From positions 1 through 64,000 of the forward strand of contig JAPUFB010000005.1 of NCBI GenBank assembly GCA_027492255.1: a stretch of 64,000 bases of DNA, written 5' to 3'. The DNA comes from Candidatus Saccharimonadota bacterium (GTDB lineage: Bacteria; Patescibacteriota; Saccharimonadia; Saccharimonadales; Saccharimonadaceae). The notes beneath the pieces are model-generated. The model did not search any database, was not told where the DNA came from, and saw only the letters and a program-made list of their open reading frames with translations. The position numbers were made by a program, and so were the translations under genes. How positions within the stretch are numbered: position 1 is the first letter of the stretch; each line of letters begins with the position of its first letter. Shown here one piece after another: positions 1 through 64,000 of the stretch.

Positions 1-153
1 CGCACCGTCCAGAAAACAATTCTTTTCAACTTCAAAAAAGAAATCTCGGCGGGGGAAATCTCAAAAATAATCAAAGAATTGTTTTTCTGGCGGGGCGGGC
101 GTTGTCCGCTCAGCAATTTTCCTCAAAATGGGTTCGAGCCTCGTTGTAGATAG
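1..153 (+). CDS. 3' end of an unidentified CDS (partial)
   Basis: Frame 1 is open from the first base to a TAG at 151-153, about 50 codons. The C-terminus ends in a GFEPR-like string of the kind seen when a recombinase reading frame runs over a tRNA T-arm or its remnant. The product cannot be identified from so short a tail. It lies immediately upstream of the left inverted-repeat arm and in the same orientation as the recombinase at 441. It may be the tail of another integrated-element gene, or a chance open frame. Confidence 0.3.
   Translation, partial: RTVQKTILFNFKKEISAGEISKIIKELFFWRGGRCPLSNFPQNGFEPRCR
9..90. repeat. Short inverted repeat (9-25 / 73-90)
   Basis: CCAGAAAACAATTCTTT at 9-25 is matched in inverse orientation by AAAGAATTGTTTTTCTGG at 73-90, with one extra T/A pair. 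The two arms could form a hairpin with a 47-base loop. It lies inside the partial reading frame at the window edge, so it may be incidental, or it may be a protein-binding or recombination site linked to the mobile region downstream. Confidence 0.4.
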
Positions 154-154
154 A

Positions 155-289
155 CACCAAAAATGGACTAAAGTCAGAATTGTCGCCCGATAGGGCGGCT
201 TTTTCTTTGGCTTTGCGGAGCAAAAGCCAGATGTTCTTGGGGGGAAATGCAGTTGGGGCAGCCGTTGGCTGCGCCTTTTTGGTTTTTAG
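155..289 (+). repeat. Left arm of 135-bp perfect inverted repeat
   Basis: This 135-base segment is an exact reverse complement of 1836-1970, by base-by-base comparison. The two arms flank the serine recombinase gene. In the right arm the same sequence encodes the C-terminal region of the recombinase and abuts the 3' end of tRNA-Leu. In this left arm it is untranslated and carries terminator hairpins. Perfect identity over 135 bases implies recent duplication or ongoing homogenisation. Recombination between the arms would invert the interval 290-1835. Confidence 0.95.
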
Positions 290-307
290 CCGCCATAGGC
301 GGTTTTT
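182..307 (+). terminator. Three tandem terminator-like hairpins
   Basis: Three short GC-rich hairpins followed by T-runs read on the plus strand. They are 182-199 with T's at 200-204, 257-275 with T's at 276-280, and 290-302 with T's at 303-307. They would isolate the recombinase promoter region from upstream transcription. The first two are inside the inverted repeat and therefore recur on the minus strand after tRNA-Leu. Confidence 0.65.
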
Positions 308-321
308 GTTTGGTAAAATGG

Positions 322-425
322 TAGTGCAACCAACTTACAGGAAACTTTTTTATTTGTGCGGGCTTTAATGGCCGTCTTGGACAATTTAGGTTTCCTAAGT
401 TGGTTGCACCAAGACGGTCATTTAA
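322..425. repeat. Nested inverted repeats upstream of the recombinase
   Basis: GTGCAACCAACTTA at 322-335 is mirrored by TAAGTTGGTTGCAC near 395-408. Inside and around it, CCGTCTTGG near 371-380 is mirrored by CCAAGACGG near 409-418. Together they form an interlocking palindromic region just before the recombinase start at 441. Such arrays are typical of regulator or recombinase binding sites. They could also fold into a leader RNA. Function is inferred only from position. Confidence 0.5.
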
Positions 426-440
426 GTTCAAGGGGGTGCT

Positions 441-2078
441 ATGAGTGAAAAATATTATCTATACGCCAGAAAATCTACTGACGTAGAGGACAAACAAGTA
501 TTGTCCATTGAGGCGCAACTCGTTGAGTTGCGAGAATATGCCAAACGAGAAAGTTTGCATATTGCCGCCGAGTTTGTAGAGAAAAAGTCCGCCAAAACAA
601 CAGGCAGACCCATATTTGGCAAGTTGTTAGCTGAAATAGAGAAAAACGGCGGCAATATTCTGGCGTGGCACCCAGATAGACTGGCTAGAAATAGTGTGGA
701 CGGTGGACAGATTATCTATTTACTAGACAGCGGACAACTCGGCACGCTCAAGTTCCCTAGTTTTTGGTTTGAGAACACTAGTCAGGGCAAGTTTATGCTG
801 TCCATCGCTTTCGGACAGAGCAAATACTATGTAGATAACCTGTCTGAAAATACCAAACGAGGTTTGCGCCAAAAAGTCAGACGGGGCGAACGCCCTGGAC
901 TTGCACCTGTTGGCTATATCAACGACGTACGGACAAAAACAGTTGTCGTAGACAAACGGCGTTCGCCGATTGTCATTGAGGCTTTTGCGTTGTACGCCAA
1001 AGGCGATCAACGGCTTGAAGATATCGCTAGTTTTTTAGCCAGTAAGGGAATACTAACGAAATCTGGCAAACAGTTTCCGAAAGATAAAATTAAGCGCATG
1101 CTAACCAATCCATTTTATTACGGACATTTCCGTTATTTTGGCGAGATACACGAGGGCAATCATACAGCAATTATGAGCAAGAAACTGTTTGACCAAGTAC
1201 AGGTCACACTTGCAAAGCGTGGACGACCACAAAAGGGCGCAACTGCGCCGCAAATCTTTTGCGGTTTACTGCGCTGTGCAACCTGTAATCTAGCCATAAC
1301 TGCCGAAAAGAAAGTTAAACACCAAAAGAACGGCAACACCCACGAATACGTTTATTACCGTTGCACAAGAAAGCACAAAACAATTCTTTGCACCCAGCCA
1401 GCAGTAACCGAACCAGACCTAGCAATACAGCTCACAGACATTTTGCATAGCTGCGCTATGCCCAAGAGTTGGGCGGAACAACTGGAAAGAATGCTTGCTG
1501 CTGACGAAAAGAAAGCAGAACAAAGTTCTGGTGTGTTTGTAGCTAACGCACAAACACGACTTGTGAGCTTGCAGGGCAAGCTCCAGCGACTTTTAGACGG
1601 CTATTTAGACCAAGATATTGAGCAGACTGTCTATCACACCAAGCAAGCCGAACTAATGAGCGAAAAGAAGTCGCTGGAGGAGCAAGTCAGCAAGCTCACG
1701 CTTGCCAGCGCAGCTTGGGTTGAACCTATGCGCCAGTGGCTCAAACAAGCCTCTGACCTCAATACAATTGCAGAAAGTGGCGAGCATAGTGGTATAAAGT
1801 CAGCTTTTCTTGAAATGGATGGATTGAACCTGTTTCTAAAAACCAAAAAGGCGCAGCCAACGGCTGCCCCAACTGCATTTCCCCCCAAGAACATCTGGCT
1901 TTTGCTCCGCAAAGCCAAAGAAAAAGCCGCCCTATCGGGCGACAATTCTGACTTTAGTCCATTTTTGGTGCGCGAGAGAGGACTTGAACCTCCACGCCCG
2001 AAGGCATTAGCTCCTAAGGCTAACGTGTATACCAATTTCACCACTCGCGCATATATGTTTGTATGGTTCAAGGATTAA
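441..2078 (+). CDS. Large serine recombinase (site-specific integrase/transposase)
   Basis: A DNA recombinase that would cut and religate att sites through a 5'-phosphoserine intermediate. Residues 5-150 form the resolvase domain, with the YARKS motif placing the nucleophile at Ser12. A recombinase domain follows at about 165-265. A zinc ribbon at about 274-316 has paired cysteines (LRCATC, then YRCT and LCTQP), and a coiled-coil-rich segment covers about 370-430. The start ATG at 441 has GGGGG upstream as a plausible ribosome site. From about residue 466 the frame runs through the right inverted-repeat arm, and from about 509 antisense through tRNA-Leu. The last ~80 residues are therefore encoded by repeat and tRNA DNA. 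This layout suggests integration at the tRNA gene. Confidence 0.9.
   Translation: MSEKYYLYARKSTDVEDKQVLSIEAQLVELREYAKRESLHIAAEFVEKKSAKTTGRPIFGKLLAEIEKNGGNILAWHPDRLARNSVDGGQIIYLLDSGQLGTLKFPSFWFENTSQGKFMLSIAFGQSKYYVDNLSENTKRGLRQKVRRGERPGLAPVGYINDVRTKTVVVDKRRSPIVIEAFALYAKGDQRLEDIASFLASKGILTKSGKQFPKDKIKRMLTNPFYYGHFRYFGEIHEGNHTAIMSKKLFDQVQVTLAKRGRPQKGATAPQIFCGLLRCATCNLAITAEKKVKHQKNGNTHEYVYYRCTRKHKTILCTQPAVTEPDLAIQLTDILHSCAMPKSWAEQLERMLAADEKKAEQSSGVFVANAQTRLVSLQGKLQRLLDGYLDQDIEQTVYHTKQAELMSEKKSLEEQVSKLTLASAAWVEPMRQWLKQASDLNTIAESGEHSGIKSAFLEMDGLNLFLKTKKAQPTAAPTAFPPKNIWLLLRKAKEKAALSGDNSDFSPFLVRERGLEPPRPKALAPKANVYTNFTTRAYMFVWFKD
1836..1970 (-). repeat. Right arm of 135-bp perfect inverted repeat
   Basis: Exact reverse complement of 155-289. 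It is translated in the recombinase frame (residues about 466-510) and also contains, on the minus strand, the sequence directly 3' of tRNA-Leu including its encoded CCA. The repeat therefore ends at the tRNA 3' terminus, as expected if that terminus is a recombination boundary. Confidence 0.95.
1921..1943 (-). terminator. Terminator downstream of tRNA-Leu
   Basis: On the minus strand a seven-base-pair stem (GTCGCCC/GGGCGGC) with a GATA loop is followed by TTTTTC. It begins about 24 bases after the tRNA-Leu CCA end. A second hairpin with a T-run follows at 1845-1868. Both are embedded in the recombinase coding sequence on the opposite strand. Confidence 0.7.
1966..2050 (-). tRNA. tRNA-Leu (anticodon UAG), CCA encoded
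   Basis: The minus strand folds as a class II tRNA. The acceptor stem is GCGCGAG/CTCGCGC, and the D-arm is GTG...CAC. The anticodon stem TTAGC/GCTAA has loop CTTAGGA, giving anticodon UAG. A long variable arm TGCCTTCGGGCGT and T-arm GGAGG-TTCAAGT-CCTCT follow, then discriminator A and CCA (1966-1968). The 3' half is overlapped antisense by the recombinase frame. The inverted repeat begins at the CCA end, so this tRNA is probably the element's attachment target. It should still be functional because all stems are intact. Confidence 0.92.
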
Positions 2079-2082
2079 TTAT

Positions 2083-2241
2083 AGAGGACTTAGTCACGTT
2101 CCGCGACCCCCGAACTTCGCGATTGAAAGCACAGCTTTCATCGGAAGATTCGTTTCCGAAGTGCCACTGGCACTTCTCACCTCCACGCCTACAGTACTAG
2201 CCTTAAGGCTAACCTCGTATACCAATTTCACCACTCGCGCA
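2083..2241 (-). pseudogene. Decayed second tRNA-Leu copy, split in the T-arm
   Basis: The 5' half of tRNA-Leu recurs here on the minus strand. A 29-base exact direct repeat at 2217-2245 matches 2027-2055 and covers the acceptor 5' strand and D-arm. An anticodon-stem-like TTAGC CTTAAG GCTAG follows, and then CCTCC in the T-arm position. The D-stem pairing is broken and the T-arm is interrupted. A remnant matching the T-arm 3' part (AGAGGACTT) reappears only at 2083-2091. Between the two lie palindromes GAAGTGCCACTGGCACTTC (about 2159-2177) and GAAAGC/GCTTTC. It looks like an attachment-site scar rather than a working tRNA. Confidence 0.6.
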
Positions 2242-2276
2242 TATACCCCTATAAGTATAAACAAAGATGGGGTAAA

Positions 2277-2296
2277 TAAAAAGACGTGATAACGTC
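2277..2296 (-). terminator. Rho-independent terminator
   Basis: On the minus strand GACGTTATCACGTC forms a short stem followed by TTTTTATTT. It lies downstream of rsmD and of the long hairpin at 2303-2385, and would end transcription before the tRNA-Leu region. Confidence 0.7.
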
Positions 2297-2302
2297 CAAG
2301 GT

Positions 2303-2406
2303 GTTAGGAGAGGTAGTGCCGCTACTCCGAACTTTAGATTGTCCACCACAACAACTCCATTGACGGTCGGCACTAACTCCCTAACTACTTATGATAGTAC
2401 CATAAG
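2303..2406 (-). ncRNA. Structured RNA candidate or rsmD 3' UTR
   Basis: GTTAGGAGAGGTAGTGCCG (2303-2321) is nearly the reverse complement of CGGCACTAACTCCCTAAC (2368-2385). This gives an 18-19 bp stem with a small bulge and a 46-base apical loop. A second hairpin CTTATG/CATAAG sits at about 2388-2406, on the rsmD side. A U-tract terminator follows the long hairpin at 2277-2296. There is no convincing reading frame. It could be a small RNA with its own terminator or a folded 3' UTR of the rsmD operon. It does not match the SRP, RNase P or tmRNA core motifs that I know. Confidence 0.45.
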
Positions 2407-2432
2407 CCCTATCGTTTTGAAAAGACTTATTT

Positions 2433-2972
2433 TTAAGAGACAGTATGGTAAAAATGCAGACTTGCGCCGGCATATTCTCTTACGTCATCACATATAAGAC
2501 CATCGAGCGCGATCGTGGCGTGGGTAACAGGCAGTGAAAGTACCAGCCGTCCATTGTGTGCCACATGTTTCGCAAGTCGCCGTAGACTTGCTTCTTGTAA
2601 ATCATGATAGGGCGGATCAACAAAAATAAGATCAAAACTGTCGCCCGTAGCCGATTCATCCCAAGTCGCAACACTCCCTGCGAAAAGGGTTGCGCAATCT
2701 CCCACCTTTAAAAGTTCAATATTTTCCCTAATCACACGTCCTGCGACACGGTCCTTTTCGATAAAGAGTGCCCTCGAGGCACCGCGGCTTAGTGCTTCAA
2801 ACCCTAGCGAGCCAGTACCGGCAAATGCGTCCAGTACCGTACAGTCTGATATATCGCCAAGAATATTAAACAGCGCTCCGCGCTGCCGCTCCCCCATTGG
2901 ATGAGTGACGTGTCCGCGCGGTGCTTGCAAGAAACGACCACCAAAATGACCGGAAATAAGTCGGATGTTCAT
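2433..2972 (-). CDS. rsmD: 16S rRNA (guanine966-N2)-methyltransferase RsmD-like
   Basis: A SAM-dependent methyltransferase expected to modify 16S rRNA in the small-subunit head. Motifs seen are the N-terminal RLISGHFGGR and MGERQRGALFNIL segments, SAM motif I LDAFAGTGSLGFEALSRGA and the catalytic motif IV VDPPYH. I chose the Met at 2972, giving 180 residues, because the typical RsmD N-terminus begins there and the ATG overlaps the upstream stop in an ATGA junction. The longer frame to 3020 lies inside the upstream gene. The four-base overlap implies translational coupling to the phospholipase-like gene. Confidence 0.9.
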   Translation of the reverse strand: MNIRLISGHFGGRFLQAPRGHVTHPMGERQRGALFNILGDISDCTVLDAFAGTGSLGFEALSRGASRALFIEKDRVAGRVIRENIELLKVGDCATLFAGSVATWDESATGDSFDLIFVDPPYHDLQEASLRRLAKHVAHNGRLVLSLPVTHATIALDGLICDDVREYAGASLHFYHTVS

Positions 2973-3799
2973 ACAGCACCTTTCTTTTGTTTTCGTGACT
3001 CTTCGTACGCGGCATACCATACAAGCGTCACAGTTTTAATGATCAGCGGCATCAGATCTTTCCGCACACCACTAGCCATCGAACGTGTCCAGCCTCTTTT
3101 CTTGTAGCGCGTATACAGATCAAGTGACACGACATGTAGAAGCGCCTCATGAAACAGTACCTCAAATCCTTCTTGTCGTACTCGTATAAGATCATTTCCT
3201 GTCGGCTGGGCAGTATCAAACCTCAGAGCCTTAATTGTCGACGCAACACCGGCCTCAAACAGCGTATGGGTAGTCATAACACCGCCTGCACCCCAGTGTT
3301 CCCAATTATTTTTCACAAATTGTTTCGTCGATCCATCGCTTGGAATGATGAGTCGGCTACGAACAGTCTTTTTTTCTTCAGTTCTCTCTCGTAGTAGTGT
3401 GAAAGCCTCTTCTTCTGGTTCATGATGCGCTGGTGTTAGTCCGTCAACAATTGCATGCGACAACCACGCCGCCTCGAATCCGGCCCGGACGGAATCCTTT
3501 TTTGCGAGGGCCGTTACAAGATTACGATAATGGGCCCTAATATCCCTGAGTAGCGACACATCCGACGGATCTTTTGGATTAATAAAGTGCCAGGGCTCAT
3601 CAACACCGGGACTTTTAAGCTTCACTCCATCGGGTCCGTTTATTCCCTCAAATCTTAAAATCATTTTTATATCTGGAAAAGATGAACCTGTCTTGAAAAC
3701 AGCATCAAAATGACGTTTTGCAACACGATCGATTTTCTGATGCGCACCAACAATACGGCCAGATTTGCCTACTTTAGGGAGTGGTCCGAAGGAGTACAT
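2969..3799 (-). CDS. Zinc phospholipase C / S1-P1 nuclease-like protein
   Basis: A 276-residue protein without a clear signal peptide. Residues 115-125 have the spacing H-x3-D-x5-H (in WLSHAIVDGLTPAH) that forms the trinuclear zinc site in bacterial phospholipase C and P1 nucleases. An upstream PWHFINP element at about 69-75 resembles the HFYDP segment of that fold. His20 and the HEPEEE region could add ligands. Its stop overlaps the rsmD start, so both are co-translated. Family membership is inferred from these motifs. Substrate is unknown, and lack of a secretion signal makes a classical exported lipase less certain. Confidence 0.55.
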   Translation of the reverse strand: MYSFGPLPKVGKSGRIVGAHQKIDRVAKRHFDAVFKTGSSFPDIKMILRFEGINGPDGVKLKSPGVDEPWHFINPKDPSDVSLLRDIRAHYRNLVTALAKKDSVRAGFEAAWLSHAIVDGLTPAHHEPEEEAFTLLRERTEEKKTVRSRLIIPSDGSTKQFVKNNWEHWGAGGVMTTHTLFEAGVASTIKALRFDTAQPTGNDLIRVRQEGFEVLFHEALLHVVSLDLYTRYKKRGWTRSMASGVRKDLMPLIIKTVTLVWYAAYEESRKQKKGAV

Positions 3800-3867
3800 T
3801 GGTTAATTTAGCAGTAAAAACCCTGCTGTTTTCCCTTTAGAATTTTCATATCTTTATTAATTATAGC

Positions 3868-5928
3868 TTAGTTTAGCGCTGTAAGACGTCTATAGCGCTC
3901 AACCTCATCAGCAAGCTTCTTATACTCTTTAAGGTCAAGGTATCCCTCAACAAACCGAGGTGCGACGCGACGAACTTTCTTTAAAAGTCGTAGGTCGTTG
4001 ATATTGGCAATCTTAAGATCTAAGGCACCATGCTGAGCCCGTCCATAAATCTCTCCGGGACCACGAAGTTCGAGATCACGTTCAGCGAGATAAAAGCCGT
4101 CATTTGATTTCTCGAGTTCACGAAGACGCAGCGATGGGGCCTTACTAGTACTCGGTACAAGATAGCAGTAGCTCTGGAGCTCACTTCGACCTACTCGGCC
4201 ACGCAGCTGATGCAGCTGAGCAAGACCGAACGTATCAGCCGCCTCAATGATTATGACTGTCGCATTTGGAACATCAACGCCCACCTCTACAACCGTTGTG
4301 GAGACAAGAATATCGATATCACCTGACGCAAAACGTTCCATCACCTCCTGTTTCTCATCGGGCTTCAGTTTGCCGTGAAGCAGCCCGATACGACGATGCT
4401 TAAAGATGGAGTTCTGTAAACGCACATATTCGGCTTTTACGCTCTTGATTTCCGCATCCTCTGTATTACCCCTTGATTCTTGATATTTGCTGCTTGATGC
4501 TTCAATTAACGGACACACAACATAAACCTGACGACCAGCCTGAATTTCTTTTTCAACTTTTTCATACATCTGTGCCCTTGAATTAGGAGAGATAATTTCG
4601 GTCGTAATCGGTAAACGATTTTTTGGTTTCTCTCCTAGGATCGATATATCAAGCTCGCCATACACCGTTAGTTGCAGACTCCGCGGAATCGGAGTAGCGG
4701 TCATTGCAAGCAGGTGTGGCATTTTGTCGCTTTTTGTAAGAAGCTTTTGCCGCTGAGCTACACCAAAACGATGCTGCTCATCAATCACTACGAATCCAAG
4801 CTTATGGAATTTTACAGGGTCTTCGATTAATGCGTGTGTTCCAATAACAACCGATACGCTTCCGTCAGCAATGTGCGTGAAAAGTTCTCTTCTTGACTTA
4901 TTTTTCACGGATCCAGTGAGTAGCGCAACAGAAACCTCAAACGGCTCAAGAAGACGAGAGAGCGTTTCGGCATGCTGACGCGCGAGCAATTCGGTTGGAG
5001 CCATTATTGCTGATTGATACCCGTTACGAGCTGCAATATAAGCGACCAGCCCCGCGACAACAGTTTTACCGCTTCCGACGTCGCCTTGAAGCATCCGGTT
5101 CATCGGCTTATCGGCGGATAAATTTTGGATCGCCTCCCACGCCGCAAGCCGCTGCGCATTCGTCAGATCAAATGGAAGATTCTTCACAAAGGCCCGTGCA
5201 TCGGCCGCTGAAAATTCAATCATATGACTTGCAAGCGCGTCATTGTCCTCACGATTCTTAAGTGACGCAAGAACAAGCGATAATATTTCTTCGAATCCAA
5301 GTCTTTCGCGCGCTCGCTCGAGCGCTACGCTGTCATCAGGAAAATGTAACTGATAAAGGGCATCAGCATGACCCATTAGTTTTTCTTCCTTAACAATATC
5401 AATAGGCAACGTCTCCGGAAGAGACAGTATGAGCGGCTTTAATTCATTGAGCGTTTTACGAACCAGTACACTTTTAAGTCCGCGTGTTGCAGGATAGATA
5501 GGTACAATCCGCCCACCGTTCACACCTTCTCCATCGGTCATTTCCGCACTCGGGCTAACAATCTGATAATGATTACGCTGCAGGTTGAATTCACCGGACA
5601 CGAGAAATTCTTTCTCTGTCTTTAGTTGTGCCACTCTATACGCTTGATTAAACCAGACGACTTGGACTTTTCCAGTATCATCAAAGAGTGTCGCTTCTAC
5701 GACAGTCATGTTCCGACGAACGCGCTTTGAGCTGATATTTTCGAATCGACCCCGAACACTTACTCTGCCGGGCCGAATATCTCGAATTGACTGAACCCGT
5801 GAGAAGTCCTCGTAAATACGAGGAAAAAAATTAATCAAATCCTCAATTGTCTCTATACCTGCCTCACGGAACTGCTGTGCACTCTTGGGTCCAACGCCTT
5901 TGATGGTATCGATTGATCGCTCTAACAT
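3868..5928 (-). CDS. recG: ATP-dependent DNA helicase RecG
   Basis: Remodels stalled replication forks and branched DNA. At 686 residues it is normal length. It has an N-terminal helix-hairpin-helix-like segment (IDTIKGVGPKSA) and a wedge OB-fold at about 60-140. Walker A is GDVGSGKT at about 285, the DEAH-type box is VIDEQHRFG, and motif III is AMTATPIPRS. The C-terminal helicase motif is LRGRVGRS. A -10-like TATTAT lies nine bases before the ATG and no strong Shine-Dalgarno is seen. It is divergent from the unknown gene at 5999. Confidence 0.97.
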   Translation of the reverse strand: MLERSIDTIKGVGPKSAQQFREAGIETIEDLINFFPRIYEDFSRVQSIRDIRPGRVSVRGRFENISSKRVRRNMTVVEATLFDDTGKVQVVWFNQAYRVAQLKTEKEFLVSGEFNLQRNHYQIVSPSAEMTDGEGVNGGRIVPIYPATRGLKSVLVRKTLNELKPLILSLPETLPIDIVKEEKLMGHADALYQLHFPDDSVALERARERLGFEEILSLVLASLKNREDNDALASHMIEFSAADARAFVKNLPFDLTNAQRLAAWEAIQNLSADKPMNRMLQGDVGSGKTVVAGLVAYIAARNGYQSAIMAPTELLARQHAETLSRLLEPFEVSVALLTGSVKNKSRRELFTHIADGSVSVVIGTHALIEDPVKFHKLGFVVIDEQHRFGVAQRQKLLTKSDKMPHLLAMTATPIPRSLQLTVYGELDISILGEKPKNRLPITTEIISPNSRAQMYEKVEKEIQAGRQVYVVCPLIEASSSKYQESRGNTEDAEIKSVKAEYVRLQNSIFKHRRIGLLHGKLKPDEKQEVMERFASGDIDILVSTTVVEVGVDVPNATVIIIEAADTFGLAQLHQLRGRVGRSELQSYCYLVPSTSKAPSLRLRELEKSNDGFYLAERDLELRGPGEIYGRAQHGALDLKIANINDLRLLKKVRRVAPRFVEGYLDLKEYKKLADEVERYRRLTALN

Positions 5929-5963
5929 TCTCTATAAATAATACTCTATGATCCTGCTCATGC

Positions 5964-5992
5964 TTGAGGTTGTTACGAAAAAACTTTATAGT
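5964..5992 (+). promoter_or_regulatory. Promoter of the unknown gene at 5999
   Basis: TTGAGG (5964-5969), a 17-base spacer and TATAGT (5987-5992), followed six bases later by an ATG. The transcript would begin at or next to the start codon, i.e. it would be leaderless. Confidence 0.6.
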
Positions 5993-5998
5993 GACGAT

Positions 5999-6556
5999 AT
6001 GATTATCAAAGAACAACCGGGTAATACCCTCAACTCAACCGAAGAATTTGTCCTTGTTCCTATCTCATCAGATACCCATGATCCAACCTCAGGCTTTTAC
6101 CGAACTGCCCTCGATCGATTTCCGCTGGCAAAGATACGGCTTGGAAAGCGCTTTTTATCAGAAGGTCCTTTGGAGCCAGGAGAAGTCTTTATCGTAGAGT
6201 TTGCAGGCCTTCAGACACCATCATATGCACTCGCATTTGCAGGAATCCACCGAGTCGGTGAATATGGCTGGCGAGATGCACCCGAAAACCTAGCCGCAGC
6301 ACTCGAAAACATTCCGGCTCGGCGCCTAGGTCGCACCTCGAGAATCGCAACCGCCGGTATTCCCGGAACAGGTTTTAGTGGATTAAAGGGCGGTGCTGAT
6401 CCTACTGCAATACGGGCAGCCCTCGACGAAAGCTCACGTCATATCGTGATTTATCACGATGATCTCTCGGGCGATCGGGAACCACGCATTGTTCGTGAGC
6501 CACAACCTCAGCTCGCTGAAGCGTTGCCACTGCCAGTGCAACCGTACCGTATCTAA
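5999..6556 (+). CDS. Conserved-looking protein of unknown function
   Basis: About 185 residues from the ATG at 5999. The frame opens at 5948, but the 5999 start sits six bases after a good promoter with no leader, so I prefer it. The sequence is mixed alpha/beta with EEFVLVPISSDTH near the start, a central EVFIVEFAGLQTPSYALAF strand-helix region, and a C-terminal HIVIYHDD strand. No catalytic motif is recognised. It ends one base before the convergent S4-domain gene stop. No function is assigned. Confidence 0.7.
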   Translation: MIIKEQPGNTLNSTEEFVLVPISSDTHDPTSGFYRTALDRFPLAKIRLGKRFLSEGPLEPGEVFIVEFAGLQTPSYALAFAGIHRVGEYGWRDAPENLAAALENIPARRLGRTSRIATAGIPGTGFSGLKGGADPTAIRAALDESSRHIVIYHDDLSGDREPRIVREPQPQLAEALPLPVQPYRI

Positions 6557-6739
6557 TTATTTAACGAGTAGAAATGAGTTCTTACCCTTTTTGATAAGTG
6601 CTTTTTCATTAAGAGCATAGTCTTCACTGATTTTTTGGCCATTAACAGAGATCGCACCTCCACTAATCAGTCGACGTGCTTCTCCGTTACTGGTGACAAG
6701 ACCCGTCTCGACAAGGGCTTCGGATAGGATTATGTACAT
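6557..6739 (-). CDS. Orphan S4 RNA-binding domain, TyrRS C-terminal-like
   Basis: A 60-residue protein that is almost entirely an S4 domain: LVTSNGEARRLISGG, AISVNGQKI and the terminal LIKKGKNSFLLV. This is the pattern of the last ~60 residues of bacterial tyrosyl-tRNA synthetase. No catalytic TyrRS domain lies upstream: 6740-6856 is noncoding and then a divergent gene begins. It is either a tyrS remnant or a genuine free S4 protein. The reading frame is intact and starts with MYIILSEALVE. It is convergent with, and directly abuts, the unknown gene. Confidence 0.65.
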   Translation of the reverse strand: MYIILSEALVETGLVTSNGEARRLISGGAISVNGQKISEDYALNEKALIKKGKNSFLLVK

Positions 6740-6815
6740 TATATCTTCATGTTATTTTTTATCTCTTCACCCCTGATAGATATAACCGATATTTCGAAAA
6801 AATGCCTAGCATTAG

Positions 6816-6824
6816 TGCTATAAT
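6816..6824 (+). promoter_or_regulatory. Extended -10 promoter of the penicillin-binding protein
   Basis: TGCTATAAT is a consensus extended -10 element. It is followed by a short leader with Shine-Dalgarno AGAGGAG at about 6845-6851 and ATG at 6857. This gene therefore has a conventional leader, unlike many others here. Confidence 0.75.
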
Positions 6825-6856
6825 GTTACTAACACAGAGTTTTAAGAGGAGCTGTA

Positions 6857-9496
6857 ATGAAAAAACCACGGGCTACAAAGGGTGTGAGCTTGTACGCTAA
6901 CCTTTCCAACCGCCGCAAGGCTAATAAAGAATTTAAGTCACGTAAAAAAGCAGAGTATCTCGCCTCATTGCCGAAACATCCTGTGAAGCGACTACTATAT
7001 CGTATGCATCCACGGCGATTCTTCGCATATTGGTTCAGCCGCGAAGGGGCTATTATGGCACTCAAGATTTTTGGCGTGAGCGTACTCCTCTTAGTCCTCC
7101 TATTTGGCGCCCTCTTTGCGTATTATCGTCGCGAGTTGGATGCGATTCGCCCAAGCGAGATTGCTAAGCGTGTATCAACGACTGTTACCCGTTACTATGA
7201 CCGTAACGGTGTACTTCTCTGGGAAGATAAAGGTGACGGTGACTATAAGCTCGTTGTGAAAAGCGAAGAAATCTCGAAATACATGAAAGACGCGACGGTT
7301 GCCATCGAAGATAAAGATTTTTATCAACACGGTGGATTTAGTATCACCGGTATTGCACGAGCGATGTTTAGTAACTCTCAGGGTGGCAGTACTCAGGGTG
7401 GCTCAACACTTACCCAACAACTTGTGAAGCAGGTTTTTTTGGCAGATGATGCCAATAAGCGCGGCCTTGACGGTATTCCTCGTAAGATAAAGGAGATTAT
7501 CCTTTCGATTGAAATCGAACGTATGTATAACAAGGACCAAATTCTTACTCTCTACCTCAATGAATCTCCGTACGGAGGGCGCCGTAATGGTGTTGAATCA
7601 GCTGCACAAACCTACTTCAATAAACACGCGAAAGATCTTACATTAGCCGAATCCGCCTACCTTGCAGCAATTCCACAGAATCCGACGACATTTAACCCAT
7701 ATAATACCGAGGGTCATGACTCGCTCGTCAGTCGCGCACATACCGTCCTTGACTATATGGCTGATCAAGGCAAAATTACAAAAGCTCAAGCAGAAGAAGC
7801 CAAGAAGGTTGCCGTACTTGACGCTATTCAGCCAGAAGCCGATCAGTACAAAGACATTAAAGCTCCACATTTCGTTCAGATGGTCAAAGACCAGCTTGAA
7901 ACGAAGCTCGGTAAAAAGGTCATGGGCGAAGGCGGCCTCACTATCAAAACAACACTCGATTGGCGCGCTCAGCAGGTTGTCGATAAGGCGTTTGAGAATT
8001 TGTTCGCAAGTTCATACCCTGCTCGCTACAACTTTGATAATGGCGCTGCGACTATGCTCGACACACAAACAGGTCAGATCCTAGCTATGCGTGGCAGCCG
8101 CGATTACAACTATCCTGATTACGGAGCTGTGAATGATTCTATTTCTTTCATTCAACCTGGTTCAAGTATTAAGCCGTTCGTGTATGCGAATCTCTTTAAG
8201 GGCAACTACGGGGCGGGTTCTATCCTCTCAGATGATGCACTTCCTCAAAGTATCTATCGTACCGATGACGGAAAGTCAGTTGCTAACTTTGACAATAAAT
8301 TTAGAGGTGCGATCCCAATCCGATCAGCCCTACCTGAGTCACGCAATATCCCGGCTATTAAAGCAATGTATATAGGCGGTATTCAAGCAACGTGGAACAC
8401 AATCCATGATATGGGCGATCTTAGTTACTGTACTGATGGCGTCGATCAGCAGGCTGGACTTTCGTCTTCAATTGGCGGATGTGGCGTGAAACAAGTTGAG
8501 CATGCTAATACGTTTGCGACAATTGGACGCCTGGGTGTCTACAAGCCTATCGCTAGTGTTCTAGAAGTCAAGAATGCTCAAGGACAGGTTATTGATCAAT
8601 GGAAAGACTCGTCAAAACAGGCTGTTGACCCACAGATTGCTTATATCCTTGCTGATATTCTTAGTGATGATAAAGCTCGTAGTCCTTCATTTGGCGCAGG
8701 TGCGGCGGGCCTCAATGTTCCTGGTGTGAAAACCCTTGCAAAGACCGGTACATCGAACCTTGGTGTTAAATCAAGTAACCTCTGGATGAACAGTGTCTCT
8801 CCTAAGGTCACCTTGAGCGTTTATGTCGGCAATCACCAGCGAAACAAGGCTATGGGAAGCGCCCTATCATCAATCCTCGGGCCAACTATCAGCACGATTC
8901 AACATGACGTCCACTTTAATATCTTTAAGGTCGATGGAACTTGGAAAGAGGGTGATTGGCTCACCGAGCCAGCAGGTATCCAACGCCTTAGTGTCAATGG
9001 AAGAACTGATTTGTTCCCTTCTTGGTTCAATAAAGCAACCGCTACAAATGGTGGTGAAAAGATTAGCTTCGATAAGGTATCGAAGAAAAAAGCGACAACA
9101 TGTACACCTGACGCCGCAAAGATTGATGTCAGTATTCTCACTGCTACCGATCCTGTCACAAAGCAGAAAACCTATGTCTCTACTGACGGATATGATCCAA
9201 ATTCGACCGATGATGTTCACAACTGTGCCGATGTAAAACCATTTGTCACAGCTATAACGGGAACACTTAGTGGACAGATCACCGTTAGTGTGACTCAGGG
9301 TACACATCCACTTCAGACTATTGAGGTATTAGTTGATGGAAATTCAATTGGATCGGTCAGCGCAGCCGCGAGTGGGGACTTCTCCTTTAGCTGGACACCA
9401 ACTAGCACAGGTAACCACACTGTCGTCGCGAACGTGACGGACGCTGCACTCTATGCTGGTACACTCTCGAAGGATATCGCCTTTAAAAAGAATTAG
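6857..9496 (+). CDS. Class A penicillin-binding protein (transglycosylase/transpeptidase)
   Basis: A bifunctional peptidoglycan synthase of 879 residues. It has a basic cytoplasmic N-terminus of ~65 residues and one membrane helix at about 69-89. A GT51 domain follows, with the catalytic Glu in VAIEDKDFYQHGG (about 151) and the GGSTLTQQLVKQ motif. The penicillin-binding domain has SSIK (about 436-439), an SSS-like second motif near 545 and KTGTSN (about 629). After a cysteine-containing linker, the last ~80 residues look like an Ig-like beta domain (ITGTLSGQITVSV, EVLVDGNSIG). The product should act on the outer face of the membrane. Confidence 0.95.
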   Translation: MKKPRATKGVSLYANLSNRRKANKEFKSRKKAEYLASLPKHPVKRLLYRMHPRRFFAYWFSREGAIMALKIFGVSVLLLVLLFGALFAYYRRELDAIRPSEIAKRVSTTVTRYYDRNGVLLWEDKGDGDYKLVVKSEEISKYMKDATVAIEDKDFYQHGGFSITGIARAMFSNSQGGSTQGGSTLTQQLVKQVFLADDANKRGLDGIPRKIKEIILSIEIERMYNKDQILTLYLNESPYGGRRNGVESAAQTYFNKHAKDLTLAESAYLAAIPQNPTTFNPYNTEGHDSLVSRAHTVLDYMADQGKITKAQAEEAKKVAVLDAIQPEADQYKDIKAPHFVQMVKDQLETKLGKKVMGEGGLTIKTTLDWRAQQVVDKAFENLFASSYPARYNFDNGAATMLDTQTGQILAMRGSRDYNYPDYGAVNDSISFIQPGSSIKPFVYANLFKGNYGAGSILSDDALPQSIYRTDDGKSVANFDNKFRGAIPIRSALPESRNIPAIKAMYIGGIQATWNTIHDMGDLSYCTDGVDQQAGLSSSIGGCGVKQVEHANTFATIGRLGVYKPIASVLEVKNAQGQVIDQWKDSSKQAVDPQIAYILADILSDDKARSPSFGAGAAGLNVPGVKTLAKTGTSNLGVKSSNLWMNSVSPKVTLSVYVGNHQRNKAMGSALSSILGPTISTIQHDVHFNIFKVDGTWKEGDWLTEPAGIQRLSVNGRTDLFPSWFNKATATNGGEKISFDKVSKKKATTCTPDAAKIDVSILTATDPVTKQKTYVSTDGYDPNSTDDVHNCADVKPFVTAITGTLSGQITVSVTQGTHPLQTIEVLVDGNSIGSVSAAASGDFSFSWTPTSTGNHTVVANVTDAALYAGTLSKDIAFKKN

Positions 9497-9508
9497 TTGT
9501 ACGGGCTT

Positions 9509-9547
9509 TATAAAGCATCAGCGATTTTTGGTCGCTGATGCTTTATA
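9509..9547. terminator. Perfect 16-bp hairpin between convergent genes
   Basis: TATAAAGCATCAGCGA at 9509-9524 pairs exactly with TCGCTGATGCTTTATA at 9532-9547. It sits between the converging penicillin-binding protein and PIN-TRAM genes. No immediate T-run follows on either strand, so it is a terminator or mRNA-end stabiliser by position. Confidence 0.65.
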
Positions 9548-9579
9548 GGTAGAACCTTTTTAGTGATACGGTTTGCAGT

Positions 9580-10449
9580 CTATTTATTTGCGAGTTCGAC
9601 GAGTGAGTCTTCGTGAGTCTTTGGTCGACGGAAATTTGATTGTCGAGGACGCCTCTCGGTTCGCTGGACAGAAGGGTTATAGATTTTCTCAGGCGTATCA
9701 TGAGTACGACGGGGAGCAGTCTTGGGAATCGTTACTTTGGTTGTTTGCGATTTTGAAGCCTGCTTTACACCAACACGGCGGGCAAACATCATCTTTCCTG
9801 CAGCCGTCTGTAAGACACGTGTAGCGGTGACGCGTACTGTTTGGCCTATGAGTGCCTTCGCATCATCAACAACCACCATTGTACCGTCATCGAGATAGCC
9901 AACGCCTTGACGATCTCCTTGGCCAGCCTGGACGATAGTGATCTCAAGCTCCTCGCCGGGTAGATATGTGACGCGTAATGCATGCGCCAACTCATTAATA
10001 TTAATCACCTGAACATCTTGTACCCTGGCAGATTTATTGAGATTGTAGTCTATTGTGCATAGACGAGCATCCCAACGCTGCGCAAGAACGATAAGCTGCT
10101 CATCAACACCATATTGATCAGTTGCGCCGTCGTCAACTACTCGCAGCGTGACGCCGTCAAGGTGCTGCAATTTTTCGATCATATCCAGCCCGAATCGAGC
10201 TCTTTCGCGTTTATCATGGTCAGCCTTATCCGCCATATATTGGAGTTCACGGACGACGCTTTTTGGTACAACAAGGGGTGCACTGACGAGACCCGAACGA
10301 GCGATCGGGAGAATTCTTCCATCGATAAGAACACTTGTATCAAGCAGTATACTGCCTGATTCAGCTTTATCTTTTTGTAGTGTTTTCCATAAGAGATAAC
10401 TCACTTCAAGTAGCACTAGTAGTACTGTTATCGCTACAAAATATTCCAT
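9580..10449 (-). CDS. Membrane-anchored PIN-TRAM domain protein (YacL-like)
   Basis: A 289-residue protein with an N-terminal membrane helix (residues 3-20). A PIN nuclease-type domain starts at ILLDTSVLIDGR and has further acidic residues in VRELQYMAD, YGVDEQLIVLA and LCTIDYNLN. A TRAM domain follows at about 160-225 (GEELEITIVQAGQGDRQGVG, VVVDDAKALIGQTV). A basic, disordered tail ends the protein. PIN folds are Mg-dependent RNases and TRAM binds RNA, so a role in RNA cleavage at the membrane is likely. It has an AAAGGA ribosome site and lies downstream of radA. Confidence 0.88.
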   Translation of the reverse strand: MEYFVAITVLLVLLEVSYLLWKTLQKDKAESGSILLDTSVLIDGRILPIARSGLVSAPLVVPKSVVRELQYMADKADHDKRERARFGLDMIEKLQHLDGVTLRVVDDGATDQYGVDEQLIVLAQRWDARLCTIDYNLNKSARVQDVQVININELAHALRVTYLPGEELEITIVQAGQGDRQGVGYLDDGTMVVVDDAKALIGQTVRVTATRVLQTAAGKMMFARRVGVKQASKSQTTKVTIPKTAPRRTHDTPEKIYNPSVQRTERRPRQSNFRRPKTHEDSLVELANK

Positions 10450-10527
10450 TTATATTGTTCCTTTATCTTTTAGTGTGGATACATGCGGGTTTATAGTAGT
10501 TCGCTCGTATCACGTTATTAGTATGTA

Positions 10528-11880
10528 TTATTTCTTCTCGAGATATTGATTGAGTGCATCACGCATATCAATGACAGGACGAATAAACATGTCCTTAGGT
10601 CGTGATTGTGGCGCAATTGCGCCCTTAAAGCCTAGTTTTTTTGCCTCTTTGACCCGAAGTGCGCTCGCAACCGATGAACGAATCTCCCCGCCAAGCCCTA
10701 CCTCACCAAATACCACAAGCGAATCGTCGAGCTTTCTCTCAGCAGCTGCTGATGCGATAGCCATGCAAACAGCGAGATCTGCCGCAGAATCCTGAAGCTT
10801 CAAGCCGCCAACAATATTGATAAAAATATCACTTTCAGATAATTTCAGTTTTGTTCGCCGCTCTAAAACTGCGATAAGAACATTGAGTCGGTTGAGGTCA
10901 AAGCCTGAGCTCGTGCGTTTAGGATAGCCGAAATGTGTCGGGTTTACAAGTGCCTGAATCTCGACTAATAGTGGGCGGTTACCTTCTACGGTCGCAAGAA
11001 TTACCGAGCCGTCACTCTTGCCGCGCTCCTCGAGCAGTGTTGCAGAAGGATTCTCGACTTGCTTAAGCCCTTCTCCGACCATCTCAAGGAGAGCAACCTC
11101 CGCCGTTGAACCGTAGCGATTCTTTGCTGCTCGAAGCAGCTTAAACCCACCGTAGCGATCACCTTCAAACTGCAGTACAACATCGACAAGATGTTCAAGT
11201 ACTTTTGGACCTGCAATACTTCCTTCTTTTGTGACATGCCCTACGAGTACCGTAGCTGTATTTGTCCTCTTAGCTGCACGAATAATAATATTTGCAGAAT
11301 TTGTTATCTGGCTTACTGTTCCGGGCGCGGAGGCAATTTCCGCCATTGCGACTGTCTGCATTGAATCGACGATGACAAGTGAATACTGTCCTTCAGAAAT
11401 CGTCGCCGCAATATCATCAGCACTCGTACTTGTGGCGAGCGAAACATTTGAGCTATCCTTACCCCCAAGGCGCTCGGCCCGAAGCTTTACTTGACCAGCT
11501 GACTCCTCGCCACTGACGTATAATACCGGCTTGGTTTTTGCGATGATAAGCGCGAGCTGCATGAGGAGAGTACTCTTACCGATACCCGGCTGCCCGGCAA
11601 GCAACACAACTCCCCCTGGCATCAAGCCACCACCCAGAACATCATCTACTTCAGCAAAACCTGTCGATATACGCAGCGCCGCCCCTTCAAGAGGAACATC
11701 TGAAAGTTTTTGCGCGAAGAGGGTTTTACCAACCGAACGGTCAACAACCGCTTTCTTTTCAAGCTGCGGCGCCTCTTCCACTAGGCTATTCCATGCACCG
11801 CAATTATCGCATTTTCCGCTCCACTTGGAGTATTTCGCTCCGCACTGCTGACAGACATATTGAGATTTTGCTTTAGCCAT
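10528..11880 (-). CDS. radA: DNA repair protein RadA
   Basis: A RecA-like branch-migration helicase of 450 residues, full length. A zinc finger CQQC...CDNC lies at about 9-26, Walker A GQPGIGKST at about 95-103, and the RadA signature KNRYG (usually KNRFG) at about 257. The C-terminal Lon-protease-like domain contains VFGEVGLGGEIR. TATAAT at 11888-11893 (minus strand) lies seven bases before the ATG and overlaps the stop of the upstream gene. The gene can therefore be transcribed separately as a leaderless mRNA. Confidence 0.96.
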   Translation of the reverse strand: MAKAKSQYVCQQCGAKYSKWSGKCDNCGAWNSLVEEAPQLEKKAVVDRSVGKTLFAQKLSDVPLEGAALRISTGFAEVDDVLGGGLMPGGVVLLAGQPGIGKSTLLMQLALIIAKTKPVLYVSGEESAGQVKLRAERLGGKDSSNVSLATSTSADDIAATISEGQYSLVIVDSMQTVAMAEIASAPGTVSQITNSANIIIRAAKRTNTATVLVGHVTKEGSIAGPKVLEHLVDVVLQFEGDRYGGFKLLRAAKNRYGSTAEVALLEMVGEGLKQVENPSATLLEERGKSDGSVILATVEGNRPLLVEIQALVNPTHFGYPKRTSSGFDLNRLNVLIAVLERRTKLKLSESDIFINIVGGLKLQDSAADLAVCMAIASAAAERKLDDSLVVFGEVGLGGEIRSSVASALRVKEAKKLGFKGAIAPQSRPKDMFIRPVIDMRDALNQYLEKK

Positions 11881-11888
11881 ACTGTATA

Positions 11889-12920
11889 TTATAGCGCAGG
11901 CACTTCTTTGACTGAGCTATCAATACTCTTATTGAGATTTTGTGCTTCAAGATTGAGCGCATCAAGATCAGTCTTCTTTTTGTTGTAATCATCAATCGAC
12001 TGATTAATCGACACCCTTACTTGCTCGAGCGTAGCCTGCCGCGTCTCAAGAGCGGAGCGCTGCGAGGAGAATTGATACGACGACAGAGAGCCTGCTTGTG
12101 CGGCTGCGTTAAATGTTGTGATATCACTGTTAAGCTGTTTTATTGTTCTTTCATACTCCGCTTGTCGAGCATCAATCTGGTCAGCCATGGTACTAAGTTC
12201 AGCAACAAGTGCATCCTGTTTATTTTTAAGATCAGTAAAAACATGCTGATAACTATTCCAAAGCGTAATTGTTTTTTGTCGATCCGAGAAATACTGTGAG
12301 TAGTACTTCTCAAGTTCTGGTGAAAGCAATTTCACTTCTGTCGCAAGAATTGAGTGAAGCTCGTTATTGATTTCGTCTGGTTCAAACTTTTTATACTCGT
12401 CTATTAAATTTTTTAAACGCTCATCAGCTGTTTGAGCAAACTCGGCTTCAAGGAGTTTATTAACCCGATTTTTTTCACCGCTATCCAGCCGTTCATATAC
12501 TGCATGGAGCATCTCGTGCGCCGCTGTAACCTCTTCAACACCATCAAGGCGACTATCAGTCACATCAAACAAAAATATCTGTCGATTGGAATAGCATCCA
12601 AGAACAACCGTCTTCTCTCCAGTAGCAATTGGACAATCTCTTTGAAAACTTGCACGTCCATCGATTTTTGCCTGCGATGCGTAGAGGTAAAATTTGCCAG
12701 TATCATTCAACCCTCCACGAGCCGCAATGGTTGAGACTGTTGCTGACGGAGGATGTTGCCACACTATTATCTGGTCAGCTATTTTTTGGCGGTAGAAAAA
12801 GACGAATGCCGCAAGAAGAGCAAAGATCAGCGCAAGAAAAAGTTGCCCCCTATGATTTACTGGTCTTGTCTCGACGGCTTGATTTTGTGATTGAGGCAAC
12901 TGAACCGGTACTTCGTTCAC
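11889..12920 (-). CDS. Membrane-anchored HExxH protein with coiled coil
   Basis: 343 residues of unknown family. One membrane helix lies at about 28-46. An extracytoplasmic part follows, with two cysteines and the metalloprotease-like motif AAHEMLHAVYERL (HExxH) at about 134-146. Long coiled-coil helices (about 225-335) contain regular Q/K/D/L repeats. I use a GTG start at 12920 because GAGGGG lies 10 bases upstream. This places the first 71 bases inside the clpC 3' end, implying translational coupling. A zinc peptidase role is inferred from the motif. The coiled coil suggests a surface or division-associated scaffold. Confidence 0.7.
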   Translation of the reverse strand: MNEVPVQLPQSQNQAVETRPVNHRGQLFLALIFALLAAFVFFYRQKIADQIIVWQHPPSATVSTIAARGGLNDTGKFYLYASQAKIDGRASFQRDCPIATGEKTVVLGCYSNRQIFLFDVTDSRLDGVEEVTAAHEMLHAVYERLDSGEKNRVNKLLEAEFAQTADERLKNLIDEYKKFEPDEINNELHSILATEVKLLSPELEKYYSQYFSDRQKTITLWNSYQHVFTDLKNKQDALVAELSTMADQIDARQAEYERTIKQLNSDITTFNAAAQAGSLSSYQFSSQRSALETRQATLEQVRVSINQSIDDYNKKKTDLDALNLEAQNLNKSIDSSVKEVPAL

Positions 12921-15390
12921 TGACTGTTTTCCCCTCGTTTGAAATTTCTACCGATAGTGTACCATTTTTCACTACAACAGTCAGGATATCCCCTTTACTA
13001 TATCGCTGATCGAGTACACCCTCTGCGATAAGGTGTTCTATTTCATTCTGAATCACTCGCCGTAATGGCCGAGCACCGTTTTTATCATCATATCCAAGCC
13101 GCACCAAGTATTTCTTTGCTGCCGCTGAGATAACAATACCAAGACCTTGATGAGTCAAACGTTCACTCACCTCGGCAATAAGAAGATCAAATATCTTATT
13201 AATCTCCTTCTCTCGAAGCGCATGAAAGACCACGATATCATCGAAACGATTAATAAGCTCGGGGCGCATAAAATCTTTAAGAGCATCACGAGCCACTGCT
13301 TCCGTTTCCTTGTGTACCGCTTCAAATTTTTCATCGTCGAGCCCACTTTTCACCGCGAAACCGAGCGCTGCCTCATGCCTCATTCTTTCGCTACCAAGAT
13401 TACTCGTGAGGATGATGATAGTATTACTGAAATCAACATGTCGACCCTTCGCGTCCGTGAGCGTTCCGTCTTCGAGCAGTTGAAGAAGTAGTTGGAAGAC
13501 ATCCTTATGAGCCTTTTCGATTTCATCAAACAATACGACACTGTACGGATGACGACGGATTTTATCAGTCAACTGACCGCCATCGTCATAGCCAACATAT
13601 CCTGCCGGTGCTCCAACCAGACGGCTTGTAGTATGGCGCTCACTAAATTCACTCATATCTATCTTGATCAGGGCTTTGTCGCTTCCAAATACCTCACGCG
13701 CCAATACACGGGCAAGTTCAGTCTTACCGACCCCAGTCGGACCCATAAAGATAAATGAGCCGATGGGTCGTTTGCTTGAGCTGATACCCGATCGACTACG
13801 TCGTATTGCTCGGGCAACAGTATTCACCGCCGCCTCTTGACCAATAATCGACCGCGAAAGCCGTTTTTCAAGATGTTTCAATAGTATTGCTTCCGACTTC
13901 TTAAGCTGTTGCATGGGGATACCACTCATTACAGAAACCGCACGGGCAACATCTTCATGATTAAGCGTGATGACTGAGTCGGATTGCTTCATCTCTTCAA
14001 GTTTTTCTGTCAAGCGACTGATACGCATCTTATACAGCGCCGCCCGTTCATAGTCTTCGTTCGTTACCGCATCCTCCATTTTTGCATTCAGTTCACGGAG
14101 TTCACGTGTGTATTCACGAGCTTTTGACGGCGCCTGACGACGGCGTACTCGAACCAATGCAGATGCCTCGTCGAGCACATCAAGTGCCTTGTCCGGCATA
14201 TAGCGCTCCGCAAGGTACCTATCCGCAAGATACACAATATCATCTACGGTATCGTCAGCTACTTCTACGCCATGATGTTTTTCATAATAGGGTTTCAGTC
14301 CTTTTAGAATAGCTTTTGTATCGCCAAGGGAGGGCTCAGGCACGACAATTGGCTGTAGTCGACGTTCAAATGCAGCATCTTTCTCGATATATTTACGGTA
14401 TTCTTCGAGTGTTGTTGCGCCAATCATGCGAATCTTACCACGAGCCAGTCCGGGCTTTAAGATGTTTGCGGCGTCCATAGAACCTTCAGCAGCACCAGCG
14501 CCAATCAGCAGGTGAAGCTCATCGATAAACACGATAATTCGGTCGTCGCTCGCTATTTCCTCGATTACTCTCTTGAGGCGTTCTTCAAACTCACCACGAA
14601 ATTTAGTACCCGCAATAAGGGATGGCATATCAAGTTGAATAATTCGCTTATCGAGCAGATGATCAGGGACTTCCTCGTGCGCAATACGCTGCGCAAGCCC
14701 TTCAACGATTGCCGTTTTTCCTACGCCCGGTTCACCGATAAGTATTGGATTGTTTTTATTGCGCCGAGACAAGATAGTCACCATGCGCTCAATCTGTTCG
14801 TCACGGCCTATAACAACATCAAGTTCACCGCGTCGCGCTGATGAGGTTAAATCATTACCGAACATATCAAGTGCAGTTTTACGACTAGTCTGCTTATTTC
14901 TTTGAATACCAGGTTCTGCCCTGTTGAATTCCGATTGCTGTTGGTTGAGATACCCCTCTAACTCTCCGACTAATTCTTCAACAGGTGCACCGAGATCACG
15001 TAGCAGAACCGTCGCACGAGCATTCTTCTGGCTTAAGATACTATATAGAATATGTTCAGTCCCGCAGACATCCTGATGGAATTCCTGAGCGACCTCCCAG
15101 CTCATGCGTAGTGTTAGTTTGGCGGTCTCACTCAACCCTTTGGCACCTGTATTGATCACAATCCCTTGCGGAGTAAGATTAAGTGCTGTACGAGCCTTAT
15201 CGAATGTTACACCTATATCGGCAAGCATCCGTGCACCCACTGATTCTTTTTGGCTAAGTACACCAAGCAAGAGATGCTCGGTACCGATATACGCACTATC
15301 TAGTGAGCGCGCAATCAGTTCGGCCTGTTCCAAGCTACCCTTAGCGTTATCAGTCAAAAACTGTGAAAAGTCGTGAAAATTCTCGTTCAT
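12850..15390 (-). CDS. clpC: ATP-dependent Clp protease ATPase subunit ClpC
   Basis: An AAA+ unfoldase that feeds ClpP, 846 residues. There are two Clp_N repeats at about 5-145. AAA-1 has Walker A GEPGVGKT at about 220. A UVR-type middle region ([14 protein letters not shown]) follows, which marks ClpC rather than ClpB. AAA-2 has GPTGVGKTE at about 550 and the [10 protein letters not shown] box. The C-terminal ~35 residues are a Ser/Lys-rich tail. The start has GGAGGG upstream. A perfect CIRCE operator overlaps the promoter, so HrcA heat-shock control is expected. Confidence 0.97.
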
Positions 15391-15423
15391 ATATCCCTCC
15401 GGACTTGTTCCGTTAGTATTTCC

Positions 15424-15451
15424 ATTATAACAAAATTAGCACTCGATGCAA
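15424..15451 (-). promoter_or_regulatory. clpC promoter
   Basis: On the minus strand TTGCAT (15446-15451), a 16-base spacer and TATAAT (15424-15429). The -35 element lies within the CIRCE spacer, so a repressor bound to CIRCE would block RNA polymerase. Confidence 0.8.
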
Positions 15452-15462
15452 GTGAGTGCTAA
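15436..15462. promoter_or_regulatory. CIRCE operator (HrcA binding site)
   Basis: TTAGCACTC at 15436-15444, nine bases, then GAGTGCTAA at 15454-15462. This matches the canonical CIRCE consensus exactly in both arms and in the nine-base spacing. It overlaps the clpC promoter. It predicts an HrcA repressor elsewhere in the genome and heat-shock induction of clpC and probably of the HExxH gene coupled to it. Confidence 0.96.
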
Positions 15463-15483
15463 TTTGTACTGCTTTCTTTTAGC

Positions 15484-16632
15484 TTATTCTGCTGTTGCTT
15501 CTTGAACTGCGCTCAAGAGATCATCTTCGATGTTCTTTCGCGGTTTTGGTGTAGCAGCCTCTTTCTTGACGATAACAGGAGCTGGTGCGGCTTGTGCGGT
15601 TTCAATGTCAAGCTCATACCCAGTTAATTTGCTCGCCAAGCGAACATTCTGACCTTGACGACCAATAGCAATTGACTGCTGATCTTCATTCACAAACACA
15701 CGAGCACGTTTTTCTTTCTCGTCGAGCTCGATCTTTGCAATTTCGGCAGGACTAAGTGCATTCGCGATGAAATTCTTAACATCCTCATCATAGGTGATGA
15801 TATCAATCTTTTCCTGGTCACCGATTTCATTCATCACTGCTGTCACACGGGTACCGTGACCACCAACGAATGTTCCGACTGGATCAATTCCAGGAACTGT
15901 TGAACGGACAGCGAGCTTTGTTCGCTTGCCAGCTTCACGAGCAATAGCAACGATCTCGACCGCCCCTGTTTCCATCTCCGGAACTTCTTGACGGAAAAGA
16001 TATTCGATAAACGGTTCGTTAGCACGGCTCAAAATAAGCTGTGGACCACGATTCTCACGCTCAATATCTTTGATATACACCTTAAGACGTGAGCCAATAC
16101 CGTAGTACTCACCTGGGATCTGTTCACTTGCTGGTAGTATGCCAATAGCCTTGCCTAGTTCAATACGAACAAGACGCGGTTCAACTCGCTGAACTGATCC
16201 AACAACAACTGTACCGATTTTGTCAGAAAATTCTTCCATAACTACTTCGCGCTCTGCCTCACGAAGCTTCTGTAGGACAACTTGTTTTGCTGTTTGAGCA
16301 GCAACATATCCGAAACTAGTTGCTTCGTCGCTTGTCTCAACAACATCACCAAGCTTTGCGCCTTTTTTAATTTTCTGAGCATCTTCAACCGTCAATTGAC
16401 TGGCGGATGTTTCCACCTCTTCAACGACATCGTACATCACAAAAACTTTTGCAGTTCCATTGTTTGTATTGAGTTCGGCACGGACATTTTGTTCTCGATC
16501 ACCATGATCACGTCGCCATGCGGCAGCAATTGCCTGTTGAACGACATCAAGAACGGTTTCTTCGGGTAAGTTTTTTTCCTCAGCGATAGTTTTAATCACC
16601 ATCACGAGTTGTTTAATATTTAATGTATCCAT
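15484..16632 (-). CDS. nusA: Transcription termination/antitermination protein NusA
   Basis: Binds RNA polymerase and nascent RNA. 382 residues. The N-terminal domain has the typical LPEETVLDVVQQAIAAAWRRD segment. An S1 domain lies at about 130-200 (GTVVVGSVQRVEPRLVRIELG), and KH domains contain GTFVGGHGTRV and SIAIGRQGQNVRLASKLTG. A short acidic/proline tail ends the protein. No AR repeats are present, as in most non-proteobacterial NusA. A sigma-70 type promoter lies upstream. Confidence 0.96.
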   Translation of the reverse strand: MDTLNIKQLVMVIKTIAEEKNLPEETVLDVVQQAIAAAWRRDHGDREQNVRAELNTNNGTAKVFVMYDVVEEVETSASQLTVEDAQKIKKGAKLGDVVETSDEATSFGYVAAQTAKQVVLQKLREAEREVVMEEFSDKIGTVVVGSVQRVEPRLVRIELGKAIGILPASEQIPGEYYGIGSRLKVYIKDIERENRGPQLILSRANEPFIEYLFRQEVPEMETGAVEIVAIAREAGKRTKLAVRSTVPGIDPVGTFVGGHGTRVTAVMNEIGDQEKIDIITYDEDVKNFIANALSPAEIAKIELDEKEKRARVFVNEDQQSIAIGRQGQNVRLASKLTGYELDIETAQAAPAPVIVKKEAATPKPRKNIEDDLLSAVQEATAE

Positions 16633-16706
16633 ATCTGGTGTTTCCTTTCAAGTTATAGCTTTTCTACTAAAAACTCCGACCTGCCGGCCGGAATAGTACG
16701 TTACAA

Positions 16707-16735
16707 AGTATAGCCGTTATATAGTATCTCGTCAA
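16707..16735 (-). promoter_or_regulatory. nusA promoter
   Basis: Minus strand TTGACG (16730-16735), 17-base spacer, TATACT (16707-16712). A leader of about 70 bases follows, containing the palindrome CCGGCCGG and a GAAAGGAAA ribosome site before the ATG at 16632. Confidence 0.8.
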
Positions 16736-16857
16736 GGACTAGATCGTCGGCTTTCACTAATTTTTCTAAACAACGCTTCTTGGCTTGACAACAGATAGCT
16801 GTATGTATGCCTTCTACCGTGAACTGCTACTGCTTCAAGAACCGTAATATTATCTTT

Positions 16858-17520
16858 TTATTCAAGCACCATCGGCCATCCCATAGTCCTTCCGTAATCC
16901 GCCAGCGTCGCACTCGGGTTGAGTAATATAGGGTATTCAACTGCACGCAAAATAGATTTATCACCCATAGTATCTCCGACAGCAATATCACCATCAGGAA
17001 GAACTATTCCCATCTCGATGAGTCGCCTGCGAATTGCGGCCTTGTCTCCAACTGATTCGGCCTCGCCAGTATACACACCATCTACCGCACTAAAGGTACT
17101 ACCAAACACATGTTCGACACCCATATCGCCCACAAGCTCGTCTACCGCCACTTTTGGCGATCCAGAAATCACAACCCCAGTATGGGATGGTCTAACAATA
17201 CGCATAAGTGTTCGCGGAAAACGAAATCGCCTCACGTGTTGTTTGGCGACTACTTCATCAACGAGTTTCTTAAATCTATCAACCCGCACTCCAGATATCT
17301 GCGCTATAAACGCTTCAACCAAAGTATCGGTATATGAGATATAGGTACCTTCGTTGTTATTATCCTGCCATAAGTCTTGCACCTCCATCGCACTCTCAAA
17401 TGCATCTTGAGAAAATATGCCATCCGCTACCCCGCGCGCAACAACTTTCTCTAGCAGGCTCGATTTGAAAATCGTTCCATCAACATCGTAATATACCCCA
17501 GGACGTCGCTGTTCAATCAT
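16858..17520 (-). CDS. HAD-superfamily phosphatase (SerB-like, HAD-IB)
   Basis: A 220-residue cytoplasmic phosphohydrolase. Motif I is DVDGTIFK with the nucleophile Asp at about 12, motif II is VVISGSPK (about 114-121), and motif III/IV includes GDTMGDKSIL. The helical cap between motifs I and II fits the HAD-IB group (phosphoserine phosphatase, glycerol or lipid phosphate phosphatases). Substrate cannot be told from sequence. TATACT lies about 11 bases before the ATG. Confidence 0.88.
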   Translation of the reverse strand: MIEQRRPGVYYDVDGTIFKSSLLEKVVARGVADGIFSQDAFESAMEVQDLWQDNNNEGTYISYTDTLVEAFIAQISGVRVDRFKKLVDEVVAKQHVRRFRFPRTLMRIVRPSHTGVVISGSPKVAVDELVGDMGVEHVFGSTFSAVDGVYTGEAESVGDKAAIRRRLIEMGIVLPDGDIAVGDTMGDKSILRAVEYPILLNPSATLADYGRTMGWPMVLE

Positions 17521-17597
17521 AGTGTAGTGTTAGTATACACAGTGATAATCCGAAACAATACTGCTTATCTTTATCCTTAAAGAAAACTATGACTAGA

Positions 17598-17620
17598 CCC
17601 CGTACCATGACAGTACGGGG
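17598..17620 (-). terminator. Hairpin after the orphan gene at 17631
   Basis: CCCCGTAC (17598-17605) pairs perfectly with GTACGGGG (17613-17620), eleven bases past the stop codon. There is no immediate U-tract. Position suggests transcript end formation. Confidence 0.55.
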
Positions 17621-17630
17621 CCAACGAGAG

Positions 17631-17939
17631 TCACCAGGCGTAATCACGCACCTGATTCATACCTGAGTGCTTCATATGATCAGGTGCGATCACCCCAAAG
17701 ACCTTTTTTCTCCCTACCCAGCCATAGAACTTCTGAATATGCATTCCATGGTATTGTTCTGTTGTGACCTCGTGGAGGCGAATCGTGAGCTTGAGGGCTC
17801 CGTTCTCACCAGGGATCTCAACCTTGCAGTGAAACTGGGGTCGGGATCCAAGCGTCATCAGCTCCACAAGGTCGTTACTCCGGGGATCGTATCCCACGAT
17901 GAATGCGATCTGTGTGCGCTTGATGATCGGGATGTCCAT
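17631..17939 (-). CDS. Orphan small protein, higher-GC codon use
   Basis: A 102-residue protein from the ATG at 17939, chosen because AGAGGA lies eight bases upstream. The frame opens further at 17966. It begins MDIPIIKRTQIAFIVGYD and alternates strands and charged loops (CKVEIPGENGALKLTIRLHEV), suggesting a compact beta-rich fold. No family is recognised. G/C-ending codons are more frequent than in the neighbouring housekeeping genes. The leader has two small hairpins (CTGTGGA/TCCACAG at about 17993-18009 and TACGGC/GCCGTA at about 17958-17978). Confidence 0.7.
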   Translation of the reverse strand: MDIPIIKRTQIAFIVGYDPRSNDLVELMTLGSRPQFHCKVEIPGENGALKLTIRLHEVTTEQYHGMHIQKFYGWVGRKKVFGVIAPDHMKHSGMNQVRDYAW

Positions 17940-18089
17940 TAGAGAATTCCTCTCGTCATACGGCACTAAGGTTGCCGTAAGTACCCTTTACTGTGGACGA
18001 TCCACAGGCAATCCCGGCACGCGGAATAGTTATATTATATATTATTTGTTAATTTATGTCAATATACACTTACATATAGTAAAGCAAAT

Positions 18090-18111
18090 GCCCGCTCTAT
18101 GAAGGAGGGGC
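18090..18111 (-). terminator. Possible terminator after the gene at 18153
   Basis: On the minus strand GCCCCTC pairs with GAGCGGGC with one bulged base around a seven-base loop, followed by ATTTGCTTT. Weak but correctly placed. Confidence 0.35.
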
Positions 18112-18152
18112 AAATGCACTCATCTCAACTTCATACAGCGGGACTGGTTGGT

Positions 18153-18446
18153 TCATAAAAGCTTCGTGAGAACCACCGAAAGTGTCGTACGATCGTCCTC
18201 GGCACTCCATAGGCTCGAAATCTCATTGCATTCGATATGCGAGGGGAGGCGCATTAGGAGTGGTACGATGAGATGAAATAAGCTCATTCCCTGTGGCATC
18301 TCGGTCACGAAGGTATACTTTTCCTTAACCGGCCGCGAGACAGCATCGGCTTTGATCTCAGCTACAAGGCGAGCAATACTTGCTTGTTTATGTGCGTGAA
18401 ACACTGGATCAGGTATACGCTTGCGTAACCATCCGAAAATATTCAC
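18153..18446 (-). CDS. Orphan small protein of unknown function
   Basis: About 97 residues from a GTG at 18446 that follows AAGGAG by five bases. An alternative GTG at 18452 overlaps that ribosome site and is less likely. The N-terminus is amphipathic and basic (NIFGWLRKRIPDPVF), then a mixed alpha/beta segment with FVTEMPQGMSLFHLIVP. No family is recognised. It is flanked by other isolated small genes and divergent from the M13 peptidase. Confidence 0.65.
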   Translation of the reverse strand: MNIFGWLRKRIPDPVFHAHKQASIARLVAEIKADAVSRPVKEKYTFVTEMPQGMSLFHLIVPLLMRLPSHIECNEISSLWSAEDDRTTLSVVLTKLL

Positions 18447-18525
18447 GATCACTCCTTAAAGAGTCTTCAATAGAACAGTAGTTATCATAATAAATATCAC
18501 TACATTTGTCAATTTTTATATCTGT

Positions 18526-18531
18526 TACAAT
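18526..18531 (+). promoter_or_regulatory. -10 box of the M13 peptidase (leaderless start)
   Basis: TACAAT followed by exactly seven bases and the ATG at 18539. No Shine-Dalgarno sequence intervenes, so the mRNA should start at the start codon. Confidence 0.6.
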
Positions 18532-18538
18532 AGTTTGT

Positions 18539-20464
18539 ATGCAAACAACAGACTTTGATTCGAACGTGCGACCACAAGATGATTTTTTTGGATACGTTAA
18601 TAATACGTGGCTCGAAAAAAACCCTATCCCTGCCAGCGAAAGTACTTGGGGTACTTTCTATGTACTCCGAGATCAGGCCTGGAAAGCTGTCAGCGAGATT
18701 GTTGCTGAACTCACATCCGCACGTACAGATACTCTTACTCATAATCAAAAAACTCTGCGCGCCTTCTTCACAGCTGCTACTGATTATACTTCGCACAAGA
18801 GTAAGCATATACGCACCCTGCAGGATATGATAGGCAAAATCTATGCTATCTCAACCCCCTCTGAACTTGCCGAGCAACTCGGGACACTACATCTCCAGGG
18901 AGTTAGTGCATTATGGGCAAGTTTTGTCGGTCTTGACGATCACGACAGCTCACTTGAAATCTTCCAGCTATACCAGTCTGGCTTGTCATTACCAAATCGT
19001 GACTACTATCTTGAAAAAGATAAGCGAATGACGAATATTCGCTCAGCGTATAAAGCATTTTACACCGAGATATCAACACTTCTACCAAGTCTACTCGCAA
19101 ACGAATACGACAACGTATGGCGTGTTGAACTTGCCCTTGCACGCGCGGCATGGCAAGATGTTGAGCTTCGTGATATAGAGAAAAACTACAATATATTTAG
19201 CCGTATTGACCTTGAGAATACTTTTACTGGTTTTGACTGGGAGAAATATTTTGCCACAATAGGAATAAATCCGTCGACACTTAATGTGTGTCAGCCTTCT
19301 TTTCTTGCCAAGTGTATGAGCTTGCTTACCGCAGAAAATTTATCAGACATTAAAGCGTATCTAGCATGGCATACTATCGATACGTACCTTGGCTGGATAA
19401 GTGAGCCTATAAGCAAGATAAACTTTGAATTCTACGGACGAACACTGAGCGGCACCACCAAGCAGAAGCCGTTATGGAAACGAGCTGTTTTAGCAGCAGA
19501 TAAGACTATCTTAGGCGAGTATCTCGGACGTGAGTATGCATCACGATACTTCCCTGTGAGTTCAAAAAAAGCTGTTACGGCTCTTGTGGAAGATATACGC
19601 CAGGCCTACCATACCCGAATCGATCGTCTTGACTGGATGAAACCTGCAACAAAACTACGGGCGCATACCAAGCTTGATCGCATCAAAGTATTCGTCGGCT
19701 ATCCGACAGTCTGGAAAGATATCTCCTCGCTAAAATTAGTTGATGATAATATTATCGCCAACCTCATCGCCTGCCATGAGCTTAACGCAAAGATCGAGCT
19801 TGTGAAAGTCGGTAAAAAACCCGCAGCGGAAGAATGGGAAATGCACGCACATACTGTTAATGCGTATAATCACCCAAATCGTCTTGAAATTGTTTTTCCT
19901 GCAGCAATTCTGCAGCCGCCATTTTATGATCCCGAAGCATCATACGCAACAAACCTTGGTGGTATTGGAGCCGTCATAGGCCATGAACTAACCCATGGAT
20001 TCGACGATCAAGGTTCACAGTTTGACGAACATGGCGAAGTAAAATCATGGCAAGATGAAGAAGAGAAACAAGCCTTCATGGCTCATGCTGCGCATATCGT
20101 GCATGATGCAAATCATTTTGAAACTGTGCCTGGCATCTTCTTGCAAGGTAACCTTATACTTGGAGAGGCAATTGCAGACATTGGCGGCATAGAACTAGCA
20201 GTTGAAGCCTTACGACTATCCGAAAGTAATCCAGAAATATTAAAAACTGGTCTCCAAGAACTTTTTATCGCCCATGCTATTGTTGAACGAGGCGCTGCAA
20301 CGACAGAAAAACTAATTGAGCTTGCCAAGACCGATCCTCATCCTCCATCACCTTTTCGTGTTAATTTTGTCCTTAATAATGTCGATACATTTTATGATAC
20401 ATACGGTGTTGCTGCTGGTGACAAACTTTATAAATCACCCGAAAAACGCGCTAAAATCTGGTAA
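18539..20464 (+). CDS. M13 family zinc oligopeptidase (neprilysin/PepO-like)
   Basis: Degrades small peptides. About 641 residues from ATG 18539, typical for the family. The N-terminal MQTTDFDSNVRPQDDFFGYVN segment matches the M13 opening, so I reject the upstream Met at 18506. The zinc site is GHELTHGFDD (HExxH), with the third ligand in NLILGEAIADIGG. The family NAYYNP motif appears as NAYNHP. The C-terminus ends KRAKIW in place of the usual CxxW. No signal peptide or membrane helix is present, so it should be cytoplasmic. Peptides may be imported from a host, as expected for an auxotroph (inference). Confidence 0.93.
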   Translation: MQTTDFDSNVRPQDDFFGYVNNTWLEKNPIPASESTWGTFYVLRDQAWKAVSEIVAELTSARTDTLTHNQKTLRAFFTAATDYTSHKSKHIRTLQDMIGKIYAISTPSELAEQLGTLHLQGVSALWASFVGLDDHDSSLEIFQLYQSGLSLPNRDYYLEKDKRMTNIRSAYKAFYTEISTLLPSLLANEYDNVWRVELALARAAWQDVELRDIEKNYNIFSRIDLENTFTGFDWEKYFATIGINPSTLNVCQPSFLAKCMSLLTAENLSDIKAYLAWHTIDTYLGWISEPISKINFEFYGRTLSGTTKQKPLWKRAVLAADKTILGEYLGREYASRYFPVSSKKAVTALVEDIRQAYHTRIDRLDWMKPATKLRAHTKLDRIKVFVGYPTVWKDISSLKLVDDNIIANLIACHELNAKIELVKVGKKPAAEEWEMHAHTVNAYNHPNRLEIVFPAAILQPPFYDPEASYATNLGGIGAVIGHELTHGFDDQGSQFDEHGEVKSWQDEEEKQAFMAHAAHIVHDANHFETVPGIFLQGNLILGEAIADIGGIELAVEALRLSESNPEILKTGLQELFIAHAIVERGAATTEKLIELAKTDPHPPSPFRVNFVLNNVDTFYDTYGVAAGDKLYKSPEKRAKIW

Positions 20465-20562
20465 TTACACGAATAAGTACTTGTCTTTTTAGAAGCATTA
20501 GCTTCATAATTAATATAAGTTCAACAGGAGACTCATGTGAGGCTCTGAAGAGCTGATATTTG

Positions 20563-20701
20563 ACAAGCTGACGGCTATACCTGTGTAAGACGGCTTTTTG
20601 TAACCATTTTCTTAATCAAGAAATTGCTCGCTCATACGCTTGGGTCCGGGGATGGTATGAGATTCCCCGGGCTCAATCTTCACTACTGTCGTCAGCTTGT
20701 C
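20563..20701. ncRNA. Structured RNA candidate closed by a 12-bp perfect stem
   Basis: GACAAGCTGACG (20563-20574) is exactly reverse-complemented by CGTCAGCTTGTC (20690-20701), enclosing 115 bases. Inside, CCGGGGA (20646-20652) pairs with TCCCCGG (20664-20670). The sequence GACGGCT is directly repeated at about 20571 and 20591. The region lies between two convergent genes and has no convincing reading frame. The overall rod-with-internal-hairpin shape resembles 6S-like or other long-hairpin RNAs. The strand is not determined, and a long bidirectional terminator is the alternative. Confidence 0.5.
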
Positions 20702-20710
20702 GCACTCAAC

Positions 20711-21664
20711 TCAGTCAAGTACTAGGAATTCTGTCACCTCAGCTGGATTACCAGTTGTCGCGACTGCGACCAGTTTCATATCAACTGTATCCTCGTGACG
20801 AGAATGTACGTAAACACGCGCACTAAAAGTCATCTGCTCAAGTTTTTTCTTAGTGATCGCAGCAAGACCATCACCATGACCGGCTTCTTTTCGGTGCTTT
20901 ACCTCAGCAAAATAATATGTTTCATCTTTTTTGGCGATGATATCAATTTCACATACTCGTGTTTTCCAGTTACGCTCGATAATTTTAAAATTATTATTTC
21001 TCATGTATTCTGCGGCCGCATCCTCCGAGATATTGCCAATTACTCTTGTTGTTACGGATGATGCCACGGGTGTCGCGCCATTAGATCGTCCCGTTTCGTT
21101 TCCTAGTATTTTCTGAATCGGTGAAAAACTCTTTCTATGCAGCGGTGTAGCCCCGTACTCTTGAAGCGCTGAAAGATGTTTTTGTGTACCGTACCCAACA
21201 TGCGAATCAAACCCGTATTCAGGATACACGAGGGCCTGTTCTTCCATGAATCTATCGCGAGCGACCTTGGCAATAATTGATGCCGCACTCACGCACGGTA
21301 CGAGAAGATCGGCTTGTTTCAGTGTTTTTACATACCTGCCCTTGCCGGTATTTTTGAGAAAATTCACCGTTCCATCGAGAATAATTTCTGTATACGGTAT
21401 AGTTATCTGCTCAAGGGCTCGTCGACAGCCGAGTTCGCAGGCTGGACCCAACCCGATTGTGTCAATTTCATCCGCACTCACCCAGCCAATCCCGAAACCA
21501 GCAGCATGCTCTCGAATTTCGATATTGAGTTGATCACGTTTTTTCTTTGTTATTTTTTTACTGTCGGTTAATCCATCGATAGTCGCCTCACCTAGCACTA
21601 CAGCTCCAAACACAAGCGGCCCCGCCCATGGGCCCCTTCCAACTTCATCAATGCCGACTATCAT
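20711..21664 (-). CDS. rnhB: RNase HII fused to a YraN/UPF0102 nuclease-like domain
   Basis: 317 residues. Residues 1-190 are RNase HII, which removes ribonucleotides from DNA: GIDEVGRGPWAGPLV with the DE motif, LTDSKKITKKKRDQL, ILDGTVN and SIIAKVARDRFM. A linker of ~20 residues follows. Residues about 215-315 form a YraN-like restriction-endonuclease fold: AAEYMRNNNFKIIERNWKT, then CEIDIIAKKDETYYFAEVKHRK with the D-ExK pattern. In many bacteria rnhB and yraN are neighbours; here they are one protein. It overlaps the upstream VanZ-like gene by 17 bases. Confidence 0.92.
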   Translation of the reverse strand: MIVGIDEVGRGPWAGPLVFGAVVLGEATIDGLTDSKKITKKKRDQLNIEIREHAAGFGIGWVSADEIDTIGLGPACELGCRRALEQITIPYTEIILDGTVNFLKNTGKGRYVKTLKQADLLVPCVSAASIIAKVARDRFMEEQALVYPEYGFDSHVGYGTQKHLSALQEYGATPLHRKSFSPIQKILGNETGRSNGATPVASSVTTRVIGNISEDAAAEYMRNNNFKIIERNWKTRVCEIDIIAKKDETYYFAEVKHRKEAGHGDGLAAITKKKLEQMTFSARVYVHSRHEDTVDMKLVAVATTGNPAEVTEFLVLD

Positions 21665-22127
21665 GTCGCCTGCTCCTTGTTATTCCAACAAAGACTGCGT
21701 ATCCGACATAGAAAATGACTACTCCAAGAGTATTCGCCAACAAATCCCACGATGTATCGTTGATAGTCTTCATGATATTTAGAGTATATAGACCGATTTC
21801 AAAAAGCTCATTTAAAACGCCAAGCATCGACACTAACGCAAAAAGTGACACGACTTCTATGTGCCATGCTCCTTGCAGCTTCAACGACAACTTTAAGTAC
21901 AACCATAAAAGTCCCGTAAATACACCACCTCCAATGAGATGAGTCGTGAAGGCGGTGTCGTTCCCCTCTATAAGCGGTGACGGCAGATACCAGCTCGCAC
22001 ACATAAGAAGACACGAAAAAATCAGTAGACGCGTATAGCGCGTATTTCCATTAAATTTTCTCACAAGTAATGATGCAGCAATAAATGCCATAAGAGGCAG
22101 AGCGATCGAGATAAATACAAATACCAC
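21648..22127 (-). CDS. VanZ-like membrane protein
   Basis: About 160 residues with four predicted membrane helices. The end contains LNELFEIGLYT and DTSWDLLANTLGVVIFY, which resembles the conserved acidic and D-x-N-x-x-G positions of VanZ-like proteins. The frame opens at a TTG (22148), but that codon falls inside the L19 terminator hairpin. TATACT precedes a GTG at 22127 by six bases, so I take a leaderless GTG start. It overlaps rnhB by 17 bases. Function is unknown; the VanZ family relates to glycopeptide tolerance and envelope stress. Confidence 0.6.
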   Translation of the reverse strand: MVFVFISIALPLMAFIAASLLVRKFNGNTRYTRLLIFSCLLMCASWYLPSPLIEGNDTAFTTHLIGGGVFTGLLWLYLKLSLKLQGAWHIEVVSLFALVSMLGVLNELFEIGLYTLNIMKTINDTSWDLLANTLGVVIFYVGYAVFVGITRSRRHDSRH

Positions 22128-22145
22128 CACACCAGTATACACAAA

Positions 22146-22176
22146 CAAAGACTTCCAGATAGAATGGAAGTCTTTG
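22146..22176 (-). terminator. rplS terminator
   Basis: On the minus strand CAAAGACTTCCA pairs perfectly with TGGAAGTCTTTG around a seven-base loop, followed by T-rich TTTGTTTG. It lies 20 bases after the L19 stop. Confidence 0.7.
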
Positions 22177-22196
22177 TGAGTTTAAAATATGCAAAT

Positions 22197-22721
22197 CTAG
22201 CTGTTTTGGGCATGTGCGGCTTCAACAGCAGCAGCCTTAGCTTCAAGCTCAGCTTCTTCAGCGGCTTTCTTAGCAACTTCAGCCTCTGCGGCTTTGGCTG
22301 TTTCCTCGGCAAGCTTAGCTTCTTCGGCTTCTGCAGCTGCATCGTGCACGTTATTGATTGCTTCACGGTCGAAGCTAACGGCGGTCAGACGAGCTGATTT
22401 ACCTGCACGCTCACGAAGATAGCTGAGGTAGTTACGGCGAACTTTTGAGCGCTTTGTGACTTCAATCTTGAGTACGAGTGGGCTATGGAGAAGGAAGCTT
22501 TTTTCAACACCGACACCTGATGTAATCTTACGAACAGTAATTCGGCTCGTGAAGCTATCTTTACGATCACAACGGATGACGACACCTTCGAAAATCTGAA
22601 TTCGCTCTTTAGCGCCTTCTTTAATCTTTTGGTGAACACGAACAGTATCGCCGCTTCGAACGTCGACAACTTTTTTCTTCATGCTTTCTTTGTTTACCTT
22701 CTGGATGATCGCAAAACTCAT
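22197..22721 (-). CDS. rplS: 50S ribosomal protein L19 with C-terminal extension
   Basis: Residues about 10-115 are canonical L19 (VVDVRSGDTVRVHQKIKEG, RIQIFEGVVI, SFTSRITVRKITSGVGVEK, KRSKVRRNYLSYLR). It is followed by an unusual ~55-residue Ala/Glu/Lys-rich helical tail. Typical bacterial L19 is ~115 residues. I chose the ATG at 22721 (preceded by AGAAGAG) over the GTG at 22733. The tail may be a single helix on the ribosome surface. Confidence 0.94.
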   Translation of the reverse strand: MSFAIIQKVNKESMKKKVVDVRSGDTVRVHQKIKEGAKERIQIFEGVVIRCDRKDSFTSRITVRKITSGVGVEKSFLLHSPLVLKIEVTKRSKVRRNYLSYLRERAGKSARLTAVSFDREAINNVHDAAAEAEEAKLAEETAKAAEAEVAKKAAEEAELEAKAAAVEAAHAQNS

Positions 22722-22834
22722 TACTCTTCTCACTTTATACGTTAATGTCTATAGTCAGTGGTCAAATATACCATACTTTAGTCAGTTTTAAAAGAGGTAC
22801 TTGGAAATATTTTGCAAGAAACCGTCGGAAGATC

Positions 22835-22870
22835 TGTGGGTGGAGGTTATAAGCCTCACCTCCACCCACA
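22835..22870. terminator. Hairpin after the orphan gene at 22875
   Basis: TGTGGGTGGAGG (22835-22846) and CCTCCACCCACA (22859-22870) form a perfect 12-bp stem five bases past the stop of the small gene. No U-tract follows on the minus strand. Confidence 0.55.
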
Positions 22871-22874
22871 AGCA

Positions 22875-23102
22875 TCATGCCGGTGACGTGACGCCCCGCC
22901 GCTCTTCGATGAACTCATCCTTGAGCCGCGATAGGCGATAGTTCGTGCTGAGTGCTGTCAGCATGGAGTACGGCAGGGTGATCGGCCAGCACAGCAGCGT
23001 GACGATTCGCCTCGAGCTAATTCCTTCGCGCTTGTCAGTGGCGAAGACAACCACGAACACTGCCGTGGTTACAGCCCAGACACCGAAGACTACTTTCTTC
23101 AT
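22875..23102 (-). CDS. Orphan small membrane protein
   Basis: 75 residues: an N-terminal hydrophobic helix (VVFGVWAVTTAVFVVVFA), a short charged loop, a second hydrophobic stretch (IVTLLCWPITLPYSMLTAL) and a charged tail. AGAGGA precedes the ATG by about seven bases. Codon use is richer in G/C-ending codons than its neighbours. No family is recognised. It belongs to a set of isolated GC-rich small genes with hairpin ends in this window. Confidence 0.65.
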   Translation of the reverse strand: MKKVVFGVWAVTTAVFVVVFATDKREGISSRRIVTLLCWPITLPYSMLTALSTNYRLSRLKDEFIEERRGVTSPA

Positions 23103-23195
23103 AATGATCCTCTCGTACGACGGTTTCTTGCAATGATTATCATATCATAATATGCAAAATTCACAACAACTCGACTGTTTATCTGTAACGGCTGA

Positions 23196-24815
23196 TTAGA
23201 CGACTCTATTGACTTCTTCGATCGTTGTTTGGCCGAGTAGTGCTCGGAGAATGCCATCTTGCAGCATTGTTAACATACCATCTTCTCGAGCCACTGATTC
23301 GATACTTGCAACATCGATATCTTTCATCTCGCCTCGAATAAATTTTTGAATCTTCTCGGTGACAAGCAGTTGCTCCATGATGATGATGCGGCCTGTGTAG
23401 CCAAACGGATACTGCTCACTAGTTCCTGGCTTCCAGAGACGAATATTATCAAGATTAGGCACATCAGTACCTTCAGGAACTTCCCGTAAAACCCCTCGGA
23501 TCCAGTTTTTTGTTGCTTCATCGGGTTCGTAGGCAATCTTGGTTGTATCATCAAGCCGGCGGACAAGCCTCTGAGAAATAACCATTCGAATTGCATTGGC
23601 AAAAATCGGATTCTGCCCAATCATATCGATCATGCGACTAAATGCCGCTGCAGCCGATGATGCATGAAACGTAGAAAGCACGAGATGACCAGTAATTGAT
23701 GCTTGAATCGCCGTCTTTGCGGTATCGTTGTCACGAATCTCACCCACCATCACAATATCCGGATCGAGACGGAGTACGGCTCGCAGATTGTCTGCAAAAC
23801 TTGCCCCTTCACCAGTATTGACCGGTATTTGTGATACGCCTGGAACAGTTATCTCAACCGGATCCTCTAGGGTGATTATTTTACGAGAAGGATCATTAAG
23901 CTCTTTAATAATACTAAAGAGGGTTGTCGATTTTCCAGATCCAGTCGGCCCTACTACGAGCAACATGCCATGAGGATGTTTGACAATCTCATCAATTTGC
24001 TCACGCCGCGAGAGGTCTAATCCGAGATGCTCGAGATTAAGCAATGATTCGTCGAAATTGAATAAGCGAATAACAGCATCGATACCATAAGATGTAGGAA
24101 TTGTTTCAATACGCATACTGATTAGCTTGCCTGGCGTTTGTTGTGATTCTCCCTGAAGATGTCCTGTTTGTGCCGATTGTGCCGCGGTTGAGAGATTGGC
24201 GCGTGAGGCAATCGCCGCCGTCAAAACACGGTATTTATCGTGACTTATCTCTGCAATTGGGTGAAGTGCACCATCGACACGAAGACGTATACGGACCACG
24301 TCTTTCTGCGTTTCAATATGAATATCACTAGCACCCAGCCTGTCAGCTTGATCGATTATGTAATCAAGAATCTTATCGCTACTCACACTCTCAAGTGTCG
24401 ACGAAACCTGAGCTAGTGTTTCGCTATCACCCTCTTTAGCAATCGTGACATCATCGTAATGCACTTCCTTCGGTGGATCATACCGACGCATAAAATCACG
24501 AAAGCCACTATTACTTATAAGTACAAACGATGTTCCGTGCCCTTGTTCAGCGAATTTTGATTGCACAGACCGCATTGCTGATTGCGGGGTAGTCGTTGTG
24601 ACTCCAAATGTATAATTCTGACTATCATTTCCTATAACAAGAGGAATGATCTTATTGTCGTACATTTCCTTTACCGTAAAGATGTCGTTATACAACTGCG
24701 CAGCCTCTGTTACTCCCCGAGTATCGAAATAGGACATACTCAGCAAGGCTGCACGCTGCTGAGTCGCATTTTCATCCTGCTCGCGAAATCGCCGAGCTTG
24801 CTCATCGTCGTTCAT
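23196..24815 (-). CDS. Type IV pilus/type II secretion assembly ATPase (PilB/GspE)
   Basis: A secretion ATPase of 539 residues. The N-terminal region is degenerate. The core begins with LDYIIDQADRLGASDIHIETQ; Walker A GPTGSGKST lies at about 287 and the Walker B region is IVMVGEIRDNDTA. The tetracysteine zinc motif found in most PilB/GspE proteins after RLVRRL is absent; this protein reads RLVRRLDDTTKIAYEP. No other pilus genes lie nearby in this window. TACAAT lies eight bases before the ATG. Saccharibacteria are known to use type IV pili on host cells, so that role is plausible. Confidence 0.9.
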   Translation of the reverse strand: MNDDEQARRFREQDENATQQRAALLSMSYFDTRGVTEAAQLYNDIFTVKEMYDNKIIPLVIGNDSQNYTFGVTTTTPQSAMRSVQSKFAEQGHGTSFVLISNSGFRDFMRRYDPPKEVHYDDVTIAKEGDSETLAQVSSTLESVSSDKILDYIIDQADRLGASDIHIETQKDVVRIRLRVDGALHPIAEISHDKYRVLTAAIASRANLSTAAQSAQTGHLQGESQQTPGKLISMRIETIPTSYGIDAVIRLFNFDESLLNLEHLGLDLSRREQIDEIVKHPHGMLLVVGPTGSGKSTTLFSIIKELNDPSRKIITLEDPVEITVPGVSQIPVNTGEGASFADNLRAVLRLDPDIVMVGEIRDNDTAKTAIQASITGHLVLSTFHASSAAAAFSRMIDMIGQNPIFANAIRMVISQRLVRRLDDTTKIAYEPDEATKNWIRGVLREVPEGTDVPNLDNIRLWKPGTSEQYPFGYTGRIIIMEQLLVTEKIQKFIRGEMKDIDVASIESVAREDGMLTMLQDGILRALLGQTTIEEVNRVV

Positions 24816-24868
24816 TATCTCTTATTGTAACAGAAAAACATAAGCAATTTAATTCGTGTATATCCACC

Positions 24869-24897
24869 TTGTCATGAAGTATCGACTACGCCATACT
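24869..24897 (+). promoter_or_regulatory. Promoter of the SpoU methyltransferase
   Basis: TTGTCA (24869-24874), 17-base spacer, CATACT (24892-24897). The ATG at 24910 follows by 12 bases, giving a leader of only a few bases. Confidence 0.55.
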
Positions 24898-24909
24898 GTG
24901 ATTGTACCA

Positions 24910-25398
24910 ATGCCACAGATTATATTGCTTGTCCATAATATTCGCTCAACACATAATGTCGGCTCGCTCTTCCGTAGTGCTGAGGGGTTTGGTGTAGAAA
25001 AAATCATTCTCAGCGGATATACACCCTACCCTCGTCTTGCAATAGATACTCGATTGCCTCATATAGTCGATAAACTCACTTCGCAAATCCATAAAACAGC
25101 TCTTGGCGCAGAGAATCATATTCCGTTCGAATACCGTGAAAACCTCGACTTTTCACAACTTCGCAATACAGGCTATCGTATCGCAGCACTCGAACAAGCG
25201 AGTGACAGTATTTCGCTCAAGCACTATACAGTTCCCGAGAAGATAGCCTTACTTATTGGCGAAGAAGTCCACGGCATCGAACCATCAGTGCTCGAACGTT
25301 GCGACGACATTATCGAGATTCCTATGAATGGACAAAAGGAGTCGTTCAATGTCTCTGTCGCCGCTGGTATCGCTCTCTACAAACTGGCTGATTTGTGA
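24910..25398 (+). CDS. SpoU/TrmH-family RNA 2'-O-methyltransferase
   Basis: A SPOUT-fold RNA methyltransferase of about 162 residues. Motif 1 is HNIRSTHNVGSLFRSAEGFG. Motif 2 includes LLIGEEVHGIEPSVLERCDDIIEIPM and motif 3 GQKESFNVSVAAGIALY, which form the knotted SAM site. The Met at 24910 is chosen because the family starts at this point and the promoter overlaps the upstream Mets (24856, 24874). Whether the target is tRNA or rRNA is not readable. Confidence 0.9.
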   Translation: MPQIILLVHNIRSTHNVGSLFRSAEGFGVEKIILSGYTPYPRLAIDTRLPHIVDKLTSQIHKTALGAENHIPFEYRENLDFSQLRNTGYRIAALEQASDSISLKHYTVPEKIALLIGEEVHGIEPSVLERCDDIIEIPMNGQKESFNVSVAAGIALYKLADL

Positions 25399-25428
25399 TA
25401 CTATTTTGTATAAGGAACCATAAGAAAA

Positions 25429-26427
25429 ATGAAAAAACATCCGTTGAATTCCTCTGCGCGACATCTTCATGTTTCGCGTATTGCCTGTATGCTGACTTTA
25501 CTGGCCGCGTTATTGCTTGTACGCGGTGATACTATTCATTCACCTGCAAGCTCAACCAACACAACCCATAACGTCCTCGCATACGCAACAAGCATGAGTC
25601 GTGATGCATTACTCTCTGTTACAAATAGTTACAGAGCACAAAATGGACTTGCTAACCTTACCCTCAATAATCAGTTAAATTCGTCCGCACAGATGAAAGC
25701 CCAGGACATGCTTAGTAAGGATTATTGGGCACATGTTGCTCCTGATGGAACTCAGCCATGGTATTGGTTTAGTAGCGCCGGTTATAGCTATATGAATGCA
25801 GGTGAAAATCTTGCGTATGGTTTTGATAACGGAAGTGATGTTATAAATGGCTGGATAAATAGTGCTACGCATCGAGCCAACTTGCTTGGGGATTATAAGG
25901 ATGTTGGATTCGGTTTTGTTGATGGCTCAAATTATCAAGGCGGTCAATTTACGATAGTTGTCGCACACTACGGAAGCCCTTACACTGTTCCTACTCCGGC
26001 ACCCGTTGCAGTAACGACTCCAGCCCAGACGACACCAACTCCTGTCGCAGTCACTACTCAACCAACTAGCGAAACACCCGTAGCAACAGCAACCGAAACT
26101 CCTGTAGCCGAAGCTGCACCAGCCACTGAAAATGCACCAACTGAACCGACACCTGATACATCGACGCCGGCCGTTGCAGTGAGTAGTGAAAAAACGGTTA
26201 GCTTTCTTGATAATCTCAAAAGCGGCAACCTCGGTACTATGGGTATCGTCGTCGGTGCACTGACGACACTTGGTATCGCCGGCTTTGGTATTACTCATCT
26301 TGCGCTTGCGCGACATACCTTTATGCTTGGTGAACAATTTATTGTGCACCATCCACTGATTGATACTACAGCAGCCGCAACGGTCGTTGGACTTATCTTG
26401 GCGACTCGCGTCGGAATGCTCGGATAA
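25429..26427 (+). CDS. CAP/SCP domain surface protein
   Basis: 332 residues. The N-terminal signal or anchor helix lies at about 17-32 (VSRIACMLTLLAALLLVRG). A CAP domain follows at about 60-180, with LLSVTNSYRAQNGLANLTLN, WAHVAPDG, GENLAYGF, INSATHRANLLGDYKDVGFG and FTIVVAHYG. A Pro/Thr/Ala-rich linker (about 185-255) and two C-terminal hydrophobic segments complete the protein. The layout is an exported CAP domain tethered to the membrane at its C-terminus. CAP proteins in bacteria are often cell-surface or peptidase-like; function here is unknown. The low-complexity linker could span the cell wall. Confidence 0.88.
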   Translation: MKKHPLNSSARHLHVSRIACMLTLLAALLLVRGDTIHSPASSTNTTHNVLAYATSMSRDALLSVTNSYRAQNGLANLTLNNQLNSSAQMKAQDMLSKDYWAHVAPDGTQPWYWFSSAGYSYMNAGENLAYGFDNGSDVINGWINSATHRANLLGDYKDVGFGFVDGSNYQGGQFTIVVAHYGSPYTVPTPAPVAVTTPAQTTPTPVAVTTQPTSETPVATATETPVAEAAPATENAPTEPTPDTSTPAVAVSSEKTVSFLDNLKSGNLGTMGIVVGALTTLGIAGFGITHLALARHTFMLGEQFIVHHPLIDTTAAATVVGLILATRVGMLG

Positions 26428-26428
26428 G

Positions 26429-29400
26429 CTACTTTACGGCGACGCAGTCTCGACCATAAATTTCTGATATAATCGCGATAAGTTCATCTTCGGGATTGAT
26501 TTTAAACGGCAATCGTAACGCGGATTTTTTTTCTTCACCTAGAACCAGTATTATATCGCTTTCGCCAGCAAAGTTATTGAGATGCGTCTTTAATTCACGC
26601 AAACGGTCATGATCATCCGGATTTTTAACATGAACATAGAGTTTCTTTGGTCGATCGTCGATAACTGAGTAGATAACGGTTTCTTTTGGCGCAGCGGCAA
26701 CAAGAGGAGCTGCTTTTTTAGCCTTAAGTGCCTTCATCTTCTTACCTGTCGCTTCGTATGCATCCAACTCCTCAGTTGTGACAATGATAATCTCATCGGC
26801 AATAATTTTTGCCTCGCCAAGACTATTTCCTTGGCGATCCGTGCTGGAAATTTTTCCATTCACTTTAATAACAGCATCCTGAATCAGTTGATCGCCAATC
26901 TCCTCAAAAGCATTAGGAAATACAATCACCTCCGCCTCGCCTGTTTTGTCCTCTAGCTTCACGAACGCCATCTTAGATCCTGATTTTGTCAGTATCGTAC
27001 GCACGCTGCTAATCACACCACCACTTGTGAGCGCCTTTTTGTCATGATCGACGGAGATACTTGCAAGCGGGACAGTTTGTTCTTCAAAGTATGCGTCGTA
27101 GCGATCAAGCGGATGAGCACTAAGGTACAGCCCGAGTAATTCACGTTCCCATTGTAGGCGCTCTTTTTCATGATGTTTTTCCGGTGCAGTTTCAAGCTTG
27201 AGCGGAGGTGTTTCAATAACATCATGCATACCCCCAAAGAGATCGGCTTGATTCGTAGATGCTTCCTTCTGCAAACGGGAAGCGTACCCCAGTATCGTAT
27301 CAAGATTAAACAGTAAATCAGAACGATCTGCAAAGGAGTCGTAGGCTCCCGATTTAATCAAAGATTCCCAGGCTTTTCGATTAAATTTACTATTAGCCAC
27401 ACGACGAGCAAAATCTTCTATACCTGAAAATCGAGCGTCACTCCGTGCTCGCAGAATCTCTTCAACTGCACCTGTTCCTACACCTTTCACTGCCGCCATA
27501 CCAAAACGAATTGATTTCTGGCCCGGCACAACACCAAACTCGACGTAACTTTCGTTAACATCGGGCGGCAAAACAGTTAACCCCATATGTTTACATTCAT
27601 TAATTTCAATAGCCAGGCGATCGATATCGTCGCGGTCACTTGTCATGAGTGCAGCCATAAACGCATCTGGGTAGTGTGCCTTGAGATAGGCCGTCCAATA
27701 AGCAATTAAACCGTAACAGGCGGCGTGCGATTTATTAAAACAGTAATTCGCAAACTCTTCGAGCTGGTCCCAGAATTTTTCGGCAACCTCTTTACTTGCG
27801 CCACCATGCTCGATAGCACCTTTTACGAAGTCTACTTTCACCTTGCGCATGATATCGATTTTCTTTTTACCAACTGCCTTACGAAGCGTATCTGCCTGAC
27901 CGCCCGTAAAGCCGCACCATTCTTTTGAAATCTGCATGAACTGCTCTTGATACACCAAGATGCCGTAGGTATTCTTCAGGGAATTCTCCATACCTGGATG
28001 CAGATACGTGATTCTCTCTTCACCATGTTTGCGTTTAATAAAGCTGTCGATAAACTGCATCGGACCTGGTCGATAGAGCGCAACCATAGCAATGATATCG
28101 TCGAACGTACTCGGCTTAAGCTCACGTAGATAGCGTTTCATCCCAGCAGACTCAAGCTGAAATACTCCTGTCGTATCGCCACTCTGAAACAGCTCGTAGG
28201 TCTTTTCGTCATCAAGCGACAACAGGCCTAAATCAATCGTGTCATTGTATACTTTCTTGATAATTCTTAGCGCATTATTAATAATCGTAAGATTTGAAAG
28301 TCCTAGAAAGTCCATCTTAAGTAGTCCGAGATCTTCAACAGGGCCCATTGGATACTGTGTTGCCACGACGCCTTTTTGGGCCATTTCCAGCGGAGCATAA
28401 TTAACAATATCGCTTGGTGCGATCACAACACCCGCCGCATGCACTCCATGCGACCGAATCGTTCCCTCAAGCCTTACCGCAAAATCGATTACCCGTTTAG
28501 CGGTTGGATTTGTGTCGTATTCTTTTTTAAGATCTGGGTCTTCTTGAGAGCTTTTTGCTAATGGAATATGCCGTCCTTGCACAGGAGGCGGAATCATTTT
28601 ACTTAATCGGTCAGCCTCAATATACGGTACTTGTAGTACGCGAGCAACATCACGCACCGCCGCACGAGCAGCCATCTTACCAAATGTACATATATTCGCG
28701 ACTCGATCGGTCCCGTACTTTTCGACACAGTACTGAATCACTTCATCACGACGCGTATCCTGAATATCAATATCAATATCCGGCATCGAGATACGGTCAG
28801 GGTTTAAGAATCGCTCAAAGAGCAGATCATATTTTAAGGGATCAAGTTCAGTAATACGAATTGCAAAGGCAATAATCGAACCGGCCGCACTGCCGCGTCC
28901 TGGTCCAAAAATAATTCCTTGATCTTTTCCCCAGTTAATAAAGTCCTGAACGATCAAGAAGTAGCCATTGAAGCCCATGCTTTCAATAACACCCAGTTCG
29001 AAATCAACCCGTTCAAGAATTTCTTTTGAAAGTAATGTGCGAGCTGATTTCTCATCAACCAATTCTGCTTCTTCGCGCGTTTTTCCTCCATAACGGTACG
29101 CAAGTCCACTCCATACAAGTTTATGAAGGTACGTTCTTTCGTCGTATCCTTTCGGTGTTGGAAACGTTGGAATGAGGATTTTACCAAATTCAAAATTTAT
29201 ATCACAGCGGTCCGCCAGCTCTTTAGTATTTTTGATAATCTCCGGATGTGTATCACCCCATCGTTCAATAATTTCTTTTGGGTCAGTGACATGAAGATGA
29301 AATTCACGAAGACTCATTCGATCCTGATCGCTGAGATATGCGCCCGTACCAACACACAGCAGAATTTCGTGTGCCTCCATATCATCCGGTCGAACATAGT

Positions 29401-30061
29401 GTGCGTCACTTGTAAGGATACATTTGATATCGAGTTCTTTGCCAAGTTTAAATATCTGTTCATTCACTTTTCTCTGCAGTGGAAATTCATTGTGATCTTG
29501 AATCTCAAAATAATATCGATCACCAAAAATACTTTTGTACCACTCGGCAATCCGTTTCGCTTCCTCATAATTGTCGTTTTTTAGGTTTTCGCCAATCTCA
29601 CCACCCAAACAGGCGCTGCTCACGATAAGCCCCTCGTTGTATTTTTCCAACAGGTCATGGTCGATTCTCGGCTTATAGTACACACCCTCAAGATTGGCGA
29701 TAGTACTCAGTCGCATGAGATTGTGATATCCAGTTTCATTCATTGCATGCAATATAAGATGGTAGCGCGCTTTGTCTTTTGCAGGATCTCGGTCATGAAT
29801 CGTCCGGGTTGCGACATATGTCTCAATACCAATAATTGGCTTGATACCTTCTTCTTTGCACGCTTTATAGAATTCAATCGCTCCGGAAAGTGTGCCGTGA
29901 TCGGTCATTGCTACTGCATTCATACCAAGTTCTTTGACACGAGAAACAAGCTCATCAACCTTTGTCAGGCCATCGAGCAGACTGTGATGCGTATGATTAT
30001 GCAAATGCACATAATCTGACGCTGCTAATGCAGTGGTAGTTAGCTTTTTCCCCTCACTCAT
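26429..30061 (-). CDS. dnaE: DNA polymerase III subunit alpha (DnaE)
   Basis: The replicative polymerase, 1210 residues. The PHP domain is at 15-220 with HLHNHTHHSLLDG and TDHGTLSG. The polymerase catalytic aspartates lie in MPDIDIDIQDTRRDEV (about 420-435). The PHP ligands look intact, as in enzymes that proofread through PHP, and no exonuclease domain is inserted. A helix-hairpin-helix lies at about 860 (AAVKGVGTGAVEEIL) and an OB-fold at about 1010 (GGVISSVRTILTKSG). The ATG is preceded by TATACT at ten bases. Confidence 0.97.
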   Translation of the reverse strand: MSEGKKLTTTALAASDYVHLHNHTHHSLLDGLTKVDELVSRVKELGMNAVAMTDHGTLSGAIEFYKACKEEGIKPIIGIETYVATRTIHDRDPAKDKARYHLILHAMNETGYHNLMRLSTIANLEGVYYKPRIDHDLLEKYNEGLIVSSACLGGEIGENLKNDNYEEAKRIAEWYKSIFGDRYYFEIQDHNEFPLQRKVNEQIFKLGKELDIKCILTSDAHYVRPDDMEAHEILLCVGTGAYLSDQDRMSLREFHLHVTDPKEIIERWGDTHPEIIKNTKELADRCDINFEFGKILIPTFPTPKGYDERTYLHKLVWSGLAYRYGGKTREEAELVDEKSARTLLSKEILERVDFELGVIESMGFNGYFLIVQDFINWGKDQGIIFGPGRGSAAGSIIAFAIRITELDPLKYDLLFERFLNPDRISMPDIDIDIQDTRRDEVIQYCVEKYGTDRVANICTFGKMAARAAVRDVARVLQVPYIEADRLSKMIPPPVQGRHIPLAKSSQEDPDLKKEYDTNPTAKRVIDFAVRLEGTIRSHGVHAAGVVIAPSDIVNYAPLEMAQKGVVATQYPMGPVEDLGLLKMDFLGLSNLTIINNALRIIKKVYNDTIDLGLLSLDDEKTYELFQSGDTTGVFQLESAGMKRYLRELKPSTFDDIIAMVALYRPGPMQFIDSFIKRKHGEERITYLHPGMENSLKNTYGILVYQEQFMQISKEWCGFTGGQADTLRKAVGKKKIDIMRKVKVDFVKGAIEHGGASKEVAEKFWDQLEEFANYCFNKSHAACYGLIAYWTAYLKAHYPDAFMAALMTSDRDDIDRLAIEINECKHMGLTVLPPDVNESYVEFGVVPGQKSIRFGMAAVKGVGTGAVEEILRARSDARFSGIEDFARRVANSKFNRKAWESLIKSGAYDSFADRSDLLFNLDTILGYASRLQKEASTNQADLFGGMHDVIETPPLKLETAPEKHHEKERLQWERELLGLYLSAHPLDRYDAYFEEQTVPLASISVDHDKKALTSGGVISSVRTILTKSGSKMAFVKLEDKTGEAEVIVFPNAFEEIGDQLIQDAVIKVNGKISSTDRQGNSLGEAKIIADEIIIVTTEELDAYEATGKKMKALKAKKAAPLVAAAPKETVIYSVIDDRPKKLYVHVKNPDDHDRLRELKTHLNNFAGESDIILVLGEEKKSALRLPFKINPEDELIAIISEIYGRDCVAVK

Positions 30062-30076
30062 ATACCCTACTAGTAT

Positions 30077-30115
30077 AACTCAAATCCTCGGTGTTTGAGA
30101 CCGAGGATTTGAGTT
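30077..30115. terminator. Perfect 16-bp hairpin between ytxH and dnaE
   Basis: AACTCAAATCCTCGGT (30077-30092) pairs exactly with ACCGAGGATTTGAGTT (30100-30115). It follows the YtxH-like gene on the minus strand and precedes dnaE. No U-tract follows. It probably separates the two transcripts. Confidence 0.65.
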
Positions 30116-30136
30116 AAATTTACGTATTGTAACGTC

Positions 30137-30475
30137 TTACTTCTTCGAAGAATTGCTGTCAAGCGGACGTTTGAATTCTTCTTTTGCAGTTTTAGCGACT
30201 CGTTCGGCACGACCGATCCAATCATCTGCCGCTACGCTCGCATCAGCCTTAACTTTTCCGGCTTTTTCAGTCACGTCTTTCTTAACTGATTCTGCTTTAT
30301 CCATAACCTCTTCAGCTTTTTTCTGAGCTTCGCTCTTGAGCTCACCGGCTTTTTTCTTAATATCTTCACGAGTCTCTTTACCACTCTTTGGAGCAGTTAA
30401 TAGGGCTGCTACGGCTCCTACTACAGCACCAACAAGCGCACCGACTGCAAATCCACTCCCTTTACCTTTTGCCAT
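30137..30475 (-). CDS. YtxH-like protein
   Basis: 112 residues. A Gly/Ala-rich hydrophobic segment (GSGFAVGALVGAVVGAVAALL) is followed by TAPKSGKETREDIKK, which is the YtxH signature, and then a Lys/Glu/Ala amphipathic helical tail. These are membrane-associated stress or envelope proteins of unclear role. Its ATG directly follows the stop of the upstream small membrane gene, with GAGGA as ribosome site. Confidence 0.82.
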   Translation of the reverse strand: MAKGKGSGFAVGALVGAVVGAVAALLTAPKSGKETREDIKKKAGELKSEAQKKAEEVMDKAESVKKDVTEKAGKVKADASVAADDWIGRAERVAKTAKEEFKRPLDSNSSKK

Positions 30476-30730
30476 TTATTTATCCTCCTTATTATTACGA
30501 ACGCGTTTAATAGTGTTCAAAACAGTATCGACTAAGAATGACGGCGATGAAAGCTTGGCGGCATTGGTGGCAAAATGGCCAACCTTCTCCACGGTATCTT
30601 TTGCTGTCACAGAGATCTGTTTAATTTGTTGCGTTACTTTGATCAGCATTACCGTAAGGACAATGCCGAGTATCAAAAATAGCGCGAGGAACACCGACAG
30701 GATGACGACGAGAATTTGCATTGCATCCAT
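30476..30730 (-). CDS. Small membrane protein (DUF948-like)
   Basis: 84 residues. One N-terminal membrane helix (ILVVILSVFLALFLILGIVLTVMLI) is followed by an amphipathic helix (QQIKQISVTAKDTVEKVGHFA). This arrangement resembles DUF948 proteins, which commonly sit beside YtxH genes. It is co-transcribed with the YtxH-like gene and abuts it without a gap. Confidence 0.72.
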   Translation of the reverse strand: MDAMQILVVILSVFLALFLILGIVLTVMLIKVTQQIKQISVTAKDTVEKVGHFATNAAKLSSPSFLVDTVLNTIKRVRNNKEDK

Positions 30731-30851
30731 AGTTGTTTTCTATTTTGCTCCTACTTTGTTTATGGTTTACCTACTCATCATAGCACTTGTCTACTCACTA
30801 AAAAAGTGGCCTCAAGAAAGCTGTGTAATGATTTTCACTTAAGGAGACCTT

Positions 30852-31760
30852 TTAAGTTTTAATCTTGCCACGAAGATATGCTTCAAGCGGCGGACCAAGA
30901 TCATCGTGCTTTAGTGCAAAATCAAAAACGGTCTTTAAGTATTCGAGAGGATTGCCGGTATCATAAAATTTTCCGTCTTCGATCTCACGTGCGTAAAATG
31001 ATTCGCCGTCGTTAATCATCTGTTGGACAAACGGCTGGAACGTAAATTCTCCTTTACCTTCATCATGCTGAGCGGCAGCTTTTTCGATACGTGGTAGTAT
31101 CGACGAAGGCAACAGGTACGCACTCACACTTGCAAGATCTGACGGTGCATTATCTTTTCCGGGTTTTTCGATAATTGATGACATCCTTAGTGTCAACGGA
31201 TCAACCCGTTCTCCGGCTGCAAATCCGTACTGCGAGTATTCCTCATCCCGCTCCGCCGTCTTACAGGCAAACACACCACCGCCATATGTTTGATACGTGT
31301 CGATAAGCTGCGATGTCGAATGAGACTCGGGGCTAAAGAAGTCATCCGCCCATTTGTAGATAAACATTTCGTCATCACCAATAAGATGTGCGGCGCTTAA
31401 TAATGGAGTCGCATTGCCATACGGACCTTTTTGACGGACATAGATAAAATTCGCAAGATTAGCGATACTCCGTATTTCATCGAGAAGAGGTTTTTTCTTA
31501 TCTCCTCCGGCTTTTAGATTGGCAACCAAATCATGCCCTGGTAAATCGCAATGGTCTTCGATAGAACGTTTTGTGCTGCTTCCGACTATGATGATGTCTT
31601 TAATCCCAGCGCTCACCAGTTCCTCAACCACATATTGGATAATTGGCTTATCAATAAGTGGTAACATCTCCTTTGGCATTGCTTTCGTTTGCGGAAGAAA
31701 TCGCGTCCCGAAGCCCGCAGCAGGAATAATTGCCTTCGTTGGCCGTTTATATGTATCCAT
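30852..31760 (-). CDS. galU: UTP-glucose-1-phosphate uridylyltransferase
   Basis: Makes UDP-glucose for glycans. 302 residues. The nucleotidyltransferase loop is IPAAGFGTRFLPQTKAMPKEMLP (about 12-34), and KPIIQYVVEE and the sugar-binding IIEKPGK also match GalU. It follows gatB by 15 bases with GGGGGC as ribosome site, so it is probably the last gene of the gat operon. Confidence 0.95.
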   Translation of the reverse strand: MDTYKRPTKAIIPAAGFGTRFLPQTKAMPKEMLPLIDKPIIQYVVEELVSAGIKDIIIVGSSTKRSIEDHCDLPGHDLVANLKAGGDKKKPLLDEIRSIANLANFIYVRQKGPYGNATPLLSAAHLIGDDEMFIYKWADDFFSPESHSTSQLIDTYQTYGGGVFACKTAERDEEYSQYGFAAGERVDPLTLRMSSIIEKPGKDNAPSDLASVSAYLLPSSILPRIEKAAAQHDEGKGEFTFQPFVQQMINDGESFYAREIEDGKFYDTGNPLEYLKTVFDFALKHDDLGPPLEAYLRGKIKT

Positions 31761-31775
31761 AATGCCCCCTTTGAT

Positions 31776-33221
31776 TTATATTTTTTCGCGAATAAGTTTC
31801 TGGGCAAGTGCAGGGTTAGCTTTTCCCTGACTTAACTTCATCACTTGCCCAACGAGATATCCAATCGCTTTGTCGTTGCCGGATCGAATATCATCAACTG
31901 CCTTATGACTAGCCGGATCAGCGAGTACTTTTTCAACAACTTCTGCAATCGCAGCGACATCGCTGACTTGCAGTAAATTCTTTTCTTCCGCAACGACACG
32001 CGGAGAAATATCGCGAGATAGTAATTCGGTAAATATTTCTTTAGCTGCACTGCTACTCAGCTCGTCAGCGGATACCATCTCAGAAAGTTCGATAAATTTA
32101 TCAGCTTCAAAATTGCCTATTTCAGGCGATATATCGTCGCTCGAACTAAACGAGCTCGCAAACCAATGTGCGATACGTATAGCGTGTTCACGCCCGGCTC
32201 GTTCCAAGATAACAGCGATAAGTTCAGCAAATTCTTTATGACTAAGTAGTGTCTCAATAACAGAGCTATCAAGTTTTAATTCTTCCCATTCAGTCCGATA
32301 TTGACCAGGCATTTTAGGCAGCTCATGGCATATTGCTTCGATTTCTGCAGGCTCAATAATCACGGGCGGAATATCTGGATCTGGAAAATATCGATAATCA
32401 TGGGCGTCTTCCTTTGAGCGCTGCGTGAATGTCTGTTGCTTGGCTTCATTCCATCCACGCGTTTCCTGTCGAATCGATTCACCAGCATCCAATAATTCAG
32501 CCTGACGAAGCATTTCGTATTCAGCGGCTTTTTCAACACTACGAAATGAGTTGAGGTTCTTCGTTTCTGTTCGTATGCCGAGCTCGCTAGCCCCTTTTAG
32601 TGCAACTGACACGTTAACATCAAACCGCATATTTCCATGGTAAAGATCACCATAGGTGACATCCGCATACGTCATGAGTTGATAGAGTGTTTTTGCATAA
32701 GCTTTTGCTTCTGCCGGCGCATGCATGTCTGGTTCGGATACAATTTCGATAAGTGGCGTACCTGCGCGATTGAGATCAACCAGGCTTCGCTCGCCCGCAT
32801 GAGTCAATTTGCCGGCATCAGACTCAAGATGAGCGTGATGTAAACGAACAATATGCGCTATACCATCAGGAGTACGGGTCTCAACTGTACCTCCAACGAT
32901 AACTGGTTCGGCAAGCTGGGTAATTTGGTAACCAAGCGGCAAGTCCGGATAAAAATAGTGTTTTCTTTCGAATCGACTGAGACGAGGAATTGTAGCCTTC
33001 ATCGCAAGACCTGCTCGCACCGCAAGATGAACCGCCTCTCGGTTGAGTACCGGCAACACGCCAGGAAATCCAAAACAAATTGGACTTATTTTCGTATTTG
33101 GTTCTGCACCACGCGCATCATTATCAGCACCGCTAAAAAGTTTCGTTGCGGTTTTAAGTTGAACGTGGCATTCAATACCAATCGTTACGATATATCTATT
33201 ATGAAATTCATCAAGCGTCAT
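31776..33221 (-). CDS. gatB: Asp/Glu-tRNA(Asn/Gln) amidotransferase subunit B
   Basis: Transfers the amide to mischarged tRNA, 481 residues. The N-terminal catalytic region has GIECHVQLKTATKLFSG and YFYPDLPLGYQITQ. The middle EMKSFR-like element appears as ETKNLNSFRSVEKA, followed by ETRGWNEAKQQTFTQRSKEDAHDYRYFPDPD. The C-terminal YqeY-like domain has AIGYLVGQVMKLSQGKANP. It belongs to the operon gatC-gatA-orf-gatB-galU. The genome presumably lacks direct glutaminyl- or asparaginyl-tRNA charging. Confidence 0.97.
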   Translation of the reverse strand: MTLDEFHNRYIVTIGIECHVQLKTATKLFSGADNDARGAEPNTKISPICFGFPGVLPVLNREAVHLAVRAGLAMKATIPRLSRFERKHYFYPDLPLGYQITQLAEPVIVGGTVETRTPDGIAHIVRLHHAHLESDAGKLTHAGERSLVDLNRAGTPLIEIVSEPDMHAPAEAKAYAKTLYQLMTYADVTYGDLYHGNMRFDVNVSVALKGASELGIRTETKNLNSFRSVEKAAEYEMLRQAELLDAGESIRQETRGWNEAKQQTFTQRSKEDAHDYRYFPDPDIPPVIIEPAEIEAICHELPKMPGQYRTEWEELKLDSSVIETLLSHKEFAELIAVILERAGREHAIRIAHWFASSFSSSDDISPEIGNFEADKFIELSEMVSADELSSSAAKEIFTELLSRDISPRVVAEEKNLLQVSDVAAIAEVVEKVLADPASHKAVDDIRSGNDKAIGYLVGQVMKLSQGKANPALAQKLIREKI

Positions 33222-33233
33222 GTGCTACCTCAC

Positions 33234-33653
33234 TCATAATGCCCCCAAATCACGTAGAGCTTTTTTATATCCCGTCAATGCCTTTGCGGTCGTCTTCTGT
33301 GATAACTGGACATTCTGTTCGTGAGCAAGTCGATTGCGGAGTTTGTGTGATTTCCAGACTATATCATTATCTGAAAATATATTCTTGGCACTCTTCATAC
33401 GATCTCCCATGGCGTCACCCGCAAAATGCCGTTGCTTGAGCGCATGGTCAAGTAATTTATCGGCCTCCATAATTGCTACCTGCCATGATAACGGCGAATT
33501 ACTCACGGTATGCATAATTTCTAACCACTTGGCTTGGTACTCTTCTTTATTCAAATTATTTGACGGACCCTTATTAGTCAACGTAATGAGCATAAGCAAA
33601 ATCAATCCCACAACAACGACTGCTACGATAATCAGGATAAGTGACATCGTCAT
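33234..33653 (-). CDS. Membrane-anchored HEPN-like protein inside the gat operon
   Basis: 139 residues with an N-terminal membrane helix (LILIIVAVVVVGLILLMLI) and a cytosolic all-helical domain. The motif KLRNRLAHE near 108-116 matches the R-x4-H HEPN pattern seen in RNases and nucleic-acid-linked helical domains. It overlaps gatA by four bases and is 12 bases from gatB, so it is tightly co-translated with tRNA amidotransferase genes. I do not know a named family. Some HEPN proteins are non-catalytic. Confidence 0.65.
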   Translation of the reverse strand: MTMSLILIIVAVVVVGLILLMLITLTNKGPSNNLNKEEYQAKWLEIMHTVSNSPLSWQVAIMEADKLLDHALKQRHFAGDAMGDRMKSAKNIFSDNDIVWKSHKLRNRLAHEQNVQLSQKTTAKALTGYKKALRDLGAL

Positions 33654-35044
33654 GAGACACCCTCTATATCGCGGGCCGCCATCAAGACGTCGACATCAGC
33701 CATACGACGGCCAACTATTTGGAGTCCAATTGGAAGCCCAGCGCGTGTCGGTGTAATTGGTACACTAATCGCTGGCAACCCAGCAAGACTGGCTGGCACC
33801 GTCATAACGTCAGCAAGATACATTTGTAGCGGATCGTCAGTTCGCTCACCGATCGTAAATGCAGGAACAGGTGATACTGCACCTATGAGGACATCACACT
33901 GTTCAAAAGCTTTCTCAAATTCTTCGATGATACGCGTACGAACTTTAGCCGCTTGTTTGTAATATGCATCGTAATAGCCGCTCGAAAGAACATAGTTTCC
34001 GATAAGAATTCGTCGCTTATTCTCTGGCATAAAACCAGCGTGTCGCGTATCGGTATATAAATCGCTAAGGGAAGCGGCTTCAACTCGCTGACCATACCGT
34101 ATACCATCGTATCTCGCAAGATTTGAAGCAACCTCTGCAGGTACGACGACATAATACACGGCGAGTGCATAATGAAGGGTTGGTAATGATACTTCCCTTA
34201 CTTCATGTCCTTGAGCCCGAATCGCCTCGATCGCCTTTTCTGTCGCTATCTTCACTTCTGAATCGACACCCTCGAGCCACTCTTTGACAATGCCGTACGT
34301 CTTCACTGCTTTCGCGGGACGTAGCATAGTATTCTCGGGCAGTGTTGTCACATCTTTCTCGTCCTTACCTGCCATAATCTTCGTTACAAGCATTGCATCA
34401 TCAACAGTCGAGGTAATCGGACCAATAACATCGGTACTGCTTGCCATTGCGACAACTCCATATCGGCTCACCGTACCGTACGTTGGCTTAAATCCTACGA
34501 CGCCGCAAAAACTCGCTGGTTCACGAATCGAACCGCCAGTATCTGAGCCGAGCGCAAACGGAACGATACCCAGTGCGACACTCGCAGCTGACCCGCCAGA
34601 ACTTCCTCCCGCAACACGTGTAGCGTCAACTGGATTCTTCGTTACGCCAAATGCCGAATTTTCCGTACTACCGCCATGTGCAAATGCATCAAGATTCGCT
34701 TTACCGATGCAGATTGCACCCGCAGCCTCAAGCCTCTCGATACATTCCGCTTGAAACGGTGCTTCGAAATTTTCAAGAATCTTGGAGGCAGCTGTTGTAG
34801 GCGTCCCAAATACGAGCATGTTATCTTTTGCAATAAATGGAACACCCGCAAGCTCACCAATATCCTCACCACTTCGCAGGCGAATATCGATTGCATCCGC
34901 GCGAACAAGCGCACGATCTTTCGTTATACTCAGCAGGGCGTTATACGACACAGCTTTCTCGGCCCGTTCAATGGCTGCTTCAACCTCAGCGCGAGCCGTA
35001 GAATTACCTGATCGTATCCGGTCACGTACTTCAGTAATTGTCAT
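33650..35044 (-). CDS. gatA: Asp/Glu-tRNA(Asn/Gln) amidotransferase subunit A
   Basis: The amidase that releases ammonia from glutamine, 464 residues. The Ser-cisSer-Lys triad is visible: Lys in FIAKDNM (about 73), and serines in AGGSSGGSAASVALG and GSDTGGSIREPASFCG. It overlaps gatC by four bases and the HEPN-like gene by four bases. Confidence 0.97.
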   Translation of the reverse strand: MTITEVRDRIRSGNSTARAEVEAAIERAEKAVSYNALLSITKDRALVRADAIDIRLRSGEDIGELAGVPFIAKDNMLVFGTPTTAASKILENFEAPFQAECIERLEAAGAICIGKANLDAFAHGGSTENSAFGVTKNPVDATRVAGGSSGGSAASVALGIVPFALGSDTGGSIREPASFCGVVGFKPTYGTVSRYGVVAMASSTDVIGPITSTVDDAMLVTKIMAGKDEKDVTTLPENTMLRPAKAVKTYGIVKEWLEGVDSEVKIATEKAIEAIRAQGHEVREVSLPTLHYALAVYYVVVPAEVASNLARYDGIRYGQRVEAASLSDLYTDTRHAGFMPENKRRILIGNYVLSSGYYDAYYKQAAKVRTRIIEEFEKAFEQCDVLIGAVSPVPAFTIGERTDDPLQMYLADVMTVPASLAGLPAISVPITPTRAGLPIGLQIVGRRMADVDVLMAARDIEGVS

Positions 35045-35337
35045 ACGTCCAACACCTTTGGAACCTCAACCTGTGCTCCGCGACGAGCAGGTGCATTCTT
35101 CAAAAGATCATCTTGAGAAACCCCATAGTCGATAACCGTATCATCACGCATGACTGAATGAAGATAATGAACATCATATGTTGGAACAACTCCTTCTGTA
35201 TCAACTTCAGAAAGCTGAGCGACATAATTCAGGATTTGCTCAAGCTCTTTTTGTAATACAACCGCTTCTTCATCGGTAACTTTAAGCGCCGATAAGTCGC
35301 CAAGTTTTTTAACGTCATCAAGAGAAATTGAGCTCAT
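35041..35337 (-). CDS. gatC: Asp/Glu-tRNA(Asn/Gln) amidotransferase subunit C
   Basis: 98 residues. The typical pattern is present: LDDVKKLGDLSALKVTDEE, then ELEQILNYVAQLSEVDTEGV, and a C-terminal LLKNAPARRGAQVEVPKVL. GatC stabilises GatA-GatB. It is the first gene of the operon and is preceded by TATACT nine bases before the ATG. Confidence 0.95.
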   Translation of the reverse strand: MSSISLDDVKKLGDLSALKVTDEEAVVLQKELEQILNYVAQLSEVDTEGVVPTYDVHYLHSVMRDDTVIDYGVSQDDLLKNAPARRGAQVEVPKVLDV

Positions 35338-35358
35338 AGTGTTACCAGTATAGCAGAG

Positions 35359-37326
35359 CTATAGCTTTGCCTTAATATCATTAATTGTATCCCTCAGCTC
35401 TGCCGCTCGTTCAAACTCAAGATTGGCTGCGGCCAGATCCATCTGCGCACTGAGCTCACGAATAAGGTGTGGGTATTCGTCTTTTGGTATTTTCTTAAGA
35501 TTCAACTTCTTTGACTCATCTTCTTTTGCTGGCACTACGGAACGCATTCCTTCGCCAATCGCTTTCGCTACTCCAGTTGGTGTAATCCCGTGTTCGGTAT
35601 TGTATGTTTCCTGAATACCGCGGCGACGATTTGTTTCATTAATGGCCCGTTCCATTGATCCTGTTACGTGATCAGCATACATGAGTACCATTCCCTTTTC
35701 GTGCCGGGCAGCTCGCCCGATCGTTTGCACAAGCGCACTCTCACTGCGCAGGAAACCTTCTTTGTCGGCATCCATAATTGCCACCAAACTTACCTCCGGA
35801 AGATCTAAGCCTTCGCGAAGAAGATTAATACCTACGACGATATCATACACGCCCAATCGAAGGTCGCGTAGAATATCGCTACGCTCCAGTGTTTCGACAT
35901 CACTGTGAAGATAAGCTGTTTTAAACTGAAGGTCCTGCAGATACTGCGATAAGTCCTCTGCCATACGTTTTGTGAGCGTTGTCACAAGAACCCGCTCTTG
36001 ACGTTCAACCCGTTTTCGAATCTCGCTAATAAGATCATCAATTTGTCCGTCAATCGGCCTAATCTCAACCCGAGGATCAAGAAGACCGGTCGGACGGATA
36101 ATCTGTTCTGTCGGTTTTGGTGAGCGCGATAGCTCGTACTCTGCAGGTGTTGCCGAGACATATACTACCTGGTTAATGTGTTTTGTAAACTCATGGAACT
36201 GCAGTGGTCGATTATCAAGCGCACTTGGTAAACGAAACCCGTGTTCGATCAGTACTTCCTTACGAGCTCGGTCACCGTTATACATACCCCGCACCTGCGG
36301 GATTGTCATATGGCTTTCATCAATAAACAGTAGAAAATCATCCGGAAAATAGTCCATAAGCGTTGCTGGTTGCTCACCTGGTTCACGATTCGTAAGATAC
36401 CGGCTGTAATTCTCAATCCCCTTCACAAATCCAGTTTCTTCAAGCATCTCCAAATCAAATTTTGTCCGCTGCTTGAGACGCTGAGCCTCAACCAACTTAT
36501 TCTGTTTTTCAAACCACCCAACCCGTTCATCAAGTTCATCGCGAATTTTTCCCAGTGCACCCTTTAACTTTGCTTCCGGCGTAACATAGTGACTACCTGG
36601 GAAAATTTTAATAGCATCTGGCTCTTTTTCAATTTCACCCGTCAAGGGATTTATTTGTGTAATACGGTCAATCTCATCACCAAAAAATTCAATCCGATAA
36701 GCCGATTCGCTTCCGGCAGGAAAAACATCAACCGTGTCGCCACGCACGCGAAACGTTGACCGTTGAAAATCAATGTCGTTGCGGTGATATTGGATGTCCG
36801 TAAGATGTCGTATTAGTTTATCTCTCTGACGACGCTCACCTTTACGAACGCTGAGTGCCATTTCGCCGTAATCTTCCACTGAACCAATGCCATAGATACA
36901 GCTCACACTCGCAACGATAATTACATCTCGCCGCGATAATAGTGCGCTCGTTGCGGCGTGTCTGAGGCGATCGATTTCTTCATTTATTTGCGAATCTTTT
37001 TCTATATAGACATCACTCGACACGATATACGCTTCTGGCTGATAGTAATCGAAATAACTCACAAAATAGTGAACCTCGTTTTCTGGGAAAAAGGCTTTGA
37101 ATTCAGAAAATAGCTGGGCGGCAAGGGTTTTATTATGGGCCAGTACGAGCGTCGGAACACCGCGCTGCTGGATGATATTCGCCATCGTAAAGGTTTTTCC
37201 CGAACCAGTCACACCGAGGAGAGTTTGTTCTTTTTCACCTGCATCAAGACGCACCACTAATTCGGTGATCGCGCTCGGCTGATCACCGGTTGGTTGGTAT
37301 TCACTCTTGAGAGTAAAAATACTCAT
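35359..37326 (-). CDS. uvrB: Excinuclease ABC subunit B
   Basis: The DNA-damage verification helicase of nucleotide excision repair, 655 residues. Walker A is [15 protein letters not shown] (about 38-50). The beta-hairpin region is [27 protein letters not shown]-type LFIDESHMT and the C-terminal helicase motif QTIGRAARH are present, with a UVR domain in the last ~40 residues ([18 protein letters not shown]). TACAAT lies six bases before the ATG. Confidence 0.97.
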
Positions 37327-37401
37327 CTTTCTATTGTAGCAACTTTATCCCCTTTACGGCACATCCCTTTGTGCCCTCTTAATATGTTATACTTATGGTT
37401 A

Positions 37402-38094
37402 ATGTCACCATACAAACATACTCACAGCCACAAAGTGTGGCGTATGAATAAAGAACAAAAAGAGATGATCGCCGAATCGACGCGTGAGCTAAGAACGGCC
37501 GATGAAGAATTCGAAGCAGCTTTTAAAATTCTCAACAAATACCCTAAACGAGTGACAATCTTTGGTTCTGCTCGCACAACACCTCGTTTTAAATCCTATC
37601 GACAAGCCCGTGAACTCGCTGGCCTCCTTTCTCACGAAGGATATGCCATTATTTCTGGCGGAGGTGGCGGTATTATGGAGGCTGGCAACCGCGGAGCCTT
37701 TGATGAACAAGAAGTTTCAATCGGATTTAATATTATGCTGCCGCACGAACAGCATCTCAATCCCTATACAACCGAAAGCCTTTCGTTTAACTTTTTCTTC
37801 ACCCGCAAGGTTATGATGACTTTCTACACACACGCGATCGTTTGTTTTCCTGGAGGGTACGGCACGCTAGATGAAATGTTCGAGGTATTGACGCTCGTCC
37901 AGACGAAAAAAATGCCGCGTATTCCAATTATTCTCGTAGGAAAAAAATACTGGAAACCTCTTGATAAATTCATTCGAAAGCACATGCTCGATACCGGACT
38001 TATCTCTCTTGGTGACGAAAAACTATATACCATAACCGACAGTCCTAAGACTGCTATCCGTCTCATTAATTCTGGTTTCGATCCAGAGCTCTAA
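37402..38094 (+). CDS. LOG-family nucleoside 5'-monophosphate phosphoribohydrolase-like protein
   Basis: About 230 residues. A Rossmann-like fold has ISGGGGGIMEAGNRGAFD and the LOG motif CFPGGYGTLDEMFEVL, with FNFFFTRKVMM between. LOG/TIGR00730 enzymes cleave nucleotide monophosphates. In bacteria the physiological role is often unclear. Two starts are possible. The ATG at 37402 lies eight bases after TATACT (leaderless), and the ATG at 37444 gives a start closer to the family. I list the former. Neither has a Shine-Dalgarno sequence. Confidence 0.88.
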   Translation: MSPYKHTHSHKVWRMNKEQKEMIAESTRELRTADEEFEAAFKILNKYPKRVTIFGSARTTPRFKSYRQARELAGLLSHEGYAIISGGGGGIMEAGNRGAFDEQEVSIGFNIMLPHEQHLNPYTTESLSFNFFFTRKVMMTFYTHAIVCFPGGYGTLDEMFEVLTLVQTKKMPRIPIILVGKKYWKPLDKFIRKHMLDTGLISLGDEKLYTITDSPKTAIRLINSGFDPEL

Positions 38095-38100
38095 GTTATT

Positions 38101-39339
38101 TTATTTTTTAATATTCTCGGGAGCGATAAGACTGTTATCGAGTTGTTTCAGGATTTGATTTTCAAGATTCTGATGCCCCATATATCGAGCAAAGATCTCA
38201 TTCCATAAACTTTCCCGAAAATGATACGTATACCGCTCATCATAAGGAATATTGTTGGCATAACTTAAACTAATATCCATAAAATTGAGCGTCAACGGCC
38301 CGTCGGTCTCGATCTTTCCGACATAATCAGTCTCAAGCCAGAACTTCATTACATCGTCATACTCCGCCAGCTGGTCCTCAACATGACGCCAATGCAGATC
38401 TTCCGGCTGGACGTGTGGCTGAAAAGCTTCAGGATGGGCCTCGTCTTTTAGTTTTCCGTAATACCGTTGTATCACTCGCCAATGGACATAGTTTCCCGCC
38501 ATCTGACTTGCCGTACGAGGATCAGCGTTGAGTGTTTCAACGACAATATTTCCAAAATCTTCCTTCGATTGTTTGAGCTTAAAAAATGTACTATATAGCC
38601 GAATTTCATTGATGTAGTGCAGTAGCAGCGGTAACGTCTTGAGTGTAATACCCCGAGAACGTGTTGCGTGCATTGGCACGAGCGTAATAATACCCATTTC
38701 CTTGCTATGAGTAACGTTATGCAGTTTTTTCTCAACGAAATGTTCGGCAAGCGTGACATATTTATGATGATTCATTTGAACGATAGTTATCTCACGTGAT
38801 TCAAAATCATCCGGTGTGAGTGAACGAAGAAGTGTATTGTACTCTTTCAACCACTCTGGTCCCTCAGAAAAACGCAGCGCGACATACACTTCTTCGAGTG
38901 GCTCATTTTGTAATAGGTCATCAATTGACTCATATCCAAGATGTTGCATCAATTTTTGCGGTGGCATACGGCGCATAAATTCCCTTGCCGCATCGTATTT
39001 CATTGCCCAGCACGATTTTGGGATCTTCATAGAGTGAACGGCTTCAATGATTCGCGGTAACATATCCGCTACATCATCGGGATCGCGTGCGCCAAGTTTT
39101 GTTGCCACTCTTGTGTTATCGTCATGCACGCGTGCAAGAAGGCTGGCATAGAGCTCATGTCCCGTCGTATCTCGGGGATCGAGTCCAAATCCCTCTATAA
39201 CCCTCGTAAAATGCCGAGCAATATCTCCTATAAGCTTCGCATCCGTGCCCCGATGCCCACTCGCTTTTTCGAGCTGCTCAATTGCGTGCGAAAACAACGG
39301 CTCATCGGCGGATAATAGCTGCGATAACACTCCTGGCAT
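38101..39339 (-). CDS. Unknown 412-residue protein coupled to pfkB
   Basis: Not recognised. It is soluble, rich in His/Trp/Tyr and helical, with no membrane segments. Segments include PKSCWAMKYDAAREFMRRMPP, QMNHHKYVTLAEHFVEKKLH and the C-terminal YHFRESLWNEIFARYMGHQN. Its ATG overlaps the stop of the sugar kinase gene (TAATG), so translation is coupled within the fba-pfkB-orf operon. That position points to a role in sugar-phosphate metabolism or its control, but no catalytic motif is evident. Confidence 0.8.
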   Translation of the reverse strand: MPGVLSQLLSADEPLFSHAIEQLEKASGHRGTDAKLIGDIARHFTRVIEGFGLDPRDTTGHELYASLLARVHDDNTRVATKLGARDPDDVADMLPRIIEAVHSMKIPKSCWAMKYDAAREFMRRMPPQKLMQHLGYESIDDLLQNEPLEEVYVALRFSEGPEWLKEYNTLLRSLTPDDFESREITIVQMNHHKYVTLAEHFVEKKLHNVTHSKEMGIITLVPMHATRSRGITLKTLPLLLHYINEIRLYSTFFKLKQSKEDFGNIVVETLNADPRTASQMAGNYVHWRVIQRYYGKLKDEAHPEAFQPHVQPEDLHWRHVEDQLAEYDDVMKFWLETDYVGKIETDGPLTLNFMDISLSYANNIPYDERYTYHFRESLWNEIFARYMGHQNLENQILKQLDNSLIAPENIKK

Positions 39340-40295
39340 TAGATATCCTTTTCTTCAAGCGGCATGTCGTGCAGCGCCACTCCTTCGGATAGAATTCCAG
39401 CCTTGGCGCCAATTTTTGTCACAACGCTCGTAGAATTCGCACTTGCGAATACAACTGATTCACGAAGACTCTTACCTTGAGACCACTGACTCAAGAATCC
39501 TGACGCAAACGCATCACCAGCACCAGTACGATCGAGTACAGGTACATCTTCATACATACCGGCCGATATAATCGTTTTACCGTCGCTTGCGCACACGCCA
39601 TTTGGACCATCTGACACGATAACCACAGGACAAATATTTAATCCATGCCGGACCAGTTCTTCAATATTTTCACCTTCGACAAGTGTTTGCATCTCCTCTT
39701 TATTGAGACATAGTACGTCGACTTCCGGAAGAATACTTTTTAGTTTAGCCGGATCCGCAAGCTCACTTCCGCCGGGATTCAGCATGACACGAGCGCCATG
39801 ATCTGTCGCCCAATTAAGAATAACTTCAAGGGTCTCAAATGAGCCCACTGCTGTCGGATATACCCAATCAGCTGATGGAGCTTTCTCAAGCAGCCGCTCC
39901 ACATCAGAAATCTCTGGTGTTTTTCCCGTAAAATTAAGGATTGTTCGTTCTCCACTTGGCGCAAGCAAAACTGTTGAGTAGCTTGCACGTAGTCCGTCGT
40001 GGAGTGCGACGAGCGAGGTATCGACATTTTCATGATCGAGATCGTTCATAACGGCATTTGATGCTGGGTCATGACCAAGCGCCCAAAGATACCTTGAGTT
40101 GAGTCCTTGGCGTGCAAAAGTAACTGCTACGTTAGTCGCATTGCCGCCGCTAGAAAAAAACGCCTCAGCGATATCAATCTTAGCGCCCAGTGGTAGTTCT
40201 TCATAGGCAACTTTACCTCGAGTATGCGGATTAAATTCTTCATCGCGAAGAAATACGTCCTGTGTTGCTTTGCCAATTGATAAAATTGAAACCAT
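39339..40295 (-). CDS. PfkB-family carbohydrate kinase
   Basis: 318 residues, ribokinase fold. The N-terminal SIGKATQDVFL and SSGGNATNVAVTFARQG bind the sugar. The C-terminal DRTGAGDAFASGFLSQW gives the anion hole and catalytic Asp. It directly follows fba (adjacent stop/start), so a fructose-6-phosphate, fructose-1-phosphate or related substrate is reasonable. The sequence alone cannot separate these. Confidence 0.9.
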   Translation of the reverse strand: MVSILSIGKATQDVFLRDEEFNPHTRGKVAYEELPLGAKIDIAEAFFSSGGNATNVAVTFARQGLNSRYLWALGHDPASNAVMNDLDHENVDTSLVALHDGLRASYSTVLLAPSGERTILNFTGKTPEISDVERLLEKAPSADWVYPTAVGSFETLEVILNWATDHGARVMLNPGGSELADPAKLKSILPEVDVLCLNKEEMQTLVEGENIEELVRHGLNICPVVIVSDGPNGVCASDGKTIISAGMYEDVPVLDRTGAGDAFASGFLSQWSQGKSLRESVVFASANSTSVVTKIGAKAGILSEGVALHDMPLEEKDI

Positions 40296-41207
40296 CTACA
40301 CAACCGCCTTTCCCGCGCTACCAAATACGTCTATCTTCTCCTCGACGATCGCCTGAACGGCCCCATATACTTCTGGCATCAGCTTTACAACCGCATATTC
40401 ATCTGGATGCTCTTCGAGTACTCGAACAAGTGTTTCGCGAAACGCCACACGCATATCAGAATTAATATTAATCTTGCTCACACCGATCTTAGCCGCTTCT
40501 TCAAAATAATGCAGTGGTGTTCCAGAGCCGCCATGCAAGCTTATTTGACAATCAATTGCGTCACGCACACGTTGGAGTAATTCAAGATCAAGCTCTTTCG
40601 GTACGGGATATTTTCCGTGAAGATTACCGATTGCCGCCGCGTACGTATCGATTCCGGTTGCATCAACGAAAGCCCGTGCTCCTTCTGGTGTTGAGAAGGT
40701 TTTCTTAATCTCCTCATAATCGATATCTTCCGTATGCAGGTTTGAACTTCCGCCAAAGTAGTGTGGTTCACTCTCAACCAGCGCGCCCGTAAATTTGGCG
40801 TACTCAACAACCTCGCAGGTTGCCTGGATAATTTCTTCATCGCTCGCATCGTGATTTGCCTGGCTGACGTCGATATGGATAAACTCGTAACCAGCGTCAA
40901 TCCCTCGTTTCGCTGCTTCCACGCTTGGGCTATGATCGAGATTAATATACATCTCGATTCCATATTCTTTCTTATAGTTATCAACGAGATCACGAATATT
41001 ATCGATACCCATGGCATCAATTTCACCCTGACTCACTTCCACCATGACCGGTGCTTGTTTTGCTTGTGCCGCTTTCGCCACTGCGATCAATGTTTCTTGA
41101 TTATCAATATTAAACGCTCCAACGGCAAAATGTTGTTGACGGGAACGCTGCATCAAATGTCGCGCCCGGATACAATTGTCTCGAATCTCTTTGATACTTA
41201 AACCCAC
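40296..41207 (-). CDS. fba: Class II fructose-bisphosphate aldolase
   Basis: A zinc aldolase of 303 residues, interconverting FBP with DHAP and G3P. Zinc ligands are seen in INLDHSPSVE, NLHGKYPVPKE and SLHGGSGTP. The phosphate-binding KININSDMRVAF is also present. The N-terminal FAVGAFNIDNQETL is typical. It is the first gene of the fba-pfkB-unknown operon. Confidence 0.95.
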   Translation of the reverse strand: MGLSIKEIRDNCIRARHLMQRSRQQHFAVGAFNIDNQETLIAVAKAAQAKQAPVMVEVSQGEIDAMGIDNIRDLVDNYKKEYGIEMYINLDHSPSVEAAKRGIDAGYEFIHIDVSQANHDASDEEIIQATCEVVEYAKFTGALVESEPHYFGGSSNLHTEDIDYEEIKKTFSTPEGARAFVDATGIDTYAAAIGNLHGKYPVPKELDLELLQRVRDAIDCQISLHGGSGTPLHYFEEAAKIGVSKININSDMRVAFRETLVRVLEEHPDEYAVVKLMPEVYGAVQAIVEEKIDVFGSAGKAVV

Positions 41208-41268
41208 GTGTACTGCCCCCCTATAAATGTTTGTGGTTAGTTATTGATAGTATAGCATTTTACAAATG

Positions 41269-41301
41269 AAAAAGCTCCGGAGCCTCTTCAAGCAACGGAG
41301 C
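41269..41301 (-). terminator. Terminator of the orphan 262-residue gene
   Basis: On the minus strand GCTCCG...CGGAGC is followed by TTTTTC. A second, 13-bp perfect hairpin (GGCATGAGGCGAG at 41306-41318 with CTCGCCTCATGCC at 41326-41338) precedes it, starting nine bases after the stop. Confidence 0.75.
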
Positions 41302-41347
41302 CGCGGGCATGAGGCGAGTTCTATCCTCGCCTCATGCCATGACCTTC

Positions 41348-42136
41348 TCAGATATCCCGATGCGCAGCAACTGTGCTGCTGTACCATCGCCCATCGTTCA
41401 ACCTCACACTGGCCTCTACGACCTTGGAGTCCTCCGTGAACACTGGAAGCATCCAGCGAGAGGCAACCAGTCCTCCGATAAAGATATTCGGGATAAATTT
41501 TCCATTAATCTTCGTAAGAATCTGAGGACTAAGAGCAAGAGTTGTTGCGACAGAAAGGCCGGGCCAACTACGCTCATTGTGAAGAATATCACCCGGGCAA
41601 ACGAGCGACAGATCCCTGCTCCGATACTTTTCAAGATCCAGGCCAGCCAATGAAATACTCTTCGTTTTCAGATGACTATGAAGATCAGTAAACTCTAGAA
41701 GCTTAGGATCGAAGTCGTAACGGAAGGAAAAATCGAGCTCCCTGAGTCCATCATTGATCCAAAGCATCAGTTCATCCCAGGTGTAAGCCAACTCACCCAG
41801 CCAGAGCTCTGCGCCAAGAGGATGAAGAAGATCGAGATGATCCTTATCCTCACACGAAGACGCGAAGGCAGCGATCTGCTTATCCGTGAGGCCCCAATTG
41901 CGCAGCTTGTTGCGTTTAGCAATGCGCTCGGCGTACTCACTCACGGGCGTCCATGGTATTGAAGATAAGACAGTGGCAAATGCTTCAGGATCGACCTGCG
42001 TAAGGTCTGTTCTCAACATCTGCACGAGAAAACTACCGTGAGCAAGTAGACTCTGCATCTGCGCACTCGTTGCCCCAGCCTCTTGAAAGAGTGTCAGGAG
42101 TTTGATGTTTTGTGCAGCCGTAGCGGGTGTCGACAT
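41348..42136 (-). CDS. Orphan 262-residue protein with structured leader
   Basis: Not recognised. A helical N-terminal half (IKLLTLFQEAGATSAQMQSLL, DPEAFATVLSSIPW) is followed by Trp-rich segments (ELWLGELAYTWDELMLWINDG) and a C-terminal region with GGLVASRWMLPVF. The ATG is preceded by an AGAAGGGCGG-like ribosome site. Codon use has more G/C endings than the adjacent metabolic genes. It has its own leader and strong terminator, i.e. a single-gene unit inserted between the aldolase and transketolase operons. Confidence 0.75.
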   Translation of the reverse strand: MSTPATAAQNIKLLTLFQEAGATSAQMQSLLAHGSFLVQMLRTDLTQVDPEAFATVLSSIPWTPVSEYAERIAKRNKLRNWGLTDKQIAAFASSCEDKDHLDLLHPLGAELWLGELAYTWDELMLWINDGLRELDFSFRYDFDPKLLEFTDLHSHLKTKSISLAGLDLEKYRSRDLSLVCPGDILHNERSWPGLSVATTLALSPQILTKINGKFIPNIFIGGLVASRWMLPVFTEDSKVVEASVRLNDGRWYSSTVAAHRDI

Positions 42137-42312
42137 GACAGTCCGCCCTTCTGCCGATCATCGCCAGTCACGAGTAACCCCGTGGTGGTCAGGACTTTCC
42201 TGTTTGAGAACGGCTTAGCACTATCAACTGAAGTTACTTCAATACCAATAAGCTATTCTCAAACACATCGTCGTATCTGATTTTTAAGGTTCTGATTGAT
42301 AGTTATACCATA
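42137..42312 (-). ncRNA. Folded 5' leader of the 262-residue gene
   Basis: A TATAAC -10-like box near 42310 would give a ~160-base leader. Within it TGTTTGAGAA (plus-strand 42201-42210) and TTCTCAAACA (42256-42265) are exact inverse copies. They enclose GCTTA/TAAGC and TGAAGT/ACTTCA stems, i.e. a nested long hairpin. A CACG/CGTG hairpin sits closer to the gene. The shape suggests RNA-level control. No known riboswitch core was recognised. Confidence 0.4.
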
Positions 42313-42368
42313 GAAATAACAAAAAATACAACGATCACTTACTTCTGTCATCCTAGAGATATTGCAGA

Positions 42369-43361
42369 TTATTGATGATAGCGAGGCATCTTACGGACAA
42401 ACTCTCGAACAGAACCGGCAATATGCGGACCCGTCAGACCGAATTTATCGAGTAGTTGGTAGAGTGTTCCTGATTCACCAAATTGGCCGTTCATACCAAG
42501 ACGAAGGAGTGGCATAGGCAATTCTTCCCCAAGTGTTTCCGCTATTGCACTTCCAAGTCCACCGTTAATCTGAGCCTCTTCAACTGTTACGACGCGACCG
42601 GTTTTTCGTACAGCGTCGATAATCGTCTCGCGATCAAGCGGTGAAATCGTAGGAACACTGATGACTTGTGCTTCTAGCCCGCCTTCGGCAAGTTCGCGGG
42701 CAGCCTGTAGACATTCATATACTGTCACCCCGGTGCCAATTAATGTGACGTCATGACCTTCGCGAACAATATAGGCTTTCCCGATTTCAAATGGCGTATC
42801 AGGTGTCGTATATACAGGTGTCGCTTCGCGGCACAGACGGATATAAGCCGGTTTACCTTGTTTAGCAAGTGCAAGAGTGGCTTTTTCAGCCTCAAGTGAA
42901 TCGGTTGGCACAACAACTGTCATGTTTGGTAAGGCGCGCGTTATCGCAATATCTTCCAGCATCTGATGGGTTGCACCGTCCGCGCCAGCACTAAGACCGG
43001 CGTGCGAGCCAACAACGATAACCGGCTGATCATTCAAGCAGACGGTCGTTCGAATCTGTTCCCAACTCCGCCCAGGATTGAACGCTGCGAAGCTGCTCGC
43101 AAACGCAATCTTGCCCATCGCTGCCATCCCAGATGCAACGCTGATGAGATTTTGTTCAGCGATACCAACCTGAACAAATCTTTCAGGAAAGGCCTCTTTA
43201 AACAGATGGATTTGGGTTGATTCCGTGAGATCGGCACATAAGGCAACGATCCGCTCATCCTCTTGTCCGGCCTTCACTAGACCTTTACCTAAGCCTTTGC
43301 GGATCGGTTCCATCTGGATTGTGTCTTTATACATATCGTCGCTTAAAACAAAGTGTGCCAT
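42369..43361 (-). CDS. Transketolase, C-terminal subunit
   Basis: 330 residues covering the pyrimidine-binding and C-terminal domains of transketolase, as in split archaeal/Firmicute-type enzymes. Motifs are GKGLVKAGQEDERIVALCADL, FVQVGIAEQNLISVASGMAA with the catalytic Glu, and GADGATHQMLEDIAITR. The start has GAAAGGAGC upstream. It follows the N-terminal subunit gene by 91 bases, which contain an imperfect hairpin (ATGAGACACCC/GGGGTTTCTCAT). Confidence 0.93.
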   Translation of the reverse strand: MAHFVLSDDMYKDTIQMEPIRKGLGKGLVKAGQEDERIVALCADLTESTQIHLFKEAFPERFVQVGIAEQNLISVASGMAAMGKIAFASSFAAFNPGRSWEQIRTTVCLNDQPVIVVGSHAGLSAGADGATHQMLEDIAITRALPNMTVVVPTDSLEAEKATLALAKQGKPAYIRLCREATPVYTTPDTPFEIGKAYIVREGHDVTLIGTGVTVYECLQAARELAEGGLEAQVISVPTISPLDRETIIDAVRKTGRVVTVEEAQINGGLGSAIAETLGEELPMPLLRLGMNGQFGESGTLYQLLDKFGLTGPHIAGSVREFVRKMPRYHQ

Positions 43362-43452
43362 TTATTTGCTCCTTTCTGGAAGAGCAGCCCGACAAAAAGT
43401 CACGCCTTTTTGCTGGCGCGATGAGAAACCCCGGAAGGGTGTCTCATATATA

Positions 43453-44313
43453 CTACTCATGATCGCCCTCAATTCTTCCGTCCATACTTCGAATCTTCTT
43501 CAGCGCATCCTTCGCTTGCTCTTTATTTGGCGATACACCGTGCCAGTGAAAATCATATTCCATAAAATCAACACCCTTACCTGGGATAGTATGTGTAATA
43601 ATTACACTTGGTTTCTCGGTAATTGCCCTCGCCATCGCTGCCGCATCGATGATGCTCTCGATATTGTGCCCGTCAATTTCCTGAACATGCCAACCAAAAC
43701 TCTCCCATTTTGCACGGAGATCTTCAAGCGGCATGACATCTTCTGTGTTGCCGTCGATCTGAATATTGTTGCGGTCAACAAAGGCGATGATGTTATGTAG
43801 GTCATACTTAGCGGCAAGCATAATTGCTTCCCAGTTACTTCCCTCGTCAAGCTCTCCGTCACCAAGCGTCACATATACCCAGCGATGTGGCTGCTTGTCG
43901 ATATATTTGAGCGTATATGCCATTCCGCAGGCTTGCCCGAGGCCTTCACCGAGCGGGCCAGAAGTTGTTTCCATCATCGGCAAGATGACACGCTCCGGAT
44001 GTCCCTGCAGACGAGATCCCAGCTTGCGCAAGGTCTTGAGTTCAGTGAGAGGAAAATACCCAGCACGAGCCATAGCAGCGTAACGAACAGGGACGATATG
44101 ACCGTTAGACTGCACGAGGATATCCCGATCACTCCAGGATGGATCGTCTGGCTGGTGCTGCATGATATTAAAATACAACGCCGTAAATACGTCCGCCATG
44201 CCAAGCGACCCCGCACTATGCCCAGAACCAGCCTCCTCGAGCATGCTAATAATATCCTGACGAACGATCATCGCCATATGCTCAAGCTGCGAAAGCGTTA
44301 ATTGCCCACTCAT
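43453..44313 (-). CDS. Transketolase, N-terminal subunit
   Basis: 286 residues: the thiamine-diphosphate PP domain. The TPP/Mg motif is VTLGDGELDEGSNWEAIMLA...FVDRNNIQIDG, and GSGHSAGSLGMADVFTALYF and GPLGEGLGQACGMAY are also present. It forms the enzyme with the C-terminal subunit encoded next. TACACT lies eight bases before the ATG. Confidence 0.93.
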   Translation of the reverse strand: MSGQLTLSQLEHMAMIVRQDIISMLEEAGSGHSAGSLGMADVFTALYFNIMQHQPDDPSWSDRDILVQSNGHIVPVRYAAMARAGYFPLTELKTLRKLGSRLQGHPERVILPMMETTSGPLGEGLGQACGMAYTLKYIDKQPHRWVYVTLGDGELDEGSNWEAIMLAAKYDLHNIIAFVDRNNIQIDGNTEDVMPLEDLRAKWESFGWHVQEIDGHNIESIIDAAAMARAITEKPSVIITHTIPGKGVDFMEYDFHWHGVSPNKEQAKDALKKIRSMDGRIEGDHE

Positions 44314-44343
44314 TTGCTATTAGTGTACCATAAGCACTTTGAT

Positions 44344-44979
44344 CTAGACTAGTTTTTTACATAGCGCCATATAGGCCCCAAGAGGATCTGCTGCCCGATG
44401 AATCGCACCACCCGCATTAATAACATCGATGCCTCCTTCAGAAAGTAGTCGCGCATTGTCGATATTCGCCCCGCCATCCCAACCGATTTCTATATCTTCT
44501 TTGACATCCCGTACCTCTGGCACCTTCAAGAGCACATTGAGGTCAGCTGTTCCACCGAAGAATCCCAAGTCGCCAGAGAACAACAGCACATGATCTGCCA
44601 TAGCGATAAGATCACGGCAGGTGGCAACTGGTGTATTTTTGAGAATTGCGACCCCGCAGCGAATACCATTCTCACGAAGCCGTTCAAAACACTGCGGTAC
44701 ATTGTCCTCAGCTTCTGCGTGCAGTATGACAAGACTCGGATGTTTGGCGATCAAGGTATCGAGATAGCGTACAGGGTGACGATACATCACATGGATATCA
44801 GCGGCCATCGTCGAGGGCCACCAGATATCAGCTGGTGCAGTGTTCTGATTTGGCGCAAAATCACCGTCCATGAGATCAATCTGCACACGCTGCGCAAAAC
44901 CTTGAATCTGTGCCATCTGTTGATCATACATATCCATATCAGGCGAGTTTGGCGTAATCGTCGGGCAGATAACACTCAT
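44344..44979 (-). CDS. rpe: Ribulose-phosphate 3-epimerase family protein
   Basis: A 211-residue TIM barrel. VQIDLMDGDFAPN carries the metal-binding/catalytic Asp, and DIHVMYRHP corresponds to the usual DxHLM. VILHAEAE, VGIAI-like CGVAILKNTP, and EIGWDGGANIDNARLLSEGGIDVINAGGAI follow. Interconverts ribulose-5-P and xylulose-5-P. It lies between the transketolase genes and rpiB in the same operon. Confidence 0.87.
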   Translation of the reverse strand: MSVICPTITPNSPDMDMYDQQMAQIQGFAQRVQIDLMDGDFAPNQNTAPADIWWPSTMAADIHVMYRHPVRYLDTLIAKHPSLVILHAEAEDNVPQCFERLRENGIRCGVAILKNTPVATCRDLIAMADHVLLFSGDLGFFGGTADLNVLLKVPEVRDVKEDIEIGWDGGANIDNARLLSEGGIDVINAGGAIHRAADPLGAYMALCKKLV

Positions 44980-44980
44980 A

Positions 44981-45418
44981 TTATTTCTTAGTTGAGTAAA
45001 GGAAACCTAAGAGCATTCTGATCGCGAGAGCAAGCAAGGCAAGAACCAGGATACCGTAGCGGAATACAGTCATTGATACATTTGTGACAACGAGACTTGG
45101 TACAAGGTAAAACAATAACAGTATGAAATCAAGCAACAAGATACTTGTTCTATCAGCGGTCTTATGATGGATCGGCTGGGCGCGAGCGATCAATACGTAA
45201 CAGAAATCAAAGACAAAGAATGTGCCAAGTGCATAGATGAGAGCAATCGTCTCGCTGTCGATGTAGCTAGCAGTTGTGTTAAAGGTAATATTCATAAGAT
45301 AGGCCATGAGCATCAATAACCCGACAGTCATCAGCCGTACCGCCGTCCCCCAATATGACAACGCTCCCAATAACTGATGAAGTGTTAATGGGTGCTTCGT
45401 AACATTCTTCTGAGCCAT
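44981..45418 (-). CDS. Four-helix membrane protein in the pentose phosphate operon
   Basis: 145 residues with four predicted membrane helices (about 28-45, 62-80, 93-110, 117-137) and short charged ends. No family recognised and no catalytic motif. It sits one base from rpe and 35 bases after rpiB, so it is probably co-transcribed with them. A transporter or anchor role is possible but unsupported. Confidence 0.75.
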   Translation of the reverse strand: MAQKNVTKHPLTLHQLLGALSYWGTAVRLMTVGLLMLMAYLMNITFNTTASYIDSETIALIYALGTFFVFDFCYVLIARAQPIHHKTADRTSILLLDFILLLFYLVPSLVVTNVSMTVFRYGILVLALLALAIRMLLGFLYSTKK

Positions 45419-45453
45419 CGTAGGGTACTCCTTATGAATTGTAATTCTTATGT

Positions 45454-45909
45454 TTAGTTTAGCGCATCAAGTTCATTATTGCGACGCCTAAAGCGTTCCG
45501 CGCCCGCAAACGGCGTATTCATCCATTCATCAAGGATGTCATGCCACAATTGCTCGTCGTTTTCGATCACACGAGCCGGCAAACAGAGAATGTTTGAGTT
45601 ATTGTCATTTCTACACTCATGGGCTTCGAACTTGTCCCAGATCACCGCAGCGCGAATACCCTTGAAGCGGTTAGCGGCCATCGCCATCCCTTGTCCACCA
45701 GTACAGATCAGTATTGCTCGAGGATCATCTTTTTCTTCTTCTCCAAGCACTTTGATTGCTGCCAGCTGTGCAAATTGCGGAAAATCATCGTGAGGATCTA
45801 GCTCCTTGTCTCCGACATCTGTCGTTTCAATACCGCGCTTCGCAAGATACGCTTCAATTTTTTCTTTGAGATAATACCCGCCATGATCCGCTCCAATAAA
45901 TAGTTTCAT
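45454..45909 (-). CDS. rpiB: Ribose-5-phosphate isomerase B
   Basis: About 151 residues. MKLFIGADHGGYYLKEKI, ILICTGGQGMAMAANRFKGIRAA (catalytic Cys) and HECRNDNNSNILCLPARVI match RpiB/LacAB. I start at the ATG at 45909: TTGCAC-17-TATACT ends seven bases before it, predicting a leaderless mRNA. It leads the operon rpiB-membrane protein-rpe-tktN-tktC. Confidence 0.95.
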   Translation of the reverse strand: MKLFIGADHGGYYLKEKIEAYLAKRGIETTDVGDKELDPHDDFPQFAQLAAIKVLGEEEKDDPRAILICTGGQGMAMAANRFKGIRAAVIWDKFEAHECRNDNNSNILCLPARVIENDEQLWHDILDEWMNTPFAGAERFRRRNNELDALN

Positions 45910-45916
45910 AACCATA

Positions 45917-45945
45917 AGTATAATCCACCCTGTCTCACAGTGCAA
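45917..45945 (-). promoter_or_regulatory. rpiB operon promoter
   Basis: Minus strand TTGCAC (45940-45945), 17-base spacer, TATACT (45917-45922), then seven bases to the ATG. It is one of the clearest leaderless promoters in the window. Confidence 0.75.
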
Positions 45946-45950
45946 AAGTA

Positions 45951-45979
45951 TTGATTTATTAATACTTATATGCTATTAT
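45951..45979 (+). promoter_or_regulatory. Promoter of the GC-rich membrane protein gene
   Basis: TTGATT (45951-45956), 17-base spacer, TATTAT (45974-45979). It is divergent from the rpiB promoter with only a few bases between the two -35 boxes. A ~53-base leader with a GGTGC/GCACC hairpin follows. Confidence 0.65.
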
Positions 45980-46038
45980 ATATTCACCTCACACCCAGAA
46001 ACTACGGGGTGCGATGCGCACCTCAGATCGGAACTACC

Positions 46039-46353
46039 ATGAACTATGGCATTTTCAGCCTCACCGGCCCCCAGATCGCCATCACGGTGATCGTGGCGAT
46101 CGTGCTCGGACTGACGTCTGTCATCTGCTCGTTCGTCCCGAAGAAGATCCTCGGCACCATCGCCATCGTCTCCTTCCTGACATCGTGCATCTTCTCCTTG
46201 ACCGCGCTCATTACCTGGTGGACCTGGTGGACGTGGCCGAACAGTGAAGCGAGCGCGGGGATTGTGTTCGGATCGTTCATCCTGATCGTGATCCTCATCG
46301 TGGTCCCAGCCGTGTTCATCCTTGACCTTGCAATCGGACACGCCACCGACTGA
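46039..46353 (+). CDS. Orphan GC-rich membrane protein
   Basis: 104 residues with three hydrophobic helices (IAITVIVAIVLGLTSVICSF, ILGTIAIVSFLTSCIFSLTAL, GIVFGSFILIVILIVVPAVF) and a WWTWWTW motif between. I use the ATG at 46039; the frame opens at 45970, inside the promoter. Third positions are strongly C/G-biased compared with all neighbours, suggesting acquisition from a high-GC donor. An 11-bp perfect hairpin follows the stop. No family recognised. Confidence 0.7.
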   Translation: MNYGIFSLTGPQIAITVIVAIVLGLTSVICSFVPKKILGTIAIVSFLTSCIFSLTALITWWTWWTWPNSEASAGIVFGSFILIVILIVVPAVFILDLAIGHATD

Positions 46354-46359
46354 GGTGCT

Positions 46360-46386
46360 GCGGGCGGAGAAATACTCTCCGCCCGC
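46360..46386 (+). terminator. Hairpin after the GC-rich membrane protein gene
   Basis: GCGGGCGGAGA (46360-46370) with TCTCCGCCCGC (46376-46386), a perfect 11-bp stem and five-base loop, seven bases after the TGA stop. Confidence 0.6.
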
Positions 46387-46420
46387 TACTCATTTCTGAT
46401 ATTTTGCATATCTATAGTTA

Positions 46421-46449
46421 AAACCGGCCAAATCGTGGCCGGTTTTTTT
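46421..46449. terminator. Bidirectional rho-independent terminator
   Basis: AAACCGGCCA, five-base loop, TGGCCGGTTT, with seven T's continuing on the plus strand and a shorter T-run on the minus strand. It serves the converging gap gene and the membrane protein gene. Confidence 0.85.
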
Positions 46450-46471
46450 GTGGTATTGCTCTCCTAAAGTG

Positions 46472-47485
46472 TTAATCGGACTTCAAACTTTTCGCGACAT
46501 CGGCCGTCAACTCAACAAGACGGTTTGAGTAGCCCCATTCGTTGTCGTACCACGCCACCACTTTTACCATATTTCCGCCGACAACGGCGGTGAGCGAGAG
46601 ATCGACGATCGCCGAATGCGGGTTGCCGCGAAAATCAGAACTAACAAGCTCTTCTTCGGTCACCATGATAATTCCTTGGTAAAATGGTTCAGCCGCAACT
46701 TTTTTGAACGTCTCGTTTAGTTCATCGACTGTGACGTCTCGTTTTAACACACAGGTAATATCACTGAGTGACACAACTGGTGTCGGAACGCGCACGCTGA
46801 GGCCTTCGAATTTATGTTCGAGCGCTGGGATAACTTTAGTAGTGGCGATCGACGCGCCGGTCGTTGTTGGAACGATATTTTCCGCCGCAGCACGGGCTTC
46901 CCGCAGGTCTTTAGCCGGCGCGTCTTGTAAACGCTGGCTGGCTGTGTAACTATGCACAGTTGTCATCATCGCTTTCTCGACACCGAACGTGTTCTCGAGT
47001 ACCGACATCACCGGAGCGATACAGTTCGTAGTACATGACGCATTGCTGATAATCGGTCCGGCTTCACTCAGCGTATCGTCATTGACACCAAGAACGATTG
47101 TCTCAGCTCCTTCGCCTTTTGTCGGTGCACTAATAACCACCTTCTTAGCTCCGGCGTCAATATGAGCCCGGGCTTTAGCAGGATCAACAAAGAAGCCTGT
47201 CGACTCAATAACAACATCGACGCCAAGATCACCCCAGGGCAGATGTGACGGATCAGGTTCGCTCAACACCTTGACTTCCCTACGATCAACCGTGATAGTT
47301 CCGTCTCCGCTCGTGACTTCATACTGATAGTCACCATATGATGTATCGTGCTTCAATAGATGCGCAAGTGTTCTCGTATCGGTAAGGTCATTGACCGCTA
47401 CTATTTCGATATCACTCCGTTCCCAGGCAATCTTAAACGCAGTTCGGCCGATTCGTCCAAAACCATTGATCGCTATCTTATACAC
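46472..47485 (-). CDS. gap: Glyceraldehyde-3-phosphate dehydrogenase
   Basis: 337 residues. NAD-binding INGFGRIGRTAFKIA; catalytic SNASCTTNCIAPV (Cys about 151); C-terminal VAWYDNEWGYSNRLVEL. It performs the oxidative glycolytic step. It is a single-gene transcript between the bidirectional terminator and the divergent rel gene. Confidence 0.97.
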   Translation of the reverse strand: MYKIAINGFGRIGRTAFKIAWERSDIEIVAVNDLTDTRTLAHLLKHDTSYGDYQYEVTSGDGTITVDRREVKVLSEPDPSHLPWGDLGVDVVIESTGFFVDPAKARAHIDAGAKKVVISAPTKGEGAETIVLGVNDDTLSEAGPIISNASCTTNCIAPVMSVLENTFGVEKAMMTTVHSYTASQRLQDAPAKDLREARAAAENIVPTTTGASIATTKVIPALEHKFEGLSVRVPTPVVSLSDITCVLKRDVTVDELNETFKKVAAEPFYQGIIMVTEEELVSSDFRGNPHSAIVDLSLTAVVGGNMVKVVAWYDNEWGYSNRLVELTADVAKSLKSD

Positions 47486-47599
47486 CGTATGCCCTCCCTA
47501 AAGATTTACATAAGCACTATTTACTGTAAATTATACCAGATACTAAACCCCTCACGCTAAACACTTTATCTATCTGTTAGCGCACGCTATACTAGAGGA

Positions 47600-49066
47600 A
47601 TGAAAAAGCGTGAGCTTCTGGAAATGGCCGACCCTCTGTATGATCGAACCCAGCTCATAGAACTTGAGAGCGCAATCGATTATGCTACCGAAAAGCATCA
47701 CGGACAAAAAAGAAATAGTGGTGAGCCGTATATTATTCACCCGCTGGGCGTGGCGGCTATCTTGATCGAATGGGGTATGGATATCGACACCGTACTTGCG
47801 GGCGTACTTCATGACACGCTTGAAGATACTGATGCGACATTGACTGAAATCGAAAACTTCTTTGGAAGAGATGTCGCTTTCCTCGTTGAGGGCGTGACAA
47901 AAGTGAGTAAAGTTCGCGCAGGCATGCGCCACCTTTCAAGCTATCTCCCCAGTACAAAAGACAATCTTACGAAACTACTTATATCAACCGGTCAGGATGT
48001 CCGCGTGATTATTATTAAATTAGCCGATCGTCTTCATAATATGCAAACACTCCAGCATAAGGCTCTAGAAAAACAACAGAAGATTGCGAGAGAGACCCTT
48101 GATGTTTTTGCCCCGCTCGCCGATCGTCTTAATATGGGACGTGTTCGTGTCCAGCTTGAGGAGTTAAGTTTTAGCTATTTGCAGCCGAAACGCTACAAAG
48201 AACTAAAGAAGCTCATGAAATCACGTCTCGGTCGAAGTCAGCGACGACTCGTAAAAGTTCGCCATGAAGTCGACGCACGGTTAACTGCTGAGAAAATCTC
48301 GCATACTATGGACGGCCGGGTAAAAAGCGTGTACAGCTTGCATAAAAAATTAGGGAAAGTCGGAACGATTGATGATATCTACGATTTGATTGCACTACGA
48401 ATCATCGTTGATGACATCGATACCTGCTATCTTGTTCTTGCGCTGTTACACGAAATGTATGAACCAATGGTTGATCGAATCAAAGACTATATCGCCCGCC
48501 CGAAACCGAACGGTTACCAGAGTCTTCACACAACCGTCACAACCCCTGACGGGCAGATTGTTGAGTTCCAGATCCGAAGTATCGAACTCCATGATTATGC
48601 TGAGCGCGGACTAGCCGCAAGCTTTCACTATAACGAGCAGAAGTTAACTGATGCGTATGTAAAGGGTCGTTCTGAAGCGATGCCAGCAGATCTCTCGTGG
48701 ATCGGTGAACTTCAAGATGCGGCGGCAGCGCTTGGAGCTGGTGAAGAAATTGATATTGAAGCATTAAAAATTGACCTGTTTGGTGACCGTATATTCGTCT
48801 TTTCTCCTAAAGGTGATATCTATGATCTGCCCGAGGGTGCCTATCCGCTGGATTACGCCTATCGCATCCACAGTGATATCGGTGACAAAACAGCAGGGTT
48901 CTTGGTCAATGGCCGCATGGTGCCGTTTGATTATCATCTACAGCACGGTGATAAGATTGAAGTGATTACGAAGAAGACGGCACGCCCCCGTCAAGACTGG
49001 CTCGACTCAATTATTACGCAACATGCGAAAAATAAAATTCGCGCGAAATTAAATAAGAAAACATAA
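47600..49066 (+). CDS. (p)ppGpp synthetase/hydrolase, short RelA/SpoT
   Basis: 488 residues. The HD hydrolase domain is intact (HHGQKRNSGEPYIIHPLGVA, LHDTLEDTDAT, LADRLHNMQTL). The synthetase domain has RVKSVYSLHKKL, DLIALRIIV and GYQSLHTTV. A TGS domain is at about 390-460. The protein stops soon after TGS and so lacks the helical, zinc-finger and ACT regions of ~730-residue Rel proteins. Both activities may be present with altered ribosome regulation. TATACT lies six bases before the ATG, with GAGGA between, so it is near-leaderless. Confidence 0.92.
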   Translation: MKKRELLEMADPLYDRTQLIELESAIDYATEKHHGQKRNSGEPYIIHPLGVAAILIEWGMDIDTVLAGVLHDTLEDTDATLTEIENFFGRDVAFLVEGVTKVSKVRAGMRHLSSYLPSTKDNLTKLLISTGQDVRVIIIKLADRLHNMQTLQHKALEKQQKIARETLDVFAPLADRLNMGRVRVQLEELSFSYLQPKRYKELKKLMKSRLGRSQRRLVKVRHEVDARLTAEKISHTMDGRVKSVYSLHKKLGKVGTIDDIYDLIALRIIVDDIDTCYLVLALLHEMYEPMVDRIKDYIARPKPNGYQSLHTTVTTPDGQIVEFQIRSIELHDYAERGLAASFHYNEQKLTDAYVKGRSEAMPADLSWIGELQDAAAALGAGEEIDIEALKIDLFGDRIFVFSPKGDIYDLPEGAYPLDYAYRIHSDIGDKTAGFLVNGRMVPFDYHLQHGDKIEVITKKTARPRQDWLDSIITQHAKNKIRAKLNKKT

Positions 49067-49124
49067 GAAAACTCCTCGAAGAGGGTTGCTCTTTCTCTGT
49101 TAATCAGATATAATTCTCTGCATT

Positions 49125-51104
49125 ATGTCACAATTAACACAATACCTACTGATCTTTGCGCCAGTGGCGCTCGCGATAGTGTACAGCGTATACCTGACAC
49201 TATGGCTCAAAAAACAACCTCAAGGCACGAAGGATATGATCGCCATATCTCACGCCATCCAGGAAGGCTCAACCGCCTACCTTAATCGCCAATACCGCGC
49301 AGTTGCGCTAGTTGGTGCAGTATTAACCCTTCTTATCGGTTTCGGCCTAAGCTGGACAACCGCTATCGCATTTGTCGTTGGTGGTGTTGCTTCAGCTATT
49401 ACTGGCTATATCGGCATGAACGTCGCCGTTCGCGCAAACTCTCGTACCGCTGCTGGCGCAAAAAAAGGACTTAACCCGGCACTTGTTATCGCGTTTCGCG
49501 CTGGCTCTGTGACTGGACTTCTCGTTACGACACTCGGCCTATTGGCTGTTGCCGGTATTTATTTCTTCACCAATGCGAATGTCGATGCTCTTGTTGGCCT
49601 CAGCTTCGGTGCAAGCCTTGTCTCGATTTTCGCTCGACTCGGTGGCGGTATCTATACAAAAGCTGCTGACGTCGGCACCGACCTTGTAGGCAAAGTTGAA
49701 GCAAATATCCCAGAAGATGATCCACGTAACCCAGGCGTTGTTGCAGACCTCGTTGGTGACAATGTTGGCGACTGTGCTGGTATGGCTGCTGACCTCTTTG
49801 AGACATATGCCGTTACTTTAACTGCTGGTGTATTACTCTCTGCTATTGCGGGAGATAAAACTGGAAATGCCGCTCTCTTGCCTCTACTTCTTGGTGGTGT
49901 CTCGATCCTCACTTCGATCGTCGGTACTTTCTTTGTCCGAATGGGCAACAGTAAGTCAATCATGGGCGCGCTCTACAAAGGTCTTGTCGCGTCACTCGTT
50001 CTCTCAGCTGTTGGTTTCTGGTTTGTTATCGACGCTGTCGCACATGACAACGCCGTTAATATTTACCTCTCAGCTCTTATTGGTCTTGCTGTTACGGGCC
50101 TTATGGTCTTTATCACTGACTACTACACGTCGAAAGACTACCGACCTGTTAAAGACATTGCGAAAGCATCTGATTCTGGTCACGGAACAAATATCATCTC
50201 AGGCCTTTCGGTTGGTCTCGAATCAACTCTCTTGCCTGCTCTTGTAATCGTTGCTGGTATCCTTATGAGCTTCTCTCTCGCTGGTATCTTTGGTGTTGCC
50301 ATCGCTTCCGTTGCGATGCTTTCAGTCGCCGGTATCATCGTTTCAATCGATTCATTCGGTCCAATCACTGACAATGCCGGTGGTATCGCGGAGATGACAA
50401 AGCAGCCTGCTGCAACCCGCAAGATCACCGACGCGCTTGATGCGGTTGGAAACACAACCAAAGCCGTCACGAAAGGGTACGCTATCGCTAGCGCTGGCCT
50501 CGCTGCCCTCGTACTCTTCTCGAGCTACGCCAGCGAACTAAAAAATGTTGTCTTTAGTCTGTCAGATCCAAAAGTTCTGGCTGGACTACTCCTCGGTGTC
50601 GCACTTGTGTACATCTTTGCCTCACTCACGCTTCGTTCAGTCGGTAATGCTGCAACCAAGGTTGTTGATGAAGTTCGCCGACAGTTCCGCGAGATCAAGG
50701 GTATTATGAGTGGAAAAGCAAAGCCTGAGTACGGTCGTGCCGTTGATATCGTCACAAAAGCCGCTATCAAGGAAATGATTGTTCCAGCTCTCCTCCCAGT
50801 TGCTGCAGTCCTTGCTGTTGGCTTCGGACTTGGTGCTGCTGCTCTTGGTGGACTCCTTATGGGAACGATCATCGGTGGCCTATTTATGGCAATCAGTATG
50901 ACAACCGGTGGTGGTGCATGGGATAACGCTAAGAAGTTTATCGAAGATGGCGCCTACGGTGGTAAAGGCTCAGATGCCCATAAAGCAGCTGTGACTGGAG
51001 ATACTGTTGGTGATCCATACAAAGACACCACTGGTCCTGCTATTAACCCACTGATCAAGGTGGCAAATATCATCGCCCTCCTAATCGTGAAAATGATCCA
51101 CTAA
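49125..51104 (+). CDS. hppA: Membrane-bound proton-pumping pyrophosphatase
   Basis: 659 residues, about 16 membrane helices. The catalytic region is [45 protein letters not shown], and further DxxxD sites occur in [18 protein letters not shown] and the C-terminal [15 protein letters not shown]. The position that sets cation dependence reads [10 protein letters not shown] (Lys near 445), the K+-independent pattern. It would couple PPi hydrolysis to proton export, a useful energy source in a fermentative reduced-genome cell. Confidence 0.96.
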
Positions 51105-51125
51105 AATACATCCGTATTTCACTAC

Positions 51126-51155
51126 ATACCCGCTTCTTAAATAAGAGGCGGGTAT
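51126..51155 (+). terminator. Hairpin after hppA
   Basis: ATACCCGC (51126-51133) pairs with GCGGGTAT (51148-51155), and the stem continues through TCTT/AAGA. It lies 22 bases after the hppA stop with no U-tract. Confidence 0.6.
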
Positions 51156-51196
51156 TGTGTATAAAGGAGTCTGTTAGCCGTGGTATACTAGGCCAT

Positions 51197-51880
51197 ATGC
51201 TCATTATTGGACACCGTGGCGCCGCTGGCGAAAAACCTGAAAATACCTTAGCCGCCATACGGGCAGGCCGTCTTTCTGGCGCAGATATGCTTGAGTTGGA
51301 CGTCCGCCTCACGAAAGACAAACAGCTTATTCTCTGCCACGACAAAACGCTCCATCGCACACACGGTATTGACGAGCGTGTCCGTGATCTTACGCTTAAG
51401 GAAATCCGCAAACGTACCGCTGGCAGCGATCGCCCAATCTGTACACTTGAGGAGGTTTTTGAAGATAGCCTTGGTAAAATTTTCCTCAATATTGAGCTTA
51501 AAGAAAAAGGCACCGGTCGTCGCGCGCTCGCACTACTTAGTAAGCCAGTATTTAAGGGTCATCGACAGGATATTATGTTCTCATCATTTCTCGGCCTTGA
51601 ACTGCTTTCAATTCGCCGCAAAAGCAAGCGTATCAAGCTCGCGATGCTTATGAAACTAAACCCCTTCGTCTTTATTGCCTGGGAGCGAGTTCTAAAACTC
51701 AGTGCTGTCGGCTTCCATCGTCTTCATATCCACCCCATAGCCCTTGAGACTGCGCAGAAGATGGATTTGCTCGTGTATGTGTATACTGTTAATCGAGCCA
51801 AAGCAATTGAGCAGCTCGAGCAAAAAGGTATCGATGCTATTACGACCGATTACCCTTCTACTTTTTCCGAGACGAAATAG
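51197..51880 (+). CDS. Glycerophosphodiester phosphodiesterase
   Basis: About 227 residues from ATG 51197. The GDPD fold has LIIGHRGAAGEKPENTLAAI, LELDVRLTKDKQLILCHDKTLHRT and FLNIELKEKG, which provide the metal ligands and catalytic histidines. The C-terminal YVYTVNRAKAIEQLEQKGIDAITTDYP is typical. TATACT (51184-51189) plus seven bases predicts a leaderless start and rules out the upstream Met at 51155. No signal peptide, so cytoplasmic lipid head-group recycling is likely. Confidence 0.92.
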   Translation: MLIIGHRGAAGEKPENTLAAIRAGRLSGADMLELDVRLTKDKQLILCHDKTLHRTHGIDERVRDLTLKEIRKRTAGSDRPICTLEEVFEDSLGKIFLNIELKEKGTGRRALALLSKPVFKGHRQDIMFSSFLGLELLSIRRKSKRIKLAMLMKLNPFVFIAWERVLKLSAVGFHRLHIHPIALETAQKMDLLVYVYTVNRAKAIEQLEQKGIDAITTDYPSTFSETK

Positions 51881-51915
51881 TTATTCTTTTGAAACTGTCT
51901 ATGAGGCCAACGACC

Positions 51916-52854
51916 TTATAGCTTGCCGTCGAGATATTCACGGATTTTGAGTGCGGCTGTTGCGCCCTCACCAGTTGCACTTGCAATCTGAGCTGTCGCA
52001 CCACTTCTAACATCACCGCTCGCAAAGATACCCCGGATGTTTGTCATAAGATTGATATCCGTCTTTACCATACCGATAGTATCGAGTTCGATCCCTGATT
52101 CTTTAAGAAATACTGTATTTGGCAATAAGCCAATAAACACAAAGACGCCATCGCATTCAAGCGTCATACGTTTACCATCTTTTACGACGCGTATACTATC
52201 GACCGACTTTCCGTCATGAGCGATGATTTCTTCGGGAGTAGTATGCAAATGCACAGTAATTTTGCCGTCTTTTACGTACTCATCCAGTTCGTGCTGCAAT
52301 ATCTCACTGGCACGCAAGTCTGAACGTACAAGCAAATCAATATGCGACGCAAAGCGCGTCAGGTAAATTGCTTCCTGTACCGCGGAATTGCCACCACCCA
52401 CAACCACAAGTTTCTTCTCACGATAAAACGCTCCGTCACACGTCGCACAGTAGTGCACGCCGCGTCCATAGTATTCTTTCTCACCCGGTATACCAAGCTT
52501 ACGGTAATCACTCCCTGTGGCGATGAGAATAGCCCGTACACGAAAAGTACCATCAGTTGTTTCGACAAGTTTTGTTTCGCCTTCATCAACTATCTTAAGT
52601 ACTTCACCGTAGCGAATATCTGCACCGAAACGCTCAGCCTGAGCCTGCATTTCTTCGGCTAATTTCATTCCATCGACGCCCTTGGAAAATCCAGGGTAAT
52701 TCTCGATATTATCAGTTGTTGCGGCGAGACCACCGACAACCCCCTTTTCGATAAGTATAGTATCAATATCTTCGCGTGTTGTATAAACTGCGGCCGAAAG
52801 CGCACTCGGACCAGCACCAATCATAACGACGTCATGTTGTTCAATATCAGACAT
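51916..52854 (-). CDS. trxB: Thioredoxin reductase
   Basis: A flavoprotein of 312 residues. FAD motif VMIGAGPSALSAAVYT, redox centre YCATCDGAFY (CxxC), NADPH motif VVVGGGNSAVQEAIYLTRFA and C-terminal FASGDVRSGATAQIASATGEG. It follows the small glutaredoxin-like gene by five bases, so the two likely form one electron path. Confidence 0.95.
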   Translation of the reverse strand: MSDIEQHDVVMIGAGPSALSAAVYTTREDIDTILIEKGVVGGLAATTDNIENYPGFSKGVDGMKLAEEMQAQAERFGADIRYGEVLKIVDEGETKLVETTDGTFRVRAILIATGSDYRKLGIPGEKEYYGRGVHYCATCDGAFYREKKLVVVGGGNSAVQEAIYLTRFASHIDLLVRSDLRASEILQHELDEYVKDGKITVHLHTTPEEIIAHDGKSVDSIRVVKDGKRMTLECDGVFVFIGLLPNTVFLKESGIELDTIGMVKTDINLMTNIRGIFASGDVRSGATAQIASATGEGATAALKIREYLDGKL

Positions 52855-52859
52855 CGTAA

Positions 52860-53108
52860 TTACGCTATCGCACTAGCTAATTTTGCTGGGTTCCAACCAA
52901 TTGTCACATCTTCGCGTCCATCATCGTCACGGACAAGAATAATTGGTACTGTCCGCGCGCCGCTTTTGGCAACAATTTCTTCAAGCATCTCGGGACGATC
53001 ATCAAGGTTAATGACATCGTATGTTTTGTTTTTCATATCGAGATATTTCTTGACATTAGCACAGTACGCACAGGTAGTACGGGTATAAATAGTGATTGTT
53101 TTGGCCAT
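52860..53108 (-). CDS. Glutaredoxin/NrdH-like thiol redoxin
   Basis: 82 residues. TIYTRTTCAYCANVKKYLD carries the CxxC site, then TVPIILV (cis-Pro) and a C-terminal GWNPAKLASAIA. It is transcribed with thioredoxin reductase and resembles redoxins that TrxB reduces directly. Ribosome site GGAGG precedes the ATG by about seven bases. Confidence 0.9.
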   Translation of the reverse strand: MAKTITIYTRTTCAYCANVKKYLDMKNKTYDVINLDDRPEMLEEIVAKSGARTVPIILVRDDDGREDVTIGWNPAKLASAIA

Positions 53109-53195
53109 AATTTCCTCCAGCGATTTTTATTGATTCATCTTATGTAATACAGTATATAGCGTAAGCGCCATGGGTCAATACGCTATATGTTGTAT

Positions 53196-53774
53196 TTATT
53201 GCGTAGCCGCTGTCGTATCAGCTTTTATCGAAACGAGCTGCACGATAAACATAAGCGGACCTGCAGGCTGACTGTTTGCGGCCGCATTTGGACCATACGC
53301 CATATCTGATGGAATAGTGAGTTTACGTACGCCACCCTCTTTCATTCCAACAAGCCCCTTAGACCATCCCTGAATCACACCCGAAAGACCAAATGTGAGC
53401 GGAGCAACTGTTCCATTTTGGTTAGAACTATCGAAGATCTGACCGTCAGCTGTCCAGCCGAAATAGTTTGCCTCAATGTTCGCGCCCTCAGCGACAACAT
53501 TACCTGTTCCCTCGACGAGATCCTCGGTCTTTAGTTCGGTTACGCTTGCTGCATCAAAGCTCTGTGCGGCATATCCATCAAGTGGCTTCGATGATGCCTT
53601 GCGGGCCTTACGCATCTCTTCAACTTGTTTTGCATAATCAGTTTGTTGTTTTTGTGCAGCAGTTTGATCGTTATTATTCGCAAGAATCGCGATAAAATAG
53701 ACGCCGATGCTTCCAATTGCCATTACTAACGTTATTACCCAGATTCCAATACGCTGCGATTTTGGTGTCGCCAC
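53196..53774 (-). CDS. Membrane-anchored FKBP-type peptidyl-prolyl isomerase
   Basis: About 192 residues from a GTG at 53774, chosen because GGAGGG lies nine bases upstream (53784-53789). The frame opens further upstream in a stretch without initiation signals. It has an N-terminal membrane helix (IGIWVITLVMAIGSIGVYFIAIL), a polar linker, then an FKBP domain: GANIEANYFGWTADGQIFDSS, PLTFGLSGVIQGWSKGLVGMKEGGVRKLTIPSDMAYG. TATAAT (minus strand, 53811-53816) is the likely promoter. It probably assists folding of exported proteins. Confidence 0.92.
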   Translation of the reverse strand: MATPKSQRIGIWVITLVMAIGSIGVYFIAILANNNDQTAAQKQQTDYAKQVEEMRKARKASSKPLDGYAAQSFDAASVTELKTEDLVEGTGNVVAEGANIEANYFGWTADGQIFDSSNQNGTVAPLTFGLSGVIQGWSKGLVGMKEGGVRKLTIPSDMAYGPNAAANSQPAGPLMFIVQLVSIKADTTAATQ

Positions 53775-53840
53775 TGTAACTATCCCTCCTGTTATTTCTA
53801 CTCGTCTTATTATACTCCAAAAAAGCACACGAACAGTCTA

Positions 53841-55622
53841 TTAACTAGCAATATCGTACTGTTCAAGGGCTTTCTTTGCCTTCTCCGTCGTGCCAAGCTG
53901 CAGGTCGAGAAGTTCCGAGTATATGCCGTCCGTCTTTGCAAGATCCGAAGGAGATCCGACTTCGTCGACCCGACCATTTTTAATCGTCACTATCTTGTCA
54001 ACATGCGCTATCGTCGAAAGTCGATGCGCAATGATAATTGTCGTGCGGCCTTTCATAAGATAATCAAGTGCCTCTTGAACCTGTACTTCTGCTTTACTAT
54101 CCAGGCTGCTCGTTGCTTCATCAAGAATTAAGATTGGCGCGTCTTTCAAGATAGCGCGTGCGATCGCAATCCGCTGCTTCTGACCGCCGCTCAATTTGAG
54201 GCCTCGTTCACCTATTTCACTCTCAAAGCCCTTATCGAATTTCATAATAAAATCGTACGCATTGGCAGCTTTTGCGGCATTTTCAACATCTGTCATTGTG
54301 GCGTGGGGATTCGAATAGGCAATATTTTCATAAATCGTCCCACTAAAGAGTGCTGGATCCTGAAAAACTACCGCAATATGCTCTCGCAAGCTTACTTGAC
54401 GGACCTGAGAAATATCGGTGCCATCAATGGTAATAGCTCCCTTCTGTACGTCGTACAGCCTCATAAGAAGACTTGTTATCGTTGTTTTACCTTGGCCGCT
54501 CTCTCCTACGAGTGCTGTTTTCTTGCCGGCATCGGCCGTGAAACTGATGTGATGGATGACATGATCGTCCTTGTTATAGCCAAAACTAACACCCTTAAAT
54601 TCAACATTACCCTTCGGTACAGTCAGTGCAGCAGCGTGTGATTTATCTGCAACCGATGGTTTAAGACTCATGACATTAAAGAAGTCACGAGAACCTGCAA
54701 TCGCCTTTTGTGTATTATCCACGAGGAAACTCATGCTGAAAATTGGCATACGCGATAGATTTACGAGCTGGACAAGCAAGACCATTTCACCAATCGTAAA
54801 GTGCCGCTGAACAGTCATTGCAAATAGGTAGGCAAACATCGCAAAGAAGATACTGTTGAGCACGAGCCTGCGCAATACGTCCATATCATGCCAGTATCGA
54901 GACTGACGATGTGTAATATCAATGGTTGTCTGATAGTGTCGTTCAAAATGCCGATACTCAAGCTGCTCTTGGATAAAACTTTTAACTACTCGGATTTGTG
55001 CGATCACCTCTGCGAATCGTCCGCTCGCAATATCAGTTTCAAGATTTTTTTCATTTTGCCAGTTCTGCCATTTTTTGCTCGTTAGCGCTGTTAACCACAT
55101 AAACAACGGATACACAACAATAAGTAGTACCGCAAGTTCCCAGCTATAGATACCTACAACTACTATCACCATAACAACTGTTAATAACATCTGAAAGAAG
55201 TTATTAGCGAACATATTGATAAAGTTTGTTACTTCAAATATCGTTCGGTTGAGCCGGTTAATAATCGTTCCTGTTAACTCTTGATCATAGTAACTTTGCG
55301 GTAACTTCAAAAGATGTTCATAATACCGCTCACTCAACTGTTTCTTCAGTTTTGCAGACATGATGTCGCCAAGATACCCGCCAACATTTGTAAATAATGT
55401 ATTGAGAACGTCGACAAAGAGTATCGCGACAGCTACCCAAACTACCGGCATGATATCTGGCTGAGGCACTTGTAGCGCAGCTACCATGAGATCTGTCGCT
55501 TCTTTAATCAAGAATGGAGTTGCGAGTGCTGTTAGGCTCATAAAAATTGAAAACAAAATAATTCCTGTGTAGTACGGCCACAGGTTACGTGCGTATCCCA
55601 ATACCTTCAGAAGCAGTTTCAT
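53841..55622 (-). CDS. ABC transporter, fused permease-ATPase (exporter type)
   Basis: 593 residues. Six-helix ABC exporter membrane domain at about 15-310, then the nucleotide-binding domain: Walker A GESGQGKTTI, Q-loop VFQDPALFSG, signature LSGGQKQRIAIARAIL, Walker B ILILDEATSSLD and H-loop IIAHRLST. It would form a homodimer. The cargo, whether lipid, drug or peptide, is not evident. CATAAT lies eight bases before the ATG. Confidence 0.94.
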   Translation of the reverse strand: MKLLLKVLGYARNLWPYYTGIILFSIFMSLTALATPFLIKEATDLMVAALQVPQPDIMPVVWVAVAILFVDVLNTLFTNVGGYLGDIMSAKLKKQLSERYYEHLLKLPQSYYDQELTGTIINRLNRTIFEVTNFINMFANNFFQMLLTVVMVIVVVGIYSWELAVLLIVVYPLFMWLTALTSKKWQNWQNEKNLETDIASGRFAEVIAQIRVVKSFIQEQLEYRHFERHYQTTIDITHRQSRYWHDMDVLRRLVLNSIFFAMFAYLFAMTVQRHFTIGEMVLLVQLVNLSRMPIFSMSFLVDNTQKAIAGSRDFFNVMSLKPSVADKSHAAALTVPKGNVEFKGVSFGYNKDDHVIHHISFTADAGKKTALVGESGQGKTTITSLLMRLYDVQKGAITIDGTDISQVRQVSLREHIAVVFQDPALFSGTIYENIAYSNPHATMTDVENAAKAANAYDFIMKFDKGFESEIGERGLKLSGGQKQRIAIARAILKDAPILILDEATSSLDSKAEVQVQEALDYLMKGRTTIIIAHRLSTIAHVDKIVTIKNGRVDEVGSPSDLAKTDGIYSELLDLQLGTTEKAKKALEQYDIAS

Positions 55623-55672
55623 TGCAATCTATTATGACACCCCTATCGCAAAAACACGAGAAGTTTTAATGT

Positions 55673-55678
55673 TAAGAT
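55673..55678 (+). promoter_or_regulatory. Extended -10 of the branching enzyme gene
   Basis: TGTTAAGAT gives an extended -10 with TAAGAT at 55673-55678. Seven bases later is the ATG at 55686, so a leaderless transcript is likely. Confidence 0.55.
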
Positions 55679-55685
55679 AGAAGTG

Positions 55686-57665
55686 ATGAAAAAACCGAAA
55701 ACCATCGTTGATTTTGACCCATGGCTTGAACCATATAGTAGCGTCTTACACGAACGACAGGTATATATAGAAAGTAAAACAGCCGTTATTCTCGGGAAAA
55801 AAACACTCGATGAAGTAACGCGGGGTTATGAATATTTTGGACTCCATAAGACAAAAGCTGCTTGGATTATTCGTGAATGGGCTCCTCATGCCGAACACAT
55901 ATTTCTCGTAGGTGAGGCAAACGAATGGCAGGATAGCGCTACATACGCATTGAAGAAAATGTCTGATGGCATATGGGAGTTAACGCTTCCACTCCCCGCC
56001 TTAGCGCATGGACAGCGCTATAAACTACATGTCATTTGGTCCGACGGTGACGGCTATCGTATCCCATCCTATGCGACATATGTCGTGCAAAATACAAACA
56101 CGAAAGTCTTTGATGCGATTGTCTGGGCACCGAAGCCTTTTTCGTGGACTGACCAGAATTTCAAACCAAGTACTGATCTTCCACTTATTTATGAGGCGCA
56201 TATCGGTATGAGTGACGAAAAGCCTCGTGTTTCGCTCTATGCAGAATTTACAAAAAATGTCCTACCCCGCATCGTAAAAGATGGCTATAACACTGTTCAG
56301 CTCATGGCAATCCAAGAACATCCATACTATGGAAGCTTTGGATACCATGTTTCTAATTTCTTTGCCGCCAGTTCGCGTTTTGGGTCACCGGAGGAGTTAA
56401 AAAAGCTTATCGACACCGCGCACTCTCTCGGCCTTCGCGTTATTCTTGACCTCATACATTCGCACGCTGTAAAAAACGAGGAAGAGGGCTTGAGTCGTTT
56501 TGACGGCACGACAACACAATACTTTCACGCCGGAGCACGGGGCGACCATGCCGCCTGGGATTCACGTGTCTTTAATTACGGTAATCCAGCCGTACAACAC
56601 TTCTTGCTATCGAATTGCCGCTTTTGGCTAGAAGAATATCATTTTGACGGTTTCCGTTTCGATGGTGTCACAAGTATGCTCTATACCGATCATGCGCTTG
56701 AAAAAACTTTTGGCAGTTACGACGATTACATGAAGGATGACGTCGACCTGGATGCGCTTACCTATCTCTCACTCGCTAATCGTGTAACACATACAATAAA
56801 TCCGAATGCCCTGACTTTTGCCGAAGATATGAGTGGTTATCCAGGACTCGCGGGTCCACTCGAGTATGGAGGGCTCGGATTTGATTATCGCCTTAGCATG
56901 GGTGTCCCGGACATCTGGATCAAAATGATTAAAGAAAAGCGCGATGAAGACTGGCCGCTTGGTAGTCTTTTTCACGAATTAACGACCCATCGGCCTGAAG
57001 AGAAGATTGTTAGTTACGCCGAAAGTCATGATCAAGCGCTTGTCGGTGACCAGACGCTCATCTTCCGGCTCATCGGCAAAGACATATATGATCATATGCT
57101 CATAGGTGATGATAATCTGCTTGTCGAACGTGGTGTCGCACTTCATAAGCTCATCAGACTTCTAACAGCTGCAACCAATGGTGGCGCGTATCTTACGTTT
57201 ATGGGTAATGAATTTGGTCACCCGGAGTGGATTGATTTTCCGCGCGAGGGCAATGACTGGTCATACCTCTACGCCCGTCGTCAATGGTCTCTCGCAGATG
57301 ATCCTACATTAAAATACCATTTCCTAGGCGCCTTTGATCAAGCAATGATATATACCGTGAAAAGTGTGCTACGTACAGAGTTTTCACATATTTTCGTCAA
57401 TGAAATCGATCATGTACTGAGTTTCATGCGTGGTGACTATCTCTTTGTTTTCAATTTTGCTCCGGCTCAGTCGTGGGTTAATTACCCTATTCCTGCTCAA
57501 CCCGGATCCTACACGATTCAGCTCAGCTCAGACGACGCACAGTTCGGCGGTCAATCACGCATCGATACGTCGCTTGAATATCTCACCGCCACTCAGCCAG
57601 ACGGTGAGCGCGTGAAACTATACCTCCCCGCAAGAACAGCCGTAGTACTCAAACACACTCGTTAG
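55686..57665 (+). CDS. 1,4-alpha-glucan branching enzyme, eukaryotic-type (GH13_8-like)
   Basis: About 659 residues. A CBM48-like N-terminal domain (about 50-150) precedes a GH13 barrel. The barrel has IYEAHIGMSDEKPRV, YYGSFGYHVSNFFAASSRFGSPEELK, ILDLIHSHAVKN, FDGFRFDGVTSMLYT (nucleophile Asp about 327), LTFAEDMSG (acid/base Glu about 379) and SYAESHDQALVGD. These segments resemble animal/plant GBE1 more than classical bacterial GlgB. It acts on glycogen-like polymers. No glycogen synthase or ADP-glucose gene is seen in the window. A GTG at 55683 is an alternative start. Confidence 0.9.
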   Translation: MKKPKTIVDFDPWLEPYSSVLHERQVYIESKTAVILGKKTLDEVTRGYEYFGLHKTKAAWIIREWAPHAEHIFLVGEANEWQDSATYALKKMSDGIWELTLPLPALAHGQRYKLHVIWSDGDGYRIPSYATYVVQNTNTKVFDAIVWAPKPFSWTDQNFKPSTDLPLIYEAHIGMSDEKPRVSLYAEFTKNVLPRIVKDGYNTVQLMAIQEHPYYGSFGYHVSNFFAASSRFGSPEELKKLIDTAHSLGLRVILDLIHSHAVKNEEEGLSRFDGTTTQYFHAGARGDHAAWDSRVFNYGNPAVQHFLLSNCRFWLEEYHFDGFRFDGVTSMLYTDHALEKTFGSYDDYMKDDVDLDALTYLSLANRVTHTINPNALTFAEDMSGYPGLAGPLEYGGLGFDYRLSMGVPDIWIKMIKEKRDEDWPLGSLFHELTTHRPEEKIVSYAESHDQALVGDQTLIFRLIGKDIYDHMLIGDDNLLVERGVALHKLIRLLTAATNGGAYLTFMGNEFGHPEWIDFPREGNDWSYLYARRQWSLADDPTLKYHFLGAFDQAMIYTVKSVLRTEFSHIFVNEIDHVLSFMRGDYLFVFNFAPAQSWVNYPIPAQPGSYTIQLSSDDAQFGGQSRIDTSLEYLTATQPDGERVKLYLPARTAVVLKHTR

Positions 57666-57669
57666 CTAT

Positions 57670-58377
57670 CTATGTAAGGGGGAGCCGTATCCTTTTTGGA
57701 GTATCATGAGTTTTCTCTACTCTCATAACCTTCCGAATGCTCGTAGGATTGTCACCCAGATAGGCATCAACACCCTGATCAACAAGCGCTGCAACACATA
57801 AATCAGGGGATACAAGATCTGCTCCTTCTAAAAGCCCTGGTAACTGGGTAAGTAGTATTGCTCCTTCATTCATCATCGTGAGCATAGCATTAAAGGCTAC
57901 CTCATAGTACGATGCATCTTTGGGAAGAAGATTGAGTCCACCCCAACCTCGCTGAAGAATAATATCTGCCTTATTATCACCGAGTTCACGAAGTAGTGTG
58001 TGGTACGTTCCAGGCCTACCGAGATCGGCTACAACATGGCGTATACCTCTCTTACTGTCGTTTTGTTGTGTTCTTTGGCGTCGCTGTTCCGACAATGAAA
58101 CCGACAGGCCTTGTAGCTCTATTCCTGGAGCAACTGCAAGTGAACGAATCGCCGCTGGTGTTGCCAAGAAGTCTATGGCATAGAGAGGCCTACCAAGTTC
58201 TTTATATCTTCTTCTCGCTAACGAGGTGATAGTTTCTCCTTTAAGTACGCTTCTAAACGAGGCGTCGTAATGAGTAACACTTGAATCCATGATCACCCAA
58301 GAGTCGTTTTTTGTTCCCATAATTCCAGCAACATACTTATCTCGCTGGGTAGTATTATTGTCTATTTCGGCTGTCAT
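57670..58377 (-). CDS. Methyltransferase-like protein of unknown function
   Basis: 235 residues. The middle looks like a class I Rossmann methyltransferase with a degraded glycine loop: RPLYAIDFLATPAAIRSLA in place of motif I, GLSVSLSEQRRQR as strand 2, HVVADLGRPGTYHTLL, then ADIILQRGWGGLNLLP and EGAILLTQLPG. Loss of the glycine-rich motif makes SAM binding uncertain. It follows the ATP-grasp-like gene by eight bases and is probably in one operon with it. The family assignment is inference. Confidence 0.6.
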   Translation of the reverse strand: MTAEIDNNTTQRDKYVAGIMGTKNDSWVIMDSSVTHYDASFRSVLKGETITSLARRRYKELGRPLYAIDFLATPAAIRSLAVAPGIELQGLSVSLSEQRRQRTQQNDSKRGIRHVVADLGRPGTYHTLLRELGDNKADIILQRGWGGLNLLPKDASYYEVAFNAMLTMMNEGAILLTQLPGLLEGADLVSPDLCVAALVDQGVDAYLGDNPTSIRKVMRVEKTHDTPKRIRLPLT

Positions 58378-58385
58378 ATCGTCAA

Positions 58386-59762
58386 TTATTCCTGCTTAAT
58401 GATTGGCTGTATACTATCTGGATTTAAGCGCACAAAACCGATTCTTCCATCAGATGCTGTATCTATCGCCAATCGCGCCATGCGCCTGTCGTGAGAGACG
58501 GCTCTGTATATCTCCTCTTTCATCTCATCTGTGACCCCTAGTTTTTTAGCCCAATCACGACCAATATCTAGTGCGCCAACCGGCTTAAACCATCTGCTTC
58601 GTAGCTGATGTGAGCCATCCGCTAATTGGTGATAGAGGCGCTTTGCTCCTGATGTACCAAAAAATGCCGCTCTCCGGGGATTCAATACCTCACTGAGGCC
58701 TATATCGTAATGTAGATCGAACGATGCGTCCTCTGGATCTTTAGGGCTATATTCTTCAAACTCTGGATACCAAATTCCTGTCCGTAGCGTTACGAATGAA
58801 CCCAGAGCTCCACGTACCGCATCGGCTTGCACCCACCCCTCTTGTTCTGGGTAATCGCTTGGCACGAGTTTTTCTTTTGTAGGTCGCATTGGACGAGCTT
58901 GATGGTACTGCAAAAACCAGACGCCGCCATCATCATCAACTTGCATCTCCATAATCGGACATTCCGTTGCAGAAAATCGGGGTAATGAGCGAACTTTCTC
59001 ATATGTCGTAACGAGTTCGGCAATTGTCTCCTTGTCCATTGTGGCAGTCAGAGAATCTGTTGCCTGATCTGTCTGACTAAATACTGCGCCGCTTTCATCT
59101 ACTGCAGCTCCCACGGCTCTCGCCCGACCATATGCGGTGATATGATAGCGCCCAAATACGGCATCATCGGCAACGACCGCTATATTCCTGCCGGGTATAT
59201 GTTGCCAAAATGAAAATGACAATGTTTTGTAGAACTCTGCGGCATCTTGTTCAGTAAGTTGCAAATATCGTTTCATTGGCCGCCAATCAAGACAATCTTG
59301 CTTTGCAATCTGTAGAACTTCCTCTTCTGTGCGCCCATCTTTGATTGCTTTTGTGACTTCATCGTATTCATCGTCTACTAATTCGGCGTCAACGCCATAG
59401 CTCTTTAGTAACCCGCTAAATTGACTAAATTCCTGTGGACTCTCACTCCTTATGACTATTCTTCCTCCTTGGGATACTAAACGTAAAGCCTCCTCAAGCG
59501 TTTCGAATCTTCGAGGAACTTTAATTCCGGCAGATTCGACATACTCACCAATCTCTCGTTTTGGCTGCAGACACCCCTCCCAGTCAAAGGGCTGTGGTCG
59601 GACAAAACGATGACCTAACTCTCGTAAACCTGATAGGTCATCCGAAAATGGTGCGCCAAGTATTTGATCACGAATATCTAATGGAACACCGCCTGCCATG
59701 TATTCGATGGCCTCAAGTGCGGATAGGTTGAGTGGACGATTTGGATAGTCAAATTGTTTCAT
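58386..59762 (-). CDS. PPDK/PEP-synthase ATP-grasp-like protein of unknown function
   Basis: 458 residues. GGRIVIRSESPQEFSQFSGLL recalls the RSS..ED..FAG motif, and CPIMEMQVDDDGGVWFLQYHQARP recalls the end of the PEP-synthase/PPDK nucleotide-binding domain (IE...D..G..W.LQ.RP). No phosphohistidine or PEP-binding domain is present. The protein could be a stand-alone ATP-grasp-type ligase or kinase. It is paired with the methyltransferase-like gene downstream. The start MKQFDYPNRPLN has no clear ribosome site; the upstream region is AT-rich. Confidence 0.65.
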   Translation of the reverse strand: MKQFDYPNRPLNLSALEAIEYMAGGVPLDIRDQILGAPFSDDLSGLRELGHRFVRPQPFDWEGCLQPKREIGEYVESAGIKVPRRFETLEEALRLVSQGGRIVIRSESPQEFSQFSGLLKSYGVDAELVDDEYDEVTKAIKDGRTEEEVLQIAKQDCLDWRPMKRYLQLTEQDAAEFYKTLSFSFWQHIPGRNIAVVADDAVFGRYHITAYGRARAVGAAVDESGAVFSQTDQATDSLTATMDKETIAELVTTYEKVRSLPRFSATECPIMEMQVDDDGGVWFLQYHQARPMRPTKEKLVPSDYPEQEGWVQADAVRGALGSFVTLRTGIWYPEFEEYSPKDPEDASFDLHYDIGLSEVLNPRRAAFFGTSGAKRLYHQLADGSHQLRSRWFKPVGALDIGRDWAKKLGVTDEMKEEIYRAVSHDRRMARLAIDTASDGRIGFVRLNPDSIQPIIKQE

Positions 59763-59823
59763 TATTTACACAATAACCTGGAATATTTTCGCAAATTATA
59801 TCATTATTTTACATATATATCAA

Positions 59824-59860
59824 TTATCGGAGAGTGAAGTATCCTCTCACTCTCCGATAA
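59824..59860. terminator. Perfect 14-bp hairpin after the cupin gene
   Basis: TTATCGGAGAGTGA (59824-59837) pairs exactly with TCACTCTCCGATAA (59847-59860), 26 bases after the cupin stop on the minus strand. It separates the cupin gene from the ATP-grasp-like pair. Confidence 0.65.
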
Positions 59861-59885
59861 CATAACTCTCAACTACACTTGGTGG

Positions 59886-60284
59886 CTACTCAGTCGTCAC
59901 GCCGTCAAATTCTGGTGCGTCTGCACTGGCGTCTGCTTTTGTCTTCCGTACAATACCATCTTTGTGATGAGGCGGGCTGTAGAGCGTATAAAGCTTCAGC
60001 TCATGTTCGGAGGAGGTATTTATAACATTATGTTCAGCTCCGGCTGGGACAATTACTGCACTCCCATTGCTCACAGAATAGTCATTTCCATCAATAACCA
60101 CTTTTCCTTCACCTGACTCAAAACGGAAAAACTGATCATTGCTATGATGTGTTTCCATGCCAATTTCTTCACTTGGCGACAGCGACATAAGTACTAATTG
60201 TGTATGCTTTCCGGTATATAAAACAGTTCTAAATGTGTCGTTCGTAACTGCTTGATCTTCAATATTTCCGTGCCAACCCTTCAT
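59886..60284 (-). CDS. Cupin-domain protein
   Basis: 132 residues. A single cupin barrel with metal-binding residues in MSLSPSEEIGMETHHSNDQFFRFESGEG and IVPAGAEHNVIN (H-H...E, H pattern), followed by a charged tail. This clade often acts as mannose-6-phosphate-isomerase-like or generic small-molecule cupins. The substrate is not evident. It has a GGAAA ribosome site. Confidence 0.88.
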   Translation of the reverse strand: MKGWHGNIEDQAVTNDTFRTVLYTGKHTQLVLMSLSPSEEIGMETHHSNDQFFRFESGEGKVVIDGNDYSVSNGSAVIVPAGAEHNVINTSSEHELKLYTLYSPPHHKDGIVRKTKADASADAPEFDGVTTE

Positions 60285-60342
60285 ACTATTTCCTTTCTTA
60301 TTCGTTTCATTGTTAGTATATATAATACTCCGTTAGTAGAGA

Positions 60343-61206
60343 TTACCTCTCCATGCGCCCATTCACTTCTGCTCCCAAAAGGATCATGAAGCTCGATAGA
60401 TTAAACCAAAGCATGAGACCAATCAAGCCCGCAAACAGGCTATAGGAATTTTCAAAGTTCGCAAAACCCTGCAGATAGACGAAAAATAGTGCGGTCGCAA
60501 GCATCCAAAGACCGGTCGCTATGAGCGAGCCGTAACTGAGCCATTGCCACTTCTTTGGTCGCTCACGATTTGGCCCAAAACGATACAATACCGCTAGACC
60601 GAAAAGTGCGACGAAACACAAAATAACCCAACGAAGCACAGAGAATACATCACTAACAAACGGTGCGAAACCAATTTTCTGCAAAAAGGTGCCGCCCGAA
60701 AATAGTAGTGGTGCTATCACAAATGTCGCCGCGATCAAGCCAGCTGTCATGCCGATACTAAGTAGTTTTTGCTTCACGAAGTGGCGAGTTTCCTTCACGC
60801 CATACGCCACATTGAGTCCGCTCATAAAACTAGACGTCGCAGCCGAGATACTCCATAGCGCCAGGGCAAGTCCCAACACAACGATAAACAAATTACTCGC
60901 ATGATGGCCGGAAACATTCTGAAGCTGTATCGTGAGGAGGCTTGCGATATCTTGAGGGACAAACTGCGATATTGAACTAATGACATTACTCACGGTATCT
61001 GGACGGGACAGTAATCCAGCTATTGCAACCGTTGCGGCCATAAGTGGGAAAAATGCCAGTACAGCAAAGTACGCAATTCCAGCGGCAATCAACGACAAAT
61101 TCTTATCGCCAAGCGAATTCACTGTTTCAAGAATCGCATTCTTCCAACTGTGCCACGTAGATTTCCGTAACCCTGACGCGTTGCGCGATGTATGTGGTTT
61201 AACCAT
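60343..61206 (-). CDS. YihY/BrkB-family membrane protein
   Basis: About 287 residues from ATG 61206, chosen because TACACT lies nine bases upstream and this removes the overlap with the GNAT gene. Six membrane helices. The typical N-terminal DKNLSLIAAGIAYFAVLAFFPLMAATVA (YihY signature), ALWSISAATSSFMSGLNVAYGVKETR and C-terminal LFAGLIGLMLWFNLSSFMILLGAEVN are present. It was once annotated RNase BN; a membrane role of unknown type is now accepted. Confidence 0.92.
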   Translation of the reverse strand: MVKPHTSRNASGLRKSTWHSWKNAILETVNSLGDKNLSLIAAGIAYFAVLAFFPLMAATVAIAGLLSRPDTVSNVISSISQFVPQDIASLLTIQLQNVSGHHASNLFIVVLGLALALWSISAATSSFMSGLNVAYGVKETRHFVKQKLLSIGMTAGLIAATFVIAPLLFSGGTFLQKIGFAPFVSDVFSVLRWVILCFVALFGLAVLYRFGPNRERPKKWQWLSYGSLIATGLWMLATALFFVYLQGFANFENSYSLFAGLIGLMLWFNLSSFMILLGAEVNGRMER

Positions 61207-61229
61207 ATACACTTTAGTGTAGCGTTGTT

Positions 61230-62048
61230 TCACCCTTGCTTCAATACGGGTTTCTTGTACACATACCCCAAGCATTGCATTTTTTGTGATCGATAAAAAT
61301 GCTCGGCAGGACTTCCTTGCTCAGCTTGCAGTACCTTATACTGCGCATTATGCTCAACGCCCCACTGTCGTACTGCTTGCCATAATAGTGAACCAATACC
61401 CTGTCTTTCCTTGGTCATATCAACTCCGAAATAGCATGGCAGAACTCTCAGGATTCCTCTACTATCTCTTAAGATTGATAGTGGCCCGATAGCACCAGCT
61501 ACCTTTTTATCCTTAAGGTACACAAGTGTTGGTTCGTCTCTGCTGGTTACTCTTCCTGTATCAACGAGCATAGTAAATCCTTGCTGTGACGCATGGTCAC
61601 CCATCGCTTTTATCTGCTGTACTTGTGATTGAGTTACTTCATGAGCATGCAAAATTTGTGTATTTTTTACACTATTTACTTCTTTATATGTGTCCATGAA
61701 GATAACCGTACATAATTCACCATCAATAGTTGCTCGCGGAACAGGAGAAAAACGAATAATCATCCCCTTCATCTCCGCGGAAGTATGATGATTACCATAT
61801 ATGTACCAGCGATCCCCTCTCGGAGTTGTAGTCCTGATCGTTACGCCGTCTTTGTTACGAATAATTCCATCTTTATAAATCCGCTCGATAGGTTCTTTGT
61901 ACCATCGCTGCGATTTGTCATAGGGCAATACTAGGTTCTGGATGCTGCTGGCATATAGCTGTTCGAGAAGCGTATCAGATATTTCTTCGGGATGTACTGG
62001 ACCAAGTATTGGAAGATAGGGTACTTGGATAATTTCTAAAAGAGACAT
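61230..62048 (-). CDS. GNAT-family N-acetyltransferase
   Basis: 272 residues. The N-terminal ~150 residues are unfamiliar. The C-terminal half has the acetyl-CoA loop FGVDMTKERQGIGSLLWQAV (Q/R-x-x-G-x-G/A type), LQAEQGSPAEHFYRSQKMQ and GYVYKKP, diagnostic of GNAT. Substrate unknown. TACAAT lies six bases before the ATG, giving a leaderless start. Confidence 0.85.
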   Translation of the reverse strand: MSLLEIIQVPYLPILGPVHPEEISDTLLEQLYASSIQNLVLPYDKSQRWYKEPIERIYKDGIIRNKDGVTIRTTTPRGDRWYIYGNHHTSAEMKGMIIRFSPVPRATIDGELCTVIFMDTYKEVNSVKNTQILHAHEVTQSQVQQIKAMGDHASQQGFTMLVDTGRVTSRDEPTLVYLKDKKVAGAIGPLSILRDSRGILRVLPCYFGVDMTKERQGIGSLLWQAVRQWGVEHNAQYKVLQAEQGSPAEHFYRSQKMQCLGYVYKKPVLKQG

Positions 62049-62066
62049 AGCCCTATTGTATATGAG

Positions 62067-62099
62067 ATGCCCTCACCGTCGATGTGACGGCGAGGGCAT
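62067..62099. terminator. Perfect 14-bp hairpin between divergent and tandem genes
   Basis: ATGCCCTCACCGTC (62067-62080) with GACGGCGAGGGCAT (62086-62099); all 14 positions can pair (one A-C position weakens it). It follows the FMN reductase gene on the minus strand, 21 bases past its stop. Confidence 0.55.
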
Positions 62100-62120
62100 G
62101 GTTCTCCGTTGTAGTACGCC

Positions 62121-62660
62121 CTACAGCGCAGCTACTAATTCGTCGAGGGTTGCTTTGATAGCGGTGTTCGCAGCAGCTTCATCGGCATACGATCCATCGG
62201 GATTAATTTCTTTCATAAATGCTAGTCCTGTGTATGTTTCCCCGAGCTTGAGCTTGAGATTAGCATTCATCGCAAGTAGATTTGCGTGCGAGTTAACACC
62301 AGCATACCAGCCATACCCGACAAATGCTGCCGGCTTATCTTTCCACTCAGCGTAGAGCCAGTCGAGTGCATTCTTTAATACTGCACTGAGTGCATGGTTG
62401 TATTCTGGCGAAACGAGAACGACGCCATCAGCATTAGCCACTAATTCAGCCCATTGTTTGACACTGTCATGTGGTGCTTCGTAGCCTTCAGCAGACGGAG
62501 CCGTCGGTGCGTCGAAAAACGGTAGACCAATTGTTGCCAGATCCGCAACCGTTACCGTAACGTTGTCACGTTTTTCAAGATCTTTTTTTACCATCTCAAC
62601 AACACTTTTATTGACACTATTTGGGCGTACGCTACCAGTCACAATTACTATATTGCTCAT
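62121..62660 (-). CDS. NADPH-dependent FMN reductase family protein
   Basis: 179 residues, flavodoxin-like fold. VTGSVRPNSVNKSVVEMV binds the FMN phosphate; LVSPEYNHALSAVLKNALDWL is the family signature and AAFVGYGWYAGV follows. It reduces flavins, quinones or azo compounds with NAD(P)H. An ArsR-type regulator gene lies just upstream in the same direction, so redox- or metal-linked regulation is likely. Confidence 0.92.
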   Translation of the reverse strand: MSNIVIVTGSVRPNSVNKSVVEMVKKDLEKRDNVTVTVADLATIGLPFFDAPTAPSAEGYEAPHDSVKQWAELVANADGVVLVSPEYNHALSAVLKNALDWLYAEWKDKPAAFVGYGWYAGVNSHANLLAMNANLKLKLGETYTGLAFMKEINPDGSYADEAAANTAIKATLDELVAAL

Positions 62661-62684
62661 AATTTTTTTTCAGTTCCCCTCACA

Positions 62685-62981
62685 TTAAACTTGTAATAAT
62701 TGGTCGACGTTAACCCCGGCTTCCCGGAGAACATCATAATCTACCCTATACAGTTTCTGCGTGCCTTCTTTTTCCTCAACTAATACCCCTGCGGCAACCA
62801 GCTTCGCGAAATGATGGCTTACCGTTGGTTGTGAAAGTTTGAGAAGTGACGCACACGACGACACAACTGTACAGCTCGCAAGTGGTTCAGACGAAGCAGC
62901 GATTTTTCTCACCATGCCAAGTCGAATTTCATCACCGAGTGCTTTATATACAGCAACTGTGTCAACTGTCGTAGATATCAT
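62685..62981 (-). CDS. ArsR-family transcriptional regulator
   Basis: 98 residues, winged helix. LGDEIRLGMVRKIAASSEPLASC, then the recognition helix LKLSQPTVSHHFAKLVAAGVL and wing EEKEGTQKLYRVD. Cysteines 37, 41 and 45 (approximately) could sense thiol stress or metal. It is upstream of the FMN reductase gene, which it probably controls. TATAAT lies exactly seven bases before the ATG, giving a leaderless start. Confidence 0.92.
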   Translation of the reverse strand: MISTTVDTVAVYKALGDEIRLGMVRKIAASSEPLASCTVVSSCASLLKLSQPTVSHHFAKLVAAGVLVEEKEGTQKLYRVDYDVLREAGVNVDQLLQV

Positions 62982-63059
62982 AGGTTCTATTATATCGAAA
63001 CATTTCTATATTTCAATACTTTTTGTAAAATTATGTAAAATATAATATCTCTATCCCTG

Positions 63060-63881
63060 TTATTGGCCAAGTATTTTTTTCAACTCACCTGCAAGTAATC
63101 CGACATATATACCATTGATTTCATGGCCGACGATTAATTTCTTCACGGCGATGTTCTCTTTTTCTTTCCCAAGTTGCGCCATATAGGGTCCAATAACCAC
63201 AGGGTCCAATACGCCATAGACGATAGTAATTGGCAACTGAAGCTTTCGAATATCATCAAGCGATGATTGATTGATAATACTTGATTCAAGTGCAGCTATG
63301 TAGACTTTGGCGATCTCACCTTTGACATTAAACGCCTGACTCACAATCCCAAGTTTTCCAGCAAGTGGAACAATTTTCTCGAATTGCTCTGGGTACTTCA
63401 TGACAAGCTTATAAAAATCTTTCAATATTTTTTCGCGCCCTACCCATTCATCAGCTGTTGATTTATATAACGGCGGACTGCAGAGCACTAGCTGTCGAAG
63501 GACGAGTGGAAACCGTCGTGCGAGTTCGATAGCCACTAGCGATCCCATCGAGTGTCCGACAACAATCGGTCGCTGCGTAAGTCGCAACCGGAGTACTGTA
63601 TGCGCCACTGCACGTGCCTGCACGGCGATATTGTAGGTTACCCAGCGTGGTTTTGGGGAACGGCCAAACCCAAGCATGTCGACAGCAATCACGCGAACAT
63701 TACTTGGTACCAAACGCGCGAGTTCTTGCCATGCTTCGGAAGAATTCCCAAGTCCGTGTATCAAGACAAGTGTAGCGGTAGGATTACTAGGAGCTTGGTA
63801 CTCGCGAACATATAGCCTATACGGCACCCGTAGAATACGGTGTAGAATTGTGTCAAAAAGTGTATTTGGTTCTTGTTTCAT
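63060..63881 (-). CDS. Alpha/beta hydrolase
   Basis: 273 residues. LVLIHGLGNSSEAW forms the oxyanion region, VVGHSMGSLVAIELARRFP is the nucleophile elbow (Ser about 113), and the acid residue lies in GVLDPVVIG. The His is likely in VGHEIN near residue 250. Family members range from esterases to acyl hydrolases. No signal peptide. The neighbours give no substrate clue. Confidence 0.9.
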   Translation of the reverse strand: MKQEPNTLFDTILHRILRVPYRLYVREYQAPSNPTATLVLIHGLGNSSEAWQELARLVPSNVRVIAVDMLGFGRSPKPRWVTYNIAVQARAVAHTVLRLRLTQRPIVVGHSMGSLVAIELARRFPLVLRQLVLCSPPLYKSTADEWVGREKILKDFYKLVMKYPEQFEKIVPLAGKLGIVSQAFNVKGEIAKVYIAALESSIINQSSLDDIRKLQLPITIVYGVLDPVVIGPYMAQLGKEKENIAVKKLIVGHEINGIYVGLLAGELKKILGQ

Positions 63882-63937
63882 AGCATTTACTTTTCTACTA
63901 TAACATCCAGTCTATATGCACGAGCATTTTGATGTAC

Positions 63938-63943
63938 TATACT
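63938..63943 (+). promoter_or_regulatory. -10 box of the last gene (leaderless start)
   Basis: TATACT followed by seven bases and ATG at 63951, the same geometry as rpiB and the GDPD gene. Confidence 0.6.
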
Positions 63944-63950
63944 ACCCGTC

Positions 63951-64000
63951 ATGGATACAATCAATCAAGTTCAACAATCACTTACCACCGATCTCACCTC
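63951..64000 (+). CDS. 5' end of a CDS cut by the window edge
   Basis: ATG at 63951 opens a frame of 16 codons to the end of the window (MDTINQVQQSLTTDLT), preceded by a TATACT box with seven-base spacing. The start looks real because of that promoter, but the product cannot be identified from 16 residues. Confidence 0.6.
   Translation, partial: MDTINQVQQSLTTDLT

Follow-up and report, generated by a model that had tools for sequence, protein, structure and literature searches.

A putative two-segment integrative element of Patescibacteria whose serine recombinase gene exchanges its 3' end at a tRNA target

Introduction

The archaeal SSV-type "suicidal" integrases, tyrosine recombinases known from SSV1, pTN3, and pT26-2 (PMC8371274, PMC5495485), are the nearest known parallel to the elements described here. 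According to a 2021 review, self-disrupting recombinases occur exclusively in archaea (PMC8371274), and complete enzymes of related elements have been proposed to free the trapped archaeal copies (PMC8371274, PMC5495485). The elements of Patescibacteria (CPR) reported below resemble these systems in that the attachment site lies within the integrase gene and integration at a tRNA alters this gene, with a loss of activity that we infer for the CPR enzymes. They differ in using a serine recombinase in a bacterial host, in exchanging just the C-terminal tail while an inverted spare 3' end lies beside the gene, and in enclosing their cargo in an inverted repeat of its own. Since the SSV-type suicidal integrases have a tyrosine recombinase fold and we found serine recombinase domains only, the enzyme studied here falls outside that group.

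A protein C terminus also changes in the integration-dependent immunity of mycobacteriophages: PMC9934374 (citing Broussard et al. 2013) describes an attP in a regulatory ORF, a C terminus changed by integration, and a repressor that sheds a degradation tag upon integration. In that account it is the repressor that is changed, whereas in the CPR elements it is the recombinase itself. The latter shares with the large serine integrases of phages and integrative elements the Resolvase, Recombinase, and zinc-ribbon domains and, presumably, the attP x attB chemistry. Unlike them, the CPR elements come without a recognized directionality factor (RDF), target many different tRNAs, and have two inverted attachment sites each. 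The yeast 2-micron plasmid, with its Flp/FRT system, is a circle with two inverted recombination sites and two unique regions (PMC5495485). The predicted circle of a CPR element would likewise have a pair of inverted recombination sites that separate two unique regions, but these elements integrate at tRNA genes, use a serine recombinase, and show no replication genes.

We found no description of these elements in the open-access literature; one may exist in subscription journals or preprints. Here, another enzyme superfamily seems to undergo self-disruption at a tRNA, and in bacteria.

A serine recombinase between perfect inverted repeats

The first base of the window (the whole 64-kb stretch of DNA analyzed) is also that of contig G000:C5, in a genome of 854 kb, so the left flank is a contig end. 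A repeat search returned two arms of 135 nt each, at 155-289 and 1836-1970, which are 100% complementary and have 1546 nt between them, in agreement with the exact reverse complements described in an earlier sequence-only reading of this DNA. This pair is the longest exact inverted match of the entire window; the longest in 20 shuffles of positions 1-5000 was 15 nt. The same reading had the right arm double as recombinase coding sequence and as the 3' flank of tRNA-Leu, and the arm does consist of recombinase coding sequence followed by the final 5 bases of tRNA-Leu(TAG). The features are as follows, IR1 being the inner repeat and IR2 the repeat bounding the cargo segment.

1-159, minus strand: one copy of IR2, homologous to the left flanks of other elements
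110-289, minus strand: spare inverted recombinase 3' end (left arm 155-289 plus tail codons 110-154), from translation across the arm and IR2
126-159, plus strand: conserved 34-bp half-site resembling a tRNA T-loop and CCA end, AAATGGGTTCGAGCCTCGTTGTAGATAGACACCA; putative attP half
155-289, plus strand: left arm of IR1; putative attP half, with a terminator at ~183-204
313-440, plus strand: promoter-like TGGTAAAAT and long structured 5' leader of the recombinase
441-2078, plus strand: large serine recombinase (ORF; Pfam; phrog_95 integrase)
1836-1970, minus strand: right IR1 arm, adjoining the tRNA; putative attL, with a terminator at ~1921-1942
1966-2050, minus strand: tRNA-Leu(TAG), the integration target (ARAGORN; Rfam RF00005, 1.8e-11)

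This region is probably one half, the one with the recombinase, of a two-segment integrative element, in which integration would swap the tail of the enzyme and most likely disable it, and in which inversion, or the enzyme of another element, could restore it.

The ORF at 441-2078 encodes a protein of 545 amino acids with the Pfam domains Resolvase (PF00239; 1.1e-21), Recombinase (PF07508; 8.9e-16), and Zn_ribbon_recom (PF13408; 3e-07), all passing the cutoff. It matches the phrog_95 integrase at 1.1e-72, and its catalytic motif Y.RKS (Y10, R12, K13, and S14) is invariant across 34 homologues. The element-encoded part stops at ~1969; the final ~36 codons come from the antisense strand of tRNA-Leu and from sequence beyond it. 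Close relatives of the recombinase are from Saccharibacteria; phage and plasmid collections yielded only remote ones, the closest being ~22 to 28% identical among the matches listed, and no free relatives were found in IMG/VR. An alignment of elements revealed a conserved GGTAtAAT-like block ahead of the gene, and the leader at 322-440 folds strongly (MFE of -43 kcal/mol; z of -4.7), suggesting translational or transcriptional control.

A conserved two-segment architecture in CPR bacteria

Homologue searches revealed in other genomes an inverted copy of recombinase codons ~466 to 510, located about 150 bp 5' of the gene. A census drawn from homologues of the window's single recombinase, which required the inner inverted repeat to reach 60 bp and 75% identity, showed the same architecture in 79 distinct elements from Saccharibacteria and other Patescibacteria, including Microgenomates and Parcubacteria. 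Several genomes carry more than one element. The identity of the inner repeat has a median of 97.5% over the 79 elements (25 are perfect), and 146 of the 158 arms match their own partner better than any other arm (the window's two arms share 100% identity, compared with 83% for the next-best arm). The repeat is therefore old yet kept homogeneous. A very recent duplication of an attachment end, one of the initial proposals, was right in that the left arm is a second copy of this end, but an arrangement shared by 79 elements is not recent. Nor is the second arm a misassembly, the refutation once envisaged, since the structure recurs within the single-contig genomes G017, G204, and G321.

The limits initially drawn (155-1970) were too narrow, as the element reaches left of position 155 into a second, cargo-bearing segment. 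Of 28 chosen genomes, 22 contained the 34-bp half-site pattern, usually in inverted pairs, and the reversed control gave 0 matches. The half-site adjoins the left arm on its left and is found again, inverted, at a greater distance on that side, which gives rise to IR2 (107 to 251 bp, with a median identity of 100%, in 22 complete elements). The layout of a full element is tRNA / arm-recombinase-arm / CCA-repeat2-cargo-repeat2 / tRNA terminator: two segments, each enclosed by its own near-identical inverted repeat, spanning together 3.0 to 10.3 kb. The left-flank homologue of window positions 1-159 in other elements is the right-hand copy of this IR2, placing the start of contig G000:C5 at or near the inner edge of the repeat. 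The cargo is absent from the window because the contig begins inside IR2, and neither the partner copy nor the cargo was found elsewhere in the window's own genome assembly. The elements explain CPR contig breaks at such sites.

That both repeats stay nearly identical would also fit a role in copy-number amplification or replication of a circle, as in the yeast 2-micron plasmid, with the exchange of the recombinase tail (see below) as a by-product. A two-segment circle would have two inverted attachment sites parting two unique regions, as this explanation asks. However, no replication gene was recognized in the cargo scanned and no circular contig was seen, which makes it improbable.

Fixed orientation at tRNA genes

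On the gene-end side, 60 of the 79 elements directly abut the 3' end of a tRNA, and none does so on the other side. The targets cover 21 anticodons, so these elements offer serine integrases spanning a wide range of tRNA targets. The recombinase gene points toward the abutting tRNA in all 60 cases and away from it in none. This bears on the invertible cassette of the sequence-only reading, a phase-variation device in which the recombinase would freely flip its own gene between two C termini. The perfect inverted arms, the attachment core at each end, and the different C termini of the two orientations are what such a cassette would have, but a single orientation in 60 of 60 elements leaves free inversion unsupported. 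Moreover, inversion would have to take place between an attL and an attP site, a pair that large serine integrases do not normally recombine unless a helper is present. We regard the cassette as quite unlikely and retain the two-segment integrative element.

Outward of the far half-site, most complete elements have a terminator hairpin 0 to 3 nt past the CCA, the pattern expected of the original region downstream of the tRNA. The element thus separates the tRNA from its terminator; the arm brings a replacement terminator, which in the window (~1921-1942, in the right arm) stands downstream of tRNA-Leu. Where the outer ends can be resolved, one is the tRNA CCA, or a remnant of it, and the opposite one is the half-site, and neither target duplications nor scattered sites were found among these elements. 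Such ends contradict the idea that the first segment is an insertion-sequence-like transposon that landed there by chance; a single recombinase gene between terminal inverted repeats is what invites this idea, to which we give hardly any credence.

Genome G322 has the same tRNA-Arg as the occupied site of G019, with both flanking genes syntenic (their proteins mostly 93 to 100% identical) and without the element, although ~0.7 kb of differing sequence blurs the exact junction. A search with joined flanks for an empty site matched G375 and others as tRNA plus terminator, with terminator sequences that differ. At locus L043, a second element is inserted at the half-site of a first, giving a nested pair.

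Next to the target, the window contains a broken tRNA-Leu(TAA) (2085-2245, minus strand) whose T-loop is interrupted by an insertion of ~105 nt. Contig G000:C2 (L213) terminates in another copy, which has a compensatory change in the stem. The insertion may be a tRNA intron; Rfam gave no intron match, group I included, in window positions 1-2500. In a genome of the same genus (G001, locus L202), the gene order is SpoU, tRNA-Leu(TAG), nadD, (rsmD), and recG. Compared with this locus, the tRNA in window positions 1966-3800 points the opposite way and the assembly lacks a clear nadD ortholog, which suggests a rearrangement or a gap at the contig end.

Exchange of the recombinase tail

The CCA crossover point, which in the window would be the 3' CCA of tRNA-Leu(TAG) at 1966-1968, lies within the recombinase gene, about 16 codons ahead of its natural stop. 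As assembled, the frame crosses the CCA core and then runs antisense through the tRNA. Continued from the arm into the half-site, the arrangement of the inverted or circular state, the same frame instead closes with a conserved tail, LVSIYNEARTHFEENC* in the window, whose natural tail codons at 110-154 read LV-SIYNEARTHFEENC-stop. The tail motif [YF]..[AIVC]RT.[FM] is present in 61 of the 79 elements in the arm/half-site frame, in 0 as assembled, and in 1 to 3 in the remaining two frames. The half-site thus doubles as the natural 3' terminus of the recombinase gene and as an attachment half. The early proposal that inversion would swap the C terminus of the recombinase holds, the alternative end being the family-conserved one. 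The nested element of L043 naturally keeps its tail (RFYAHARTHFSTKCEK; scored as natural under a slightly different motif and frame rule), because it is inserted into the half-site of another element. In the AlphaFold2 model of this sole natural tail-intact recombinase, the last ~50 residues have a pLDDT below 50 and are uninformative on the tail.

The half-site sequences GGTTC and GTA are nearly invariant, third codon positions included, and the conservation of the tail could partly reflect constraint on the half-site as DNA. Pooled codon variants over the half-site were 13 synonymous and 55 nonsynonymous in the coding frame, against 4 to 11 and 52 to 62 in the other frames. This is only a slight synonymous excess, and the case for coding therefore relies on the motif test across phyla. 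Taken to its end, constraint on DNA would mean that the tail codons are conserved only as attachment sequence, that the protein tail is dispensable, and that the integrated recombinase is active and excises normally. The resemblance of the invariant blocks to a tRNA T-loop speaks for this, as does the lack of a stop codon ahead of the arm in most integrated ORFs. Against it, frame, stop, and amino acid pattern are kept across phyla while Arg (AGA/CGA) and Ala (GCN) codons vary synonymously. We consider this alternative unlikely, though less so than the cassette or the 2-micron-like circle, and favor a tail that matters to the enzyme.

A model for integration and release

The anatomy, the tRNA target, the tail swap, the fixed orientation, and the diversity of the cargo can be read from the assemblies themselves; the steps that would connect them form the model below. 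A circular intermediate comprising both segments would have two attP sites in inverted orientation. The element would insert between the 3' CCA of a tRNA and the terminator of that tRNA by a crossover at the CCA between tRNA/terminator (attB) and arm/half-site (attP), which accounts for every junction of the standard elements. The intact attachment site (arm/CCA/IR2 half-site) encodes the natural C-terminal end of the recombinase. Integration through the gene-end site would give the observed orientation and exchange the tail for antisense tRNA codons, while integration through the upstream attP copy, never seen among the elements, would spare the gene.

Loss of the tail most likely disables the enzyme, which would protect a chromosome that has a spare intact attachment site beside many tRNA targets. 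Most simply, the enzyme would need its tail for activity, and an integrated, tail-intact enzyme would be purged or flipped to the locked state. The left arm and tail codons kept upstream of the gene form a spare inverted 3' end, and inversion across the 135-bp arms, or the complete recombinase of another element, could restore activity and release the element. This spare gene end suggests how self-disrupting elements could leave again. More tentatively, and with somewhat less than even confidence, we propose CPR-wide cargo elements with a self-amputating serine integrase that is locked off at the tRNA and reactivated by rare inversion of the arms, like a latch. If this is true, the elements move defense and metabolic genes among CPR bacteria.

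Cargo of the second segment

The 22 complete elements carry 0.9 to 8.0 kb of cargo, which was different in every element examined. Examples are Peptidase_S58 with NUDIX, Peptidase_S51 with a 2'-5' RNA ligase-like protein, an alcohol dehydrogenase, HD with a methyltransferase, TetR with a dehydrogenase, leucyl-tRNA synthetase with a class II synthetase-like protein, and a type II restriction-modification system with a PDC-S06 ATPase. No RDF was recognized among the element genes found. These compact elements bring varied cargo, including restriction-modification, to CPR bacteria, whose gene exchange routes are poorly known. The largest complete cargo (8 kb; L127, 5393-13880) is the one with the two synthetases, on an element that itself targets a tRNA.

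Cargo modules without the first segment were found at L177 (3324-7068) and L179 (4567-4720), in the order half-site, CCA, tRNA terminator hairpin, TGG, and tRNA. At L177 this order occurs on both sides, with one tRNA-Ser intact and the other degenerate. These modules are possibly nonautonomous derivatives. Outside the IR2 of L180, the half-site leads into a hairpin in which the outermost ~33 bp of two arms are fused; it appears to be the remnant of a deleted first segment.
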